A DNA stretch of 58,346 nt from a virus, in the IMG/VR virus record IMGVR_UViG_3300025769_000128, positions 1 to 58,346 of that record; one strand, given 5' to 3'. Position 1 is the first letter of the stretch. Each line of letters begins with the position of its first letter. Positions 1 to 58,346 of this stretch are shown piece after piece. A model generated the notes under the pieces. The model was not told the DNA's origin and searched no databases. It saw only the letters and a list, made by a program, of their open reading frames with translations. The translations under genes were made by a program, and so were the position numbers.

Positions 1-22
1 AATATATAATATAATAAACAAT
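1..22 (+). promoter_or_regulatory. AT-rich promoter-like element, partial
   Basis: The first bases carry the run TATATAATATAATAAACA that recurs upstream of several early genes. The usual upstream AATACGAT block would lie beyond the window edge. It sits 27 bases before the first gene. Confidence 0.4.
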
Positions 23-48
23 TAAATAACCAATTTAAATTAATTATC

Positions 49-294
49 ATGAAAAAAGTAAATTCAATTACTACAAAGCGATTTGTAATTCGTAAGTCAT
101 TAGTAGGAAGTAACACAGTGATTACTTTCACTAACAAAAAAGGTGTTAAGTACACTTACAATCACGATGAAGTGTATAAAGCCAACAAAGAAAGATTTGA
201 AGCAATGCCATGTTTTGAGAAGTATAAGAATTATACCAACTCAAATGCAGTACCAGCATTCGCTCGCAACCTTGACTCAGTGATAATTGAGTAA
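49..294 (+). CDS. hypothetical early protein, 81 aa
   Basis: A small basic protein of unknown function, the first gene after the promoter-like element at the window start. The ATG at 49 follows an A/T-rich leader with no Shine-Dalgarno site, as expected for Bacteroidota. The sequence is rich in Lys, Thr and Asn and has a beta-strand-like Thr/Val pattern around residues 10-35; no catalytic motif, signal peptide or membrane segment is visible. It is followed directly by a strong rho-independent terminator, so it may be a single-gene transcript. Coding is supported by the start position, length and context only. Confidence 0.7.
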   Translation: MKKVNSITTKRFVIRKSLVGSNTVITFTNKKGVKYTYNHDEVYKANKERFEAMPCFEKYKNYTNSNAVPAFARNLDSVIIE

Positions 295-303
295 GTTGGT
301 TGA

Positions 304-336
304 AGAGGGTCGCCAAATGGTGATCCTCTTTTTTTT
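304..336 (+). terminator. rho-independent terminator
   Basis: An 11-bp stem (AGAGGGTCGCC pairing with GGTGATCCTCT, two G-U pairs) closes a 4-base loop AAAT and is followed by a run of eight T. It lies 10 bases after the stop codon of the first gene and separates it from the control region at 340-515. Confidence 0.9.
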
Positions 337-351
337 ACTAAAATGCTATAC

Positions 352-405
352 ATGGTATTCACTGTCAAAAAGTGTGACATTTGCCCCTTACTAGGTTTAC
401 CTTAA
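352..405 (+). CDS. possible 17-aa leader peptide with CxxC
   Basis: A short open frame encoding MVFTVKKCDICPLLGLP. Its ATG ends the string ATGCTATACATG, a variant of the 13-base leader found before the genes at 2180 and 6259, and its 3' half lies in the 48-base element at 373-420. It ends with TAA followed by TAG. The combination suggests a translated leader, but the frame is short enough to be chance. No homology is recognised. Confidence 0.25.
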   Translation: MVFTVKKCDICPLLGLP

Positions 406-420
406 TAGCCTAATGTCACA
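373..420. promoter_or_regulatory. 48-base inverted-repeat element, copy 1
   Basis: The element begins with TGTGACATTTGCCCCTTA and ends with AGCCTAATGTCACA, so its ends are inverted repeats (TGTGACA / TGTCACA). An element of exactly the same length and the same conserved ends lies at 7338-7385. In both copies the right arm contains an ATG. It is a candidate operator or an RNA stem that hides a start codon. It also contains GACATTTG, one mismatch from the Bacteroidota -7 box. Confidence 0.65.
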
Positions 421-487
421 GTTTCAGCGACAAACTTTCTTCTTAAAAGAAGAGAGATATAGTATAACACCACCCTATATTAACTAA
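413..487 (+). CDS. possible 24-aa peptide starting in the 48-base element
   Basis: The ATG in the right arm of the 48-base element opens a 24-codon frame beginning MSQFQRQTFF and ending PPYIN. In the second copy of the element the equivalent ATG opens the 206-residue helix-turn-helix gene (MSHNRN). The parallel makes translation here plausible, but the short length leaves it uncertain. Bases 337-515 contain otherwise only the elements listed. Confidence 0.25.
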   Translation: MSQFQRQTFFLKEERYSITPPYIN

Positions 488-515
488 TCTAACTAACTAT
501 TAAACACCTCAAGCT

Positions 516-635
516 ATGTCTAAAAAACAAGATAGAAAGCAAATTAAAGAAGAAATACTCACGTCTATGTTCGCTATTGGAGCGTTACTCATTGGTTATG
601 GTATTTTGCAAGCATTCGTATACCTTACAAATTAA
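516..635 (+). CDS. small single-span membrane protein, 39 aa
   Basis: A 39-residue protein with a charged N-terminus (MSKKQDRKQIKEE) and one hydrophobic segment at about residues 17-37 (MFAIGALLIGYGILQAFVYL), typical of a single-pass inner-membrane protein with its N-terminus in the cytoplasm. The ATG lies a short distance after an A-rich leader (TATTAAACACC). The next promoter-like element starts immediately after the stop codon. Function unknown; small early phage membrane proteins often act on host processes, but nothing here shows that. Confidence 0.6.
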   Translation: MSKKQDRKQIKEEILTSMFAIGALLIGYGILQAFVYLTN

Positions 636-665
636 TTACGATGCTTCATATATAATATAATAAAC
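636..665 (+). promoter_or_regulatory. promoter-like element (ACGAT / TATATAATATAATAAAC)
   Basis: TTACGAT, four bases, then CATATATAATATAATAAACA, 18 bases before the ATG at 683. It matches the copies at 1481, 2301, 3799 and 5562. The conserved order and spacing across intergenic sites suggest a phage-specific or early promoter. Confidence 0.6.
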
Positions 666-682
666 ATTTAAACCAACTTATT

Positions 683-868
683 ATGCGAAAAATATCTTTC
701 TCTCGCCGCGACTCATTTAAAAAAGTAATCACCATAAATGGTCGCAAGTTCAAGCACTTCAGTTTGCTTAACATACCAAACAACTTCGGATGCCAATCTA
801 CTTCAAATGGTAAAGAAGGTATTTCAGAGTACATTAACTACAAAGGTTTAACTTATTACGCAGAGTAA
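683..868 (+). CDS. hypothetical basic early protein, 61 aa
   Basis: A 61-residue basic protein (N-terminus MRKISFSRRDSFKK) directly downstream of a promoter-like element. It has no recognisable domain, no signal peptide and no membrane segment. Its N-terminus is Arg/Lys/Ser-rich, which could suit nucleic-acid contact. It is followed after two bases by the next gene, consistent with one operon running from 683 to about 1494. Confidence 0.65.
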   Translation: MRKISFSRRDSFKKVITINGRKFKHFSLLNIPNNFGCQSTSNGKEGISEYINYKGLTYYAE

Positions 869-870
869 TT

Positions 871-1050
871 ATGGAAGATCTAAGAAACATGTTAACTATT
901 ATTTCTAGTGGCCGTCGCTATGACGAGTTGACTGAATATGGCCAAGAGTATATAAGATCAAAAGCTAATTACTTATGCAATAAGTTTGATGGGCAAATAG
1001 CCGACACTCATCATGTAATCACTTATGCAAAATTCAAAGGATGGCTATAA
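871..1050 (+). CDS. hypothetical early protein, 59 aa
   Basis: An ATG two bases after the preceding stop codon opens a 59-codon frame (MEDLRNMLTIISSGRRYDEL...), ending with TAA at 1048-1050. The tight spacing supports real coding. The product is a soluble, mixed-charge small protein with Tyr and His near the C-terminus and no recognised motif. Confidence 0.6.
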   Translation: MEDLRNMLTIISSGRRYDELTEYGQEYIRSKANYLCNKFDGQIADTHHVITYAKFKGWL

Positions 1051-1066
1051 CTAAAAATAAATTATT

Positions 1067-1273
1067 ATGAGTAGAGTAAAGTTCAATGGTTTTGAAAACC
1101 ACATAATTAAACAAGCGTTAAATGGTTTTTCAAGCCAAATGGAAGCTGAAATAGAGCAAGCAGAAGCAGATGGTAACAGATCTATATATGCACCTGGTTT
1201 CTTTAATATGATCTGCAAAGATTTAATTGATAAAGTAGATGATATGACACTTAAAAAAGATAGAGGATTATGA
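1067..1273 (+). CDS. hypothetical early protein, 68 aa
   Basis: A 68-residue soluble protein, probably mostly helical (residues 8-35 carry alternating charged and hydrophobic residues). It follows an A-rich leader (AAAAATAAATTATT) and ends in an ATGA overlap with the next gene, so the two are probably translationally coupled. No domain recognised. Confidence 0.65.
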   Translation: MSRVKFNGFENHIIKQALNGFSSQMEAEIEQAEADGNRSIYAPGFFNMICKDLIDKVDDMTLKKDRGL

Positions 1274-1494
1274 ATTATCATTGGAACAAAGACACTATTA
1301 TGTACTTCGTACAATTATCAAGAGAAACTAACATGCAAGAGTTCTCATACAAAGTCATGGACTTCATTGAGCGTGATTGCAGTACTGAAGAAGATGAAAC
1401 ATTCCAAGATCTCTATGACGACCTTATGGATGTAATCTTAAAAGAAATAACCATTGACCGTGCTAAAGAAATACAAAACAAATACGATAAGTAA
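1270..1494 (+). CDS. hypothetical acidic early protein, 74 aa
   Basis: Starts in an ATGA overlap with the stop of the preceding gene. The 74-residue product is acidic and predicted helical (DFIERDCSTEEDETFQDLYDD at about residues 32-52), without a recognised domain. The promoter-like element of the next gene (AATACGAT) is embedded in its last codons, so the 3' end has a dual role. Confidence 0.65.
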   Translation: MNYHWNKDTIMYFVQLSRETNMQEFSYKVMDFIERDCSTEEDETFQDLYDDLMDVILKEITIDRAKEIQNKYDK

Positions 1495-1512
1495 AATATA
1501 ATATAATAAAAT
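1481..1512 (+). promoter_or_regulatory. promoter-like element overlapping a gene end
   Basis: ACAAAACAAATACGATAAG followed by AAAATATAATATAATAAAAT. The first block lies inside the last codons of the preceding gene. The same ACAAAAC(A/G)AATACGAT string occurs at 3791 and 5554, which argues for a functional element rather than coding constraint. Confidence 0.55.
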
Positions 1513-1521
1513 AAACACATC

Positions 1522-1785
1522 ATGAAAACAGAAAATGCAATCAAAGCACTTATTAAAGCGCGTAACGAAAAGTACAATAGTAAGACACTTCACATCAAAG
1601 TATCTGAAGAGCGTAGTTGGTCAAACAAAAAAGTATTAACTATCACTGGTCACGAGGTAGCAGTATACTTCTCTGCTATGGCTAATTTCTTATGCCCAAT
1701 GATCGCAACTTATGTTGAAGTTATTGATAATACAACTTATATTGAAGTTATTGATAATACAACAGTAAAAATTGAGCTTAACTAA
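1522..1785 (+). CDS. hypothetical early protein with duplicated 9-aa segment, 87 aa
   Basis: An 87-residue protein of unknown function (MKTENAIKALIKARNEKYN...). Residues 64-81 are two copies of a 9-residue unit (YVEVIDNTT, YIEVIDNTT), coded by a 27-base tandem duplication. Without it the protein would be 78 residues. The copies differ at Val/Ile, a G/A base difference, which could represent two strain variants placed side by side. Its ATG follows a promoter-like element and the leader AAATAAACACATC. Confidence 0.65.
   Translation: MKTENAIKALIKARNEKYNSKTLHIKVSEERSWSNKKVLTITGHEVAVYFSAMANFLCPMIATYVEVIDNTTYIEVIDNTTVKIELN
1711..1764. repeat. 27-base tandem duplication
   Basis: Copy 1 is 1711-1737 and copy 2 is 1738-1764. 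They share 22 identical bases in the middle, with mismatches at 1714/1741 (G/A) and 1737/1764 (T/A). The duplication keeps the reading frame. Confidence 0.9.
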
Positions 1786-1786
1786 T

Positions 1787-2014
1787 ATGACACCACAAGA
1801 AGAACTAGAGCAGCGTTTAAAGAACCACAAATGGTGGGCATTCATGAGTGATGATCCTTCTGTTGATAAAAAAGCACAAGAAGATTATATGGAGATCATT
1901 AAGCTAATGCGTGATTTCCCTAATCGTGAAGAGGCTTTTGAGTTATACAAAAAGCACTGCCCTGAAGAATTATTTCTTGATGGCTCTTTAGTACGTAAAT
2001 CTATTGGACTATGA
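1787..2014 (+). CDS. hypothetical early protein, 75 aa
   Basis: The frame is open upstream, but the ATG at 1787 (MTPQEELEQR) is preferred because it overlaps the preceding stop as TAATATG and gives a typical helical N-terminus. The 75-residue product is charged and Trp-containing (NHKWWAFMSDDPSVDKKAQ) with no recognised domain. It ends in an ATGA overlap with the gene at 2011. Confidence 0.65.
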   Translation: MTPQEELEQRLKNHKWWAFMSDDPSVDKKAQEDYMEIIKLMRDFPNREEAFELYKKHCPEELFLDGSLVRKSIGL

Positions 2015-2169
2015 CACTAATCACAATTTATAAAATAGCAGACGAGATAGTTATCAAGCATGGTATCTATGTAAGTAAGTCAAAAGACTATTTATCTCTG
2101 CCACCACAATACCAAAAGCAAGTTCGTGAGCGTGTATACAAGCAGCTTACTAATGCTTATATTGGCTAA
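2011..2169 (+). CDS. hypothetical early protein, 52 aa
   Basis: Begins in an ATGA overlap at the end of the preceding gene and encodes 52 residues (MTLITIYKIADEIVIKHGIY...), basic in its C-terminal half (QKQVRERVYKQLTN). The stop TAA overlaps the string ATGCTATACACAT that leads into the next small gene. No domain recognised; coding is supported by the overlaps at both ends. Confidence 0.6.
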   Translation: MTLITIYKIADEIVIKHGIYVSKSKDYLSLPPQYQKQVRERVYKQLTNAYIG

Positions 2170-2181
2170 TGCTATACACAT
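2169..2181 (+). promoter_or_regulatory. 13-base leader motif ATGCTATACACAT, copy 1
   Basis: The motif overlaps the preceding stop codon (TAATG) and its last two bases are the start of the next ATG. Exact copies occur at 6248-6260 and 17619-17631, and a shortened one at 343-353. A 13-base string is not expected to recur by chance in a window this size. Confidence 0.5.
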
Positions 2182-2293
2182 GCGAGAAAGATTACTACAA
2201 TTATTTCACTATATTATTGTGGCACCAACAATAACAGCAATAGTATTTTTCATATGCTGGTTGTTCGCTAAGCTATATTTTCTTATAGTGTAA
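2180..2293 (+). CDS. small membrane protein, 37 aa
   Basis: A 37-residue protein with a short basic N-terminus (MRERLLQLF) and one long hydrophobic span at about residues 11-37 (YIIVAPTITAIVFFICWLF then AKLYFLIV). The ATG is the end of the ATGCTATACACATG leader. A single-pass inner-membrane protein, function unknown. The next promoter-like element follows at 2301. Confidence 0.55.
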   Translation: MRERLLQLFHYIIVAPTITAIVFFICWLFAKLYFLIV

Positions 2294-2300
2294 CAAATTA

Positions 2301-2328
2301 AATACGATCACTTATATATAATATAAAT
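2301..2328 (+). promoter_or_regulatory. promoter-like element (AATACGAT / TATATATAATATAAA)
   Basis: AATACGAT, CACT, then TATATATAATATAAAT directly abutting the ATG at 2329. The short distance would give a nearly leaderless transcript if it is a promoter. Confidence 0.55.
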
Positions 2329-2727
2329 ATGAATAATCAAATCTTAAACAAAGAAACAAGTGTGGCTATGCTTAAAGCATTTGGCTGTACAGAAATATCT
2401 ACTCCACAACAAAAAGCTAATGGCACAGATGTGTGGGAGTTACCAAGACATACTATTATCAAGTATAATGGTAAAGCAAAACCTGGTTGGAAACCTCGCT
2501 TTGCGCTGTATAATAGTGGTTATGTAAGAGTACTACATAGTCATCATAGTAAGCAGTGCTATCAAATCAACCCTACTTATGATCAAAAGTTTTTTTTCAT
2601 TGATAGTCAACTCAATGTGCGTGAGTCTACAAGTAAAATGCGTATGCTTATCTACGGTGATGCCGCGCGATACCAATACCTAGTACAATACATCTTTAAA
2701 AATTACAAAAAATACCTTGAACTATGA
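2329..2727 (+). CDS. hypothetical protein, 132 aa
   Basis: A 132-residue basic protein of unknown function with aromatic-rich beta-like stretches (PRFALYNSGYVRVLHSHHSK at about 64-83) and a helical C-terminus. It has no signal peptide or membrane segment. The ATG directly follows the promoter-like element. It ends in an ATGA overlap with the next gene, the start of a four-gene coupled run to 3789. Confidence 0.7.
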   Translation: MNNQILNKETSVAMLKAFGCTEISTPQQKANGTDVWELPRHTIIKYNGKAKPGWKPRFALYNSGYVRVLHSHHSKQCYQINPTYDQKFFFIDSQLNVRESTSKMRMLIYGDAARYQYLVQYIFKNYKKYLEL

Positions 2728-3038
2728 AAAGTTTAATTGACCTATCACCAATCTTTAATTTCCTTAAAAAGAAAGACGAAGAACAAAAAGAACCAACATT
2801 CACATTGTCTGAAGTAATGGCCATATTGGAAGAAGCTCTTGTGAGATCTGAAGAAGATACTGGAGATATTAACTGGGACGATATAGAATATGATGTAGAT
2901 ATTGATTGGCATAAAAGAATTTGCATTAATAATGTAGATGTTTCAAGTCAACTTGAAGAAGTTTTTAACTCTGTAAATGACTGCTTTGAAAAACTTATTA
3001 CCGACTATGTTGAAATGCAAAAAGAAAATAATAGTTAA
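2724..3038 (+). CDS. hypothetical acidic protein, 104 aa
   Basis: Starts in an ATGA overlap. The 104-residue product is strongly acidic (residues 35-58 rich in Glu and Asp), with a helical C-terminal part. Its composition is DNA-mimic-like in the loose sense of a small, very acidic early protein, but no family is recognised and that idea is inference only. It lies two bases before the next gene. Confidence 0.7.
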   Translation: MKSLIDLSPIFNFLKKKDEEQKEPTFTLSEVMAILEEALVRSEEDTGDINWDDIEYDVDIDWHKRICINNVDVSSQLEEVFNSVNDCFEKLITDYVEMQKENNS

Positions 3039-3040
3039 TT

Positions 3041-3289
3041 ATGTCAGGATACGAAGTTATTAAAGGGAAAAATAAGTATGATCACTATGAAGTTCACATA
3101 CCTATAGAAGAAGTTGGTATTGTATATGGTTCATACGAAGTATGGGATAGGGACTCTGGTGGTTATGTGTTTTACGAAGAAGGCTCGTTGATCTTTGAAG
3201 ACGGCGAGTTGATCGACTATGATGGCATTGCCGAACTACCTGAGTCTATTATTAATGAAATAGCAAAAATTAGAAAAGTAAGTTTATGA
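3041..3289 (+). CDS. hypothetical acidic beta-rich protein, 82 aa
   Basis: An 82-residue acidic protein rich in Tyr, Gly, Glu and Asp with alternating hydrophobic residues suggesting beta strands (EVGIVYGSYEVWDRDSGGYV at about 24-43). It resembles many small phage proteins with a strand-rich fold, but no family is recognised. It ends in an ATGA overlap with the DnaA-like gene. Confidence 0.65.
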   Translation: MSGYEVIKGKNKYDHYEVHIPIEEVGIVYGSYEVWDRDSGGYVFYEEGSLIFEDGELIDYDGIAELPESIINEIAKIRKVSL

Positions 3290-3789
3290 GAGCTTTAGCA
3301 GAAGAACTATACGAGCGTACTAAAGATATGATCAGTGATATTGCTTTCCATGTTATGGATGATCACCATATATCTCATAGCAAAGATCAAGTACTAGCTA
3401 GTATACTAAATGAGTATTATACACTATGGGATAAACCAGTTAAGCTTGAGTACAATCTTAATAATGCAAAAGAGCTGATCTCGCGCGTCGAAATAGATAA
3501 TGCCAATACATTACATAATAAAAAGTTATCAGACAAATCTAGGCTGTCTATTATTGTTCTATATCGCAGTACGTTAGCATATATATTCTATAAGCACTGG
3601 AACATGTCACAAACTCGTATTGGCAATCTATTTAATAGGGACAGAAGTACAGTAGCATATATGGTTTCAGCAACAGCAAATAACATATGGTATTATAATA
3701 AGCAAGATTGTTTTGAGCGTAGAGTTATTGAATACCTATTTGAAGAAGCTGGACTTGACTCACCATTCGATCCTATAAAGGTCAATTAA
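3286..3789 (+). CDS. DnaA domain IV-like DNA-binding protein, 167 aa
   Basis: Residues about 85-135 contain a helix-turn-helix ending in a signature close to that of DnaA domain IV: RIGNLFNRDRSTVAYMV, compared with the known GxxFxxRDHSTV pattern that reads DnaA boxes. The N-terminal 80 residues are helical and unrecognised, and there is no AAA+ domain. It may bind an origin or act as a regulator or a competitor of host DnaA. It is translationally coupled to the gene before it (ATGA overlap), and a promoter-like element follows it. The HTH signature is seen; the function is inferred. Confidence 0.7.
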   Translation: MRALAEELYERTKDMISDIAFHVMDDHHISHSKDQVLASILNEYYTLWDKPVKLEYNLNNAKELISRVEIDNANTLHNKKLSDKSRLSIIVLYRSTLAYIFYKHWNMSQTRIGNLFNRDRSTVAYMVSATANNIWYYNKQDCFERRVIEYLFEEAGLDSPFDPIKVN

Positions 3790-3798
3790 TACAAAACG

Positions 3799-3830
3799 AA
3801 TACGATTAGTTATATATAATATAATAAACA
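3799..3830 (+). promoter_or_regulatory. promoter-like element, best-conserved copy
   Basis: ACAAAACGAATACGAT, then TAGT, then TATATATAATATAATAAAC, followed by the leader AATAAACAC before the ATG at 3839. This copy contains all blocks found in the family and can serve as the reference. Confidence 0.65.
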
Positions 3831-3838
3831 ATAAACAC

Positions 3839-4045
3839 ATGATAGTATTTGTATATCCATCTAAAAAAGTAATGAAAGAAAATGTTGGCAAACCACTTCG
3901 TTATATTGAGACAAGTATGTTTGGCGAAGAATATGTATCTGACGGAAAACTAGTTGGTGCTAATCGACCACACATTACTGGTATTGGCAGAGAGTTCTTT
4001 GCTGAAATAGAAATGGAAAATGGTTTAATCAAAAAAGTTTCTTAA
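3839..4045 (+). CDS. hypothetical protein, 68 aa
   Basis: A 68-residue protein with a Val/Ile-rich N-terminal strand (MIVFVYPSKKV) and a Gly-containing middle. It follows the best-conserved promoter-like element and the leader ATAAACACATG. No family recognised. It lies one base before the next gene, so both are probably co-transcribed. Confidence 0.65.
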   Translation: MIVFVYPSKKVMKENVGKPLRYIETSMFGEEYVSDGKLVGANRPHITGIGREFFAEIEMENGLIKKVS

Positions 4046-4046
4046 A

Positions 4047-4631
4047 ATGAAAACAAAACCACTTAGTAAATACAAGTTGAATAAAATTGAGCTTGGTTTA
4101 GAGCATTGGTTCAGTAAAGCATCTGAACAAGATATTATACAAGGTAAAAAATGGTATAAGTCAGCCAATGAATTAACTACGTCAATAGCTAATAAGTATA
4201 GATACAACAATGAAATAGTTGCATCTGTTATTAGTGCTTTATCTCCTCGTAATAAGTGGCAGCGTAATATTACCGATGCTATACACGTTTTAGATGCGGT
4301 ACAGCGCGATGTACACCATGATCATGTCAAGGTTTGTACATTTAATAATAACAAGTTAAAAGCTTTTGACATTGCAAAAGGTATAAAGTTCATTGATGAA
4401 TCTTCAAGAAAAACATTTTCATTTGTCAAGAATATTGCAAGATTAGATCCAGACTATGTAACAATAGATGTTTGGCATCTTCGTGCTTGTAGTACATTCA
4501 CAAGTGTTCCTAATTATCCAAACAAAACACAGTACGATCAAATAAGTAAACTAACAAAAAGTTTAGCTAAAAAACATAATCTAAAAGGCTATGAGTATCA
4601 AGCCATAATTTGGTGCTCGATAAGAAAATAA
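4047..4631 (+). CDS. conserved phage protein with ALSPRNxW motif, 194 aa
   Basis: A 194-residue basic protein. It carries ISALSPRNKWQRNITDA at about residues 63-79 and TIDVWHLRA near 147-155. I recall this arrangement (SPxxxW, then VDVW with a conserved His or Arg) from phage proteins of unknown function that look like HhH-type DNA glycosylase relatives, but I cannot confirm a family. The product is soluble and mostly helical, with no signal peptide. It is followed at 4639 by the damaged KTSC gene after the usual AATAATAAACACATG leader. Confidence 0.7.
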   Translation: MKTKPLSKYKLNKIELGLEHWFSKASEQDIIQGKKWYKSANELTTSIANKYRYNNEIVASVISALSPRNKWQRNITDAIHVLDAVQRDVHHDHVKVCTFNNNKLKAFDIAKGIKFIDESSRKTFSFVKNIARLDPDYVTIDVWHLRACSTFTSVPNYPNKTQYDQISKLTKSLAKKHNLKGYEYQAIIWCSIRK

Positions 4632-4638
4632 TAAACAC

Positions 4639-4867
4639 ATGGTAAAAGTAACAAACAGTAATTACGATTCTTCTTGGATACAAAAAGCTTCGTACAACCA
4701 CTCAGACAAAACACTATTTGTAATACTTAAAAGCGGATCTTCATATCTGTTTAGTGATATATCTAAAACAGACTTTGATTACTGATTACTTCAATGATAG
4801 TAACTCTCAAGGATCTGCATTTAATAAATTGATCAAGAATAATTATACATTCAAAAAAATTCATTAA
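4639..4867 (+). pseudogene. KTSC-domain protein broken by a 7-base duplication
   Basis: From the ATG at 4639 the frame reads 48 residues, with YDSSWIQKASYNHSDKTL then a FKSG-like segment (LKSGSSYLFSDI), and stops at 4783-4785. The sequence TGATTAC is repeated in tandem at 4776-4782 and 4783-4789. Removing one copy restores a 74-residue frame to a stop at 4865-4867 that adds NSQGSAFNKLIKNNY. Together these match the KTSC domain, a small RNAP/lysyl-tRNA-synthetase-associated module of uncertain function common in phages. Either the gene is truncated in this phage or the duplication is a sequence error. Confidence 0.75.
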
Positions 4868-4872
4868 TTTTG
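4865..4872 (+). promoter_or_regulatory. possible Bacteroidota -7 box before the tRNA genes
   Basis: TAATTTTG matches TAnnTTTG and lies four bases before the first tRNA. No well-placed TTG at -33 is seen (the nearest is at 4829-4831, about 33 bases upstream), so it is only a candidate. Confidence 0.35.
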
Positions 4873-4875
4873 TAT

Positions 4876-4949
4876 GGTCCTTTAGCTCAATTGGTTAGAG
4901 CAACTGACTCATAATCAGTAGGTTGTAGGTTCAAGTCCTGCATGGACCA
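4876..4949 (+). tRNA. tRNA with anticodon CAT (Ile2 candidate, or Met)
   Basis: A 74-base cloverleaf without encoded CCA. Acceptor GGTCCTT pairs with ATGGACC with one T-T mismatch; D-arm AGCTCAATTGGTTAGAGC; anticodon stem ACTGA/TCAGT with loop CTCATAA; T-arm GTAGG-TTCAAGT-CCTGC. CAT can be Met or, after lysidine modification, Ile for AUA codons. The T-arm and anticodon arm look closer to Ile2 (ileX-like) than to elongator Met. AUA is common in this AT-rich genome, which favours that reading. Confidence 0.9.
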
Positions 4950-4953
4950 CTAT

Positions 4954-5027
4954 GCGCCCATAGCTCAACTGGATAGAGCAACAGCCTTCTAAGCTGTAGG
5001 CTACAGGTTCGACTCCTGTTGGGCGTA
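4954..5027 (+). tRNA. tRNA-Arg with anticodon TCT
   Basis: A 74-base cloverleaf, four bases after the first tRNA. Acceptor GCGCCCA/TGGGCGT (one G-U pair); D-arm AGCTCAACTGGATAGAGC; anticodon stem ACAGC/GCTGT with loop CTTCTAA, anticodon TCT reading AGA and AGG; T-arm ACAGG-TTCGACT-CCTGT. CCA is not encoded; both tRNAs are followed by CTA. Confidence 0.95.
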
Positions 5028-5040
5028 CTAAATATATAAT

Positions 5041-5361
5041 ATGAAAGTAAATAAGGAAAGTTATAAGCTTATAAATGAAGCTGTTAACCACGAAGTTTCA
5101 ATTAAGATTATTAATATAGTTAATAAATTTATAGATAGTATAGAAAGTATTGAAGATGGTGGTAGGTATTTAAAGTTAATAAATATGGCTCCAACCATTA
5201 AAGCATTTAACTATAATAAAGATGGTACTTTAAACAGAGAAGACTTTGAGCAGTTCATATATGATCTAATATATGTTAACTACGGAGAGGATATGTTTAA
5301 ACAAGAAATAAATAAATTATCACAATGCGCGAAAAACATTACTTCGGAAAAGAAGGATTGA
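5041..5361 (+). CDS. hypothetical protein, 106 aa
   Basis: A 106-residue protein, largely helical, with Ile/Asn/Lys-rich composition. The ATG at 5041 follows AATATATAAT directly after the tRNA genes, so it may share their transcript. It overlaps the next small gene by 37 bases in a different frame. No family or motif recognised. Confidence 0.65.
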   Translation: MKVNKESYKLINEAVNHEVSIKIINIVNKFIDSIESIEDGGRYLKLINMAPTIKAFNYNKDGTLNREDFEQFIYDLIYVNYGEDMFKQEINKLSQCAKNITSEKKD

Positions 5362-5492
5362 TATTATTGAATATGATTATTGATTTACACCAAACAGTAG
5401 ATACAATACCAAATGACCAAGAGCTTGGTCGAACAATTAGAAAAATATTTAAAGAGTTTGATGAGTACAGAGAACAAATGTCAAGTATGTAA
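5325..5492 (+). CDS. hypothetical helical protein, 55 aa
   Basis: An ATG at 5325, inside the end of the previous gene, opens a 55-codon frame (MREKHYFGKEGLILLNMIID ... IFKEFDEYREQMSSM). The product is an amphipathic helical protein with a good charge pattern, which makes it a better coding candidate here than random overlap. It also overlaps the next zinc-ribbon frame by 32 bases. No family recognised. Confidence 0.5.
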   Translation: MREKHYFGKEGLILLNMIIDLHQTVDTIPNDQELGRTIRKIFKEFDEYREQMSSM

Positions 5493-5622
5493 TAGTTATA
5501 TACCGTCAGGTCTTCGTCATCAATTTATATGTGACAATTGCCTTGTAAATAATACAAAACAAATACGATTAGCAAGATATAATAATATAAACAATAAACA
5601 CAATGGCAGAAACAAAGTGTAA
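5461..5622 (+). CDS. small zinc-ribbon-like protein, 53 aa
   Basis: Two CxxC knuckles (KCQVCNSY and ICDNCLVN) about 14 residues apart suggest a zinc ribbon. A longer start at 5413 is possible, but the ATG at 5461 (MSTENKCQVC) places the knuckles near the N-terminus and reduces overlap with the preceding gene. The C-terminal 18 residues are coded by the promoter-like element of the next gene and are probably not under protein-level constraint. Function unknown. Confidence 0.5.
   Translation: MSTENKCQVCNSYIPSGLRHQFICDNCLVNNTKQIRLARYNNINNKHNGRNKV
5562..5595 (+). promoter_or_regulatory. promoter-like element inside a gene end
   Basis: ACAAAACAAATACGATTAG, then AAGATATAATAATATAAACA. The AT-rich block is slightly rearranged relative to the other copies. 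It leads to the ATG at 5603 via AATAAACACA. Confidence 0.5.
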
Positions 5623-5850
5623 CGGTTGGACAAATTATGCCACATGGCGTATCAACTTAGAAATCATCGAAGACATCGAGTTTGAAACACATCAAACAGC
5701 TGAAGATATTAAAGAGATTGTTGAATCAGTTGTTCTCGATCAATTACCAAAAGAGTGTTGGTTAGCTTATGACTATGCAGGGCATTTATCGATCAAGTTA
5801 ACTTTTATGAAATTGCAGAATACGTTAATGAAAATCAAATTTTAGTATGA
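5603..5850 (+). pseudogene. conserved GWxNYATW protein with a likely frameshift
   Basis: The N-terminus contains CNGWTNYATWRINLEI, a signature I recall from a widespread phage and plasmid family of unknown function (DUF7249-like). The 80-residue frame ends at 5845 with an atypical tail after YDYAG. In the +2 frame, from about 5783, the sequence reads AFIDQVNFYEIAEYV, which matches the expected end of the family, and stops at 5848-5850 in an ATGA overlap with the next gene, as its neighbours do. A one-base loss near 5778-5785 (TATGCAGGGCATTT) would explain this. Both the family call and the frameshift are from pattern recognition only. Confidence 0.6.
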
Positions 5851-6248
5851 CAGACAAGGAATTACGCAAGTTAGCAAAGTATATAGTTGAAGAGCTTACA
5901 ATGCCTAATGAAGATGGTGTTGATCAAATTGGTTATCATCTTACTTTCTTTACCGATGATCAGATGGAAGAGTATGAAAATCTATTGATTAAAAATCAAA
6001 TTGAGCAGTTACAAAGATTGTTAGATGCTACAATAATATCTGATGAAGATGGTATTGATCAAATTGGTTATCATCTTACTTTCTTTACCGATGATCAGAT
6101 GGAAGAGTATGAAAATCTATTGATTAAAAATCAAATTGAGCAGTTACAAAGATTGTTAGATGCTACAATAATATCTGAAGACTATGAAGCAGCGGCTGTT
6201 ATATTAAAGAAAATAAAAGATATTGAGAAACAAATCAAAGACAACTAA
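5847..6248 (+). CDS. hypothetical protein with duplicated 45-aa unit, 133 aa
   Basis: An acidic, helical 133-residue protein. Residues about 21-65 and 66-110 are two copies of a 45-residue unit (with GYHLTFFTDDQMEEYENLLI) that differ at one residue (Val/Ile). They are coded by a 135-base tandem duplication with a single base difference. One-copy length would be 88 residues. The last part (EDYEAAAVILKKIKDIEKQI) is a helix resembling the UvrB/UvrC-motif type of helical hairpin found in small phage proteins. The start is the ATGA overlap with the preceding gene. Confidence 0.65.
   Translation: MTDKELRKLAKYIVEELTMPNEDGVDQIGYHLTFFTDDQMEEYENLLIKNQIEQLQRLLDATIISDEDGIDQIGYHLTFFTDDQMEEYENLLIKNQIEQLQRLLDATIISEDYEAAAVILKKIKDIEKQIKDN
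5908..6177. repeat. 135-base tandem duplication
   Basis: Copy 1 is 5908-6042 and copy 2 is 6043-6177. The only difference I find is G at 5919 against A at 6054. The reading frame is kept. Confidence 0.95.
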
Positions 6249-6260
6249 TGCTATACACAT
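6248..6260 (+). promoter_or_regulatory. 13-base leader motif ATGCTATACACAT, copy 2
   Basis: Overlaps the preceding stop (TAATG) and runs into the ATG at 6259. Read as codons it gives Met-Leu-Tyr-Thr then TGA, which overlaps the next start as ATGA. Confidence 0.5.
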
Positions 6261-6777
6261 GAACATATTTTACCTCCACAGAAATCCATTTAAAGCCGCT
6301 AAATACCAATATAATAAGCATGTTGTTAAAATGGTTTTAGAGTCAGCTCAAATGCTTTGTACCGCACATCATCATTACGGTAATGGCGATAATGTACCTT
6401 ACAAAAAAGCACATTATAATCACCCATCAACTATTTGGGTTAGAGAAAGTAACGAGCATTATGAATGGTTATACTACCACATGCTTGCATTAGGTGCTGA
6501 GTATAAAAAAAGATATAGTAAAACTCATTTAGTTATAGAAAAATGTTTACAACCATTGCTTAATAGACCACCAGGTATACCAAAAGTTAGTTTCAAACAA
6601 CCACCACAATGTATGCCAGATGAATATAAAGCAAATAGTAGTATTGATGCTTATTGGAACTATTATATCGGTGAAAAACACACCGTAGCACATGAATCAG
6701 AAACTATTTATACTAAAAAACCATATATCAATGAAGAAGTTATTAATCCTAGCTCTATTGCTGCCGCTGTACTCTAA
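6259..6777 (+). CDS. conserved phage protein, possible pyrimidine-dimer glycosylase relative, 172 aa
   Basis: The chosen ATG (6259) gives MNIFYLHRNPFKAAKYQYN, which fits the family start better than the open frame upstream. Other signatures are KHVVKMVLESAQMLCTAHHH at about 19-38, HPSTIWVRES near 56-65 and EYKKRYSKTH near 82-91. I recall this pattern from phage proteins sometimes labelled pyrimidine dimer DNA glycosylase; His/Lys/Glu-rich motifs near the N-terminus fit a DNA-processing enzyme, but no activity can be asserted. The last 47 bases overlap the next gene's signal peptide coding. Confidence 0.7.
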   Translation: MNIFYLHRNPFKAAKYQYNKHVVKMVLESAQMLCTAHHHYGNGDNVPYKKAHYNHPSTIWVRESNEHYEWLYYHMLALGAEYKKRYSKTHLVIEKCLQPLLNRPPGIPKVSFKQPPQCMPDEYKANSSIDAYWNYYIGEKHTVAHESETIYTKKPYINEEVINPSSIAAAVL

Positions 6778-6979
6778 TGCACAGGATCGTGCTGATTGGG
6801 CGTATGTAACACCAAACAAGGACACGTTGTTCTTGGAACAAGATGATCCAAACGCTAATCTAAACTTTACAATATGGAAGTCAGATACCACGTGGCAAGG
6901 TTGGAATCCAGTTATTGTACGCGCTCCACGGGAATATATTGCTTATCGCAGACGAACCAATGTAATTGAATTGAAATGA
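6731..6979 (+). CDS. exported small protein with signal peptide, 82 aa
   Basis: The ATG at 6731 is chosen over the longer frame because it gives a textbook signal peptide: MKKLLILALLLPLYSNAQ with a signal peptidase I site after NAQ, typical of Bacteroidota. The mature part is about 64 residues, Trp-rich (RADWAY, FTIWKSDTTWQGWNPV), and probably periplasmic. It overlaps the end of the preceding gene by 47 bases in another frame and the next gene as ATGA. Function unknown; a periplasmic early protein could act in superinfection exclusion, but this is speculation. Confidence 0.7.
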   Translation: MKKLLILALLLPLYSNAQDRADWAYVTPNKDTLFLEQDDPNANLNFTIWKSDTTWQGWNPVIVRAPREYIAYRRRTNVIELK

Positions 6980-7143
6980 AATATGACATTGATCAATGGT
7001 CAACGTGGGCACATATTATTGCCGATGTTGAACTAATGGTTGTTAAAGACAGCCATGGTAAATCAAAAATTGAACTGTTGCAATTATTTTCGCAATATCT
7101 AAATCAGATTATTGATGAAAACAAAGAAACAGCAGAAGCGTGA
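6976..7143 (+). CDS. hypothetical helical protein, 55 aa
   Basis: Starts in an ATGA overlap with the exported protein and encodes 55 residues (MKYDIDQWSTWAHIIADVEL ... YLNQIIDENKETAEA), an amphipathic two-helix pattern. No family recognised. It overlaps the next short frame by 29 bases. Confidence 0.5.
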   Translation: MKYDIDQWSTWAHIIADVELMVVKDSHGKSKIELLQLFSQYLNQIIDENKETAEA

Positions 7144-7234
7144 GTATCACGATGAAGATGTTAAAATTAAAAAGCGTTATAAACGCATATCTAAACAAAA
7201 AATAAATAGATATTACGATGAGCATGATGAGTGA
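7115..7234 (+). CDS. small very basic protein, 39 aa
   Basis: A 39-residue Lys/Arg-rich frame (MKTKKQQKREYHDEDVKIKK, RYKRISKQKINRYY) starting inside the preceding gene. Its composition suits nucleic-acid binding. It is short, and both neighbours overlap it, so coding is uncertain. Confidence 0.4.
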   Translation: MKTKKQQKREYHDEDVKIKKRYKRISKQKINRYYDEHDE

Positions 7235-7355
7235 TTTGTATATCAAATTAATGGAAGAACATTATCATAATTTATCTGAAGAAGAAAAAAATTATTTAAA
7301 AACAACAAACCTCGATCAAATATACTGGGATCAAAACTGTGACAATAGCCCCTAA
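7224..7355 (+). CDS. small acidic protein, 43 aa
   Basis: A 43-residue acidic frame (MMSDLYIKLMEEHYHNLSEE ... WDQNCDNSP) that overlaps the preceding one. Its last codons (TGT GAC AAT AGC CCC TAA) are the left arm of the 48-base element, so this gene ends inside a regulatory structure. No family recognised. Confidence 0.45.
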   Translation: MMSDLYIKLMEEHYHNLSEEEKNYLKTTNLDQIYWDQNCDNSP

Positions 7356-7385
7356 TATATCTTATAATAACAGCCTAATGTCACA
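7338..7385. promoter_or_regulatory. 48-base inverted-repeat element, copy 2
   Basis: TGTGACAATAGCCCCTAA at the left and AGCCTAATGTCACA at the right, the same length and ends as 373-420, with a different AT-rich centre. The right arm holds the start codon of the helix-turn-helix gene at 7378. Pairing of the arms in RNA would cover that ATG. Confidence 0.65.
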
Positions 7386-7998
7386 CAATAGAAATATGGA
7401 GTGGTTAAACAACCGTCGCATTATCTATGTGAAATATCCTTGGTATGATGAACCAACTAAGGTGTTTCCATGGGGATGGTACTATGAAGATGGTACACAT
7501 CAATGCTACGAGTTATTTAGATCTAAAGCTAAGATCACTACTATAAGATCGTTAAAGTGGCATATGTTAGTATTAAAATTTTTAAATAAAGATATTTCAT
7601 ATGATAAGTATTTAGAACTATGTTATTTCCTCATTGATAAAAGAAATAATTTTACCGCAATCACCATACCAAGTGATTTATTACTTAGATTTGCAAACGA
7701 GGTGTTTCAACACCAGTTTCATATGGCGCCTAAAAACAGGTTGCGTAAGGTAATATTTCGTATTGGTAGCGGTCTTACTATCGACGAAAAATTATCTATC
7801 GTAGGTAGTTTGATAGGAAGGTCTAAGCGGATCACTGAGGATGATATTTACCAATGCATGTTAGAGATTAACAACAAAGGAGATAAGATAACTATAAGTG
7901 GTATTGCTAAACTGTTAGGTTGTACACCTCGTACTATCCATAGAAATATGGGTGACGAACTTAAATTAGAGAAAGGTGTATTAAACCAACAGTTATGA
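7378..7998 (+). CDS. helix-turn-helix DNA-binding protein, 206 aa
   Basis: The ATG at 7378 lies in the right arm of the 48-base element; an ATG at 7396 or a GTG at 7339 are alternatives. The N-terminal 60 residues are aromatic-rich (YVKYPWYDEPTKVFPWGWYY) and carry no recognised fold. The C-terminal region has a clear HTH of the kind TISGIAKLLGCTPRTIHRNM at about residues 173-192. It is coupled to the sigma-factor gene by an ATGA overlap. A regulator that binds its own leader is a natural hypothesis, since the same element recurs in the control region at 373-420. DNA binding is inferred from the HTH; the target is a guess. Confidence 0.7.
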   Translation: MSHNRNMEWLNNRRIIYVKYPWYDEPTKVFPWGWYYEDGTHQCYELFRSKAKITTIRSLKWHMLVLKFLNKDISYDKYLELCYFLIDKRNNFTAITIPSDLLLRFANEVFQHQFHMAPKNRLRKVIFRIGSGLTIDEKLSIVGSLIGRSKRITEDDIYQCMLEINNKGDKITISGIAKLLGCTPRTIHRNMGDELKLEKGVLNQQL

Positions 7999-8738
7999 AA
8001 TATTACAATGTAAAAAACTATATAAGATATAAACAAGATATTGATGATCAACCGCATCCAAAAAGATATTGGCAAGATTATACAAGAGATGAACTAATAA
8101 TTAAATTCTTACCGCTAGTAGAAAGTATTGCTAGAAGCTTTGCGACTGGAGATCAAGCATCGGGTGTTATGAATATTGAAGATCTTATACAAGAAGGAAG
8201 TATTGGCCTTATTAAAGCTGTAGATAAATGGGATGTTGATTTTGCTTTATCAAAGCTCGACCCAGAAAAAAGTATTAAGAGTTTCTTTTCAAAGCGTATC
8301 AAGGGTGCAATACGAAGAGCTATTGATATAAACAGAGCTGGTATGCGTATACCAGAACACAAGATAAATGAGATACGCAACAGCGAAGATGAAGATCAAG
8401 AGAAAGTTCAAATGTTCTTTAATTCAATATTTAAAAGTATCGATGCTGATACAACTGGGGCTTATTATAATATTCCAGATTTAAATAAAGAATATCGTAT
8501 TGATATGATTAATAGCTTTTTACTTGGCCTCATGAAAATGGTGTTAGACCACAATGAATATCATGTTTTGAGACTAAGCTATGGATTAGACTGTCGTAAG
8601 CATTCAGCAAAAGAGATAGCATTCATAGTAGGTATTAAAGGAACAAGTTCGCATGTTAGAATATCTCAACTTAAAAAGCAAGCAATAAATAAAATATCTG
8701 AAAAAATAAAATTATCTCAAGTTATTGATTTCTTATAA
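7995..8738 (+). CDS. sigma-70-family RNA polymerase sigma factor, 247 aa
   Basis: Region 2 is visible at about residues 33-110: a helix with LPLVESIARSF, then IEDLIQEGSIGLIKAVDKWD (core-binding 2.1-2.2) and SFFSKRIKGAIRRAI (2.3-2.4, -10 recognition). Region 4 lies at about 183-238 with EYHVLRLSYGL and SAKEIAFIVGIK followed by RISQLKKQAINKI (HTH). Region 1.1 is absent and region 3 is short. Such factors redirect host RNA polymerase to phage promoters. The conserved ACGAT/TATATAATATAATAAAC elements, or unidentified late promoters, are possible targets. The gene starts in an ATGA overlap with the HTH gene. Confidence 0.9.
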   Translation: MKYYNVKNYIRYKQDIDDQPHPKRYWQDYTRDELIIKFLPLVESIARSFATGDQASGVMNIEDLIQEGSIGLIKAVDKWDVDFALSKLDPEKSIKSFFSKRIKGAIRRAIDINRAGMRIPEHKINEIRNSEDEDQEKVQMFFNSIFKSIDADTTGAYYNIPDLNKEYRIDMINSFLLGLMKMVLDHNEYHVLRLSYGLDCRKHSAKEIAFIVGIKGTSSHVRISQLKKQAINKISEKIKLSQVIDFL

Positions 8739-8755
8739 AAAAATAATTATATTTG
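8725..8755 (+). promoter_or_regulatory. Bacteroidota-type promoter before the recombination genes
   Basis: TTG at 8725-8727, 20 bases, TATATTTG at 8748-8755. This fits the known Bacteroidota consensus (TTTG, 19-20 bases, TAnnTTTG). It overlaps the end of the sigma gene and lies 20 bases before the ATG of the ERF gene. Confidence 0.65.
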
Positions 8756-8775
8756 TATTTTAAAACCAATAAACC

Positions 8776-9309
8776 ATGAGTAAACCAGTAAACCTAACGA
8801 GCGTGCTTAATTATATGCAAAGCAGGTTCAAGTCAAAGAAAAGCCGATACAACAGTTTTGGTAAGTATTATTTCAGAAGTGCTGAAGATATACTTGAAGC
8901 CATTAAACCTTTTTTAGACGAGCATAATGTTACTGTTCGTATTGAAGAAGAGTTTATTGATGGCACTGTTCCAGTTATTAAATCAAAAGCTATTATTAGT
9001 GATGGCACAGATGAAATATTTGCGCAAGCTATTGTTGGTGTTGATCTAAATCAAAAAGGTATGCAAGTACCACAACAGTTTGGTTCAGCATCATCTTACG
9101 GTAAAAAGTATGCGCTTGGTAATCTACTGTTGATTGATGACACTCAAGATTCAGATGCTACAAACGACCACGGTGAATCAAAACAAAAGCTTAGTGGTGT
9201 AGCTCTTGAAAAAGCTAAAGAATATATTAAAGGTGGAGGATCAATCGATGCTATTAAATCTAAGTATGATGTCTCTGCTGCAGTAGAAAAGCAATTACAA
9301 ACATTATGA
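8776..9309 (+). CDS. erf: ERF-family single-strand DNA annealing protein, 177 aa
   Basis: ERF proteins anneal complementary single strands and work with an exonuclease and SSB. The sequence shows the family pattern: an N-terminal helical part, SAEDILEAIKPFLDEHNV at about residues 35-52, and the core QQFGSASSYGKKYALGNLL at about 101-119 followed by DDTQDSDATN. The length is typical of the shorter phage members. The next gene is a PD-(D/E)XK exonuclease coupled by ATGA, then an SSB, which is the expected recombination trio. Confidence 0.9.
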   Translation: MSKPVNLTSVLNYMQSRFKSKKSRYNSFGKYYFRSAEDILEAIKPFLDEHNVTVRIEEEFIDGTVPVIKSKAIISDGTDEIFAQAIVGVDLNQKGMQVPQQFGSASSYGKKYALGNLLLIDDTQDSDATNDHGESKQKLSGVALEKAKEYIKGGGSIDAIKSKYDVSAAVEKQLQTL

Positions 9310-10037
9310 CAAACGAGGAAATACTCAACCGGTTAACAAACGACGAGGATTATTATGGTTCTTTCGGTAAACAATTTTTAAGTAACTCAGATATTAAAAC
9401 ATTGCTTACCAATCCACTTGCATTACATAAGGATCAAGGTACATCATCTGCGTTTTTAGTCGGTGGGTATTTCCACACCGCTATCTTAGAGCCAGATAAA
9501 CTTAAAAAATATAAAGTAATTAAATCAAGTAGTAGAAATACTAAAGCTTACAAGGAATTATCTGGTGGTGAGATGTGTTTATTACAGGATGAGGTCGACC
9601 GTATTGAGTTGATGTTGGATAAAATCAATAACAACAAGATATGTGTCGATCTTATTCGTAATGCTAATGTTGAATATGAGAAACCAGGTATTACAGAATT
9701 ATTCGGTAATAAGTGGAAAGGCAAAGCTGATATTGTAAACCATGATGATAAAGTTATCATTGATCTTAAAACAACTAATGATCTCGATGCGTTTAGATTT
9801 TCAGCTAAAAAATATAACTATGATTCTCAGGCATATATCTATAGCCATTTATTTGGTTATGAGTTTATGTTCATAGCTATAGACAAGAATACACATCAAA
9901 TAGGTTTATTCGATTGTTCTGACGAGTTCTTAGAGCGCGGTAAGTACAAAGTAGAAAAAGCTAGTGAAGTGTATGATCTATTTTATAAGTCGGAAGACTT
10001 TGACCCAAATCAGTATTTTATTAATCAAACTTTATAA
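9306..10037 (+). CDS. PD-(D/E)XK exonuclease, RecE-like, 243 aa
   Basis: The core motif is WKGKADIVN with the catalytic Asp, then VIIDLKTTND with Asp and Lys (D...DxK), at about residues 137-160, followed by YDSQAYIYSHL, the conserved Gln-helix of the RecE/YqaJ/AddB type. The enzyme would resect double-stranded ends for the ERF annealing protein. The N-terminal part with SAFLVGGYFHTAI (helix with His) also matches RecE C-terminal nucleases. It is translationally coupled to erf and lies two bases before the SSB gene. Confidence 0.85.
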   Translation: MTNEEILNRLTNDEDYYGSFGKQFLSNSDIKTLLTNPLALHKDQGTSSAFLVGGYFHTAILEPDKLKKYKVIKSSSRNTKAYKELSGGEMCLLQDEVDRIELMLDKINNNKICVDLIRNANVEYEKPGITELFGNKWKGKADIVNHDDKVIIDLKTTNDLDAFRFSAKKYNYDSQAYIYSHLFGYEFMFIAIDKNTHQIGLFDCSDEFLERGKYKVEKASEVYDLFYKSEDFDPNQYFINQTL

Positions 10038-10039
10038 CA

Positions 10040-10351
10040 ATGGCAGGAATTATTCAAGCTAGTATTAATCTATCAAATATCCCAAAGGATAAAATTATTG
10101 ATGGTAAAAAAGGTAAGTATCTACCTATTACAATTACATTGAACGACGATTTTGATAACTTCGGCAACCAAGGTCCTATTACTGTAGCACAATCAAAAGA
10201 AGAGCGTGATGCAAAAGAAGCAAAGACATATCTTGGTAATGTAAAAGTTGTTTGGACAAACGGACAGTTTCCACAACCAGCACCACGTGAAGGTCAACCT
10301 CAACAACAAGCTAAAAAGCAAACAGTACAAGAAGACGATCTACCATTTTAA
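10040..10351 (+). CDS. ssb: single-stranded DNA-binding protein, 103 aa
   Basis: A short OB-fold-like protein with strands at residues 3-60 (IIQASINLSNI, KYLPITITLNDDFDNFG), a Pro/Gln-rich linker at 75-95, and an acidic C-terminal tail ending EDDLPF. That tail is the hallmark by which SSB proteins bind partner enzymes. The body does not look like E. coli SSB and resembles the small phage SSB type. It sits between the exonuclease and the primase-helicase, where it would coat single strands in replication and recombination. Confidence 0.8.
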   Translation: MAGIIQASINLSNIPKDKIIDGKKGKYLPITITLNDDFDNFGNQGPITVAQSKEERDAKEAKTYLGNVKVVWTNGQFPQPAPREGQPQQQAKKQTVQEDDLPF

Positions 10352-10354
10352 AAA

Positions 10355-12073
10355 ATGAATGTAGAATATAACGAGATCAATGGATTTGAGATTGACGAGT
10401 TCAATCAATACGGTCTAGCAAGTGGGAAGACACAGGGGATTTGTCCTCTGTGTTCTCACACTAGACAACCCAAACATCAAAAAACGCATTGTGCATCATA
10501 CGATTGGGAACGTGGTCTTGGAACATGTCATCATTGCGATTCAACGTTTCAACTCCACACCTTTAAACGAAAAGGTATGGCAGATAAAGAATACATAAAA
10601 CCACCAGAAAAACAGATAATTGAAGTATCAACGAAAGTTGAACAATGGTTTGCTGAGCGCGGCATAAGTAAAAAAACCCTCAATGACTTAAGAGTTACTG
10701 AGGGTTTTGAGTATATGCCCCAAACCGCTAAAGAAGAAAACACAATACAGTTTAATTACTTTATTGGTGAAGAGTTAATCAATGTTAAATACAGAGATGG
10801 TCGCAAGAACTTTAAACTTTATAAGGGAGCAGAGAAAATATTTTACAATCTTGATGCAATTACGAACACGGATACGTGTATTATTGTCGAAGGAGAAATG
10901 GACGCTCTCAGCCTTCATGAAGCCGGTATTACTAATGTTGTATCTGTACCTAACGGCGCTACTCTATCTAGTAATAATCTTGATTACCTCGATAACTGCA
11001 TTGACTACTTCGAAGATAAGAAGAAAGTAATATTAGCAGTTGATCAAGATGAAGCTGGTAATGCTTTAAAGCAAGAGTTTATTCGTAGACTCGGTGCTGA
11101 GATATGTTATCTTGTAGATTTTGTAGATTGTAAAGATGCAAACGAATACTTACTTAAGTATGGCTCTGAAGATCTTACAAAGGTTATTAATAGTAATAAA
11201 CCAGTACCGCTTGAGAATGTATCAACGCTTGCTGATATTGAAGATGAGTTAATAGACTTTGTAAATAATGGTTTTAAACCTGGTTACCAAGTTGGTTTAG
11301 AAAACTTTGATAAGATATTCAGTACATATACTGGTCAGTTTATCACAGTAACTGGTATACCAAGCTCTGGTAAATCTGATTTTGTAGATCAAATGTGTGT
11401 TGGTTATAATACCAACTACGGTTGGAAAACTGCATTTGCATCTCCTGAAAATCAACCTACATATTTGCACGCGCACAAGTTGATGCGTAAAGTATGGGGT
11501 GACATGCCAAATAAAAACGATATTGGTACAAATCAATGGAATAAAGTTCGTGATCATGTTAACGATAACTTCTTTTTTATTGATATGGATAAATATACTC
11601 TTGAGTCAGTACTTCGTAAAGGTGCAGAGCTTGTAAAGCGTAAGGGTATTAAATGCTTAGTTATTGATCCATTCAATAAGGTAAGAGATATAAATGGTAA
11701 TGAGTCTGGTGATGTTAATGTTTATACATTAGAATACTTAAGCAAGATAGAAATCTTTGCAAAAAAATATGATGTATTAGTTATTATAGTAGCGCATCCT
11801 ACTAAAATGTATAAAGGTTCAGACGGTAAAATTGAAGAGCCTACTATGTATAATATAAAGGGTGGTGGTGAATGGTATGATGCTAGTTATCATGGTCTTT
11901 TAGTTCACAGAGATTACGAGGCTAAAACAGTGAAAGCTAAAGTATTAAAGGTTAAGTTTCAAAACCTTGGTGAAAATGGTGCTGAAGCATATTTTAAATG
12001 GGAACCAAGATCTGGTTGTTTTTTACCAAACGAACCAGCTGTAGACGAAAACGAGCCAATGCCATGGGAGTAA
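10355..12073 (+). CDS. bifunctional primase-helicase (T7 gp4-like), 572 aa
   Basis: Zinc-binding domain at residues 30-61 with C30, C33, C58 and C61 (CPLC ... CHHC). TOPRIM primase motifs follow: IIVEGEMDALSLHEAG at about 174-189 and ILAVDQDEAGNAL at about 226-238. A RecA/DnaB-type helicase follows, with Walker A GIPSSGKSDF near 336, Walker B-like CLVIDPFN near 438 and IIVAHPTKM near 478. The length is close to T7 gp4 (566). It unwinds DNA and primes lagging strands. It lies four bases after ssb. No DNA polymerase is found nearby, which is unusual for a phage with this enzyme. Confidence 0.95.
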   Translation: MNVEYNEINGFEIDEFNQYGLASGKTQGICPLCSHTRQPKHQKTHCASYDWERGLGTCHHCDSTFQLHTFKRKGMADKEYIKPPEKQIIEVSTKVEQWFAERGISKKTLNDLRVTEGFEYMPQTAKEENTIQFNYFIGEELINVKYRDGRKNFKLYKGAEKIFYNLDAITNTDTCIIVEGEMDALSLHEAGITNVVSVPNGATLSSNNLDYLDNCIDYFEDKKKVILAVDQDEAGNALKQEFIRRLGAEICYLVDFVDCKDANEYLLKYGSEDLTKVINSNKPVPLENVSTLADIEDELIDFVNNGFKPGYQVGLENFDKIFSTYTGQFITVTGIPSSGKSDFVDQMCVGYNTNYGWKTAFASPENQPTYLHAHKLMRKVWGDMPNKNDIGTNQWNKVRDHVNDNFFFIDMDKYTLESVLRKGAELVKRKGIKCLVIDPFNKVRDINGNESGDVNVYTLEYLSKIEIFAKKYDVLVIIVAHPTKMYKGSDGKIEEPTMYNIKGGGEWYDASYHGLLVHRDYEAKTVKAKVLKVKFQNLGENGAEAYFKWEPRSGCFLPNEPAVDENEPMPWE

Positions 12074-12340
12074 ATGCCTAAACTAAAAAAGCCAAGTATA
12101 ATGGGAAAATATTATCCAACTAGCCAAGAGCTAGATGCTGCTTTTTGGTGCATTAAAAATAACATACATATATCTCCGCTAAAGAAAAATTACAAAGATC
12201 AACTATGGTATATTGATATAATTATAAATGGTAAGTCAAGTAAAAGTCCTGAGACATTTGGTCCTAGTATTATTTGGCAAAAACTATATGAATACACATC
12301 TTACTACTATAATAAATATAAAAATGAAAACAATATTTAA
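12074..12340 (+). CDS. hypothetical basic protein, 88 aa
   Basis: An 88-residue basic, Tyr-rich protein directly abutting the stop of the primase-helicase gene. It includes FWCIKNNIHISPLKKNYKD and LWYIDIIINGK, a beta-like pattern seen in many small phage proteins. It overlaps the ThyA-family gene by 17 bases. No family recognised. Confidence 0.65.
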   Translation: MPKLKKPSIMGKYYPTSQELDAAFWCIKNNIHISPLKKNYKDQLWYIDIIINGKSSKSPETFGPSIIWQKLYEYTSYYYNKYKNENNI

Positions 12341-12968
12341 TAACGCAAACGAGGTATTTAATTATTACTTTGATCATATAGTTAATCATGGTGTAATATT
12401 CCAAAACACAAAAGCTTTATTTAACGTTGGTGTACATATTAATAACCCAATGGATAATCATATCACTTCTGATATGCGTAATTGGAAAAAAGAATATGCT
12501 CACTCTGAATGGTTGTGGTATTTAACTGGAGATAGAAATATAAAAACACTAGGTAATATATATGGTAAAATACCTAAGATCTGGAAGAAGATGGCTAATT
12601 CACAGGGTAATGTTAATTCTAATTATGGTTATCAATGGGAACGTAATGGTCAACTTGATAAAGTTGTTGATATGCTTAAGAAAAATAAAGAGACAAGGCA
12701 AGCATCAATATCAATATATGATGGTAAAGAAATATCAAAGTATAAGTATGATACGCCTTGCACATATGCGGTTAACTTTATAATATATAATAATAAGCTA
12801 AATATGTCTGTTATGATGCGATCTAACGATCTATGGTATGGCTTTTGTAATGATCAATATTGTTTCTCAATGCTACAAAAAACTGTAGCAGACCGTCTTG
12901 AAATGCCAGTTGGATGGTATTATCATTTTGTAAATAACATGCATCTATATGAACTCCAATTAACTTAA
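12324..12968 (+). CDS. ThyA-family enzyme with Asp at the Asn177 position, 214 aa
   Basis: Thymidylate-synthase fold enzyme. By coincidence its numbering matches E. coli ThyA: nucleophile C146 (DTPCTY), R166 and S167 (MRSND), D169, and H207/Y209 (NNMHLYE). The dUMP-specifying Asn177 is Asp177 here (GFCNDQY). In T4 dCMP hydroxymethylase and in engineered TS Asn-to-Asp variants this change favours dCMP. The protein is short (214 residues against 264), lacking the C-terminal tail of ThyA. The start at 12324 is chosen because upstream codons do not fit. It could be a thymidylate synthase with relaxed selectivity, or a dCMP methylase or hydroxymethylase. Confidence 0.85.
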   Translation: MKTIFNNANEVFNYYFDHIVNHGVIFQNTKALFNVGVHINNPMDNHITSDMRNWKKEYAHSEWLWYLTGDRNIKTLGNIYGKIPKIWKKMANSQGNVNSNYGYQWERNGQLDKVVDMLKKNKETRQASISIYDGKEISKYKYDTPCTYAVNFIIYNNKLNMSVMMRSNDLWYGFCNDQYCFSMLQKTVADRLEMPVGWYYHFVNNMHLYELQLT

Positions 12969-12974
12969 TTAAAC

Positions 12975-13748
12975 ATGTATTACATTTATCACATACCAGA
13001 TAAAAAGATTGGTGTAACCTGTGATTTATATAACCGGGTTACTTTACAACAAGGCTACTCTGAAGATGAATATGAAGTATTAGATTCATCAGAGGATATT
13101 GAATATATATCCGCAAAAGAGTTATATTTGCAAAGGGAATATGGATATAGAGTTGATCTTATTCCATATAAAGACCTCAAATCAAAACCTGAACAAATTA
13201 AATTTAATAAAATGAATGTCAACGTAACAGAGCAAACCACGACATTCCCTGTTCCAGTTAGAAAGCTTAAAGGCAGACTGATGGATAATATGGGTATGAA
13301 GTGGACTACATCTCACGGATCATTTGAAATAACACTGTCTACTATTGAGTGGATAATGTCTAATGTACACATGTCACAATTTAGTCAAGACAGATGTTAT
13401 GTATACAATAAAGCTTTTGCTGAATCAGTTAAAACAAATAAGATACACAATGACAATATATTTGAATTAATCAGAGACTGGGCAAAAGAGAGAGGTATAT
13501 ACGACAAAGGTGATGATCGTACTCAGTATGTTAAGTTGATGGAAGAAGCTGGTGAGTTAGCACAATCACTACTCAAGAACGATGAGCCAGAAATTAAAGA
13601 TGCTATCGGTGATATGGTTGTAGTTCTAACTAACCTAGCCCATATGCGAGGTTTTGATATTGAAGATTGTATTCATTCTGCATACGATGTAATATCAAAG
13701 AGAACAGGTAAAATGCAAAATGGTACATTTGTAAAAGACACATTATGA
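12975..13748 (+). CDS. GIY-YIG-like domain fused to MazG pyrophosphohydrolase, 257 aa
   Basis: Residues 1-70 begin MYYIYHIPDKKIGVTCDLYN and continue with a Glu-containing helix (SAKELYLQREYGY), the pattern of degenerate GIY-YIG domains. A linker follows, and residues about 160-255 form a MazG-like NTP pyrophosphohydrolase: YVKLMEEAGELAQSLLK (metal-binding EExxE-type helix) and IKDAIGDMVVVLTNLA. MazG enzymes cleave (d)NTPs to NMPs, and phage versions can feed the nucleotide pool or modulate (p)ppGpp. It sits between the ThyA-family gene and another MazG-like gene, within a nucleotide-metabolism block. Confidence 0.8.
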   Translation: MYYIYHIPDKKIGVTCDLYNRVTLQQGYSEDEYEVLDSSEDIEYISAKELYLQREYGYRVDLIPYKDLKSKPEQIKFNKMNVNVTEQTTTFPVPVRKLKGRLMDNMGMKWTTSHGSFEITLSTIEWIMSNVHMSQFSQDRCYVYNKAFAESVKTNKIHNDNIFELIRDWAKERGIYDKGDDRTQYVKLMEEAGELAQSLLKNDEPEIKDAIGDMVVVLTNLAHMRGFDIEDCIHSAYDVISKRTGKMQNGTFVKDTL

Positions 13749-14005
13749 TAACTAAAAAAATTAATTTCCGTGATCCAGTTGTTGAACGAGTCGTCGATAG
13801 ATTTATTTTACGATCAGACGAAGGTTACAAAAAATATGGTCAAACGCTTGATGAAGAGCGCGCGCAGGGCGTCAAAGGTCTCCAAGAATATATTAATGAT
13901 GTACAAGAGGAACTTATGGATGCGGTGTTGTACCTACAATCAGTACAAGAAGAAATACAAGATTTGAAAGAAGAGCTTTTAATTCTACGCGCTGAACAGA
14001 TGTAA
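13745..14005 (+). CDS. MazG-like all-alpha NTP pyrophosphatase-related protein, 86 aa
   Basis: An ATGA-coupled small gene. The protein has RSDEGYKKYGQTLDEE at about residues 23-38 and DVQEELMDAVLYLQSVQEEI at about 52-71, a pattern I recognise from short phage MazG-like proteins (RSxxGxxKYGxTL ... EEExDAxxYL). The helices carry Glu/Asp positions for Mg2+ but the set is smaller than in true MazG, so catalysis is uncertain. A long charged coiled-coil C-terminus follows. Confidence 0.7.
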   Translation: MITKKINFRDPVVERVVDRFILRSDEGYKKYGQTLDEERAQGVKGLQEYINDVQEELMDAVLYLQSVQEEIQDLKEELLILRAEQM

Positions 14006-14006
14006 T

Positions 14007-14459
14007 ATGAAGCGTAGTAAAAAACGAGGTCCAGTAAGGGCAAAGAAAGTTGTATATAATGGTATACAGTTTGCTTCTGGCCTTGAGAAATATATGTATA
14101 TTGCTTTACGTAAGCATAAGATTAAAGCTATTTATGAAGGTGAGACATACACCCTATTAGATGGCTTTAATTTTCAGAGCTCATGTTATGAGCGTCAATC
14201 CAATGGTAAAGGTGACATGATAGATAGAGGAAATAAAAAAATCCTTGGAATAAAATATACACCAGACTTTATTGGCGACGGATTTATAATTGAGTGTAAG
14301 GGTAGAGCAAATGAAAGCTTCCCAATGAGATGGAAGATGTTTAAAAAATATGTCAATGATAATTTAACTGGTGTCACACTATATAAACCACAGAATCAAA
14401 AAGAGTGTAATGCTGTTGTAGAACTAATAAAACAAAAAAGAAATGAATTGGGAGATTAG
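14007..14459 (+). CDS. PD-(D/E)XK endonuclease, DUF1064/VRR-like, 150 aa
   Basis: A compact basic nuclease-like protein. It has SGLEKYMYIAL with a conserved Glu at about residues 25-35, then YTPDFIGDGFIIECKGRANE at about 86-105, giving the P-D, E-C-K catalytic pattern, and a basic helix RWKMFKKYV. This layout is typical of phage Holliday-junction or flap-type endonucleases, including the T7 endonuclease I group and DUF1064. The N-terminus is very basic (MKRSKKRGPVRAKK). Its likely role is resolving branched replication intermediates. Confidence 0.75.
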   Translation: MKRSKKRGPVRAKKVVYNGIQFASGLEKYMYIALRKHKIKAIYEGETYTLLDGFNFQSSCYERQSNGKGDMIDRGNKKILGIKYTPDFIGDGFIIECKGRANESFPMRWKMFKKYVNDNLTGVTLYKPQNQKECNAVVELIKQKRNELGD

Positions 14460-14577
14460 CCTTGGATTATACCCTGGAATATTAATAGGATTTAGATCAT
14501 ATAATGAAGAATATGGTTCAACACATGTATTATATCTTCCATTTGTAGATATCGCATTAACAATATTCAAGGACTAA
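14443..14577 (+). CDS. conserved small protein, 44 aa
   Basis: A 44-residue protein (MNWEISLGLYPGILIGFRSY ... HVLYLPFVDIALTIFKD) that begins inside the preceding gene and ends one base into the NrdB start (TAATG). I recall near-identical small proteins next to ribonucleotide reductase genes in marine Bacteroidota phages. It has two hydrophobic stretches but is not clearly membrane-spanning. Function unknown. Confidence 0.75.
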   Translation: MNWEISLGLYPGILIGFRSYNEEYGSTHVLYLPFVDIALTIFKD

Positions 14578-15536
14578 TGGGATTATTTACACCTAGAATA
14601 GAATATAAACCTTTTGAATATCCAGAATATTATACAGAAGGTTGGTTGAAGCAAGCTCAAGCATTTTGGCTTCACACAGAAATATCGATGTCAGGCGATG
14701 TTAAAGACTGGCATGAGAACTTAACATTATCAGAGAAAAATTTAGTAGGTAATATACTATTAGGTTTTGCACAGACTGAATGTGCTGTCTCTGATTATTG
14801 GACGCAGAAAGTTGTATCATGGTTTCCTAAGCACGAGATACAGCAAATGGCTATGATGTTTGGTTCACAAGAAACAATACATGCAGTAGCATACTCTTAT
14901 TTAAATGAAACACTTGGACTAAACGACTTTAAAGCATTTTTACATGAACAAGCAACGGCAGATCGCTTTAACAATCTTGTGGCTTATGACGGTAATGATA
15001 CTGTGGGTATCGCTAGATCGCTGGCAATATTTAGCGCATTCGCAGAGGGTGTATCACTGTATAGTGCTTTCGCTGTTCTTTATAGTTTCCAGCTTCGTAA
15101 CCTTCTCAAAGGAATAGGACAACAAATGAAATGGAGTGTTCGCGATGAATCGCTTCATAGCCGTATGGGTTGTAAACTATTTAATCACATGTGTTCTGAA
15201 GATGATACTTTAAGATCAAAAGTTATGGACGATGTTATTGCCGCGGCTGAAACAATGATTGAGCTTGAGCATAAATATATTGATAAGATGTTTGAGATGG
15301 GTAACCTTGAGAATCTTAAAGCTGAGGACCTTAAGAACTTTATTATTAAAAGAACTAACGAAAAGCTACATGAACTTAACTATGATTATGGTTTTGATTA
15401 TGACGCTGAGTCAGCTAAACAACTTGACTGGTTCTACCATTTAACTGGTGGACATACGCATACAGATTTCTTTGCTATTAGACCTACTGATTATAGTAAG
15501 GCTGGTGAAGGAGAAGATTTTGATGATATTTGGTAA
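14577..15536 (+). CDS. nrdB: ribonucleotide reductase class I small subunit, 319 aa
   Basis: NrdB holds the di-metal centre and tyrosyl radical used by NrdA. The metal ligands visible are E68 (FAQTEC), E99 and H102 (SQETIH), E157 (FAEGVS), E191 and H194 (RDESLHS). The radical Tyr is at Y106, four residues after H102, as in class Ia. E68 replaces the usual first-ligand Asp. The length is shorter than E. coli NrdB (376). It sits upstream of a 76-residue coiled-coil gene and nrdA in one operon, ensuring dNTP supply during phage DNA synthesis. Confidence 0.95.
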   Translation: MGLFTPRIEYKPFEYPEYYTEGWLKQAQAFWLHTEISMSGDVKDWHENLTLSEKNLVGNILLGFAQTECAVSDYWTQKVVSWFPKHEIQQMAMMFGSQETIHAVAYSYLNETLGLNDFKAFLHEQATADRFNNLVAYDGNDTVGIARSLAIFSAFAEGVSLYSAFAVLYSFQLRNLLKGIGQQMKWSVRDESLHSRMGCKLFNHMCSEDDTLRSKVMDDVIAAAETMIELEHKYIDKMFEMGNLENLKAEDLKNFIIKRTNEKLHELNYDYGFDYDAESAKQLDWFYHLTGGHTHTDFFAIRPTDYSKAGEGEDFDDIW

Positions 15537-15545
15537 ATAAAAATT

Positions 15546-15776
15546 ATGAAAGAAAGTACATTAATTGAAATGCAAAAGAAAGTTGAGTCATATCAACGAA
15601 TAATACAATATTTATTCTCAGAAGTTGAACGATTAAAAGAGTTGTCTATTGGGTCATTAGAAGTAATGAAGCTTATGCCTGATTATGATGAGGCATTAGA
15701 AAAACTAAAGCAAAATCATTTAGATAAACTTAAAGAAGAAAAAGAGAATAAAGATGGCGAGCAATCGGTGGATTAA
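15546..15776 (+). CDS. coiled-coil protein between nrdB and nrdA, 76 aa
   Basis: A 76-residue, almost entirely helical protein (QKKVESYQRIIQYLFSEVER at about 10-29, then Lys/Glu-rich helix). It overlaps nrdA by 23 bases. Its conserved position between the two reductase genes suggests a link to the complex, but no family is recognised and this is inference. Confidence 0.65.
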   Translation: MKESTLIEMQKKVESYQRIIQYLFSEVERLKELSIGSLEVMKLMPDYDEALEKLKQNHLDKLKEEKENKDGEQSVD

Positions 15777-17514
15777 AGGAGAAGATTACCCAGAGTGGGC
15801 AGAATCTGATATTTATAAAAAGACAATCAGTGGTGGATATTTATTAGAGGGCGAAACGCCGCGCGATGCTTATATGCGCGTTGCAAGGACCGTTGCGATG
15901 CATTTAGAACGCCCTGAGATGGCCGAAAAGTTTTTTGAATACGTCTGGAAGGGTTGGCTGTGTTTGGCGTCCCCCGTATTGTCTAATACAGGCACAACGC
16001 GTGGTTTGCCGATCAGTTGTTTCGGTATCGATGTCGCAGATTCAATAGCAGACATTGGAAGTAAAAACGATGTCGCAGATTCAATAGCAGACATTGGAAG
16101 TAAAAACCTTGAGATGATGTTGTTGGCTAAGCACGGTGGTGGTGTTGGTATTGGTATTAACCAAATCAGACCAGCTGGAGCAAACATTAAAAACAACGGT
16201 ACATCAGATGGTATTGTTCCATTTTGTAAGATATATGATTCAAGTATATTAGCTACAAACCAAGGATCAGTACGTCGCGGTGCTGCAAGCGTTAACTTAA
16301 ATATAGAGCATAAAGACTTTGAAGATTGGTTAGAGATTAGAGAACCTAAAGGCGATGTCAATCGACAGTCACTTAACTTACATCAATGTGCTATCGTTGG
16401 TGATAAGTTTATGCGTAAGCTTCTTGATGGGGATAAGGTAGCAAGAAGAAAATGGGGTAAGCTATTACAAAAGCGTAAAGCAACTGGTGAACCTTATATT
16501 ATGTACAAGGGTAATGTGAATAAGCAAAACCCTAATATGTATAAGAACAGCGGTCTAAAAGTACATATGACAAATATATGTTCTGAGATCGTTCTTCATA
16601 CAGATGAAAACCATAGCTTTGTTTGTTGTTTATCTTCTTTAAACCTAGCAAAGTATGATGAGTGGAAAGGTACAAACCTTATCTACGATGCAACTTGGTT
16701 TTTAGATGGAGTATTAGAAGAGTTTATACAAAAAGCAAAAGGTAAAATAGGATTTGAAAATTCAGTAAGATCAGCTGAGAAAGGTAGAGCTTTAGGTCTT
16801 GGTGTCCTTGGTTGGCACACGTATTTACAAAATAAAGGAATACCCTTTGAAGGATTATTAGCGCAATATGAAACTAGAAAGATATTTTCTCAAATTAAAA
16901 TCGAGACAGAGAGAGCGTCTATGGCGCTTGCAGAATCATTTGGTGAACCACTTTGGTGTGTTGGATCGGGCTTTAGAAATACTCATCTACGGGCCATTGC
17001 TCCTACTGTTAGTAATAGCAAACTTAGCGGTAACGTTTCTCCTGGTATTGAGCCTTGGGCTGCTAATGTTTTTACGGAACAAAGCGCGAAGGGTACATTT
17101 ATTCGTAAAAACCCTTCTTTAAAACAAGTTTTAGAAGATCTTGAATTAGACAATGAAGATATTTGGGATAGAATACTTGCAGACGGAGGATCAATACAAT
17201 ATATTGAGGAGCTTGATGATCATGTTATTGGTGATTGGGATATACCTGTTAAAGAAGTCTTTAAGACTTTTAAAGAGATTAATCAACTCGAAGTTGTTAA
17301 CCAAGCAGGTATTCGCCAGCAATACATTGATCAGAGTGTTTCGTTAAACTTAGCTTTCCCAGCGGATACAGATCCCAAGTTTATTAATAAAGTACACCTT
17401 GATGCTTGGAAAAAAGGTATCAAGACATTATACTATGTAAGAACTGAATCTGTGCTCCGCGGAGATATTGCTAAGAAAGTAACAGATGAAAACTGTTTAA
17501 GTTGTGATGGATAA
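15754..17514 (+). CDS. nrdA: ribonucleotide reductase class I large subunit, 586 aa
   Basis: NrdA reduces ribonucleoside diphosphates. Active-site residues are visible: N274, C276 and E278 (TNICSEI) and redox cysteines C89 (PISCFG) and C291/C292 (FVCCLSSLN). The C-terminal pair C581/C584 (NCLSCDG) passes electrons. The N-terminal ATP-cone is absent, so dATP inhibition may be lost. Residues 93-105 and 106-118 are a perfect 13-residue duplication (DVADSIADIGSKN) caused by a 39-base tandem repeat a few residues after C89, where the family has one copy. If real it would enlarge an active-site loop; if not, the true length is 573. Confidence 0.93.
   Translation: MASNRWIKGEDYPEWAESDIYKKTISGGYLLEGETPRDAYMRVARTVAMHLERPEMAEKFFEYVWKGWLCLASPVLSNTGTTRGLPISCFGIDVADSIADIGSKNDVADSIADIGSKNLEMMLLAKHGGGVGIGINQIRPAGANIKNNGTSDGIVPFCKIYDSSILATNQGSVRRGAASVNLNIEHKDFEDWLEIREPKGDVNRQSLNLHQCAIVGDKFMRKLLDGDKVARRKWGKLLQKRKATGEPYIMYKGNVNKQNPNMYKNSGLKVHMTNICSEIVLHTDENHSFVCCLSSLNLAKYDEWKGTNLIYDATWFLDGVLEEFIQKAKGKIGFENSVRSAEKGRALGLGVLGWHTYLQNKGIPFEGLLAQYETRKIFSQIKIETERASMALAESFGEPLWCVGSGFRNTHLRAIAPTVSNSKLSGNVSPGIEPWAANVFTEQSAKGTFIRKNPSLKQVLEDLELDNEDIWDRILADGGSIQYIEELDDHVIGDWDIPVKEVFKTFKEINQLEVVNQAGIRQQYIDQSVSLNLAFPADTDPKFINKVHLDAWKKGIKTLYYVRTESVLRGDIAKKVTDENCLSCDG
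16030..16107. repeat. 39-base perfect tandem duplication in nrdA
   Basis: Copy 1 is 16030-16068 and copy 2 is 16069-16107, identical base for base and in frame. Confidence 0.97.
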
Positions 17515-17531
17515 TTAACGCTTAGAGTAAT

Positions 17532-17557
17532 AGACGATGGTAATTTTATCATCGTCT
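17532..17557. terminator. bidirectional terminator between convergent arms
   Basis: AGACGATGGTA pairs with TATCATCGTCT (11 bp with one G-U) around a 4-base loop. The hairpin lies between the end of nrdA (17514) and the end of the leftward giant gene (17633), where convergent transcription must stop. The tail on the + strand is only TCTCTT, so efficiency is uncertain. The rest of 17515-17632 holds only the AATACGTT string (17592) and the leader motif. Confidence 0.75.
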
Positions 17558-17618
17558 TCTCTTAAGCACTTATTTAAGTATTTACACAATTAAATACGTT
17601 CTTACATTAAGTTTTATT

Positions 17619-17631
17619 ATGCTATACACAT
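17619..17631 (+). other. 13-base motif ATGCTATACACAT, copy 3, not before a gene
   Basis: An exact copy of the motif seen before the genes at 2180 and 6259. On this strand it is followed by a stop (ATG CTA TAC ACA TAT TAA) and no gene; on the other strand it directly follows the stop codon of the giant gene. It is preceded by AATACGTT at 17592-17599, a near match to the promoter-like element's first block. Confidence 0.45.
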
Positions 17632-17632
17632 A

Positions 17633-20600
17633 TTAATCTTCTGAAAACCTATTAAAATAATCTCTTGAATAATCTTCATTTCCATATTGATTAGTCAAAG
17701 GTCTTGTGTGACCTTTTTTCTTTTCATTGTCTACACCTAGCTGCCATGCTTCCCAACCTCCAAGCATAAAAATTCTTTGCCACATTTCCATTTCGTCACT
17801 CATAGCGCCTTCAATGTTATTATATTTAATAACTATACGATCTAGGGGTACGTTTGTTATTGCTGTAAATACTTTTGCTGTTGGCAAAACATATGGATCA
17901 TTTGGGCTAAATCCTTCACTAAATGGATCATCATATACTCCACGATCCGCTGAAAATAAAGCGCTACGTATTTTACTTATTTTAGAATCTATTGGAGGGG
18001 CTATATTAAATAATTCAAATATTGCTCTTTCATATTCACCTCTTTGACCCATCTTCTTTTTTCTATGTTCTTTGTATATCTTAAGCGCAACGTCTTTTAA
18101 CATGGCTGCAGTTGCGCCATATATACCCAAACCTCTAAGTATACTATTAGCCATACCATTAGCAACATCTAACTGCTTATTATATTGTTCTTCGTCATCA
18201 TCTTCAGCATCAGATCCAAACATCATTGCAAAAACGGCCTGCTGTATAGTGTTGAATATTAAGTTTTGAATAAAGGTATAATACAGTATTTTAGATGCGT
18301 TTGTTTTCCAATCGCCTCGATTATTGATTAAATCTAATGCAGCCTTTTTGGTTAATCTAGCATACTGCATTGATGTATTAGCAAAGTTCAATATAACGCG
18401 ACCAGCCGCGCTAGCTTGCTCCATGCTTATTTTATCGGTCCTACTTGATTGTTGGCTTTCTTCTGATAGATCTGCAAAGTCATTATAAGCTTTCTCTTCT
18501 GCTTCTTTTTGAGATAAACCTTCTTTTAAATAAGTTTTTACTCTATTTCTATAAAAAGTAGCACCACCAGTTGCTATTGCAATGCTATCAGCAATTTGTG
18601 TTGGAACATATCCTTTCTTTAAAAGCAGACTTATAAGTTTACTTACTTTGTTTTTAGACGTTTTAGCAATGTCTGCAAGTTCGGCTTCGCTTACGTTTAT
18701 TTTTAATCCCTTTCTTCTTGCTACTAAATAATTAGAATTCATTAGCATTCTTACGTCGCTCCAATATTGCTTTTGATTAGCAAACGCAGCACCAGCTTTT
18801 AAAGGATTATTATCTGTCCAATTTATAAAGTTTATATTAGATATTAACTGAAGTAAAGCTGATCTTGTATTAAAGAACATTATTGCAGCCGTACTACCAT
18901 TTAAATAATCAAATACTTTACTTGTTATATCATTTTTGTATGGTCTATTTCTACCATCTTTCATTCTCTGAAGAGAATCTTCAAGCGCTATTCTGTAACT
19001 TAAACCATACAAAAATTCTAACTTATTTAAGTTTTGTTCAGTAAAAATTTGATCAGCGTTTTCTTGCCATTGTTGCATATATTTTTGTCTAAGTTCACCT
19101 TTTGTGTACCTATACATATCATTAGCAACAGAACCACCTATCCAATTAACACTAGGTTTAGTGTATTCCTTGGATTTCATTAGTTTCATTATACCTTTTG
19201 CAAGTATTAAAAGAGATTGATCGTTTTCAACTAGTTTAATATTTTCCTTTAATTGATTTCCACTTAAACCAGGTACTTCGTATCCAGCTTTATTAAACAT
19301 CCATATACGCATAGATTGCTCATTGGTAAAGCCAGTTGGATTTTTCTTTTCAAGATACTGTGGTCTAACCTTGATTCTCTTTTTTAGCTCTTTGTAATCT
19401 TTAGACATCTGTACAGTAGACTCATCGATTGCTCTTTCTCCAAGAGAAAATGGATCGAAAAGATGTTTTTTATAAAACTTTTTAGCTTGCTCACCCTGTT
19501 CTCCTTTTGGCAATGTGTACCATAAAAGACCAGCAAAATCATCAGCACTTGGTGGTATCCAAAATCTATATCTAGGTTTTTGCTTAGATTTTATTCTAGC
19601 TTCTGCTGTAGATATTTGCTTATTAAAACGAATACCATGCTTGCGCTGTAAAATAACATTAAAATCTTTACTTAAATCTAAGCCTTTAGATGCCTTTAAT
19701 TTTACGCTTGTTAATTCTTCGTCTCGTTTTTGGAATTCATATAATAATACATCATTTGGCAAACTAGAAGCATTTTTAATACCTATTTTACTAGCTGTTT
19801 TATCGTTTATTTTTTTACCAGCCTCCGTAACGCGCGTGTATTCATTATCAACTCCCCCTGATGCAAAGAGTTTATTTTTAGTATCAACGGGTATTGTTTT
19901 ATGTGGCTTATCTTGTTTATCCCACCAATTATCTATACTTCCTACAGACTCTCCTGTTTCTGCAACTTGTTTTCCTAGATTTTTAAGTTCATTTTGACTT
20001 GGAACGCCGCCCTCATTCAAGAAGTATATGTAATCCTCCGGTCTCATTACTTCATCTGTATCAACATTTTCTATTACTAATCCGCCTCTTTTAACGTTGT
20101 AATAAATATCAAATACTTCACCATAATAGTTTTCACCCTGCTGTAGATATATGAAATCTTTATTTTCTACAAAAGCAGCTTTTGAACCTACTCCTAAACT
20201 TATAATCTTACCATTTTTAAATACTGCAACTTTGTAGTTTCCGTATTTATCCCAAATATTACGATTAACCTTACCGTCTTTTTTAGCTGTAATACACCAT
20301 GGACTTGTTTTTTTACCAAGATGTGATTCAACTATATCAGCCAAGTCATCTTGACCCTGCTCAGAGTTATCAACATCGTATAAAACTATATCACTGTTAT
20401 CTGGTAACTCTCTCTTATTAGTTAAGGTACTAACTTCATCTGGATTAATATAAGCTTTCTTTACCGTTTCACCAAATTCGTTAATTAATTCAGTAGGATT
20501 AGGGTATGATCTTGGATCAATACCTTTTATCGATGCTATTCGTTCTGCTTCAATAATTTTATAACCATCTTCTGGCAATATAAAACCAGGCTGATACATA

Positions 20601-23600
20601 TAGAACAAAGCGAGTTCTTCAAACTTCTTTTTCTTTTGGTCAGGTATATTAGTTGTATCTAACCAATTAAATATACTTTCAACTTGATTTTTTATTTGAT
20701 CTGGTGTTAAATCATATCTTCGTTTAGCTAATGTTTTTTCATACCTAATTTGATCACCTCTAGACGAGAACAACTTTACTGCCTGTTGTTTTCGTGGCAT
20801 GAGATCCTTAACAATATCACTTTCTTTAACTACTAATTCCGGTAAACCAGCCTCTTTCATCGCTTTTTTTACCTCTTTATTATTATATCTAACCATCCAA
20901 CCTCCTTCTGGAACGGTATCTTTGTAATATTTGTTTACAATATCATGCGCTTTAGATGAAATAATAGAAACTCTATAATTATTTAGTATATCATCAAATG
21001 ATTTATTGGTCTTACCATTAATATATTTTAATAATTCAGTTATAACGACTCTAGCGGGTAATGAATGTTCATAAACAAATTCTTCGTCTGTCTTTGGTTT
21101 TTTACCTTCAGCAAAGTCTTGAAAAAATCCAGGTATTGCAGCTGTTCTAACGAGTGAATTAACATTGGCATTAAACGTCATCATTATCATACCGACGTCG
21201 TTATTCGTTATTTTGCCATTGTCTCTTAGTTCTATTAATTTATCAATTATAAGTTTTAACCCTTTTCTTTGATCTAAAGCAAATTCAACTCTTTCTTCTA
21301 ATTCCTCTACAAACTTACCATCAACATAGCCTTTAGCGCTTTGCTTATTAATTATCCCAGTTAACGTGTTATAAGGTTTATTATTAAAAGAAACAAATTG
21401 TTGCCCTGAAACATATTTTGCATTCATTGACTTAGGTACAATACTATTAAAGAAGTCTTTTCTACCAGTCGTTAAAAAATATCTTAATGTCTTTAAATTT
21501 GTTTCAGGATCTTCTACAATGCTAATAAAATCATTTGTTTTAGCATCGTATAGATATTGCTTACCTAACACACCCCATTGATTACTTATTGTAGGTAAAA
21601 TATATTTAACTATTTGATCTGGTGTTAACGATAAAGTTAATTCAGATAAAGCAGATCTAGCTGATTTTAATTGATTTGTATTTGTAAAATCTAAATCAGA
21701 TTTTTTAAGATCTAATATTTTCCTATAATCAGGTCGCTCTGTTAAACCTTGAGATGCCATTAAAGGAGACTTTCCAGCAGCAATATTGCTTACATATACT
21801 CTATATTCTGGTTGTTTAGATAATTCATCTCTTACCACTTTATTTGTAACAAGTCTACCAATTAATTCCATCATGCCTTTAATATTCTGACCTGTTGGCG
21901 TTCTTGGATCACTATTTACGATATTACCATCTTTGTCAAACCCTAAAGCATTAGCAATGTCTTCTTTACTTAATGTTTCTTTTTTAACCCATTCAGGTAA
22001 ACCAGCTGGTGTTTTTACTCTTTCTAATTTATCGTAAAATAATTTTAATAAATTATTAGGCATACCAGTTGAAATACCAATTAATTCATCAGATATGTCT
22101 TGTTCTACCTTTCCTTTTGTCCTTGCTTCTATGTCTGTAGTTGTAGATGGAACTGTAGCAAATGGTAATAAATCAAGTATATTTTTAAAACCTATTTCTT
22201 TAAAAATATTTTGAGCTGATACCATTTCTTTACCATTAAGATTTAATTTTTTATCTTCTATTGCTTTTTGTCTTACATTAAACAAGTTAGCAGTTGATTC
22301 AAAATCTAAATTTCTTAATGAATTAAATGTTAACTCACTTAATTCTAAATCATTGATTTTTGACGTTATATTTGATATAGTTTGTTCTTTGTCAAAATTA
22401 GGTACATTTGGTATTACGTTTAACGGATTGATTAATTCTGGTGTTGCATCAATTCGTTGTTCTCTTCTAATTTCAGCGTTAGCACTTAGATCTTGCATAT
22501 CAAATGCGTCTTGATCTTGTTCTTCTCTAAATTCTACGGCATATCTTTGAAGTTCATTTGTTGATCTAATTTCTAAACCAGATAACTGTGGGTATTTATT
22601 TTTTATAACATCAAGTATTTTTTCATTGATGTATTTATTGATATATGCGTTTATAGGTGTTCTACCATCGTAGCTTTCAATTAATCCTTTTATAGATTGA
22701 CTTGGTCTCGCCGTTGTACCAAGCATCGCGTCTAAAACTATATTTGATTTTTCATCTTCAAATTGCTCGTTTAATCTATAACCAGAAAAACGCTCCGATG
22801 TGTTTAATCTTCTTTCTATTTCATTTTCCCAAAATCTAGCGATAATGGTTGAACCATCTTTTCCAAGAGCGTCGTATACAGTTTGTGTTTTTTCATATAT
22901 ATTGTTACCAGCTATATTTTCAATTTCAGCTAATACTTTTCTTGGCTCTCTAATACCATCTTCTTTTATTCTTTGAAGCGTTTCAGGTTTATCTTTAAAC
23001 TTTTCTAAAAGATTATTGTATTCTTCTTTTTCTTTATTGTATTGTTCTTTTAATCTTTCTTTAACTTCATTTAGTTTAATTAAACTTTGCTCAGACAATG
23101 GTTGCATACCAATAGAAGCACTTAATCTTTCTTCATCAGCTTCATCTGGCAATATCATTTTTAAAGCCTGCTCTTTAGTTTTCTTTTGAAAACTAGAGAT
23201 ATAACTGTATAAATCTTCACCAGTTTGAATATGATTGAAATCATTTGATTCACCTAAAAAGAATTCATTGATTTGATTTACAACTGTTTTTAATTGAAAC
23301 AATGTATTAAAATTACTTCTACTTAAAATATTAGTAGCAATCAAATCGTTAACTATAGTAATTAATTCTTCGTTTTTATTATATGCTGATTCGTATGATT
23401 TTTTTCTATTTTGAAAATACTCGTATTGTTTTTCAGTTATTTCTCTATCTTCTCTTTTTTGAGCAATAATATTATCAAGTCCAATTATTGCTTGATTCAT
23501 AGATTTAACAATGTTTTCTTCTGTTATTCTATTACTCTTATTATATAGATGTAATAACTCATGTAGTGGAGTTACAGCCGCTGAATAAGCGTCAAATTCA

Positions 23601-26600
23601 TTATTTGAACCATGTATTCTTGATGCAATATTATCTTCAAATACAACTATAAAGTCTTTACCAGTAACACCGTTGTTTCCAGTAAGTCTTTGTCCATTTT
23701 TTACTCCACCATAATAATTGCTGAATAATTCATCAACTATGTTTTCTGAATTATCATTCAAAGCATCTACAGCAAATCGCTTAAGTCTGTTTCTTATTTC
23801 TTCTTCATTTTTAAGATCACTTAAATCTAATTTGAAGTATTTAAAATTCTTATTTTTATATTTAGCATGTTCAACAATGTCAGAATAAAATTGAAATAAA
23901 GAAACAGCTCTAGCTGATTGGGCTGGGTTTAATGCACCCGCTTTTTCAGCAGCTTTTATTTTATTCTGCATATCTTTACTAGCGAAACTGTTATGCATGT
24001 CATAAAGTTCCTTATACTCATCTTGCAATTGTTGAGCATATTTTATGCCTTGTTTTGACGTATCACCACTTTGAGCTTGCTTTTGTATTTCTCTTATTTT
24101 AGCTCGTTTTTTTCTTGCTAATTCAAAAATAGTATTTAAATTGTTTGTACCATTTTCTTCATCGTCACGCATTATGTTATTAATACGCTGTATTGTTATA
24201 GCGTTATCTATACTAGCTTGCCTTATTATTTCTATTTTTCTTTTTTTAGCATCAGAAAGTTCTATTGGTGATAATTGTCCAGATCTTATTTTAGCTTCAA
24301 TAGAGATTAATTCATTCCTAAGGTTAGCCATTTGTCTTTTTTCATCAGAAGTTGCAATTTCTTCTCTTACAAAAGAAAAAACATTAGCAGCTGATCCAGG
24401 ACCTTGTATTGCTAAACTTGTAATTCCTACATTTGCAATAAAATCTTTATCTACACCGTCAAATAATTGTTTATCAGCGTCAAATAAAGCTATATCAACA
24501 AAATTGTGTCCTAGTTGAGTACCAATTTCTTCTAATTCTTCAATAGCCACGTTATATGCTACACCAGTTGGACCATATAAAATCTTTTTAAGCGAAGAAC
24601 CACCTCTATTGAAAAATCTATTACCGTTTTGTATATACCTAAGTGTACCAAATTTTTCAGCATAAGAAGCTATACCACCATACATTAACGCGGTAAAACC
24701 CTTTTTCATCATACCTGCATTTAAAAGATTTTGCAGCTCATTTATTTGCCTTTCGATTGCTAATCTTTCTGCTGGTGTTTTAGCTAACTTTAATGATTCT
24801 TCTAACTCTGGTATAATTAACGATGCATTTCTTTGAGATATTTCTAATTCTGATAATTTATCGCCAGCTTCCATTGTAAAAAACGCAGCTTGCGCTAATC
24901 TTGAAGCTGCTTTTTGTGCGGCCATTCTACCACTAGCAGCCCCAATTCCAGTTAAGCCACCAGTACCAATTGTAGAAAGTACAACTGCTATAGATGGGGA
25001 GTTATTAGCAAGAACTTGACTTATATAATTGTAAGCGCTAACATCATCTGACCAAAAATCATCAGTGCTGTAGTTTTTTACAAAATCTTCTGATAGTTCT
25101 TTATCTAATGCTAAGTTGTAGTTAATAGCATCGGTATATAGATTATCAATCGCATCAGAAAAACCAGTTGGTTTTACAAAGTCCCCACTGGTTTCATCTA
25201 TTGAATTTATAATATCTGCAGACAACTTTAATGCGCCAGCTCCTAATATAAATGCGCTACCAGCAAATGATTTTTCAAATTGAAGTAATGCTCTGTTTAT
25301 AGCACTATAATCTCTATTAGTTGCATCTATAACGAACGAAATATCATCAAGTGTACCAGCCTCTGAACTTATTTGTTGTGCTCTATCTTTAATTGAATTT
25401 GACTCTTTTTCTAATGTACTATATAATTCGAAAACGCCAGCATCGTTTAATTTTTTATTTAACACTTCATATTCAGAATACAAAGCATTATACTCTTCTT
25501 GAGTACTAGTTTGCTTATCAAAATTAAGTAATTGATCAGATATTTCAGCACGTCTAGCAACGTCAACGCTATATTTATCGTTAAACTCTTTTATTGACGA
25601 CTCTAAATTATTTGCATCATTTTCTAGAATATCAAAGTTTGCTTTTATTTTTGCTTTTTGATTTTCTATATATTTTTGTTTGGTTTTAGTTGGAAGATTA
25701 TCTGTTAAACCATACGCATATAATGTTTCTATAGAAGGTGTGTATGTTTTTCCTTCTAAAACGGTTTCTTCTAATAATGGTCTACCCGTTTTCTTGTAGA
25801 AAGCATTTTCATCAATTTTACCTTTAGCATCTTGCAACGCTAGTTCGGCATCGTATTCACCATTAGTATATCTGTTAAGTAGTTTTCTTTGTTCTCTACT
25901 TAAATTACTTTCGTATATTTGTGAAGCAGATTCTTTAACATTTGCTATAGATTTTTCTACATCTCTTGGATATAAACTTGAAGCAATATCCATGTCTATT
26001 GTACCATCTTTTTTATATGTGGTATATAAACCAAAAAGATCATCACCAAGATGTTCTTTTAATTGCTCATCAGTAGGTTGTATTTTTACCGCTTTATACA
26101 TTGGTTCACCTCCAGCACCCATGTATTGTATGGTTTCATAATCATATTGAAAATCTTTTAAAGCCTCTTCAAATTTATTTTTAGCAAAATCTTCTTTAAC
26201 TTTATCGTTATTTTTATCTATTTGCTTTAATTTTTCATGCAGCTCTAAATTAAGTTCTTTACCTTCTTCTGAGTAAACTTCCTCGATTTCAATAACAGGT
26301 TGTTCTGGTAATTCTCTAGCATTTTTACCAAAGGCTTTTATATACTCATCTACACTACCATATCCACCTTTTTTATAAACATCAGAATTTATAATATCAC
26401 TTTCAGTAAAAACACGAGTATCCATCTTGCCTTTAGATGGATTCCATCTATTTATTTCAAAAGCCTTTTCTGTTTTTCCAATTTTTGACTGTTGATTTGA
26501 TAAGTCTTCTGATAAATCTGTGGAAACGCTTGGCTGCTGAGATTCTTCTGGTGCCGCAGTCACAGCCGCAGTATCGACACCCTGTTGCTTTCCCAATATG

Positions 26601-26773
26601 AGAGCTTTAAAGTCTTCTTTTTGATCAGCATAACCATCTCTCTTAAACAAATCATAAGCGTAATCAAAAGCGTCGTTATTTGTTTGTATTAAAGACTTAA
26701 AATCATCTATAGAATCTGTATAACCGTCTTTTTTAAAAAGTTCATAAGCGTAGTTGAAAGCTTCTTCATTCAT
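17633..26773 (-). CDS. giant polyvalent-like virion protein, 3046 aa
   Basis: A 3046-residue protein at the end of the late operon, the usual place for a protein injected with the DNA. The N-terminus has two diverged copies of a 32-residue unit (AFNYAYELFKKDGY, AFDYAYDLFKRDGY). Hydrophobic spans lie near residues 505-525 and 600-630. A zinc-metallopeptidase motif HELLH is near residue 1070, in the style of the peptidase domains of large phage polyvalent proteins. Around residue 2160 there is SPWCITAKKDGK, a motif I link to the same class. The C-terminal third is helical with a hydrophobic stretch before an acidic run (GSDAEDDDEEQ). The role as ejection, internal-virion or host-attack protein is inferred. 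Confidence 0.85.
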   Translation of the reverse strand: MNEEAFNYAYELFKKDGYTDSIDDFKSLIQTNNDAFDYAYDLFKRDGYADQKEDFKALILGKQQGVDTAAVTAAPEESQQPSVSTDLSEDLSNQQSKIGKTEKAFEINRWNPSKGKMDTRVFTESDIINSDVYKKGGYGSVDEYIKAFGKNARELPEQPVIEIEEVYSEEGKELNLELHEKLKQIDKNNDKVKEDFAKNKFEEALKDFQYDYETIQYMGAGGEPMYKAVKIQPTDEQLKEHLGDDLFGLYTTYKKDGTIDMDIASSLYPRDVEKSIANVKESASQIYESNLSREQRKLLNRYTNGEYDAELALQDAKGKIDENAFYKKTGRPLLEETVLEGKTYTPSIETLYAYGLTDNLPTKTKQKYIENQKAKIKANFDILENDANNLESSIKEFNDKYSVDVARRAEISDQLLNFDKQTSTQEEYNALYSEYEVLNKKLNDAGVFELYSTLEKESNSIKDRAQQISSEAGTLDDISFVIDATNRDYSAINRALLQFEKSFAGSAFILGAGALKLSADIINSIDETSGDFVKPTGFSDAIDNLYTDAINYNLALDKELSEDFVKNYSTDDFWSDDVSAYNYISQVLANNSPSIAVVLSTIGTGGLTGIGAASGRMAAQKAASRLAQAAFFTMEAGDKLSELEISQRNASLIIPELEESLKLAKTPAERLAIERQINELQNLLNAGMMKKGFTALMYGGIASYAEKFGTLRYIQNGNRFFNRGGSSLKKILYGPTGVAYNVAIEELEEIGTQLGHNFVDIALFDADKQLFDGVDKDFIANVGITSLAIQGPGSAANVFSFVREEIATSDEKRQMANLRNELISIEAKIRSGQLSPIELSDAKKRKIEIIRQASIDNAITIQRINNIMRDDEENGTNNLNTIFELARKKRAKIREIQKQAQSGDTSKQGIKYAQQLQDEYKELYDMHNSFASKDMQNKIKAAEKAGALNPAQSARAVSLFQFYSDIVEHAKYKNKNFKYFKLDLSDLKNEEEIRNRLKRFAVDALNDNSENIVDELFSNYYGGVKNGQRLTGNNGVTGKDFIVVFEDNIASRIHGSNNEFDAYSAAVTPLHELLHLYNKSNRITEENIVKSMNQAIIGLDNIIAQKREDREITEKQYEYFQNRKKSYESAYNKNEELITIVNDLIATNILSRSNFNTLFQLKTVVNQINEFFLGESNDFNHIQTGEDLYSYISSFQKKTKEQALKMILPDEADEERLSASIGMQPLSEQSLIKLNEVKERLKEQYNKEKEEYNNLLEKFKDKPETLQRIKEDGIREPRKVLAEIENIAGNNIYEKTQTVYDALGKDGSTIIARFWENEIERRLNTSERFSGYRLNEQFEDEKSNIVLDAMLGTTARPSQSIKGLIESYDGRTPINAYINKYINEKILDVIKNKYPQLSGLEIRSTNELQRYAVEFREEQDQDAFDMQDLSANAEIRREQRIDATPELINPLNVIPNVPNFDKEQTISNITSKINDLELSELTFNSLRNLDFESTANLFNVRQKAIEDKKLNLNGKEMVSAQNIFKEIGFKNILDLLPFATVPSTTTDIEARTKGKVEQDISDELIGISTGMPNNLLKLFYDKLERVKTPAGLPEWVKKETLSKEDIANALGFDKDGNIVNSDPRTPTGQNIKGMMELIGRLVTNKVVRDELSKQPEYRVYVSNIAAGKSPLMASQGLTERPDYRKILDLKKSDLDFTNTNQLKSARSALSELTLSLTPDQIVKYILPTISNQWGVLGKQYLYDAKTNDFISIVEDPETNLKTLRYFLTTGRKDFFNSIVPKSMNAKYVSGQQFVSFNNKPYNTLTGIINKQSAKGYVDGKFVEELEERVEFALDQRKGLKLIIDKLIELRDNGKITNNDVGMIMMTFNANVNSLVRTAAIPGFFQDFAEGKKPKTDEEFVYEHSLPARVVITELLKYINGKTNKSFDDILNNYRVSIISSKAHDIVNKYYKDTVPEGGWMVRYNNKEVKKAMKEAGLPELVVKESDIVKDLMPRKQQAVKLFSSRGDQIRYEKTLAKRRYDLTPDQIKNQVESIFNWLDTTNIPDQKKKKFEELALFYMYQPGFILPEDGYKIIEAERIASIKGIDPRSYPNPTELINEFGETVKKAYINPDEVSTLTNKRELPDNSDIVLYDVDNSEQGQDDLADIVESHLGKKTSPWCITAKKDGKVNRNIWDKYGNYKVAVFKNGKIISLGVGSKAAFVENKDFIYLQQGENYYGEVFDIYYNVKRGGLVIENVDTDEVMRPEDYIYFLNEGGVPSQNELKNLGKQVAETGESVGSIDNWWDKQDKPHKTIPVDTKNKLFASGGVDNEYTRVTEAGKKINDKTASKIGIKNASSLPNDVLLYEFQKRDEELTSVKLKASKGLDLSKDFNVILQRKHGIRFNKQISTAEARIKSKQKPRYRFWIPPSADDFAGLLWYTLPKGEQGEQAKKFYKKHLFDPFSLGERAIDESTVQMSKDYKELKKRIKVRPQYLEKKNPTGFTNEQSMRIWMFNKAGYEVPGLSGNQLKENIKLVENDQSLLILAKGIMKLMKSKEYTKPSVNWIGGSVANDMYRYTKGELRQKYMQQWQENADQIFTEQNLNKLEFLYGLSYRIALEDSLQRMKDGRNRPYKNDITSKVFDYLNGSTAAIMFFNTRSALLQLISNINFINWTDNNPLKAGAAFANQKQYWSDVRMLMNSNYLVARRKGLKINVSEAELADIAKTSKNKVSKLISLLLKKGYVPTQIADSIAIATGGATFYRNRVKTYLKEGLSQKEAEEKAYNDFADLSEESQQSSRTDKISMEQASAAGRVILNFANTSMQYARLTKKAALDLINNRGDWKTNASKILYYTFIQNLIFNTIQQAVFAMMFGSDAEDDDEEQYNKQLDVANGMANSILRGLGIYGATAAMLKDVALKIYKEHRKKKMGQRGEYERAIFELFNIAPPIDSKISKIRSALFSADRGVYDDPFSEGFSPNDPYVLPTAKVFTAITNVPLDRIVIKYNNIEGAMSDEMEMWQRIFMLGGWEAWQLGVDNEKKKGHTRPLTNQYGNEDYSRDYFNRFSED

Positions 26774-26802
26774 ATTTATAGTATTCTATATTATTTATCT
26801 TT

Positions 26803-28761
26803 TTAACTCTTATTAAAACTAGCAGCTCCACCAGTAGATGTATTACTAGAAGATTTTTGTAATTTTTCAATCATATCTTTTAAAGCTTTTTCAAAGTTTT
26901 GAGAAGTCGAGGTAATTCTAATCTGTTTTTTATCACTACCTTCTTTTGGTATTAAAACAATTTCATCTTGACCAAGAATCTTCCCAGATGTATCAACTTT
27001 TTCATATCCAGCATTGTTCATTAATTTTCTAAAACCCGTCTCAACAGACATATCATTAATTACTTCAACTAAATCCTCTTCATCTATATCCTTTAGATCA
27101 TAACCCTTAGATCCAGCAAGACCACTAAGTCCTGCATATATAGAAGTTTCACCTAATTTTGCTTCTTCAAATACTTCACCAGTTTTAAAGAAATTATTTA
27201 ATCTTTGACTGTATTGATCTAAATTATTTATGTCGAATTCTAATATTTCTTTTTTAATTCCTTTATTATCTTGCACTGATTTAATTTTAACTATACCAGT
27301 AGCTGGATCGTAACCAATTTCACCAATATTTTTACCATCAATTAACTGACCAAAAGCTTCTTTTATATCAGCTGTATTACCTTTTCTGTCATCGGCTATA
27401 ATAGCTTCAACATCTTCTCTAACAGTCTGTATTAAATCTATTTTTTGTTGCTTTTTTATTTCACCAGCGGTTGGTTTGGGTTGTTTAGGTATTGATTTTC
27501 GCGTACCTGGTATAATTGTTTGTTGAGATTGTTGGGTTAGACCAAGATCTTGATAAACATTTGATTTTAATATTTCTACAGTGTGATTATATTGTTCTTG
27601 GGTGTATCCAAATGTTTTTTGATTTTCCTCTGTTAGGTTTCTATCAAAAAAATCTTTACCTAAATTTACTGGATTTTCTTTATCAATATAAAATTTGTTA
27701 TTAACATCATCCCATACCACCGGATTATAGTAGTAATTTCCGTCTGCATCTTGTTGTGTATATTGATTTATTGCAACATCTGTTGATGTATTACCCCTAC
27801 GCATAATGCTATTAGCCTGTGTTATTATCATAGGATTAAGCATTTGGTTTACTTTATCTTTGTTCACAAAACTAGTAGATATTTGCTCTGTGTATCCTCC
27901 TATTGTATTTGTTCTTGTTGTAACGCCTCCATCAACCATGTATTCATTTGATATTAAACCAGTCTTTGGATTAATCATGCCTGTAGATTCTGTTTGTTTT
28001 TTAATATTACCAACTGCTGTGTGGTTTTTATAAAACAAACCTTCAAATTGTGGATCGCCGTCTTGATTGTTAAATATTTTTTGTAATTCACCTGGTCTTA
28101 TAACATATGAATCTCCATCATTACCTTGTATTTTATTTACTTCAGCAACCCTAGACCCATATAGCTTAATACCAAGAGATGGTATACCATTAGCATCTTT
28201 TTCTTTAATATATTCAACATTTACACCTTCTGTGAATGGATCTTGTACGCTTCTCAATAATGTAAAATATGGAGATGTAAACATTGGATCAACCTGTCCT
28301 TCGCTTTTACCAAAACCACCGACTTCATTAAACGCATCTGTCATGTAGTTGATAGCATTTAAATCTTGCGTAAATCCATTTAAAAATGCTTGATTATTAG
28401 CTAGTATTTTAAGATCACTGTCATAAGAATATATAACCTCGCTAGTTACAGGATCTTTTTTTTCATAAAAACCAGTTGCTGTTTCAAGCCTTGATTTAGC
28501 AGCTGCGTATTCATCAATTGAAGTACTAAGAATATTGTTCGCACTAGCTTGATTTATATATGGTGTTTCCTTTACAATTTTACTCATATCCGCAAAAGCT
28601 TTTTGTGCGGCAATGTCGTTTTTTCTAACTATCTCGAAATTAGCCTTGGCATTATTCCTAGCTATTTCATTATAGTTTGGCCGCGCAACTGAACTTGATT
28701 CAGTTGGAACCTCTGATGGATTATATCTAGTTACGAGTTGGCCCGGATTTCTATAACTCAT
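26803..28761 (-). CDS. internal virion or tail-associated structural protein, 652 aa
   Basis: A 652-residue Asn/Gln/Lys-rich protein with a helical N-terminal third (residues 25-120) and a strand-containing middle. No catalytic motif is visible. Its place between the small Ala/Gln-rich internal protein (28768-29430) and the giant protein matches the internal-protein block of short-tailed phages. The C-terminus ends in low-complexity Ser/Thr/Gly. No family name can be given. Confidence 0.75.
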   Translation of the reverse strand: MSYRNPGQLVTRYNPSEVPTESSSVARPNYNEIARNNAKANFEIVRKNDIAAQKAFADMSKIVKETPYINQASANNILSTSIDEYAAAKSRLETATGFYEKKDPVTSEVIYSYDSDLKILANNQAFLNGFTQDLNAINYMTDAFNEVGGFGKSEGQVDPMFTSPYFTLLRSVQDPFTEGVNVEYIKEKDANGIPSLGIKLYGSRVAEVNKIQGNDGDSYVIRPGELQKIFNNQDGDPQFEGLFYKNHTAVGNIKKQTESTGMINPKTGLISNEYMVDGGVTTRTNTIGGYTEQISTSFVNKDKVNQMLNPMIITQANSIMRRGNTSTDVAINQYTQQDADGNYYYNPVVWDDVNNKFYIDKENPVNLGKDFFDRNLTEENQKTFGYTQEQYNHTVEILKSNVYQDLGLTQQSQQTIIPGTRKSIPKQPKPTAGEIKKQQKIDLIQTVREDVEAIIADDRKGNTADIKEAFGQLIDGKNIGEIGYDPATGIVKIKSVQDNKGIKKEILEFDINNLDQYSQRLNNFFKTGEVFEEAKLGETSIYAGLSGLAGSKGYDLKDIDEEDLVEVINDMSVETGFRKLMNNAGYEKVDTSGKILGQDEIVLIPKEGSDKKQIRITSTSQNFEKALKDMIEKLQKSSSNTSTGGAASFNKS

Positions 28762-28767
28762 AATATT

Positions 28768-29430
28768 TTATTGTTTATAATAGCGACCTGTTGTAAAACC
28801 TGACGTTATTTCTCCAGTTGCTTTATTTATTTGTTGTTCTTTTTGTAAACGAGCATCATATTCCATTTGCGCATATCTGGCTTCCATACCTGCCTCAAAA
28901 TCAAGATCTGCATTTGTTCTAGCTTCTTCTGCTTCAAATGAATATTTTGACGCATCAACTGCCGCTGCTTGTACTCTTTGCTTTTCTTGCATTTGTAGTA
29001 TTTCAAGTTTCTGTTGACCTTCTGCTGCTAATTGTGCATTCTTTGCTTCTTGAGATTCAATAGATGCTGAAACAGCATTTTTACTTTGCAACGCGGCTTG
29101 AGCAAGTGCAGTAGCACCGCCAGCCCCCATACCAGTTGCTCTAATTGTATCAAGCGTATTAGCCAATGCAATATCAGATTGCTCCATCTGTATTTCAGCA
29201 GCCTTTGTTGCAACAGATAGATTAGCATATGGATTAGATAGTGTTCCGCTAAGATCTTGTACTGGTTCAGATAGATCTGGTATTTCAGCTCTATTAGCCT
29301 TTAATTGCTCAATATTGTCAAGTCTTTGTTGCTTGTCCTCTCCATATTCTTTTTGACGCTTATTGCTTTGATATATTGCTACACCATTATTAATAGCGTC
29401 TCCTGCTATAGGTAACCAGTTGATTGCCAT
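28768..29430 (-). CDS. Ala/Gln-rich internal virion protein, 220 aa
   Basis: A 220-residue protein with a short N-terminal hydrophobic segment (LPIAGDAINNGVAIYQ) and a long helical Ala/Gln/Glu-rich body (residues 80-200), the composition of T7 gp14-type internal proteins that form part of the ejection channel. It contains a Gly patch, RATGMGAGGATALAQ near residues 100-114, that could insert in membranes. The neighbours support a role in genome ejection. Assignment is by composition and position, not by homology. Confidence 0.7.
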   Translation of the reverse strand: MAINWLPIAGDAINNGVAIYQSNKRQKEYGEDKQQRLDNIEQLKANRAEIPDLSEPVQDLSGTLSNPYANLSVATKAAEIQMEQSDIALANTLDTIRATGMGAGGATALAQAALQSKNAVSASIESQEAKNAQLAAEGQQKLEILQMQEKQRVQAAAVDASKYSFEAEEARTNADLDFEAGMEARYAQMEYDARLQKEQQINKATGEITSGFTTGRYYKQ

Positions 29431-29436
29431 GTCTTT

Positions 29437-31101
29437 TTAATTTGCAGATAAAACGTGTTCTGATGATACAGCAAACAAACGCTTTAATCCACCAACGTCT
29501 GTTGTATCATCATTTTGCATAGTAACTGTAACATAATAACCTTTAATACCGGATATTTGATCGCCAAATATAACCTCATCTGGTCTTACGGCACTATTAT
29601 TTATTATATTACACATATATTTATTTTCTTTCTTATTAAATCCAGCTCTATAAGTAATTCCATCTTCCACGTATGAACCCTCATCATAACTATATATGAA
29701 GGCTGACGAATCGTTATAACTGTTACCATTTACTTGAACTGAATCTATATCACCAATTATTGAGTTTACTTCCCAACCATTACTTCCTTCGTAATTTATT
29801 GTTTTAAATACCTTAGAAGTAGAAGCATTTGGATTAAATACAAATTCAATAGATGACTTTACAAATGTACCATAAAAACTTCCTCTATTGCTACTTGTTT
29901 CATCATAATGCTGCCATAGTTGACCATCATGACATGTGTAATAAACATTATTGAGAGTTTCTATAAATTCTGGTTTGTAATCCCAGAAGCTAGTCCAACC
30001 ATTATTACCATCATTAAATGATATTGTATGGTATGTACTTGAATTAGCTGGCTGTATTGATAATACATACTTATCTAAGTAGTTATCATATCCTCCAACA
30101 ACTTTGTCTTTAGCAAATTTAAAGAAAGAAAAAGAAGGTGGTCCAAGAGTTGTTGTATCAACTGTTTCATTAACAGTTATTGTTGCTGTATTATTTACTG
30201 TATCTATACTAGATATATTGATTATATATAAACCATTGGTATTATAAAAAGAACCTTGTTGTTGCATGCCTAATTCCAAGTCAGCAACATTGTTATTTGC
30301 ATCACCAGATATACCAAAATTAGTTGTTCCAACAGTAGGAATACCAGATGTAATAGTAAAGTTTAAAAGATTTGTTTGCTTAAATGAATTATTAAGACTA
30401 CCGAGATTGTCTCTAAAAAAGTCTCTTAAACCATATTCACTAATTTCTGTTAAACCATCACGAGACAACCTCATTACTGCACCTCTATTTTTATCAGTGA
30501 AATATAATCTATATCCTTTGTATGCAAAAGATTCTGGGTTATCACTAATACCATACTCGCCAGAATAAGGTACAATTTGACCAAGTACAAGTTGCTGTGA
30601 TGTTACCGCAGCATTGCCGTCTCCTGTATATAGTGCATCTTTATCTATTAACGCTTGATGTACTTTATCTTCTTGAAATATTACAATATTAGTATCCGAT
30701 GAATATAGTTTTTTAATATCACCATATCTTGGATCAAGTTGTTTTTCTATGTTTTGGCCAATAGAAAACACATTTGTTTCGTTAAATCCAGTATTTGAAT
30801 TATATAAACCAGAGTATATAATACCATTTCCTAAAACAGAAACATCGTCATCGTTTTCAGTTATAAAAGCTCTTACACCTAGCTCTGTTTGTGTATTATT
30901 ATAACCGCCTCTAATTCTTGCTTCTTCAACAAACCAAGCATAATCTGTATTAATAGTACTTGTGCCAGCTAAAAGAGGAAAAGTAGGATAACCAGTTGGA
31001 TTCCACGGTAAGCTAGGCCAAGTAGCTTTAGTAGGACCGCTTTCTGGTACCTTTCTTACAACATAAGAATTAAAGTATGTTATTTCTCTAGTTATAGCCA
31101 T
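29437..31101 (-). CDS. tail or muzzle-like structural protein, 554 aa
   Basis: A 554-residue beta-rich protein (many Thr/Asn/Gly-rich strands) starting one base inside the end of the 1175-residue gene. Recurrent segments such as GYDNYLDKYVLSI and GFNKKENKYMCNI resemble beta-propeller-like repeats found in tail hub or muzzle proteins of crAss-like phages. The two adjacent genes together would equal one large muzzle protein, so this may be its C-terminal half as a separate subunit. Structural role inferred from order and composition. Confidence 0.75.
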   Translation of the reverse strand: MAITREITYFNSYVVRKVPESGPTKATWPSLPWNPTGYPTFPLLAGTSTINTDYAWFVEEARIRGGYNNTQTELGVRAFITENDDDVSVLGNGIIYSGLYNSNTGFNETNVFSIGQNIEKQLDPRYGDIKKLYSSDTNIVIFQEDKVHQALIDKDALYTGDGNAAVTSQQLVLGQIVPYSGEYGISDNPESFAYKGYRLYFTDKNRGAVMRLSRDGLTEISEYGLRDFFRDNLGSLNNSFKQTNLLNFTITSGIPTVGTTNFGISGDANNNVADLELGMQQQGSFYNTNGLYIINISSIDTVNNTATITVNETVDTTTLGPPSFSFFKFAKDKVVGGYDNYLDKYVLSIQPANSSTYHTISFNDGNNGWTSFWDYKPEFIETLNNVYYTCHDGQLWQHYDETSSNRGSFYGTFVKSSIEFVFNPNASTSKVFKTINYEGSNGWEVNSIIGDIDSVQVNGNSYNDSSAFIYSYDEGSYVEDGITYRAGFNKKENKYMCNIINNSAVRPDEVIFGDQISGIKGYYVTVTMQNDDTTDVGGLKRLFAVSSEHVLSAN

Positions 31102-34100
31102 TACTCATCATTTCTTGTTAGTGTAAAGTCAACCCTAGCAGTGGTTCTCAAGCCGCTACCGTTAGCATCGTATAACCTTAAATGAACTCTAAAATCAGTA
31201 TTTGTCCTACGTTCATACTCATACCAACCCCTTTTACTGACTACATTTACATCAAGACATATAAGGCCATTATAGTATTGCAATGTTTCAGCAATTTGAT
31301 CGTGCGTTTGAGCAAATGTGTCTTTAAAAACTCTAAAATATTGCGCATAATTTGGATAAGTTGTCCATTCTGGACCGTCGGGCTTGCCTACCCAATAAAA
31401 CTCAACAAGATCAACGGTCCAGTACAATTGTCTTTTGTATGAATCAGGATCCGTACTTGCCGTTCCATTTTTACCATCTAGAACCTGTATGTTTGTGGCG
31501 CTACTGTCAGTTGTATTTTCTAAGAATGTTCCACTAGGTGCAAATGGACTTGATCCAACAAACGTCGGTTTTGCATTAGACAATTGATTTGGAAAATTAA
31601 TTATAACATCGTTTATTACAGTATCAATTGTTGTATCTGTGAATCTTATAATAAACTTATAATTATTTTTATTAAAACTAGCATTGTCAAAAACAAAATA
31701 TTGACCCGCAGCTGATCTAATGTTATAATCAAATGTTGTACCATCTCTATATAAATCAAATTGCGATGTTACATCTATTCCGATAGCATTTACTACAGAA
31801 ATAATTTGACCAGTCATATTTGTTCCGCTAATATCAACACCAGCAGAATTTACTGGGAAAAACGTTGTTGATAAATTAGAACCAGGATTGTCATCTTCAT
31901 TGCCAATAAATGTAAAATCACCCACACTTACAGCAGCATATTGACTTGCACTATTTGCAATAAACGTATTTAACTCAGATATTAAACCAGATGTACCTGT
32001 TTCATAATAAATATCAAGTTGTGATTCAAATGGTGTGGTTTCATAAACATTTAATCTTGTTTGCTTATATGAAACTTGGTTTGTAGTAACGGAAGAATAA
32101 CCACCAGAGTTACCTATTTGTTTTCTTGTTGATACCTCACCTATAAATGGATTAGAACCTTTTTGTGATATATCTGGTATGCCATAAAAAGGTGAATCAG
32201 TGTATGCGGTACCATCGACATCTTTATCTAAACCAATATCATCTCTTAGTCCAATTCTAACTAACTTGTCTGGTAGTTTATCTGGGAAAAATTGCTTGTT
32301 TTTAGCTAATGTTAAACTAAATACATTGTTATCCACTCTTGGATACATTTTGACAGAACTAGAATACATTATATCCTGTGGACCAACCTCTCTTAAATCT
32401 CTTGGTGCTTTATTAATATTGTCACTAAATAATGTAACGAAAGCAACATTTTCACTTAAGACTTCAGTGCCGTCTTTTGGATAGTTATTTAGTACTGTTG
32501 GTAGATATATATTATAGTAATCTTGTTCTTGTTGTTGAACCACTACTTTATAACTATACCAACCAGTAGGATTTGTATCACTATATAAACCAACATATCC
32601 AAGTTTATTTATAGTTGATGGTATTTCACTGTTAAATACAATTTTCAATGAATCACCGCTATATATATCAGAAGAGTCATATAGTGGAATGTCTCCTCTG
32701 TATTCATTATTTATAGTAGAATTATTAGACGTAATAACATCTGATTGTCTACCAAACTTATCGCAAAGAACAACACCAACTTTATAAGATCTATTTTGCT
32801 TTAATGTGTGTGTTGGATATTCTATTTTATTTAAAGAGTTATTTACTCCAATATCATTTTTCTCACCTACTTGTAATTGATAATTCAATGTTTTAGGTCT
32901 AGCGCTTCTTGCAACATAGTTACCATATATAACTCTATTACCAGTTACCTCTTGGGCTTGAGCTTTGATTGGTGCTTTATCTGCGGCTCTTGTTATCTCA
33001 TCTTGAGGCAGCGTTTTAATTGGAGAATCTGACTTATATGTAAAAGAGTACTGTGTACCAGTTATACCGACTAAATTATCTTTTTCAATTATATCAACAA
33101 CCCTTAACGATGTTTGATCGGATTGCTTGTATATAATCTCTATTGCCTCAACCTTTAATTCATTGTATAAATCTTCAACATTATTAATACCTTCTGGCAT
33201 ATCAATAACAAGATCCATACAGTTTACTTTATTTTCAAAAAATGCGATTATTGTACTTCTTATAGCGTCATTTTCATCGCTACCCTCTGTTGTGACGTCT
33301 GTTGGAAAAGTATCATCAAGAAAATAACCATCTTGCTTTGGTATAAATGCTGCTTGAGAAAATGGAGCTATTAATGAGTGTTCCCCATCTTCAAACTTAA
33401 ATCTATAACTAAACTTAACAAATTTATTAGATAAAAAATCTACATCGCCATCAAAATCAGCATCATAATATGGATTAGCACCAATTGTAACCTCATCAAA
33501 CGTATTTATTGTTTTACCACTAGCCGTTGTATTAGTATGTGTTATTGTGAGACCACTGACTGCTGTAACGTATATACCATCTTCAACTGTTATTATATTA
33601 GTGCCAGATCTTGTTGTGGTTAATAACGAACCAACCCAATTTGAATTAATAGCATAATTAGCTGTAAATTGTGTGGTAGATATTGCTGTTGCGGTTACAA
33701 CTTGTGTTAGTGGTAGATTTTCAGATACACAATCCTTCATTGTTGCATCTTGATTCATGTTTTCGGTTAGTATTGTACCATCGGTTAGTATTGTACCAAC
33801 TATAGTATATGTTCCAGCCCCTAGACCACTAGTAAATGTTACTGTATCACCAACCGCATAACCAGAACCAACAGCATTAACTTTTATTTCAGTAACAGAT
33901 CCACCAAGTACGGTTACATCAAATGTAGCACCAGTTCCAGATCCAGATGTAGAAGATGCAGAGACACCTAATCCAGAGTTAGTATATGTCCCATCAGCCA
34001 TACCAGTATCATTGGTTGTGATCAATAATTCTGAGTTGACCAATAAATCACCATTACCGGTTAGTTTAACCAGTCTTGGTGCGTTCCATGGAAAATATTT

Positions 34101-34628
34101 TAATACTGATACAGTATCTTCTTTATCATAATAACCTGTGTCAGCAATAGCTAAATCAATATTTATTTTTCTCGGTTGATTTCTATTATCTGTAAAGAAT
34201 AATATGTCTTCTAAAACATTAATACCAAGCATTGGATGTGTCTTAGAAAAATTTAAAAATCTACCACTAACCAACGTACTCGCTGTAGAAGAAACTTGAT
34301 CATACATACAGATATAATGGTTAGAAGTCGCAGGGGCAAAGTTTGATACTTGATCTACAGACGTATCATTCCAGTCTGTTATAAAAACAAAAAGTCTTTC
34401 ATTGGCCCTGTCAGCATAAAAACCAATAATATTAAGGTTTATACCAGTGACATTGAAATCAGTTATAGATACATTACCAGCAACGTTTTCTATTGATCCA
34501 GCATTTCCATTGGTAGAATCAGTAATAGAGACATTACGCGCTTCTATATACTCACCATTTTGTAGTAATCTTCTATCAATATCTTGATTCATCTTCCCTT
34601 TTAGGAAGATATTTTTTACCTCTGGCAT
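31101..34628 (-). CDS. muzzle-like tail protein, 1175 aa
   Basis: The N-terminus has NIFLKGKMNQDIDRRLLQNG then EYIEARNVSI, a signature I recognise from the muzzle or distal tail proteins of crAss-like and related podoviruses (P22 gp10-like role, closing the tail tube). Residues about 205-285 contain an inserted Gly-rich domain with GSGYAVGDTVTF that is also present in the neighbour at 35841-36863. A small 18-base tandem duplication inside that region (DGTILT twice) lengthens it by six residues. No enzymatic motif. Position after the ring proteins supports a tail role. Confidence 0.8.
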   Translation of the reverse strand: MPEVKNIFLKGKMNQDIDRRLLQNGEYIEARNVSITDSTNGNAGSIENVAGNVSITDFNVTGINLNIIGFYADRANERLFVFITDWNDTSVDQVSNFAPATSNHYICMYDQVSSTASTLVSGRFLNFSKTHPMLGINVLEDILFFTDNRNQPRKINIDLAIADTGYYDKEDTVSVLKYFPWNAPRLVKLTGNGDLLVNSELLITTNDTGMADGTYTNSGLGVSASSTSGSGTGATFDVTVLGGSVTEIKVNAVGSGYAVGDTVTFTSGLGAGTYTIVGTILTDGTILTENMNQDATMKDCVSENLPLTQVVTATAISTTQFTANYAINSNWVGSLLTTTRSGTNIITVEDGIYVTAVSGLTITHTNTTASGKTINTFDEVTIGANPYYDADFDGDVDFLSNKFVKFSYRFKFEDGEHSLIAPFSQAAFIPKQDGYFLDDTFPTDVTTEGSDENDAIRSTIIAFFENKVNCMDLVIDMPEGINNVEDLYNELKVEAIEIIYKQSDQTSLRVVDIIEKDNLVGITGTQYSFTYKSDSPIKTLPQDEITRAADKAPIKAQAQEVTGNRVIYGNYVARSARPKTLNYQLQVGEKNDIGVNNSLNKIEYPTHTLKQNRSYKVGVVLCDKFGRQSDVITSNNSTINNEYRGDIPLYDSSDIYSGDSLKIVFNSEIPSTINKLGYVGLYSDTNPTGWYSYKVVVQQQEQDYYNIYLPTVLNNYPKDGTEVLSENVAFVTLFSDNINKAPRDLREVGPQDIMYSSSVKMYPRVDNNVFSLTLAKNKQFFPDKLPDKLVRIGLRDDIGLDKDVDGTAYTDSPFYGIPDISQKGSNPFIGEVSTRKQIGNSGGYSSVTTNQVSYKQTRLNVYETTPFESQLDIYYETGTSGLISELNTFIANSASQYAAVSVGDFTFIGNEDDNPGSNLSTTFFPVNSAGVDISGTNMTGQIISVVNAIGIDVTSQFDLYRDGTTFDYNIRSAAGQYFVFDNASFNKNNYKFIIRFTDTTIDTVINDVIINFPNQLSNAKPTFVGSSPFAPSGTFLENTTDSSATNIQVLDGKNGTASTDPDSYKRQLYWTVDLVEFYWVGKPDGPEWTTYPNYAQYFRVFKDTFAQTHDQIAETLQYYNGLICLDVNVVSKRGWYEYERRTNTDFRVHLRLYDANGSGLRTTARVDFTLTRNDE
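33763..33798. repeat. 18-base perfect tandem duplication
   Basis: TCGGTTAGTATTGTACCA at 33763-33780 and again at 33781-33798. In frame, giving two DGTILT-type units. Confidence 0.9.
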
Positions 34629-34631
34629 AGA

Positions 34632-35834
34632 TTAGTGTTTTATCATCTTAGACTTATTTCTCATAACTTGAATGATCTCATCTTGCTTCAAGTTTTGAAG
34701 TCTAATCTTTGCATTTCTTAGTTTAGCAGATCTCTCTTGCTTTAATCTTCTTACTAAATATTCTGGTTGACCAGATCTAGTTGACACAATAGCATGTAAG
34801 ATATGTGCATACATTGCTTCCTCGGCCATTTTAGGCACCCTAGTGTCCATATCATAAGCCAAGCCATCTGATACATACTTAACAACAATTGTGTTGTTTA
34901 AAAGGTTGCTAGAAAAGTTCCAGCTATTTGTTCTACCATTTATTGTAAACCAACCATTTTGTTGTGTCCACTCTGGCCAAGCACCATATCTTCTTCCGTA
35001 GTAACCACCATAACCACCAACCCCATATCCATAACCATAACCCCACCAATCATATCCTTGGGTAGCTAGATTAGCATTGAATATACCTGTAATCTGGTTT
35101 GTATCGTTTGCCTTCCAATTAGTCTCTGTTACCGATGTTTCTTGTATATTTTTTCCATAATCATCTTGTACATAATCACCACTACTATCTTGCTGTGGAC
35201 TTTCATATGGATTAACTGTGAGATTATTTGCTGGATAAATTATATGTTGCACACCTAAATTATCAATAGCAGAAACTCTTACGTAGTTTACATAGTCTTG
35301 TGGAAGCGGAAAGCTTAAACTACTTGGCATTGAAAACTCTTGTGACTTAACGCTTTTCAATGTGTCATAACTAAATTCTTGCAAACCTCTTTTAGCGTGA
35401 AATATGACATCAGTTCTTTTTACACTTGGTACAAGTTTTCCAGCGCCTACATACGCAACTAAAAAGTTGTTTATAATATCACCTAGCTTGATAAAGGCAT
35501 ATCCACCATAGTTATCTTCAGCTGCTGTAATAAACAAAGCAACTCTCACAAGTATTGGGCCGGTGATTGCAACTGGCACTGAGTTTGTTCCAGATACAAT
35601 GGTTTTTGTTGTTCCAGTTTTTACCTCTGATGCAACCGTGACCCATGTTACACCGCTATCACTACTTGTTTGTAGATAATAGTTTTGCGGATATTCATTG
35701 GCAATACCATCAGTGAGATCTGTATTAAACGCTGTAGTAAATTCAGTTTGGCTTACTTGTACATCAAATACTTTTTGACCAATGTAATACTCTTCGTTAG
35801 TTTCGTTAATTAAGCCAGTTCCTGGAATTTCCAT
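34632..35834 (-). CDS. ring or connector protein of the tail, 400 aa
   Basis: A 400-residue protein with VIFHAKRGLQEFSYDTLKSV at about residues 149-168 and SLSFPLPQDYVNYVRVSAID at about 179-198, motifs I recognise from the crAss-like ring proteins between portal and muzzle. It contains a striking Gly/Tyr-rich insertion (GYGYGVGGYGGYYGRRYGAW) at about 269-288, probably an exposed flexible loop. The C-terminus is basic and helical. Role as a tail ring or head-tail connector is inferred. Confidence 0.8.
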   Translation of the reverse strand: MEIPGTGLINETNEEYYIGQKVFDVQVSQTEFTTAFNTDLTDGIANEYPQNYYLQTSSDSGVTWVTVASEVKTGTTKTIVSGTNSVPVAITGPILVRVALFITAAEDNYGGYAFIKLGDIINNFLVAYVGAGKLVPSVKRTDVIFHAKRGLQEFSYDTLKSVKSQEFSMPSSLSFPLPQDYVNYVRVSAIDNLGVQHIIYPANNLTVNPYESPQQDSSGDYVQDDYGKNIQETSVTETNWKANDTNQITGIFNANLATQGYDWWGYGYGYGVGGYGGYYGRRYGAWPEWTQQNGWFTINGRTNSWNFSSNLLNNTIVVKYVSDGLAYDMDTRVPKMAEEAMYAHILHAIVSTRSGQPEYLVRRLKQERSAKLRNAKIRLQNLKQDEIIQVMRNKSKMIKH

Positions 35835-35840
35835 ATCCTA

Positions 35841-36863
35841 TTATCTTTTTTCAGTTACTTCGTCTTTTTGCGCCTCATTAGCTGCGAATTGAATCACCTG
35901 TGGATCTCTAATAACAATGCCACAATATTTCAACACATTAATAATGAAATCATCTCTTTCTGAAACATGAAGTTCAACATTTGTAGATCCGTACGTACTA
36001 TTACCATTAAAGTTCGCAGCTGTTAGTGTTATTACTGGACCAGTACTACCGCCACCAACTTGTGCAGCATCAATTGTAATTACATCTCCTACAACATAAC
36101 CAGTTCCCGCTGTTGTTACATCTATTGTACATGTTGTTGCATTGGTTGCCGTAATACTCATAACAAGACCTGTTCCACTACCACCAGTGTATGATGGATT
36201 AGCATATGTACCTGCGGATCCACCAGCTAATGCTGTTGTGATTGAACCAGTAAGTGTGCTTGTGCCTGTGTTTAGTAAATTTGCACCATAGGTTGTTGAG
36301 TCATATACATATTGACCAAGACTACCTACACTATAACCCCAACGTACATCATCTGGCTTTTTTAAATAATCAACTGATAGACTGCTTGTTATGCTAGTAG
36401 GTCTAACGTACATTCTTTCGTTTTCATACAAATAAGAAGGAAAATCTAGTGTTGATGCTGTGAGTGGAGAGTTTTGTATATTATAAAACTCATTACGTTG
36501 TTGACGTTGTAATTCAACCACTTTGCTATTTAATCCAGTATAGGTAACAGCGCCTAGTCTATATAAATCTGTTGGAAGTGTAAAAAATGGAGTTGCTGGT
36601 GTTGTAGAGTTATCGTATGTTCCAGTTCCAAATCTTTTAAAAACAGATAGCTTCTCATCAACGTTCATAACGCGATCAGAATAATCCATATCTGTTTGTG
36701 GTACGCGTACAAGTTGGTTCAGATCGTCTGAATAATTTTCAAACATTTCTAGCTGAACCTGAGTGGCTAGTTTGTTAAACTCGTCAGGTGTAATATATCC
36801 TCGTTGCTCTTTATTTAGTATTGATAGTATAGTCTTGTAGACTTGATTAACATTTATCGCCAT
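35841..36863 (-). CDS. ring or head-tail connector protein, 340 aa
   Basis: The N-terminus has ILNKEQRGYITPDEFNKLAT at about residues 14-33, followed by QVQLEMFENY, a signature of crAss-like connector or ring proteins. Residues about 205-285 hold an inserted Gly-rich domain with GTGYVVGDVITI, the same module as in the 1175-residue muzzle-like protein. The C-terminus (VLKYCGIVIRDPQVIQFAAN) closes the fold. The insertion is in a position where smaller homologues would be expected to lack it. Confidence 0.8.
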   Translation of the reverse strand: MAINVNQVYKTILSILNKEQRGYITPDEFNKLATQVQLEMFENYSDDLNQLVRVPQTDMDYSDRVMNVDEKLSVFKRFGTGTYDNSTTPATPFFTLPTDLYRLGAVTYTGLNSKVVELQRQQRNEFYNIQNSPLTASTLDFPSYLYENERMYVRPTSITSSLSVDYLKKPDDVRWGYSVGSLGQYVYDSTTYGANLLNTGTSTLTGSITTALAGGSAGTYANPSYTGGSGTGLVMSITATNATTCTIDVTTAGTGYVVGDVITIDAAQVGGGSTGPVITLTAANFNGNSTYGSTNVELHVSERDDFIINVLKYCGIVIRDPQVIQFAANEAQKDEVTEKR

Positions 36864-36890
36864 AGTTTATTTATTATTTATAGAAGCTAA

Positions 36891-36907
36891 GCCACCTTAA
36901 AGGTGGC
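36891..36907 (-). terminator. hairpin GCCACC/GGTGGC
   Basis: A perfect stem of 7-8 bp with a tiny AT loop between the genes at 36935-37828 and 35841-36863. No T run follows on the minus strand, so it is a weak terminator, an mRNA-stabilising hairpin or a processing site rather than a full stop. Confidence 0.45.
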
Positions 36908-36934
36908 CTAACTACTATAAAGTATAATCACATA

Positions 36935-37828
36935 TTATGAGAGTTTTTTCTCAATGTTTGAGAAAACCTCCATGCCCTCATCTGTCTTAAAGAATGATGC
37001 CATTGCAGAATATGGATGCTCATCAAATGGAACAGTAATTAGTTTTCTATCACTGCTTCCCCAGGTAAATGTTCTTTGATCTGCGGACAATTTGATAATA
37101 CCTGCTTCTGTAGCTTTTACAGCAACATTTCTGAGATGCACATTTTCGTCATTTGCTAGATCCATAAACAAAATTGGATTTTTCTTAGCAAAAATGAAAA
37201 GATCTCGCTTAAGTTCAGATGAACTCATTGTTGATACTTTAGATCCAATCTCAGCTCTTAATATAGCTTCTGCCATTTCAATATCCATTTGTTTGGCAGC
37301 AGCCATTGCTTCAAATTCAATCTCCATAAAATCAAGTTCATCATTTGCTTCGCCAACTGGATCAAATTCTGCGTAAACTTTATTTTTCATTGGATGATAA
37401 AGCGAAAGAAGCTTTTGCAATGCTTGATTTTGTCTAGAAACACTAAGTGCACCATTCTCAAAAATAACACTAAGTGCACCATTCTCAAAAATAATATGAG
37501 CAAGTGTTGCTTCTCCAACTTGTTCATCAACAAAAGGAGACTTTTGATTAGATGCGTATCTAATTTCTTTTTGTTCACCAGCAGCTTCATCAAAGTAAAG
37601 AAGAGGTTTTCTTCTTGTATGTCTACTTGGAATTGAATAGCTTAAGGGTGATTTACCATTCAACAAATAATATGAGCGATCTTTAATTTCCCACTCATTA
37701 TTAGTTTTTTTAGGTTGTTCAGTAATAACTTTTGGTGCAATTACTGGTTCTTGAATTGTAACACCGTCTTTTGGCGTTGGTTGTTTTGCGGCTGGTTTTT
37801 TAGTTGCCGCTGTTTTCTTTTGTTCCAT
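36935..37828 (-). CDS. conserved structural protein after the capsid gene, 297 aa
   Basis: A 297-residue protein with a Lys/Pro/Ala-rich N-terminal tail (residues 1-45) and a mixed helical body. Residues about 112-129 are two copies of IFENGALSV from a 27-base tandem duplication. It lies immediately downstream of the capsid terminator and upstream of the ring genes, suggesting a head or connector component. No family name can be assigned confidently. Confidence 0.75.
   Translation of the reverse strand: MEQKKTAATKKPAAKQPTPKDGVTIQEPVIAPKVITEQPKKTNNEWEIKDRSYYLLNGKSPLSYSIPSRHTRRKPLLYFDEAAGEQKEIRYASNQKSPFVDEQVGEATLAHIIFENGALSVIFENGALSVSRQNQALQKLLSLYHPMKNKVYAEFDPVGEANDELDFMEIEFEAMAAAKQMDIEMAEAILRAEIGSKVSTMSSSELKRDLFIFAKKNPILFMDLANDENVHLRNVAVKATEAGIIKLSADQRTFTWGSSDRKLITVPFDEHPYSAMASFFKTDEGMEVFSNIEKKLS
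37441..37494. repeat. 27-base perfect tandem duplication
   Basis: Copy 1 is 37441-37467 and copy 2 is 37468-37494, in frame in the overlying gene. Confidence 0.95.
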
Positions 37829-37850
37829 AATATAATATAATTAAATAAAT

Positions 37851-37890
37851 AAAAAAGAAACTTGAGGCCGCGTATTGCGACCCCAAGTTT
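37851..37890 (-). terminator. strong rho-independent terminator after the capsid operon
   Basis: On the minus strand AAACTTGGGGTCGC pairs with GCGGCCTCAAGTTT (14 bp, two G-U) around loop AATAC, followed by CTTTTTTA. It follows the stop codon of the gene at 37899-38177 and would make the capsid gene the end of its own highly transcribed unit. Confidence 0.9.
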
Positions 37891-37898
37891 TATAATAA

Positions 37899-38177
37899 TT
37901 AAGCAAGCGTGGTGAATGTATCGTTATAAGGATATTCAATCAAACCTTTTGCATCTGTCCCTGCATTGAGTGACAAAGTAATAAGATTTGTAAATCTTCC
38001 TTCAAGAGCTAATTCAGCAGCTGCGTCAGCAAGTGTGATACCAACTGTAATTGTATCGCCACTAAGATAAGTGAATACAATATTATTGCTACCATTGCTT
38101 GCCACATATTTAATCAAACCTTCAACTGGAATAATTCCAATATTGTCTGTATTATAAGTAATCTTAATCGGTTGCAT
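37899..38177 (-). CDS. small structural protein next to the capsid gene, 92 aa
   Basis: A 92-residue beta-rich protein (MQPIKITYNTDNIGIIPVEG ... TFTTLA), placed between the major capsid protein and a strong terminator. Small genes directly following the capsid gene often encode decoration or cement proteins. Its Thr/Gly/Ile-rich composition fits. No direct homology is recognised. Confidence 0.7.
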   Translation of the reverse strand: MQPIKITYNTDNIGIIPVEGLIKYVASNGSNNIVFTYLSGDTITVGITLADAAAELALEGRFTNLITLSLNAGTDAKGLIEYPYNDTFTTLA

Positions 38178-38203
38178 TTTTTATATATTTTTAAAATTAA
38201 TAA

Positions 38204-39610
38204 TTAAGATGCCTTAAACAATACGAAGTTGTTCGCAGCTTGAGTTACCAAACAACGCTCAGACAAGAAGTTAACTTGCATCACGTCATCTCCACTGGTG
38301 TAAACACCACCAACTGATCCAGTCAACCAAGTCTTGATTCTTCTATCATCAGTCTCAGAAGCACGATAACGTACGTGTAAGAATGGACGACGAATGTTAG
38401 TACCAAGCATTTGATCATAAACAGTTGAAGTACCAGCAGGAACAAGTACTCCTTCGATGTCTGTAATCATACCTCTAGTTGAAGCATCGTTCAAGTATTT
38501 CCAATCAGTCTTATAGAAATCATAAGAACCTCTACGGAAACCAGAGAATCCAAGATTCAACGCCATTTCTTCGCTATTTTCAAATACTCCGTAAGAAGAT
38601 CCGCCAGAGTAAGCGCTATTAACGAAAGAAAGCATGTCATCAAAGTCAAGAGAAACCTCACGATTCAAGAAAAGCATGTTTTCTTCAATAGATCCTTCTT
38701 TGTCAAGACGCTGAAGAATAGTATCAAAATCAGAAAGGCCAGTTGCTCCAGTGAAGTTAGTGAAAACGTTACCACGACTTTCAACCGCAGCGAAAAGACC
38801 TTCAGTACCTTCGATATTAATACTTGCAAGGTTAGCGTTATTAGCAGTTTCGCCTTCAACTACAGCCATTTCAAGATAATCTTGGTAGCGAAGTCTTGCT
38901 TCTCCTTCACCCTTAAGATACCAAAGGTATCCAGAGGTTCCAGACTCGTCAGTTACTTCAACCCAACCAATTTGAGAAGCATCAGAACCAGTTACTTCAT
39001 AGAAGTCCTTGATAATGATAGGCTTGTTGCTGTATTGAGTAAAAGAAGGATAAACTGATCCTGCCATTGCTGAAGATCCTTTAATGAACTCAGATCCGTA
39101 AACAAATACATTTACGTCATCAGTAGCGGTTCCACCAAAACCAGTCCAAGAAGTACCAGCATAGTTATAACAGCTAAATGTTTGACCAGAAACAGCAGTA
39201 ACATATGCTTTTGCTGTTGCGTTAGTTGTTGCATCCTCAATTAAAATTGTATTACCAACTCTAATAACATTAGCAAGATCAGTACCAAGTGTAATAACAC
39301 CAAGTGCCGCGGTTGTATTCATAGTAACTTCTTGGTTTGCAGTAGCGCTATCGCGGTATGCAATGTGAAGTCTGTTTTGTTCTGACCAAACAACTTGATC
39401 AGAAGTCATAGGCATTTCTGCTCCAACCATACGGAGGAAACCAGAAACGGTGCGGTTGCCATAACGCTCAGCCTCAGCTTCGTAAATCTCTGGGAGATAC
39501 TGCTGAGAGAAGTCATTACCAGCTCCGCTAGTAAAATCAATATAATTCGTAGTTGACAAAGTTTTACTTTGAGTTGGCAACAACGAATAATTTGCAGGTG
39601 TAAGTGCCAT
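38204..39610 (-). CDS. major capsid protein, 468 aa
   Basis: A HK97-fold-type capsid candidate with crAss-like features: SGFLRMVGAEMPMTSDQVVW at about residues 56-75 then SEQNRLHIAY, a central strand-rich domain (GNTILIEDATT) and a C-terminal part with RPFLHVRYRASET. It lies just after the scaffold-like gene, before the terminator, and is preceded by portal and terminase. Length and position are as expected for this phage group. Confidence 0.9.
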   Translation of the reverse strand: MALTPANYSLLPTQSKTLSTTNYIDFTSGAGNDFSQQYLPEIYEAEAERYGNRTVSGFLRMVGAEMPMTSDQVVWSEQNRLHIAYRDSATANQEVTMNTTAALGVITLGTDLANVIRVGNTILIEDATTNATAKAYVTAVSGQTFSCYNYAGTSWTGFGGTATDDVNVFVYGSEFIKGSSAMAGSVYPSFTQYSNKPIIIKDFYEVTGSDASQIGWVEVTDESGTSGYLWYLKGEGEARLRYQDYLEMAVVEGETANNANLASINIEGTEGLFAAVESRGNVFTNFTGATGLSDFDTILQRLDKEGSIEENMLFLNREVSLDFDDMLSFVNSAYSGGSSYGVFENSEEMALNLGFSGFRRGSYDFYKTDWKYLNDASTRGMITDIEGVLVPAGTSTVYDQMLGTNIRRPFLHVRYRASETDDRRIKTWLTGSVGGVYTSGDDVMQVNFLSERCLVTQAANNFVLFKAS

Positions 39611-39629
39611 TTTAATTTAGTTTTTAAGT

Positions 39630-40778
39630 TTAAGCTTTACGCTTGATTTTTAATTTAGAACTATCCACACCATTTACAGCTTTAACTTTTAATCCATTTA
39701 CGAAAACATTTTCAGGTGAATTGCGGCCAGGTTCATTTGAAATATTCTTAGAAGATCTTTCAATATCCTTAACTGCATCTGCCTTACCTTGCTCGTAAAA
39801 ATGATTTGCAATCGCAATCGTATCTATATTTGATGCGGCATACAAAGCCTTGTGATATTCATTCATGCTTTTAACAGAACCGTTACCGTCAAGAAACTTT
39901 CCTAACACGTTGTTAACTTCTGATTGAACATCTGCAACGCTTGATGGATCTTTAAGACCATACCTAAATTTCTTTTCACCAATCTTGAAATCAAAACCTT
40001 TGAAATCATTAGTGAAAAATTTCTTAGTACGCTCTTTAAATCCTTCATTGCGCTTAAGACTTTCTTCTTTTTCTTGGTTATAGCGATTAAAAAACTCCAT
40101 TGCTTTTTTCTGCTCATTAGACATGGTTGGTCTACTTTTAATTTCTTCATAATACTTGACCTTCAAGTTATCAAGAAATTTACGTGCTTTAGCAATTTCT
40201 TCTTTCTTCGCTAATTTCTTTCGTTTGACATCTCTGTCATCATCAATATCTTCATCATAAGCAAAGTTTTCTTCAATAAGGAAGTTTACTTCATCATAAT
40301 CAAGATGTGATTTAGTATTTTTATAATACTCTCTAAGTAGAGTATCTTCATCTATATTAGAGTAATCTGCATTTAGCCGTACATAATCTTCAATTGTTCC
40401 ACCAGTATCATTAATAAAGTCAACTAGTTTTTCAATGTTTTCAGGAAGATTAATTTGTGGCGCTACGGGTTCTTCAACTGTTTCTTGTGCGGGTTCTTTT
40501 TCTTCATCTTGAACCTCCATAATAATAGGAGCTTCTTCTGCTTGCTTTACTTCTTCAACTTTTTCTTCGTTTCCTTCTCCCACTTCTTGCAATCCCATTT
40601 GGGTTTCTTCCCCGCTTTGATCGCTTTGCTGTGTGCTGCCCAACACGCTTTTCTCTGTGCTTTGTTCTTGAACGGCATCTTCTTCTTCTTTTACAGGTTT
40701 TTCTCGTAAATCAACTTTAATAACATCATCTTCTCGTTTTTCTTTAAAATCGCGAAGATCTACTTTAACATCTGACAT
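39630..40778 (-). CDS. scaffold-like capsid assembly protein, 382 aa
   Basis: A very charged, Glu/Lys-rich protein with an acidic, disordered N-terminal half (residues 1-130) and helical C-terminal part (DFKGFDFKIGEKKFRYGLKD near 255-274). It lies directly upstream of the capsid gene and downstream of the portal, the standard place for a scaffold protein that shapes the procapsid and is later removed. No protease is seen nearby. Assignment rests on position and composition. Confidence 0.7.
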   Translation of the reverse strand: MSDVKVDLRDFKEKREDDVIKVDLREKPVKEEEDAVQEQSTEKSVLGSTQQSDQSGEETQMGLQEVGEGNEEKVEEVKQAEEAPIIMEVQDEEKEPAQETVEEPVAPQINLPENIEKLVDFINDTGGTIEDYVRLNADYSNIDEDTLLREYYKNTKSHLDYDEVNFLIEENFAYDEDIDDDRDVKRKKLAKKEEIAKARKFLDNLKVKYYEEIKSRPTMSNEQKKAMEFFNRYNQEKEESLKRNEGFKERTKKFFTNDFKGFDFKIGEKKFRYGLKDPSSVADVQSEVNNVLGKFLDGNGSVKSMNEYHKALYAASNIDTIAIANHFYEQGKADAVKDIERSSKNISNEPGRNSPENVFVNGLKVKAVNGVDSSKLKIKRKA

Positions 40779-40810
40779 AATAATATAATATATAATTAGT
40801 TAATAAAAAA

Positions 40811-42508
40811 TTATCTTGGTTCAAACTGCTCCAAACCAAAACCACCTAAAGTATCTTGTCCTGCAGACTCAAAGTTTTTAGGTAATGTATTGTTTTTTCT
40901 TTGATCAATCAATTCGCTTTGTTGAGTTGCTTGAAGTTTTGTTCTTTTATCTTTTCTATCTTCTTTAGTATTTTCTACACTCATTTTAGCATTTGCTTGC
41001 ATTTGTGCTAGCTGCATATTAAAGTCAAACTCCACCTGCATCAACTCTCTTTTAATATTAGCCTCTTCTCTAAGTCTTTGTATTTCAAATTGTGACTTAG
41101 CCTGCTCAATACTAACTTTTTCCTGAGTAAGAGCTTGCTGCTTTTGTACTTCTGCCATAGCCGCTTTCTCACTTGCCTCAGCATTTGCCTGAGCTTGCAT
41201 TTGAATATTTTGCTGTTGCATTTGTTGCTCGCGCTGTAGTTTCTTCTTGCGCTTTTGCTTTAGCATTTCATTAGCAAGTTTGATATTATGTATTTCTCTA
41301 ATATCAATAGCATCCTCTAAGTCAATACCACCAGATTGAAGTGCGATTTGAATGTTTTGCTCTAGTTGTGCTTTATCCTCATCTTCTGGCTCTAATTGCA
41401 AATAAATACCAAAGTCATGAAGATGAACATCTTGCATTTCTTCTAATGTTGATACATTGTACGAAGATATTGCATTTTCAAGTGCATTTTTAGTTAAAGC
41501 AAATTCTAACGAATCAGATATTCTCAATGAAACGTTTTCGCATGTTCTAGCGATCAAATAAAGACTAGCTTGTAGTGTGTGTCTAGTTGCAACATTCGAC
41601 GCGTTAGCGGCCAACTTCTGTAGTCCTACGAGCATATCCTCTTTAGGCATGCTACCATCGCGAGCTTCATTAAGACCAGTTGCGTCTCTAATTAGTTGCA
41701 AATAATACTGGTATGTATTAATTAAAGAACCAATTTTTGCTTGACCATTAGATGATTGAAGCTCTTGTACTGGTACTTTACCTCTATTAATATCGCCGTC
41801 TTGCGTTAATGATCTACCAATTATACTACCAGTTTGGAAATACATATTAAGCGCCTCTTGCGGACTATATGCAGTTCCATTACCAAGATCAACCTCAGCT
41901 AAGCCATCTACATCTAAAAATACACCGTCTGGTACAACTTTAGATAATACTTGCTGAATTTTAAGATTAGTAATATTAATCATATCAGCAAAACCAGTAA
42001 TTCTATTTACTGTAGAATCGATGCGACCTTTATACATTCTTGGCGCTGATATTGCATAGTTCATATTGACCTTTGTCAAATCAGCTTTAGGTCTTGTCAT
42101 GTTTTTTGCTAGTCCCCAATCTAGCATTTTTTCATAACCTAAAATCTTTGCTCCACTATAGAGTGTCTCGATTGATCGTGATACTCTTCTAAAGGTATCG
42201 TTTTCTGGTGGATTAAATGTATCGTCTTTTTCAATGGCTTTCTCCAAACCATAACCACCCTGCTTTAATTTAAATACTTGGTTTGAATATGTTTTATATT
42301 CAAAAAACAATACAGCAACAACATCGTCGCTATATTCTTGCCATCCCATCAAGTATTGATTAGTACCTTGATAGTTTTGTATTTCAATTAAGTCTTCATC
42401 TGATAAATATGGAAATTGCTTTTTAACCTCTGATAGGTGCATAAGCTTAACCTCTCCAACATAATAAAGATCTTCAAAATTAGGATCTTCTGTATATGAC
42501 CAAACCAT
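40811..42508 (-). CDS. portal protein, C-terminal part (frame split), 565 aa
   Basis: The C-terminal 546 or so residues of the portal. It has the loop-and-helix region with NTYQYYLQLIRDATGLNEAR and a long Gln/Glu-rich coiled-coil C-terminus (residues 395-520). The nominal start at 42508 (MVWSYTEDPNFEDLY) repeats the end of the upstream fragment. Removing one copy of the 113-base duplication joins the two into one frame of about 801 residues. The portal forms the dodecameric ring through which DNA is packed. Confidence 0.85.
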   Translation of the reverse strand: MVWSYTEDPNFEDLYYVGEVKLMHLSEVKKQFPYLSDEDLIEIQNYQGTNQYLMGWQEYSDDVVAVLFFEYKTYSNQVFKLKQGGYGLEKAIEKDDTFNPPENDTFRRVSRSIETLYSGAKILGYEKMLDWGLAKNMTRPKADLTKVNMNYAISAPRMYKGRIDSTVNRITGFADMINITNLKIQQVLSKVVPDGVFLDVDGLAEVDLGNGTAYSPQEALNMYFQTGSIIGRSLTQDGDINRGKVPVQELQSSNGQAKIGSLINTYQYYLQLIRDATGLNEARDGSMPKEDMLVGLQKLAANASNVATRHTLQASLYLIARTCENVSLRISDSLEFALTKNALENAISSYNVSTLEEMQDVHLHDFGIYLQLEPEDEDKAQLEQNIQIALQSGGIDLEDAIDIREIHNIKLANEMLKQKRKKKLQREQQMQQQNIQMQAQANAEASEKAAMAEVQKQQALTQEKVSIEQAKSQFEIQRLREEANIKRELMQVEFDFNMQLAQMQANAKMSVENTKEDRKDKRTKLQATQQSELIDQRKNNTLPKNFESAGQDTLGGFGLEQFEPR

Positions 42509-42676
42509 TTTAGCTGGATCACAATATTTTATTTCAATACCACTTGCTTTTGTCCATTGTGTTCCTCTCCAACATAATAAAGATCTTCAAAATTAGGATC
42601 TTCTGTATATGACCAAACCATTTTAGCTGGATCACAATATTTTATTTCAATACCACTTGCTTTTGTCCATTGTGTT
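42451..42676. repeat. 113-base perfect tandem duplication in the portal gene
   Basis: Copy 1 is 42451-42563 and copy 2 is 42564-42676. The length is not a multiple of three, so the portal frame is broken. Confidence 0.97.
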
Positions 42677-43329
42677 TTTACTGCAGAAATACCAAGCACT
42701 GTTAGATCGTAATTTAGTCTTCTTCGTATTAACTCAAATTTATTACGATCAAGCGTGTTATTTATTAATTCTTCTTCTGCAATCTCAATAGAAGGCTTGT
42801 ATGATAATTGCATGTGTAGATCAACCTCTTCTTTTGTTTCCGGCAGATCAATGTTTGATGGGGACTTAAATAGATTTAAACCAGTTTGTTGTTGTATCAT
42901 CTCTAACTGCTGCTTAGCCATCATGTCACGCATAAGATTAGCGGCGTAGTTAGTTCTCTTTTTTATTGATTCAGGATCTTGAGCGTAAGCGTTAATTTTG
43001 TATCTTTTTTCAGACATACCATTAACGATAATGTCAACAAACTTTGCTACAACTGGAACTGGTCTCCAATCAAGATTCAAATACGAAAGATCACCATTAA
43101 TGGAAAGCTCGTCTTTATATTTTTGTATTGACTGCTCTCCTCTTGCGTATAGTCTTAAGTTATGAAAATTACTCCAGTTTGTCATAAAGCGATTACCTGG
43201 TCTACCTTGACCAAACCATTCGCCTTCAATTGCTCTGGCAACTTGATAACCATAATCCATGCTAGCCTTCTCAGCGTCACTGACCACTTGGCTTGGAAAT
43301 GCACTTTTAGGATTAGTATTAAGCTTCAT
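42529..43329 (-). CDS. portal protein, N-terminal part (frame split), 266 aa
   Basis: The first 255 residues of the portal (with RPGNRFMTNWSNFHNLRLYA at about 41-60), continuing until the duplicated segment. The last 11 residues are a frameshift product. It lies 11 bases after the terminase stop. Without the duplication the two parts form one portal of about 801 residues, long for a podovirus but normal for crAss-like phages. Confidence 0.85.
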   Translation of the reverse strand: MKLNTNPKSAFPSQVVSDAEKASMDYGYQVARAIEGEWFGQGRPGNRFMTNWSNFHNLRLYARGEQSIQKYKDELSINGDLSYLNLDWRPVPVVAKFVDIIVNGMSEKRYKINAYAQDPESIKKRTNYAANLMRDMMAKQQLEMIQQQTGLNLFKSPSNIDLPETKEEVDLHMQLSYKPSIEIAEEELINNTLDRNKFELIRRRLNYDLTVLGISAVKTQWTKASGIEIKYCDPAKMVWSYTEDPNFEDLYYVGEEHNGQKQVVLK

Positions 43330-43340
43330 TTATAATCTAT

Positions 43341-45566
43341 TTAATCTATAATTTTAGATATTGAACCAGAGTTATCATATCTTTTGAAACCCAAGCTAAT
43401 ATTTTTTCTTACAACTTTATTTACTGGTGCATATAAGTTTTTATTACATGCCATAATAGCTAAACCAGAACTTATCGTAGCATCAAACTTAGTTCTTCTA
43501 TTTATATCAAATCTAGCCCACTCTTGTAATGTGCGATCAAAATACATGTCACCATATTCTCCGTCACCTATAATACCAACTGCTTCATTGATATATGACT
43601 CAATTGCAGCAGCGTGGGCTTGTTTTATATCTTCACTAGAGTTTGGTATTCCACCAATATCTCTTTCTGTTATAGATAGTTTGTTATAAACTTTATCTGG
43701 TCTGTTCATAGAAAAACCTCTATAACCTCTTCGTTTGATATAATATAAAAGTCTTGGTTTATTATTTTCTGCAAGCAATGGCATACCATAAAAAACAATC
43801 GCCATTAATACATCTTCAAAAAATATTTCTGCGGTTTGTGGTCTAGCTATATATTCTAAAAAGAAGTGCTCTGGTGGAGCATCTTCCATTGAAAACTTTG
43901 TTTTGCCGTGCAAAGAGCCTTTCGATCCTCTACCATCCACTGTTCCAGATATATCATATGGATCGCATCCAAAAGCCCCAACGTGCTCATTACCAGGATA
44001 TTTAGTTCCGTTTTTGACTATAATCCTATTTTGTAAATTGCTTGGTGGCACCCATGATATTAAAAATCTACCATCATTGTTTGGTACAAAGATAACATTA
44101 CTGTCTTGAATACCATTTTCCCAATGAAAAGAACCCCTTGTTAATATACTAGTATTTCTCAGGTCCTGATTATAATCTATCTGCTCGTAGATTTTTTGTA
44201 AATTAAATATCGACTGTTTTGCCTCATCTCTAAACGCGTGTTCTTCTGTTCTTGGAAACTGTCGATAAAATTCATTTAGTGCATCTTGATCATCTTTTAA
44301 ACCTTCTGCTTCATTAATCCAATAATCAATAACACCTAACCTTATTTTTTCACCATGAAAACTTATTTTCGGTATTTCTGGTGTATCAAAAACTGGCATA
44401 CCATACTTGTCCATAAATCCTTCATAGTTCCACTCCATTGGTATAAATAAACTATAAAGTCCAGACTTTGTCTGCCCGTTTTTATCTCTTTTAGTAACGT
44501 CTGAATCGTAGTATAATTTTTTAAAGTTTTCTCCTCCTTTATCTAAAGCATTTGATGTGCTACCCATCATACACTTACCAACGATTCTACCGCCAAGTCT
44601 CATTGTGGTTTTTGTTACTCTCCAGTTGTTCAATATATTTTCTGGTTTCTCCCATTTACCAGATTCATCATGAACTAATAAAACTAGTTTTTCACCATCA
44701 TAAGAGTTATCAGCAGTGTTTTTCCAATCTATTGTTGTATCAAGACCTTCAAGCTCTTCTTGCTCAGTCTTTGATTCAATTTTTCTTCTAGTTAATTTAG
44801 ATGCAGGTACTCTATATGACAATTCAGTTTTTGGTCGATCCATACCATCCTGTATAGGTTTGAAGAAGAAAGGATAATTGGTTGACATAGGCACAACCTT
44901 GTCGGTGAAAAGTTTTTTTGCATCTGGTCCAGTTTTAGAAAGTATTCCAAATCTACTATCACTTGAAATAGTAGCCAAATTAACTATTTCAGAAGCAGCC
45001 ATAAATGAAAAACCAGATCGTCTATTTTTTAAATAGCATAATCCATATGATCTATCATCAGCTTTACATGCCTCCCAAAATATAAAGAATAATCTATTTG
45101 ACTCTCTAAATTCAGCTTCACCAACATCAATCTTAGTCCACTGCAAATACATATAATGTGTGCCAGTGATATACGTATTTATTCCATTGTTCTTAAACCA
45201 AAAACCATCATCGCGTCGTTCAAACTCTTCATTAATATAACTATGATATTTTTCTTTGAATTCTTCTGGGTAATCTCTCCAATCAAAAACACTTTTTATT
45301 CTGTTAAGATCTTTATGCTTTGGAAGTCTTTCCCAATATTGATCTTCTTTTTTATTTGATCTACTATATACTTTACTTGGCTCTTTAGGCAGCGCTATTT
45401 TAACGTTTTGTATTTCGTATATGTCACCTATTTGACCAGTTTTGCTTATGACGACAATGTCGTACTCATCATCATAACCATACTTCCATTTTTTATATCT
45501 ATTTAACTTATCAAGCTTTGTCTGCTTAATAGGTTGAATAATTTTATATAATGATTGTTCGTACAT
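43341..45566 (-). CDS. terL: terminase large subunit, 741 aa
   Basis: The ATPase domain has a Walker A-type loop CYLKNRRSGFSFMAA at about residues 172-186 and Walker B KLVLLVHDESG at about 293-303, followed by a coupling motif CMMGSTSN. The nuclease domain (RNase H-like) has GAFGCDPYDISG at about 528-539 with the first catalytic Asp. The N-terminal 140 residues are unusually long, as in crAss-like terminases. It drives packaging of DNA through the portal. It overlaps the small-subunit candidate by one base. Confidence 0.93.
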   Translation of the reverse strand: MYEQSLYKIIQPIKQTKLDKLNRYKKWKYGYDDEYDIVVISKTGQIGDIYEIQNVKIALPKEPSKVYSRSNKKEDQYWERLPKHKDLNRIKSVFDWRDYPEEFKEKYHSYINEEFERRDDGFWFKNNGINTYITGTHYMYLQWTKIDVGEAEFRESNRLFFIFWEACKADDRSYGLCYLKNRRSGFSFMAASEIVNLATISSDSRFGILSKTGPDAKKLFTDKVVPMSTNYPFFFKPIQDGMDRPKTELSYRVPASKLTRRKIESKTEQEELEGLDTTIDWKNTADNSYDGEKLVLLVHDESGKWEKPENILNNWRVTKTTMRLGGRIVGKCMMGSTSNALDKGGENFKKLYYDSDVTKRDKNGQTKSGLYSLFIPMEWNYEGFMDKYGMPVFDTPEIPKISFHGEKIRLGVIDYWINEAEGLKDDQDALNEFYRQFPRTEEHAFRDEAKQSIFNLQKIYEQIDYNQDLRNTSILTRGSFHWENGIQDSNVIFVPNNDGRFLISWVPPSNLQNRIIVKNGTKYPGNEHVGAFGCDPYDISGTVDGRGSKGSLHGKTKFSMEDAPPEHFFLEYIARPQTAEIFFEDVLMAIVFYGMPLLAENNKPRLLYYIKRRGYRGFSMNRPDKVYNKLSITERDIGGIPNSSEDIKQAHAAAIESYINEAVGIIGDGEYGDMYFDRTLQEWARFDINRRTKFDATISSGLAIMACNKNLYAPVNKVVRKNISLGFKRYDNSGSISKIID

Positions 45567-45850
45567 TATTTTTTAGATCTCTTCTCTGCGAACCCAGTGA
45601 ACACTGCTTCTTTCTTTTCCTCTTCTTCTGGTTTACCACCTTCAAGTGCTAAGTTCTCCTCTTCAATGCGCTTTAGTATTTCAAAGGCATCGAATATTGC
45701 GAGTTTCTTTGTAGCAGCGGCATTTTTAAGTCTATCAGCAGATACATCTTCATCGGTATCTACTATTGGTTCTTTAGCTACCTTGATTAATTCATCAACT
45801 GCCACTCGTCCAGCTTGGATTATATTCTTGCGTGTTTCTTTTGTTTCCAT
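45566..45850 (-). CDS. terminase small subunit candidate, 94 aa
   Basis: The start at 45850 (METKETRKNIIQAGRVAVDE) is preferred to the upstream MFFLMET. The 94-residue protein is helical, with LKNAAATKKLAIFDAFEILK at about 45-64 and a very charged C-terminus. Small terminases in this group have this size and Ala/Lys-rich helices and precede terL, as here. No HTH is obvious, so the call is by context. Confidence 0.65.
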   Translation of the reverse strand: METKETRKNIIQAGRVAVDELIKVAKEPIVDTDEDVSADRLKNAAATKKLAIFDAFEILKRIEEENLALEGGKPEEEEKKEAVFTGFAEKRSKK

Positions 45851-46394
45851 GAGAAAGAACAATATTATTAGATTTCATACAATATAAAAGCTTGCCATCA
45901 AAAATAAACTCAAATTCTGAGTCAGGTGTAAAGCAAACTAGATCACCTTCATTAATGTCTAAAGACTTATTACCGTATATTAAAATACCATGTAATGGCT
46001 TTTCAATATTTGTGGTATTGTCGTCTGCTTTAATTGGTTGAACAAAACAATAATCTTGATATGTCTTCCAATCACCATCTATATTTTTATAAGCATATAT
46101 TTGCTCTTGAGAGACAGCATACATACCGTTAAACATGTAACTTCTACTGTCTTTTTCGTTGCCCCTAACATCGTAGAATCTTCTAAACACATTATGATGC
46201 ACTATGACCTCATTTCCCGGCTCTAGATTAGTTTCTATTGCCTTTGGTGTAGCAATGATCTCAGCGTGTCTATTAACGTTTCTAAATGACTCTATTCGCG
46301 TATTAGTTACAAAGTCTTTACCAGCTAGTTTTTTAGTATTGTTATACCTTTCACCAATTGGTTTTACTATAAAATCGTACAGACTATTCATCAA
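45795..46394 (-). CDS. GroES-like beta-barrel protein, 199 aa
   Basis: Residues about 55-160 show the GroES-type pattern LEPGNEVIVHHNVFRRFYDV followed by YAVSQEQIYAYK and DYCFVQPI. The length is about twice GroES. Proteins like this appear in marine phages next to terminase genes and may act as co-chaperonins for capsid folding with phage or host GroEL. A separate, canonical-size GroES lies at 54271-54531. It overlaps the terminase small-subunit candidate by 56 bases. Confidence 0.65.
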   Translation of the reverse strand: MMNSLYDFIVKPIGERYNNTKKLAGKDFVTNTRIESFRNVNRHAEIIATPKAIETNLEPGNEVIVHHNVFRRFYDVRGNEKDSRSYMFNGMYAVSQEQIYAYKNIDGDWKTYQDYCFVQPIKADDNTTNIEKPLHGILIYGNKSLDINEGDLVCFTPDSEFEFIFDGKLLYCMKSNNIVLSHGNKRNTQEYNPSWTSGS

Positions 46395-46624
46395 TAATTC
46401 AAATCGTACTCAACTGATATGGCCATGTTGTGATTAAACTTTTTCCATGGCAAAACGTCGTCATCTTTTTTTATGAATATACTATAAGAGTTTTCTTGTT
46501 CATCAAATAGAATATTGCAAATTTCATGACCACCATACACTTGCTGACCCACAGCATAGTGCATTGCATCGTTTTTATAATCAGATCCAATACTTATTTT
46601 TCTAATAATACTATTTATTTTCAT
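46391..46624 (-). CDS. conserved small protein, 77 aa
   Basis: A 77-residue protein (MKINSIIRKISIGSDYKNDA then MHYAVGQQVYGGHEICNIL), a type I recall from marine Bacteroidota phages, always near terminase and GroES-like genes. It overlaps the GroES-like start (ATGA type). Beta-strand-like with no catalytic motif; function unknown. Confidence 0.7.
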   Translation of the reverse strand: MKINSIIRKISIGSDYKNDAMHYAVGQQVYGGHEICNILFDEQENSYSIFIKKDDDVLPWKKFNHNMAISVEYDLNY

Positions 46625-46844
46625 TATTCAACTCAGTATATGATCCATCTGATAAATCAATACTAATTGAACCGTACTTCTCTTCTAGTCCTTTACGTGT
46701 ATTATTAGACTCTTCTATTAAATTTGAATACGAATTAATTAGTTGTGATTTTTGCAACTCGATGTTTGCGATCTGTCCAACTATAGTGTCAATTTTATTT
46801 CGTTGATCTAGTATAAGATCAAGCTCTTCTTTTTCGATTTTCAT
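46611..46844 (-). CDS. coiled-coil protein, 77 aa
   Basis: A 77-residue helical protein (LDLILDQRNKIDTIVGQIA and QKSQLINSYSNLIEESN) that overlaps the previous gene by 14 bases. It is preceded by a 22-base A/T leader that is identical to the one upstream of groEL, so the two genes may share control. Function unknown. Confidence 0.65.
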   Translation of the reverse strand: MKIEKEELDLILDQRNKIDTIVGQIANIELQKSQLINSYSNLIEESNNTRKGLEEKYGSISIDLSDGSYTELNNENK

Positions 46845-46860
46845 TTAATTAAATTTAATT
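46839..46860 (-). promoter_or_regulatory. shared A/T leader, copy at 46844 start
   Basis: 22 bases spanning the start codon, reading AATTAAATTTAATTAA then ATGAAA on the minus strand, identical to 56057-56078 before groEL. The block is palindromic (AATTAAATTTAATT). Confidence 0.5.
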
Positions 46861-46870
46861 TGTATTAGTT

Positions 46871-47068
46871 TTAAATATCTAACGGGTCTGGATTATAGGG
46901 AGTAATTGAGTCTACCTCCGTATATGTCCAACCCTGCTCATCAACCAATGATTTAAAGTTGTCGGTAATAAACCAACCCTCTTCGCAGTTGATTAGCTTT
47001 AAATAGCTACCGTCACCGATTGCTGGTGATGTGCTTTCTGTATAATTTGTTTCAAATAATAAATACAT
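46871..47068 (-). CDS. hypothetical protein, 65 aa
   Basis: A 65-residue acidic protein with a Trp/Tyr-rich strand pattern (YLKLINCEEGWFITDNFKSL). It starts three bases before the end of the adhesin gene, consistent with one operon. No family recognised. Confidence 0.65.
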   Translation of the reverse strand: MYLLFETNYTESTSPAIGDGSYLKLINCEEGWFITDNFKSLVDEQGWTYTEVDSITPYNPDPLDI

Positions 47069-47071
47069 ATC

Positions 47072-48664
47072 TTATCTGTTTAATGCTGTGTTGTAAGTTG
47101 TGATTGCGTCATAAAGGTCTTGGGCTTGATTAGCTGTAAGTCCTAGTCCGATGTGCGCAAAGTTTATAGTGCACGTTGCGAAAAATGTAGGTGAGTTATT
47201 CGTGTTAGATGTGCCTAAAAAGTATGTATATGTAGATTGACCTGTTGATGCAATGTCGTTAGTTGAAATATCCGCAGCATCCTTAAATAGGTTAGATGTG
47301 GTTGAACTGTCTCTATTAGCTATGTAATGTCCCGTGGTTAGCCCCCCCGAAAAATTTTTACCTGATGCGTTGTTCACACTCCAATATGTATTAGCTGTAA
47401 ACTCCGTTATAGAATTATAGTAGTTGGGCGAGGTAGTCCTTGACGCCATTACCGTGCTGTTACCTGACGTGTACGCTTGTAGATTTAACCCAAAAGCGTG
47501 GCTATCCTGATTACCTACGGATGGCGCATACCCCGTATCTCCATATTGCGTAGACCCATTAAACGCTACCCCCGCGCTAGAATGTGTGGGATTATTCCAC
47601 CAAGTTATGTTATAGTTTGTTGGATCTTTAAGGTTGTATGCCGCTGCTGAAAGTGACGTTGGTGAAACAGGGTAAATAGCGTTCATATCGCTCCACACAT
47701 CTGTGTTATTAGTCGTGCTTCCTGTACCTTTTAAATCCTTCACTAGCTGGTTTACGGCTTCACATTCAGCCCTAGATGTAATACCCGCGGATGATATGTA
47801 AGCAGCAGCATCAGGGTCGCTAACCAACACCGTAGTGTTGTAACGCACAATAGCATCATCTAAGTCGGCAACCGCTGTGGCATTTAGTCCTTTTAGGATA
47901 ATTAAACCAAACCCCATTTCAAATGCCGTGAAGTTCTGACCCCCACTACCGTTGTTTTGTGCGCCTACAAATAATGATAGATTGACAGGTGTTCCACTAC
48001 TTTCCGAAAGCTTTGTTCCTAATGACGTTGCATTCAAGTAATTCGTTCTTCCACCATTCGCTAATCTATTAGCACTAACAATCATACGTCCTTGATATGT
48101 TCCACCTGTGCTAGTCACCCACCTACCACCACTAGTGTTGTGGATGTCTTGGTAAAGACTGCCGCTGTTTAATAACATTTGAGTCCTACTTCCTGTTGAT
48201 AAAAAAGCGGACATCAACCCAACCGCTGTTACACTTGCATTCACTATTTGCATACCAAGTGTGAGGTCATAACCATTAGCCAATGATGCCGTGCTAGGGT
48301 TGAAGCCAGTATCTCCGTATTGAGTAGCACCGTTAAAAGTAACGCCTGTCGATGCGTGTGTTGGGCTATTTGCCCAAGTCATATTGAAGCTAGTGGTATC
48401 GCGTAGATTGTAAGCTGATGCTGCCAGACTAGTTGGACTGATAGGATAAAATGCCGCAGCATCTGTCCACAGGTTTGTGCCATTTGGTGTGCTTCCTGTA
48501 CCTTTCAAGTCAAGCACTAATTGATTAACTGCATCCTTTTCAGTAGTATCTGTAATACCCGCCGCTGTAAAATATGCTAATGCGTCAGGATCATAGCTAG
48601 GACCACCTCCAAAGCCACTTATCTTACCACTAATAGAATCACTTATACCAAGTCCTATAGACAT
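47072..48664 (-). CDS. adhesin with two LamG-like domains, 530 aa
   Basis: Two tandem copies of a roughly 245-residue module: each starts with DPDAxAYxxxAGIT then an xAVNQLVxDLKGTGS helix, followed by a Trp/Asn beta-sandwich (SPTSLAASAYNLRDTTSFN then TQYGDTGFNPS) and ends with GLxAxxxxDLxDAIxxYNT. This is the common pattern of concanavalin-like (LamG) receptor-binding domains at phage tails of Bacteroidota. A third copy, broken, is at 57092-57890. Surface adhesion to host glycans is inferred. Confidence 0.8.
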   Translation of the reverse strand: MSIGLGISDSISGKISGFGGGPSYDPDALAYFTAAGITDTTEKDAVNQLVLDLKGTGSTPNGTNLWTDAAAFYPISPTSLAASAYNLRDTTSFNMTWANSPTHASTGVTFNGATQYGDTGFNPSTASLANGYDLTLGMQIVNASVTAVGLMSAFLSTGSRTQMLLNSGSLYQDIHNTSGGRWVTSTGGTYQGRMIVSANRLANGGRTNYLNATSLGTKLSESSGTPVNLSLFVGAQNNGSGGQNFTAFEMGFGLIILKGLNATAVADLDDAIVRYNTTVLVSDPDAAAYISSAGITSRAECEAVNQLVKDLKGTGSTTNNTDVWSDMNAIYPVSPTSLSAAAYNLKDPTNYNITWWNNPTHSSAGVAFNGSTQYGDTGYAPSVGNQDSHAFGLNLQAYTSGNSTVMASRTTSPNYYNSITEFTANTYWSVNNASGKNFSGGLTTGHYIANRDSSTTSNLFKDAADISTNDIASTGQSTYTYFLGTSNTNNSPTFFATCTINFAHIGLGLTANQAQDLYDAITTYNTALNR

Positions 48665-48669
48665 AGTTA

Positions 48670-48936
48670 TTATTTTACACCAATAATGGCAGTTGCAGTT
48701 GTGTCAGTTGCTAGTACATAGTCTACTACGATTGGTAGAAAAGTACCATCTGGAATATTAGTAAAAGTAATAGCGTCAGCAAGTTCTGATTTTCCAGCCA
48801 TTAATACCTTTACGTTACCAGTACCACCAATATAAAGGATACAGCTATTTAGTCTTGTTGCAGCACTAATTGTATTACTGGGTGTAACGCTAAACGCGTC
48901 TGTTCCAAAGTCTGGTTGATTTACGAATTGTCCCAT
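48670..48936 (-). CDS. small beta-rich structural protein, 88 aa
   Basis: An 88-residue protein (DFGTDAFSVTPSNTISAATR, then LYIGGTGNVKVLMAGK, ITFTNIPDGTFLPIVVDYVL). I recognise this as a recurrent phage structural protein often seen near tail fibres, perhaps a spike cap or decoration. It is six bases from the adhesin gene and has no export signal. Confidence 0.7.
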   Translation of the reverse strand: MGQFVNQPDFGTDAFSVTPSNTISAATRLNSCILYIGGTGNVKVLMAGKSELADAITFTNIPDGTFLPIVVDYVLATDTTATAIIGVK

Positions 48937-48937
48937 T

Positions 48938-49282
48938 TTATATGTTATATTTATCGTCTCCGAATTTAGTTCCTGATTTCATGTACGCTTCTCGCTCCCA
49001 CTCAGTATTTTCTGCTCGAGCTACAAAGTTAAGATTTTTATTATATTTTTTACCTTTCCAATAAATATTTTCACCATCATAGTCAAGATCACCTCTTTCT
49101 ATCTGGTCGATATGCACGCGCTCGTGTTTAATAACCTCTTTCATAAACTTCGGATGAAGCTTAGAATTAATAACTATCGTGCCATTTTTATTTGTTTGAC
49201 CTAATATACCTGGACCTAGATCTTCTAAATGAACAGATGGACCAGAAATATCATATGGTGTCTTATTTAGCTTAAAAGCCAT
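48938..49282 (-). CDS. HExxH metallopeptidase-like protein, 114 aa
   Basis: A 114-residue protein with MKEVIKHERVHIDQIERGDL at about residues 47-66: HERVH matches HExxH, the zinc-binding motif of metallopeptidases, and the third ligand may be a nearby His or Glu. A downstream Trp-rich segment follows (EWEREAYMKSG). It could be a virion protease or an inactive relative. It overlaps the next gene by one base. Confidence 0.65.
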   Translation of the reverse strand: MAFKLNKTPYDISGPSVHLEDLGPGILGQTNKNGTIVINSKLHPKFMKEVIKHERVHIDQIERGDLDYDGENIYWKGKKYNKNLNFVARAENTEWEREAYMKSGTKFGDDKYNI

Positions 49283-49608
49283 TACTTGCTTCTATTATGC
49301 TTACAAATAGCTGGCTTACCTTTCATTGGCAAACTAGCAGCAACTTTTTTTGTAACCTCAGGATTTGCTTTCATTAGTTTCTCAAGACCAGTTTGTTTAA
49401 TTCCACTTTTCATAGAAATTTTTTCAGAAAGTTTTTTACCAGCAGCGCTAATGATAGCACTTTTAATTATTGGCATGGCAAGAGCTGCTAATGCTCCAAC
49501 TGCATAAATTCCTGATCTTTTAGACTTCATATGAGCTCCGTGTTTCATTGATGGCTTAGTAGCGCCATACATGTAAGCTCCTTTCATTGATGGTTTATTA
49601 TAAGGCAT
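49282..49608 (-). CDS. small basic Lys/Met-rich protein with a hydrophobic core, 108 aa
   Basis: The start at 49608 (MPYNKPSMKGAYMYGATKPS) is preferred, as the upstream residues lie in another gene. The protein is basic, with one hydrophobic span near residues 33-55 (GIYAVGALAALAMPIIKSAI). It belongs to a run of small basic genes typical of late regions in marine Bacteroidota phages. Function unknown. Confidence 0.65.
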   Translation of the reverse strand: MPYNKPSMKGAYMYGATKPSMKHGAHMKSKRSGIYAVGALAALAMPIIKSAIISAAGKKLSEKISMKSGIKQTGLEKLMKANPEVTKKVAASLPMKGKPAICKHNRSK

Positions 49609-49609
49609 T

Positions 49610-49891
49610 TTATTTTTGTTTTTTAGTTTTACGTTTAGATGAAGCACCACAGGGTTCCCCAGTTTTTACATTTATCCAATTTTCTTTTTCAAACCAATCG
49701 CGTAATGTTGCTCCAGGTTTTCTAGCACCTTTTACAAAACTTTTACTTGATCTTTTATATTTACCGCTTTTAGCGGCAGATTCTTTTGCTCGCACAACTG
49801 CATCGCGCTCAGATTTACTCATGCTTCTTACTTTAGAAGCTGGCAAACAAACTTTTTTTGTTCCTCCTCCCTTGACTTTACTTTTTGCCAT
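49610..49891 (-). CDS. small basic conserved protein, 93 aa
   Basis: Start at 49891 (MAKSKVKGGGTKKVCLPASK) is preferred to the upstream frame. It contains RSMSKSERDAVVRAKESAAK and KPGATLRDWFEKENWINVKT, a pattern I recall from marine and crAss-like phages (a DUF of basic late proteins). Probably a nucleic-acid-binding or virion-packaged protein. The preferred start overlaps the upstream gene (stop at 49878) by 14 bases. Confidence 0.7.
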   Translation of the reverse strand: MAKSKVKGGGTKKVCLPASKVRSMSKSERDAVVRAKESAAKSGKYKRSSKSFVKGARKPGATLRDWFEKENWINVKTGEPCGASSKRKTKKQK

Positions 49892-50045
49892 TATTCTTTT
49901 TCTTACCCATTTTACCCGGGCCACCAGCTCTAGTACAACGAACGCCCCAACCAGAAGCATATGCGCTAGGCCATACATCAAATTTTTTCTTAGCTGCTGC
50001 TTTACACGCTGAAGATATTTTAGTTCGTTTAATCTTTTCAGCCAT
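49878..50045 (-). CDS. small basic Cys-containing protein, 55 aa
   Basis: Start at 50045 (MAEKIKRTKISSACKAAAKK) is chosen because it overlaps the neighbour naturally. The 55-residue protein is Lys-rich with a conserved SAYASGWGVRCTRAGGPG segment, seen in the same family of small late proteins. Function unknown. Confidence 0.65.
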   Translation of the reverse strand: MAEKIKRTKISSACKAAAKKKFDVWPSAYASGWGVRCTRAGGPGKMGKKKNNGKK

Positions 50046-50202
50046 TTTTGTATTTTTTAGGAAAAAGCATATTAAGAGCTTCTTGTCTTCCTTCACATCC
50101 ACATGGAACATTCAACCCATTTGATACGCGATCAACAATACTCTTAATACCAGTTTTTTCAGTAAATCTAGCTATATCATCACCCAATCCTCTTGACTTC
50201 AT
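50038..50202 (-). CDS. small conserved protein with CxC, 54 aa
   Basis: A 54-residue frame (MKSRGLGDDIARFTEKTGIK ... NVPCGCEGRQEALNMLFPKK). The CGC and Lys-containing end is a pattern I recall in small marine phage proteins: RGLGD, then xTGIKxxV, then CGCxxRxxxLNxLFP. It begins in a TAATG overlap with the previous gene. Confidence 0.6.
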   Translation of the reverse strand: MKSRGLGDDIARFTEKTGIKSIVDRVSNGLNVPCGCEGRQEALNMLFPKKYKNG

Positions 50203-50396
50203 TAGTTAAGGCTTTTTTTGCATTTAGCTTTTGGATCAATTTTTTCTTGCAGTTTTTTAGACAACTCTTTATAATGAAATAGATAAACACTGTCTTTTGT
50301 GTGAGACTTACCAGTCATTATTTTACCATCAGCATCTTTATGCACTTTACCGCAAAATAACTTACCTTCTTTTGTGTAATGTGGTTTACCTTTCAT
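50202..50396 (-). CDS. small basic His/Lys protein, 64 aa
   Basis: A 64-residue basic protein (MKGKPHYTKEGKLFCGKVHK ... DPKAKCKKSLN) in the late cluster of small genes. It has Cys and His but no convincing zinc-finger spacing. It overlaps both neighbours at stop and start codons, a sign of translational coupling. Confidence 0.65.
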   Translation of the reverse strand: MKGKPHYTKEGKLFCGKVHKDADGKIMTGKSHTKDSVYLFHYKELSKKLQEKIDPKAKCKKSLN

Positions 50397-50692
50397 TAGT
50401 ATTTTCCTCTAACACCAGACGGTGATGATTTAGTAGATCCGCCTTTACCAGCCCATAGTTTCTTACATGCCCAATATCTAGCGGTTAATTTATCTTTAGC
50501 CGTACTGCACTTATGTCTAGCTTTAAAACTCTTTCTTGCGGCAGCACTATAATTATGGCCATAACCAGATGCACCAAAATGAATTAGCTTTTCCTTGCCA
50601 CCTTGGCAAGCTTTTACCATCATCTTTTTACCAGCCTTGCTAGATTTGCGAGGCTTATTACAAGACATGCTTGATTTATCTACTCTAGCCAT
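50396..50692 (-). CDS. small basic conserved protein, 98 aa
   Basis: A 98-residue Lys/Ser-rich protein with KACQGGKEKLIHFGASGYGH at about 27-46, KSFKARHKCSTAKDKLTARY at about 53-72 and a Trp pair (YWACKKLWAGKGG). This is a common, uncharacterised protein of marine and crAss-like phages. It could be a DNA- or RNA-binding virion component. It abuts the spanin candidate. Confidence 0.7.
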   Translation of the reverse strand: MARVDKSSMSCNKPRKSSKAGKKMMVKACQGGKEKLIHFGASGYGHNYSAAARKSFKARHKCSTAKDKLTARYWACKKLWAGKGGSTKSSPSGVRGKY

Positions 50693-51154
50693 TTAAAAAG
50701 GTTTTATAAACTTCCAGCCTATTCTTATAACAAAGGCTACTATTAATATGATAATCACCCAAATAATTGAGCTTTTAAAGTATCTAATTACTTGATCTAC
50801 AATAGTTTCTTTACGTATTACAATTCTTTCAACAGGGATTTCCACTGTTTGTATAATCGTGTCACTTTTGCATTTTCCTTCAATATACGTAGTATCTCCA
50901 ATCCTAACATATTTGATTTCAAGCTTTCCGTTATTGATATACGTCGTGTCTCCAGGCTTGTCAACAAACTGCGTATCATATCTAACTTCAGGAGTAATAA
51001 TAGAAAACGTGTCATGTAATGTATCTTTTTTTAGTAAATCAGGATATTTCTGAGTTAACCTATATATTTTTTTCTCTGCTCTTTTAAGCTTTTTAGCTTC
51101 AGAACAAGATGTTGTCACGAGTAATACAATAAAGTAAATTAATATTTTCTTCAT
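50693..51154 (-). CDS. u-spanin candidate: lipoprotein with C-terminal membrane span, 153 aa
   Basis: The N-terminus is a lipoprotein signal (MKKILIYFIVLLVTTSC, Cys17). The middle (residues 20-120) is basic then beta-rich. The C-terminus has a membrane span at about 128-147 (SSIIWVIIILIVAFVIRIGW). Lipoprotein outer-membrane anchor plus C-terminal inner-membrane span is the unimolecular-spanin architecture that fuses the two membranes at the last step of lysis. It lies close to holin and endolysin. Known in T1 gp11; here inferred from topology. Confidence 0.65.
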   Translation of the reverse strand: MKKILIYFIVLLVTTSCSEAKKLKRAEKKIYRLTQKYPDLLKKDTLHDTFSIITPEVRYDTQFVDKPGDTTYINNGKLEIKYVRIGDTTYIEGKCKSDTIIQTVEIPVERIVIRKETIVDQVIRYFKSSIIWVIIILIVAFVIRIGWKFIKPF

Positions 51155-51510
51155 GACTCTACGATAATTATAAACAAACCAAACCCAATAAACAAAATAG
51201 ATATAATAATAGCATCAAATACTTTGTTGATTACTTTGTTCTTTTGTTTTTCTTCTTCAACCTGACTTTTATAATTACTCAACAAGATACCATCATTTAG
51301 TACTACAAAGTTTCTTTGTACATATAATGACTCAACAGTATCTACTCTATAAACTAAAGAATCAATCTTTTCATTCTGGCGAAGAAATGTTTTGTTCATC
51401 TCATCGGCTTGCTCTAAAAGCATAATAACAACGGTATCTCCGTTAATTACTGTTTGTTTTGGATATTGGGAGTAACTTAAAGTCGGAACTAATAGTATCA
51501 ACAGGAACAT
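51151..51510 (-). CDS. exported protein with C-terminal membrane span, 119 aa
   Basis: The ATG at 51510 gives a signal peptide (MFLLILLVPTLSYSQ, cleavage near SYSQ-Y). A soluble, coiled part follows (EQADEMNKTFLRQNEKIDSL near 38-57) and a C-terminal membrane span (AIIISILFIGFGLFIIIVES). The topology resembles the gene after it. In this sequence it is also the tail of a longer open frame from 51867 because of a 53-base duplication. It overlaps its neighbour by four bases. A lysis or membrane function is inferred. Confidence 0.6.
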   Translation of the reverse strand: MFLLILLVPTLSYSQYPKQTVINGDTVVIMLLEQADEMNKTFLRQNEKIDSLVYRVDTVESLYVQRNFVVLNDGILLSNYKSQVEEEKQKNKVINKVFDAIIISILFIGFGLFIIIVES

Positions 51511-51867
51511 AAACCTCGATAATTTTTTCTGCGACTTCAAGATCATGTTTGACCACCTCGAGTTCCTGCTTAGTTTCTTCCAACCGCGCTTCAAGCTCTT
51601 CATTTTTTTCTTCCATTTTAGTATAGCTTCTTCCAACCGCGCTTCAAGCTCTTCATTTTTTTCTTCCATTTTAGTATAGCTTTCGCTAACGTTTTCTACT
51701 AAATGCGCACTGTCTACGTAACTAATAAAATCAATCATATAATCCATACTATCAATCTCCACCGCGTCTATCTCTATTGTTTCAGCATGAATATCTCTAC
51801 CTTCAACAACGCAACTATTTGGTATAGAGCATAATATAGCTCCGATTATAATTTCAGCGGATTTCAT
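51443..51867 (-). pseudogene. coiled-coil exported protein disrupted by a 53-base duplication
   Basis: From the ATG at 51867 (MKSAEIIIGAILCSIPNSCV) the frame encodes a hydrophobic start, possibly a lipoprotein signal, then a coiled coil. A 53-base tandem duplication then shifts it into the frame of the next gene, making a 238-residue open frame. With one copy removed it continues as LEETKQELEVVKHDLEVAEK and ends at 51443-51445, giving about 123 residues and overlapping the next gene by 68 bases. Probably part of the lysis module. Confidence 0.65.
51575..51680. repeat. 53-base perfect tandem duplication
   Basis: Copy 1 is 51575-51627 and copy 2 is 51628-51680. Not a multiple of three, so it fuses two overlapping frames. 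Confidence 0.95.
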
Positions 51868-52130
51868 ATATCTTCAATTTTATTGAGCGTAGTCAATATT
51901 TTTAGCTTAGTAGTTGCCACTGCTAAAGCTGAATCTGCTCTATTAATTTTATAATTTAATTTTTCTACTTTACCTTCAAGTATGATGGTCTTGTCGTAGC
52001 AAGTTTCTATTTGCCCTTGATAATTCATTTTATTATCAACATACAAATAACCAATAGCTGAAAGTGTGATAAAGAGTAAAGCCTTTACTGGATCTTTTTT
52101 AAACTCTTTATAGTTGACTGGTAGTTTCAT
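51864..52130 (-). CDS. i-spanin-like small membrane protein, 88 aa
   Basis: One membrane span near residues 16-33 (VKALLFITLSAIGYLYVDNK), followed by a helical, periplasm-facing domain (IILEGKVEKLNYKINRADSA). This N-in, C-out design with a coiled coil is like Rz-type i-spanins. It is coupled by ATGA to the endolysin gene and to the next gene. Role in lysis inferred from context. Confidence 0.6.
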   Translation of the reverse strand: MKLPVNYKEFKKDPVKALLFITLSAIGYLYVDNKMNYQGQIETCYDKTIILEGKVEKLNYKINRADSALAVATTKLKILTTLNKIEDI

Positions 52131-52600
52131 GACTTAGTCCAAAGTTCATAATAAGTTTTACGAGCTGAATTACGCTTTGCACGGAGTATTTGTCCACGCT
52201 GTGGACCGTTAGCTTTATAACTTACATGAACCCAATCTGGTTTTTCATCATCACCAAATTCCCATATTAACTGATCAAATGGAAGATTATCTTTAATATA
52301 TTCAAATACATCAGTATTACTTGGACCAGGGTGACCATCCATATCAATGTCAATAGCTTCGCCTTTACTATGCTGAGAAGTTGTACTTCCGCCAATAGCT
52401 TTATTCAATGCGTCGCTACGATAACCAGATGAAATAAAAATAGCTTTACTAAAGTGCTCCCTGATAGGTTGAAAAATATTCTCTGCTAATTGCTTTGCAG
52501 CTTCAAGATGATCTCCATCTGGTGTATTATCTATGCCTCTGCGTTTAGCTGTTTGCGATCTTGTGAATTCTGCTAGCGATAAATTCTTTGATAATTTCAT
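52127..52600 (-). CDS. M15-family peptidase endolysin, 157 aa
   Basis: Peptidoglycan peptidase of the M15A type. The motifs are SSGYRSDALNKAIGG at about residues 57-71, SQHSKGEAIDI at about 74-84 (zinc ligands His and Asp) and DWVHVSY near 121-127 (third ligand His). It cleaves peptide cross-links in the host wall. No signal peptide, so it depends on the holin encoded just upstream (ATGA coupling). Confidence 0.9.
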   Translation of the reverse strand: MKLSKNLSLAEFTRSQTAKRRGIDNTPDGDHLEAAKQLAENIFQPIREHFSKAIFISSGYRSDALNKAIGGSTTSQHSKGEAIDIDMDGHPGPSNTDVFEYIKDNLPFDQLIWEFGDDEKPDWVHVSYKANGPQRGQILRAKRNSARKTYYELWTKS

Positions 52601-52842
52601 TCTTCTTCTTCTTCTTTGTTATACTTACCAAAAATCTTACCTGCCTCTGCAATACCAAAAGCACCAAGGGTTATGTATACAAAAGAATTGAATATAATAT
52701 CATTAATAACCAATGGTTGTCCCCACAGACCTGTTAGAATATCTGTGATTGCAAACAAAGTCATCATTGCAAAAGACAAAAAGCCAACGATATTTTTTTC
52801 GTTGTACTTATTTCTGTTTTCAAATATTTTCCAAAAACTCAT
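52597..52842 (-). CDS. holin candidate, 81 aa
   Basis: Start at 52842 (MSFWKIFENRNKYNEKNIVG) is chosen over the longer frame as the upstream part is unlikely coding. Two membrane spans are predicted (GFLSFAMMTLFAITDILTGL; IIFNSFVYITLGAFGIAEAG), and the C-terminus is acidic (YNKEEEEE). Size, two spans, and ATGA coupling to the endolysin fit a class II-like holin. Confidence 0.75.
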   Translation of the reverse strand: MSFWKIFENRNKYNEKNIVGFLSFAMMTLFAITDILTGLWGQPLVINDIIFNSFVYITLGAFGIAEAGKIFGKYNKEEEEE

Positions 52843-52843
52843 A

Positions 52844-53062
52844 TCACATATTATTTGAGCCTTTAGCCTTTTCAGTAATAGGCCCAGCTTCATATGGATA
52901 CTCGTTTTTAGCCAACAATTGGATACCATCTTTTCCAGATGATCTACCAGGTCCGATAGGCATGCGTTGAAGATCTACTGGTCCTTCCCAAATTGTTTCT
53001 TGCCCAGATTGAGGAGCATATCTTCTCTCAGCTGGCGCTTTGTATTCATTAGTCTTTTTCAT
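52844..53062 (-). CDS. hypothetical protein, 72 aa
   Basis: A 72-residue protein, Pro/Gly/Arg-rich (ERRYAPQSGQETIWEGPVDL and PIGPGRSSGKDGIQLLAKNE), of unknown function, just upstream of the holin and just downstream of the 258-residue gene. No recognised domain or export signal. Confidence 0.6.
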   Translation of the reverse strand: MKKTNEYKAPAERRYAPQSGQETIWEGPVDLQRMPIGPGRSSGKDGIQLLAKNEYPYEAGPITEKAKGSNNM

Positions 53063-53064
53063 GA

Positions 53065-53841
53065 TTATTGATTTCTGTGTTTTTTGCTACCAAACATTTT
53101 AAAAGCAGCATTAGTTAGCATATCATTATTTCTACCTGAAACATTGTAAATATCATTTGGATCTGGCTGCATACCTATTTGATCCTGCATACCCATTTGA
53201 TCTTGTGGTTGAACCGCTTGTTGTATCTGTTGAAGATCTGTTGCATTTGACATTTGGTAAAGTTTACTACGCATCATTGCTCTATTGTAACCATCAGATA
53301 CTTGATTAAAAGCACTCAAATCAATTGATGATTCATCAATTTCTGGTATATTAGGTAGAAAATCGCCTGAATTAATTGACGATTTGTCATTTTCTGGTAT
53401 ATTAGAAGGACGAGCTATTTCGTCTTTTGGTAGCGTATAATCTTGCTTTTGTAACTCGACTCCAGTGTCAACAATCTTGTTCAATGGTTTTCCTTTCTCT
53501 GCTTTTTTCTCTGTTATATATTTTGTAACGGCCTGTTTCATTGAGTTACTGTCTTCAAGTCTTTTTTTCAATCCAGAAAAAGGACCTGTTTCACTGAGGT
53601 TTTGTCCTTTGCCAAAATAATCTTTAAATGTATATGGTCTATCAACGCTTGGTACTCCTGATGTTTTTTGATCTTCAGACTCATTTGCACCTTTATATAG
53701 ATTTCTTGTTCCTTCATTTCCTGAATCCACTGGATATTGACCCGCGGCTGACTTACCAATAAATCGATTATCTCCATAAGCACCTGTGTCTTTCAATGGA
53801 GACTTTCCATACATTTTTAGTGGATGATTACCTTTTTTCAT
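53065..53841 (-). CDS. hypothetical virion-region protein, 258 aa
   Basis: A 258-residue Ser/Asn/Asp/Gln-rich, largely disordered protein. Residues about 144-175 contain two diverged units, SNIPENDKSSINSGDF and PNIPEIDESSIDLSAF, an older natural repeat rather than a recent duplication. The C-terminus is Gln/Met/Asp-rich. It has the look of a virion or tail assembly protein but no family is recognised. Confidence 0.65.
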   Translation of the reverse strand: MKKGNHPLKMYGKSPLKDTGAYGDNRFIGKSAAGQYPVDSGNEGTRNLYKGANESEDQKTSGVPSVDRPYTFKDYFGKGQNLSETGPFSGLKKRLEDSNSMKQAVTKYITEKKAEKGKPLNKIVDTGVELQKQDYTLPKDEIARPSNIPENDKSSINSGDFLPNIPEIDESSIDLSAFNQVSDGYNRAMMRSKLYQMSNATDLQQIQQAVQPQDQMGMQDQIGMQPDPNDIYNVSGRNNDMLTNAAFKMFGSKKHRNQ

Positions 53842-54274
53842 AATTGTTCATGTTTTTAATTGATACGCGTAATACCTTATCCATGTATGTTTCTCCGCGC
53901 ATTATTGAGTTACTTCTTTCGTTTTCCGGTATATCCTCTTGACCAAGCATGATACGATATATCCTATTTATTAGTTGTTTACCTTTAAATGATATTTGAT
54001 ATAAATGATGCTTTTGAGTTGTATAATTTCTCTCTCTCCATACAACAATCCAACCTTCTTTCAATAATCTATTCCAACGTCGGTTGTCCCAGCTATAAGA
54101 AAAACTACCTTCTTTAAAGTCTTGCTTAGAGAAATAAGAAAGGCAGTCTAGGTATATTATTAACTCTAGATCTGCCTCCCGTAAATCGTTATTTCTGCAA
54201 GCCCATTTTCTAATTATTCTATAGTACTTTAGGACGTTTAATTCCCTAAAGTGCTTAGGCTCTACATGTCTCAT
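53828..54274 (-). CDS. winged-helix DNA-binding protein, 148 aa
   Basis: A conserved phage protein: RELNVLKYYRIIRKWACRNN at about 10-29, LRDADLELIIYLDCLSYFSK-like (LREADLELIIYLDCLSYF) and DNRRWNRLLKEGWIVVWRER at about 67-86, followed by YQISFKGKQLINRIYRIM. The pattern is a MarR-like winged helix that I recall in marine and crAss-like phages. It may regulate late or host genes. It overlaps groES by four bases (ATGA). Confidence 0.7.
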   Translation of the reverse strand: MRHVEPKHFRELNVLKYYRIIRKWACRNNDLREADLELIIYLDCLSYFSKQDFKEGSFSYSWDNRRWNRLLKEGWIVVWRERNYTTQKHHLYQISFKGKQLINRIYRIMLGQEDIPENERSNSIMRGETYMDKVLRVSIKNMNNYEKR

Positions 54275-54531
54275 AATACAACTACAATATCAAACTCTTT
54301 TATGATTTTATAAATTGTACCATCGATTTCAAGATCAAAGCCTGCGTGTCTGTCATAATATATTCTCTCTCCAGAGCCTACACCATTAACATCATCACCA
54401 ACTTCAACCACGGTAGCTTCTCTATATCTTATATCTTCTCGATGTTTTTTACCAAGTTCAAAACCACTTTTGGTCTTTACATGACCCTCTTTTGTAGGAT
54501 CAATGATTACATACTTACCTATCACCCTCAT
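54271..54531 (-). CDS. groES: GroES co-chaperonin, 86 aa
   Basis: A typical short GroES chain (about 97 in E. coli) with a beta-barrel pattern: VIGKYVIIDPTKEG, AxVVEVGDDV and GERIYYDRHAGFDLEIDG-like segments; the mobile loop is short (KTKSGFELGKKHREDIRY). It should cap a GroEL ring during capsid-protein folding. It overlaps the end of groEL by 17 bases, which is the reverse of the usual bacterial groES-groEL order. Confidence 0.85.
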   Translation of the reverse strand: MRVIGKYVIIDPTKEGHVKTKSGFELGKKHREDIRYREATVVEVGDDVNGVGSGERIYYDRHAGFDLEIDGTIYKIIKEFDIVVVL

Positions 54532-56062
54532 CGATCCTTAGATTATTAATTACACAATTTGTTGATAATATAGTTGTTGATACAGAAACTGCGTTCTTTA
54601 ATGCACTTTTTGTAACAAGCAACGGATCGATAATACCAGCCTTGATCATGTTAACATTATTGCCAGTCTTTACATCTAGACCATAACCAGCGCGGGCATC
54701 CATTTGTTCTGTAGTAAAATCAGCGTTATCAAGAATAACTTGCCAAGGCTTTTGTATTGCCTTAAGCAATATTTCTTCTCCCTCGTTTGCTGGCTTAATA
54801 CGGTATGCTGCATTAAGCAATGCAATACCACCACCTGGAACAACGCCTTCTTTTATTGCCGCCCTAGTAGCGTGAATCGCATCTTCTACTCTATCAATCT
54901 TTTCTTTTAGTTCAACCTCTGAATTAGCACCAACTCTTACAACTCCAACTTTACAAGATAAAAACCCAAGTCTTCTTTCTTGAGATAGCTTTTTGGCTTG
55001 GTTAGTCTCTTCTTTTAGCTGTGATTTAACTGAATCAATAGCTGCTTGAAGCTCTTCAGATACTTCATTTATTTCGATAATAGTCTCATGAAGATCAGTA
55101 GTTGATCTCAAACAAGTACCAAGGTGTTCAGGCTGAATCATGTCAATATCATCACCGAGATCTTCACTAATAACTTTAGCACCAGTAATAAGTGCTAAAT
55201 CATGAAGCTTTTGTTTTCTATTAAAACCAAAGTCAGGTGAATCGATTACATTGACCTTAATATTACCCTTGAGCTTATTCATCGCTAACGCGCCTGCAAC
55301 TTGTTGTTCTGTTTCCGCAACGATTAGTAGCTCCTTTTTATTTCTTATAACAAACTCTAATACAGATTCAATTTCTCTTATATTAGATATTTTGTTTTCA
55401 CAAATAAGAACAACTGGGTTATTTAAAACACATTTATTCTTATCCTCGTTTGTGGCAAAATGAAGATTAGTCAAACCTTTATCAAATGAAGCGCCACTAA
55501 TAATCTTGTGGTATGTTGTTTCATCATTTGATTGCTCCATTGTTACCACACCATTCTCGCCAACCCGCTCAAACGCCGATGATATAATCTCACCCAGCTC
55601 TGGGTCATTATTGGCTGATATTGTGGCAACATGCCTCAACATGCCGCCATTCACTGGTTTGGCGATTTTCTCTAGGTACTTAACAACCTTATCAGTTGCG
55701 GTTTTAATACCATATTTAACATCCTTAACATTGTGCTCATACGCCTCAGTAAGTATCGCGTGAGCCAACACGGTTGCGGTTGTTGTTCCGTCACCAGCCT
55801 CATCTACTGTTTTACGCGCAGCATCTTTTAACAAAGTAGCCCCCATGTTTTCTACTGGATCTCGTAGTATAATCGAGTTAGCTACCGATACTCCGTCTTT
55901 AGTGATTATTGGCTTACCAGCATCGTCTTCTAAAATAACAGATTTACCTGATGCTCCTAGTGTAGAACTAACAGCCTTATATAGCTTATCTACACCAGAG
56001 TAAATCATTTGTCTTGCCTCCAAACCAAAGTTTAGATGCTTAACAATATTCGTCTCTTTCAT
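54515..56062 (-). CDS. groEL: GroEL chaperonin, 515 aa
   Basis: Chaperonin with ATP-binding and catalytic motifs: DEAGDGTTTATVLAH at about 89-103 (catalytic Asp) and EDAIHATRAAIKEGVVPGGG at about 389-408 (D398-type residue and the GGG hinge). Its length is shorter than E. coli GroEL (548), and the Gly-Met tail is missing, as is usual in phage copies. It probably folds the major capsid protein or other large phage proteins, with the groES gene downstream. Preceded by an A/T leader shared with the gene at 46844. Confidence 0.95.
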   Translation of the reverse strand: MKETNIVKHLNFGLEARQMIYSGVDKLYKAVSSTLGASGKSVILEDDAGKPIITKDGVSVANSIILRDPVENMGATLLKDAARKTVDEAGDGTTTATVLAHAILTEAYEHNVKDVKYGIKTATDKVVKYLEKIAKPVNGGMLRHVATISANNDPELGEIISSAFERVGENGVVTMEQSNDETTYHKIISGASFDKGLTNLHFATNEDKNKCVLNNPVVLICENKISNIREIESVLEFVIRNKKELLIVAETEQQVAGALAMNKLKGNIKVNVIDSPDFGFNRKQKLHDLALITGAKVISEDLGDDIDMIQPEHLGTCLRSTTDLHETIIEINEVSEELQAAIDSVKSQLKEETNQAKKLSQERRLGFLSCKVGVVRVGANSEVELKEKIDRVEDAIHATRAAIKEGVVPGGGIALLNAAYRIKPANEGEEILLKAIQKPWQVILDNADFTTEQMDARAGYGLDVKTGNNVNMIKAGIIDPLLVTKSALKNAVSVSTTILSTNCVINNLRIDEGDR

Positions 56063-56078
56063 TTAATTAAATTTAATT
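56057..56078 (-). promoter_or_regulatory. shared A/T leader before groEL
   Basis: 22 bases spanning the start codon, identical to 46839-46860. Contains the palindrome AATTAAATTTAATT directly in front of the ATG. Confidence 0.5.
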
Positions 56079-56174
56079 CAGCGTGTCTTGATCTCTAAAT
56101 ATTAACAAATGAAAGCCGAAGCCTAATATAAAGGCTCCGACTCCCAATGCTATTATAGTAATTGTTTCTAACAT
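56073..56174 (-). CDS. small single-span membrane protein, 33 aa
   Basis: A 33-residue protein (METITI-like start MLETITIIALGVGAFILGFG then FHLLIFRDQDTLN) made of one hydrophobic span. It starts in a TAATG overlap with the preceding gene and ends in the groEL leader. Function unknown. Confidence 0.55.
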   Translation of the reverse strand: MLETITIIALGVGAFILGFGFHLLIFRDQDTLN

Positions 56175-56485
56175 TAATCGAAGGTCTTAACCACTTTTGG
56201 TCCTTTAGCGAACTCAAGTTTTTTCTCATAATGCTCGATGCTACCATCAATGGCAGCTTCAGCGCCCTCTAGCGTCTCACGACGTGTGATAGGTTTCCAT
56301 TCATCGACTGGACCATAGCGCTCATCAGCGTTTTGAAACTCTGTCTGGAAGTAACCATTTGCGAGTTGAACAATACGCCAATTCTTTTTTTCTGTTAATC
56401 TCTCCCACAATTCAATGGTATGGGTTTCTACTTTATCCTGATTTGTTTCATTAGACCAGGATCTTGTCCAATAATAAGTTGTCAT
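56174..56485 (-). CDS. conserved soluble protein, 103 aa
   Basis: Start at 56485 (MTTYYWTRSWSNETNQDK) is preferred over the longer frame. The 103-residue protein ends with RRETLEGAEAAIDGSIEHYE and EFAKGPKVVKTFD, a recurrent phage pattern of unknown function. It ends in a TAATG overlap with the small membrane protein. Confidence 0.65.
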   Translation of the reverse strand: MTTYYWTRSWSNETNQDKVETHTIELWERLTEKKNWRIVQLANGYFQTEFQNADERYGPVDEWKPITRRETLEGAEAAIDGSIEHYEKKLEFAKGPKVVKTFD

Positions 56486-56544
56486 AATAATTGGTTTTAA
56501 GGTTTCGATGCTGGGTTTTTTATAATGGCAAAGATAATGCATCG

Positions 56545-56918
56545 TTACTTATCTTCACCACGGCTTTTAACTCTATTTTTTGCGGTTAGCAATATTCTTT
56601 CTTCGAGACGCGCGACATTAGCTTTCGTGTCTGCGTTCTCTATTAATAATCTTTCTATTCTTTCACGAAGTTCGTTTACCTGATCCTCTAGCTCTTTAAT
56701 CCGTTGTCTATTATCTTCCCGTATTTCAGATTTAATTTGAGTAGAGTTATCTTTACCTGATCCTCTAGCTCTTTAATCCGTTGTCTATTATCTTCCCGTA
56801 TTTCAGATTTAATTTGAGTAGAGTTATCTATTTTCTTTTTCCAGATGTTCCAACCTTCTTTAAGACCTAACGCACCAACTAAACCAACTACCAAAGAAAT
56901 GATAGTTTCAGTTTCCAT
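56545..56918 (-). pseudogene. membrane-anchored coiled-coil protein broken by a 77-base duplication
   Basis: From the ATG at 56918 (METETIISLVVGLVGALGLK, one membrane span) the frame gives 76 residues and stops at 56688. A 77-base tandem duplication at 56675-56828 is the cause. With one copy removed, the coiled coil continues (NELRERIERLLIENADTKAN, VARLEERILLTAKNRV) to a stop at 56545-56547, about 98 residues. The intact protein would be a small membrane-anchored coiled coil, perhaps for host-membrane or lysis functions. Confidence 0.75.
56675..56828. repeat. 77-base perfect tandem duplication
   Basis: Copy 1 is 56675-56751 and copy 2 is 56752-56828, identical. Not a multiple of three. Confidence 0.97.
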
Positions 56919-56958
56919 TGTTTTGTTTTTATAATATATTACACGCTAATGCGTATAC

Positions 56959-57090
56959 TTATCTACCTTGGCCCCTATATTTCTTATTATAGTTTTTAGA
57001 AGTCTTTATTTTGCTTGACTTTTTCTTACAGTGTACACCAGGTCTTTTTGACCTTGTTTTGCGTGTAAATGTACTAATGTTTTTTGCCAT
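56959..57090 (-). CDS. small basic conserved protein, 43 aa
   Basis: A 43-residue Lys/Arg-rich protein (MAKNISTFTRKTRSKRPGVH ... NYNKKYRGQGR). I recall near-identical short proteins in many marine Bacteroidota phages. Its composition suits nucleic-acid binding. It lies two bases from the broken adhesin gene. Confidence 0.75.
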   Translation of the reverse strand: MAKNISTFTRKTRSKRPGVHCKKKSSKIKTSKNYNKKYRGQGR

Positions 57091-57091
57091 T

Positions 57092-57890
57092 TTAAATATT
57101 CCTTGATAATGCAGTTGAGTAGCGCACAATAGCGTCATCTAAATCTGCTACTTTTGTAGAATTTAATCCTTCCTTTAATACGCACCCAAATCTATATTCA
57201 AAATCTGAAGCGTTTGCTACCGCTGGAGTTGCACTACTTTGAATATTTTGTGCGCCAATGAAAATATTATACGTATATGGAGCACCACTATCTTCAGCGT
57301 TAAGAGTACCAAGGGATGAACCATTTAAATAGTTAGCCTTACCTCCGTTTATAACTCTATCTGCTGTAGCAACAAATCTACCATTATACGTTCCACTTGT
57401 AGTAGTTGTCAATCTATTACCACCACCAGCAGCGTGAATATCTTGATTCAAATTACCGTTAATTAACATCATTTGGGTTCTTTCCCCTGATGATGTTCCA
57501 TATCGACCAGCTAACAAACCAACAGAGGTTGCATCTCCATTAGCTATTTGAACACATAATGTTATATCATAGCTATTTGCAAGTGTTAATGAAGAAGGAG
57601 TTAAATTGGTATCACCATATTGCGTGCTACCATCAAAGGTAACCCCTGTTGACGCGTGTGTTGGTGAATTAATCCAAGTGTGGTTGAATGATGTTGTATC
57701 TCTAAGGTTGTAAGCAGCGGCGGCCAATGATGTCGGTGATACATCCGACACCGCCTTTTAAATCTAATACAAGCTGATTCACAGCATTTTTTTCCGTTGT
57801 ATTAGTTATACCAGCGGCTGTGAAATAAGCTAACGCATCTGGATCAAATCCAGAAGCTGGGGTTAAAAATCCTGTTAGTGCAAAAAACAT
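57092..57890 (-). pseudogene. LamG-like adhesin, single domain, broken by a deletion and frameshift
   Basis: The first part (57890 to about 57740) reads DPDALAYFTAAGITNTTEK then NQLVLDLKGG and then leaves frame. The second part, in another frame from 57751 to 57092, continues with SPTSLAAAAYNLRDTTSFNH and the full beta-sandwich. Compared with the paralogue at 47072-48664, about 20 residues between DLKG and SPTSL are missing, with a frame change. It may be a true inactivated receptor-binding gene or an assembly deletion where paralogues were collapsed. Confidence 0.75.
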
Positions 57891-57891
57891 A

Positions 57892-58346
57892 TTATTTAAA
57901 ATCTTGTACTATTGAAGCGTAAATATTGACTCCATCAGATATAAACGTAATTATATCGATTGAATTTGCATTAGTCGTAATAGTTGGAACAGAACCGCCT
58001 GGCCATAGAACCAGACCGCCACTAACCACATAAGAGGTTATATTAAATGACGGTGGTGCAGCAGCATCTTGCGTTACTTTGATAACAGCTGGTGTTCCAA
58101 CGCCAAGATTAGTTATAGTTAATGAACAATCCTCGTTTAGGGTAAGCTCTGCATACACACCATTTTGTGCGTTAAGTGTTGCAGCGCCAGAAACGCTTGT
58201 GATAGAGTTTAATATTGCTTGAAATTGATCTGCTTGAACCGTGCCAGCGTTTGTAATATTTTTAGCATTAGCGTCCAACGCGCCGCCGAGTTGTGGTGTT
58301 GTGTCTTCTACCACATTTGCTAGATATGTACTTGAATCAACAGAAC
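57892..58346 (-). CDS. tail fibre protein, partial, continues beyond the window
   Basis: The frame is open to the right edge, so the GTG at 58314 is not necessarily the start: upstream codons give SVDSSTYLAN before VVEDTTPQLGGALDANAKNI. That run (VVEDTTPQLGG-LD-N) is the hallmark of long tail fibres. The visible C-terminus is a beta-strand-rich knob (SLTITNLGVGTPAVIKVTQD, then IDIITFISDGVNIYAS). It may bear receptor contacts. The adjacent adhesin supports a host-recognition block. Confidence 0.85.
   Translation of the reverse strand, partial: SVDSSTYLANVVEDTTPQLGGALDANAKNITNAGTVQADQFQAILNSITSVSGAATLNAQNGVYAELTLNEDCSLTITNLGVGTPAVIKVTQDAAAPPSFNITSYVVSGGLVLWPGGSVPTITTNANSIDIITFISDGVNIYASIVQDFK

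Follow-up and report, generated by a model that had tools for sequence, protein, structure and literature searches.

A 46–48-bp inverted-repeat element as the probable operator of a helix-turn-helix protein in uncultured marine phages

The phage record IMGVR_UViG_3300025769_000128 carries two 48-base elements with matching inverted ends, one at the head of the early region and one at the start of a gene for a helix-turn-helix (HTH) protein, and the question is whether these elements are bound as DNA, and by which protein, or whether they act as folded RNA. The window, i.e. the stretch of DNA analysed here, comprises 58,346 nucleotides and is the whole IMG/VR record. The preliminary description, which had read the elements as either an autoregulatory operator or a translation-blocking stem, placed both correctly (Table 1). 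The pattern TGTGACAN{30,34}TGTCACA had exactly these two matches in the window, both of the form TGTGACA-N34-TGTCACA, and none in 100 dinucleotide-shuffled windows. Also a fuller consensus with three or fewer mismatches found the same pair alone. The PWM score was 63.5 for the first, upstream copy and 57.7 for the second, start-codon copy.

The centres of the two copies had been described as unrelated. This is true of the middle part of about 16 nt, and the copies diverge also at positions 8–10, but the inner boxes GCCCCT (positions 11–16) and AGCCTAA are shared in addition to the outer boxes TGTGACA and TGTCACA. The claim that the ATG of the right arm opens a frame in both copies was likewise correct for one of them: the ATG at 7378 in the second copy is the start of the HTH open reading frame, but the ATG at 413 in the first copy opens a frame of 24 codons alone (413–487). 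The upstream copies of relatives that correspond to the first copy do not open any recurrent gene, and the ATG at 413 is incidental. The coupling of the HTH gene to a sigma factor gene was borne out, the two frames overlapping by 4 nt and being translationally coupled. A terminator-like hairpin lies just upstream of the first copy.

Table 1. Coordinates of the two element copies and associated features in the window.
Feature	Coordinates	Strand	Remarks
Terminator-like hairpin and T-tract	302..331	+	13 pairs, 6 of them G-C, then a T run; consensus match only
D-type (upstream) candidate operator copy	373..420	+	TGTGACATTTGCCCCTTACTAGGTTTACCTTAATAGCCTAATGTCACA; flanks aaaag / gtttc; head of early region
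P-type (start-codon) candidate operator copy	7338..7385	+	TGTGACAATAGCCCCTAATATATCTTATAATAACAGCCTAATGTCACA; last 8 bases ATGTCACA are the first codons of the HTH gene
HTH protein, 206 aa	7378..7998	+	Candidate binder; three-helix HTH at C-terminus, about residues 148–205
Sigma-70 family factor	7995..8738	+	Pfam Sigma70_r2 E 3e-9; PHROG 351 E 6e-23

The element, whose absence from sister genomes had been named beforehand as evidence against the idea, is present in related phages. A scan of IMG/VR with the stricter pattern TGTGACANNNGCCCCTN{10,34}TGTCACA identified 103 matching stretches, and the extracted copies included 86 distinct sequences, nearly all of them 46–48 bp long, the exceptions being one of 33 bp and one of 45 bp. 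The reversed control pattern gave 0 matches in each record searched. Across these copies the element consists of two inverted half-sites of about 18 bp, TGTGACAnWAGsCynTTA, around a variable AT-rich spacer, 46–48 bp in total. The dyad is imperfect, since most copies are asymmetric (A/A) at position 8. For the GTDB genomes, a search limited to the 18-nt left half yielded five stretches, among them three complete elements on two contigs of Bacteroidota bins (two of the elements share one Saprospiraceae-bin contig) and one near-complete element in a short contig of an Aliivibrio bin; a half-element from Algoriphagus (L153) has no right half and was discarded as a chance half-site.

A typical record has one start-codon (P) copy, mostly 46 bp long, and one or two upstream (D) copies, mostly 47–48 bp long, 5–9 kb upstream of it (distances from listed coordinates, on a circular map if required). 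The upstream copies of the three-copy genomes that were inspected lie in non-coding DNA: one is within or close to a divergent intergenic region, and the other is in most cases followed at a short distance by a promoter-like motif that is itself repeated, TACGA-N9-GATAATATA. When genomes lacking the exact pattern were scanned with the PWM, degenerate copies were found at P and D positions in all 13 regions, ten of which carry both a P and a D copy. The degenerate copies scored 15–51, and no score above 5 was obtained from 30 shuffles of up to 14 kb. One clade has the inner box GCT instead of GCC, in P and D copies alike. P and D copies of one genome were more similar than in shuffled pairings (p = 0.003, uncorrected for phylogeny), although this covariation is modest and few clades lie behind it.

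The early region itself contains further features. The promoter-like motif TACGAT-N~8-TATAATATA occurs in five copies at 637, 1483, 2303, 3801 and 5564 (+), upstream of small early ORFs, and relatives repeat the same motif through the early region in the form given above. It is presumably unlike the usual Bacteroidota promoter, and could be read by a phage or host sigma factor. GCTATACAC, which is recurrent near the elements in relatives, showed no enrichment in the window. A small early ORF at 3286–3789 has a DnaA C-terminal HTH-like domain (Pfam Bac_DnaA_C) and its product is a possible origin-binding protein, and a tRNA-Met and tRNA-Arg pair is situated at 4876–5028. Two tandem duplications were also observed in the window, one of 135 bp (97% identical; 5900–6169) within the ORF 5847–6248 and an exact one of 39 bp (16029–16106) within the ORF of the ribonucleotide reductase large subunit.

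The position of the P copy is tied to one gene. Some 70 relatives have the element across the start codon of a gene homologous to that of the 206-aa HTH protein. The same holds at the 29 loci that were identified solely through the protein, every one of which begins with ATG-TCA-C in register with the right half, the left half being degenerate in several of them. The second codon of the HTH gene was TCA in 48 of 48 genes, compared with 23% of the serines elsewhere in the same genes; many of these 48 genes were found via the element, while the 29 protein-found loci were not. Of the 50 records selected because they contain the element, an HTH homologue (44–71% identical) is encoded in 48, the two exceptions being a 54-kb fragment and a MAG in which the contig with the element ends shortly after it. 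Each of these 48 records has one homologue, with the exception of G028, where two similar HTH genes near the record ends (loci L057 and L076) each have a start-codon element; this pair may be a duplication or an assembly artefact. Across proteins only about 45–70% identical the start codon of the regulator is hard-wired into the candidate operator, coding and regulatory sequence being tightly coupled.

We read the 46–48-bp element as a probable DNA operator whose most likely binder is the HTH protein, which would repress the HTH–sigma operon and control early transcription. Of the two alternatives in the preliminary description, the bound dyad or autoregulatory operator is well supported by the comparative evidence, i.e. 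the co-occurrence with the HTH gene, the family-wide overlap with its start codon, the conserved upstream site and the flips of an asymmetric half-site. These flips concern the box GCCCCT, which is present in exactly one half of the P copy in 58 of 70 members of the protein tree: in 39 it is on the upstream side and in 19 on the start-codon side, with 12 having it in neither half. On the tree the GCCCCT half changes side relative to the gene at least six times, and one such flip, with full support, separates the window from its nearest relative.

The translation-blocking stem is disfavoured. In that explanation the left arm of an RNA hairpin would pair with the arm containing the AUG and block translation of the HTH protein, and the AUG does lie in the 3' arm in all start-codon copies. 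As isolated 48-mers the RNAs of the two window copies also fold better than shuffled sequences (z about -3; -12 kcal/mol for the first and -8.5 kcal/mol for the second), but within its actual flanking sequence the second copy showed no advantage over shuffles (z 0.19). The pairing at positions 1–7 of exact copies is fixed by their selection and is not evidence. Position 8, by contrast, pairs in only one of 52 P copies and ten of 52 D copies, remaining unpaired in 93 of 104 intact elements, and position 9 pairs in 12 of the 52 P copies. The degenerate clades break positions 1–3 (position 1 pairs in 3 of 17 and position 3 in 13 of 17) and compensating changes are absent. The idea that the mismatches at position 8 and in the flanks could be conserved hairpin bulges was dropped, as the ATG forces position 8 on one side in P copies and the flank pattern tracks the location class. 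Furthermore, the element occurs also in non-coding DNA with its inner boxes equally conserved, no match was found in Rfam, and the repeated flips of the GCCCCT half, unexpected for a directional RNA feature, count against RNA. Control by such a hairpin is consequently improbable, even if the hairpin formed on paper by the isolated 48-mers makes a minor or secondary effect on translation possible.

If the element is an operator, the identity of its binder has to be considered. At E ≤ 0.001 the HTH protein of the window had no match among the Pfam and PHROG families. Its best profile matches were HTH_11 and HTH_23; HTH_11 was matched weakly, at E ≤ 0.1, by 69 of the 70 members, the window protein being below the curated cut-off, and HTH_3 was absent among the families listed. 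In the AlphaFold2 model (pLDDT 90, pTM 0.67) residues 148–205 resemble the N-terminal HTH domains of TetR and DtxR with Z 5–6.3, values that are common for HTH domains. Apart from the HTH, no part of the protein had a confident match in searches of PDB folds, whether these were run with the whole protein or with the N-terminal part, and the BFVD model A0A516MIB4 resembles the whole protein (E 2e-11). By portal protein the nearest named phages are Elemovirus (Flavobacterium phage elemo etc.) and Cellulophaga podoviruses, with about 42% identity, and an uncultured podovirus reaches 51%. No homologues of the HTH protein or the sigma factor were detected in GenBank phages, nor did tblastn with the HTH protein find any in GenBank phages and plasmids.

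The HTH protein could also be a mere neighbour, with the element bound by the phage sigma factor and RNA polymerase as a promoter-like site or by a host regulator of the CRP/FNR type. In 83 of the 84 loci with enough sequence the sigma gene follows the HTH gene within 1.5 kb, and because the two genes are nearly always adjacent, co-occurrence alone cannot separate the HTH protein from the sigma factor as the partner. As the genes travel together, a sigma or host factor is a possible binder. The second copy even contains a match to GTGACA-N18-TATAAT, but such sigma-70-like matches are at chance level in the region (47 found, 50.4 expected), and the centres of the copies are variable, without a shared -10-like box; a promoter inside the element was therefore rejected. 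The TGTGA and TCACA boxes are like those of CRP/FNR sites (TGTGA-N6-TCACA), and this resemblance to CRP half-sites speaks for a host regulator. In both window copies, however, the boxes are separated by 38 bp and not 6 bp, the inner GCC boxes are conserved, and the candidate binder is phage-borne. The five stretches of the GTDB left-half scan also argue that the element is not a general host site. We consider a binder other than the HTH protein unlikely.

Two further explanations keep the element as a DNA site and differ in its purpose. It could be an origin or partition site of the iteron or parS kind, with the HTH protein as an autoregulating initiator or centromere binder; initiators and ParB-like proteins often autoregulate, there are 1–3 copies per genome, and one of them is near the divergent region where the GC skew of the window turns. 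The skew follows gene direction here and is for that reason not independent evidence of an origin. The copies are few and are located at the gene start or upstream of promoter-like motifs, iteron clusters are absent, and this function is very unlikely. The inverted ends, variable centres and recurrent mismatches would fit also recombination or mobile-element sites, either attC-like or inverted-repeat ends. The P copy nevertheless keeps its place at the HTH start throughout the family, the stretch between D and P copies is the same kind of early region wherever this was examined, and there is no common crossover region, since the two centres within one genome differ; the chance that the elements are such sites is negligible. 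A resemblance to CRISPR repeats was set aside, the sites being solitary and without an array.

The operator of the HTH protein is thus the preferred interpretation. The element, its conservation across the family, its fixed position at the HTH start, its upstream repeat and its co-occurrence with the HTH gene were established by sequence comparison, and the mechanism is built on these. The HTH protein, most likely the binder, would act as a dimer or larger oligomer. Of a half-site of about 18 bp the C-terminal HTH could by itself cover just a part, and the N-terminal domain, which is without a fold match, is assumed to make another contact with the DNA. With the start-codon copy occupied, transcription would be prevented from entering the HTH–sigma operon, resulting in negative autoregulation. 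At the upstream copy or copies the bound protein would switch off or adjust early transcription, which would be turned down once the HTH protein accumulates. We infer repression as the effect, although the sequence gives no readout of repression versus activation.

Several known systems have parts of this arrangement. In phage lambda the HTH regulators cI and Cro act at the OR and OL operators, at their own gene and in early control regions, and are autoregulatory. The phage here similarly has an HTH regulator with candidate operators at its own gene and in the early control region. The lambda operators are 17-bp dyads in threes, whereas here there is a single 46–48-bp dyad with half-sites of about 18 bp, placed in the start codon; unlike in lambda the phage has its own sigma factor, and no sequence kinship to cI or Cro was detected. 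Half-sites of AraC-type regulators, about 17–18 bp and spanning two successive major grooves, are like the present ones in length. In AraC each monomer contains two HTH motifs and the half-sites are usually direct, while one HTH was identified here and the half-sites are inverted. In mycobacteriophage L5 a single phage repressor recognizes the stoperators, short sites that recur throughout the genome; these are dozens of asymmetric 13-bp sites, compared with one to three dyads of 46–48 bp at fixed places in the phages studied here.

Autoregulated phage operators are of a known kind. The present case differs in the length and bipartite form of the dyad, in its invariable position within the start codon of the regulator, in the unclassified regulator family and in the coupling to a phage sigma factor. 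Within a limited set of literature, nothing relevant on the paired motif or on a flavobacterial phage operator was found, nor any described gene-control circuit for this uncultured marine phage group. A more far-reaching and rather doubtful possibility is that the P and D sites act jointly over the 5–9 kb between them, for example by looping, as an early-to-middle switch that sets the dose of the sigma factor; the HTH proteins might then constitute an undescribed family of master regulators with an unclassified N-terminal domain and two- or three-point operators in a large group of uncultured marine Bacteroidota phages.

For this large group of uncultured marine phages the analysis offers a testable transcription switch, in which both the candidate regulator gene and the exact DNA site are named. 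The element may also serve as a sequence tag for the phage group and its HTH–sigma operon.
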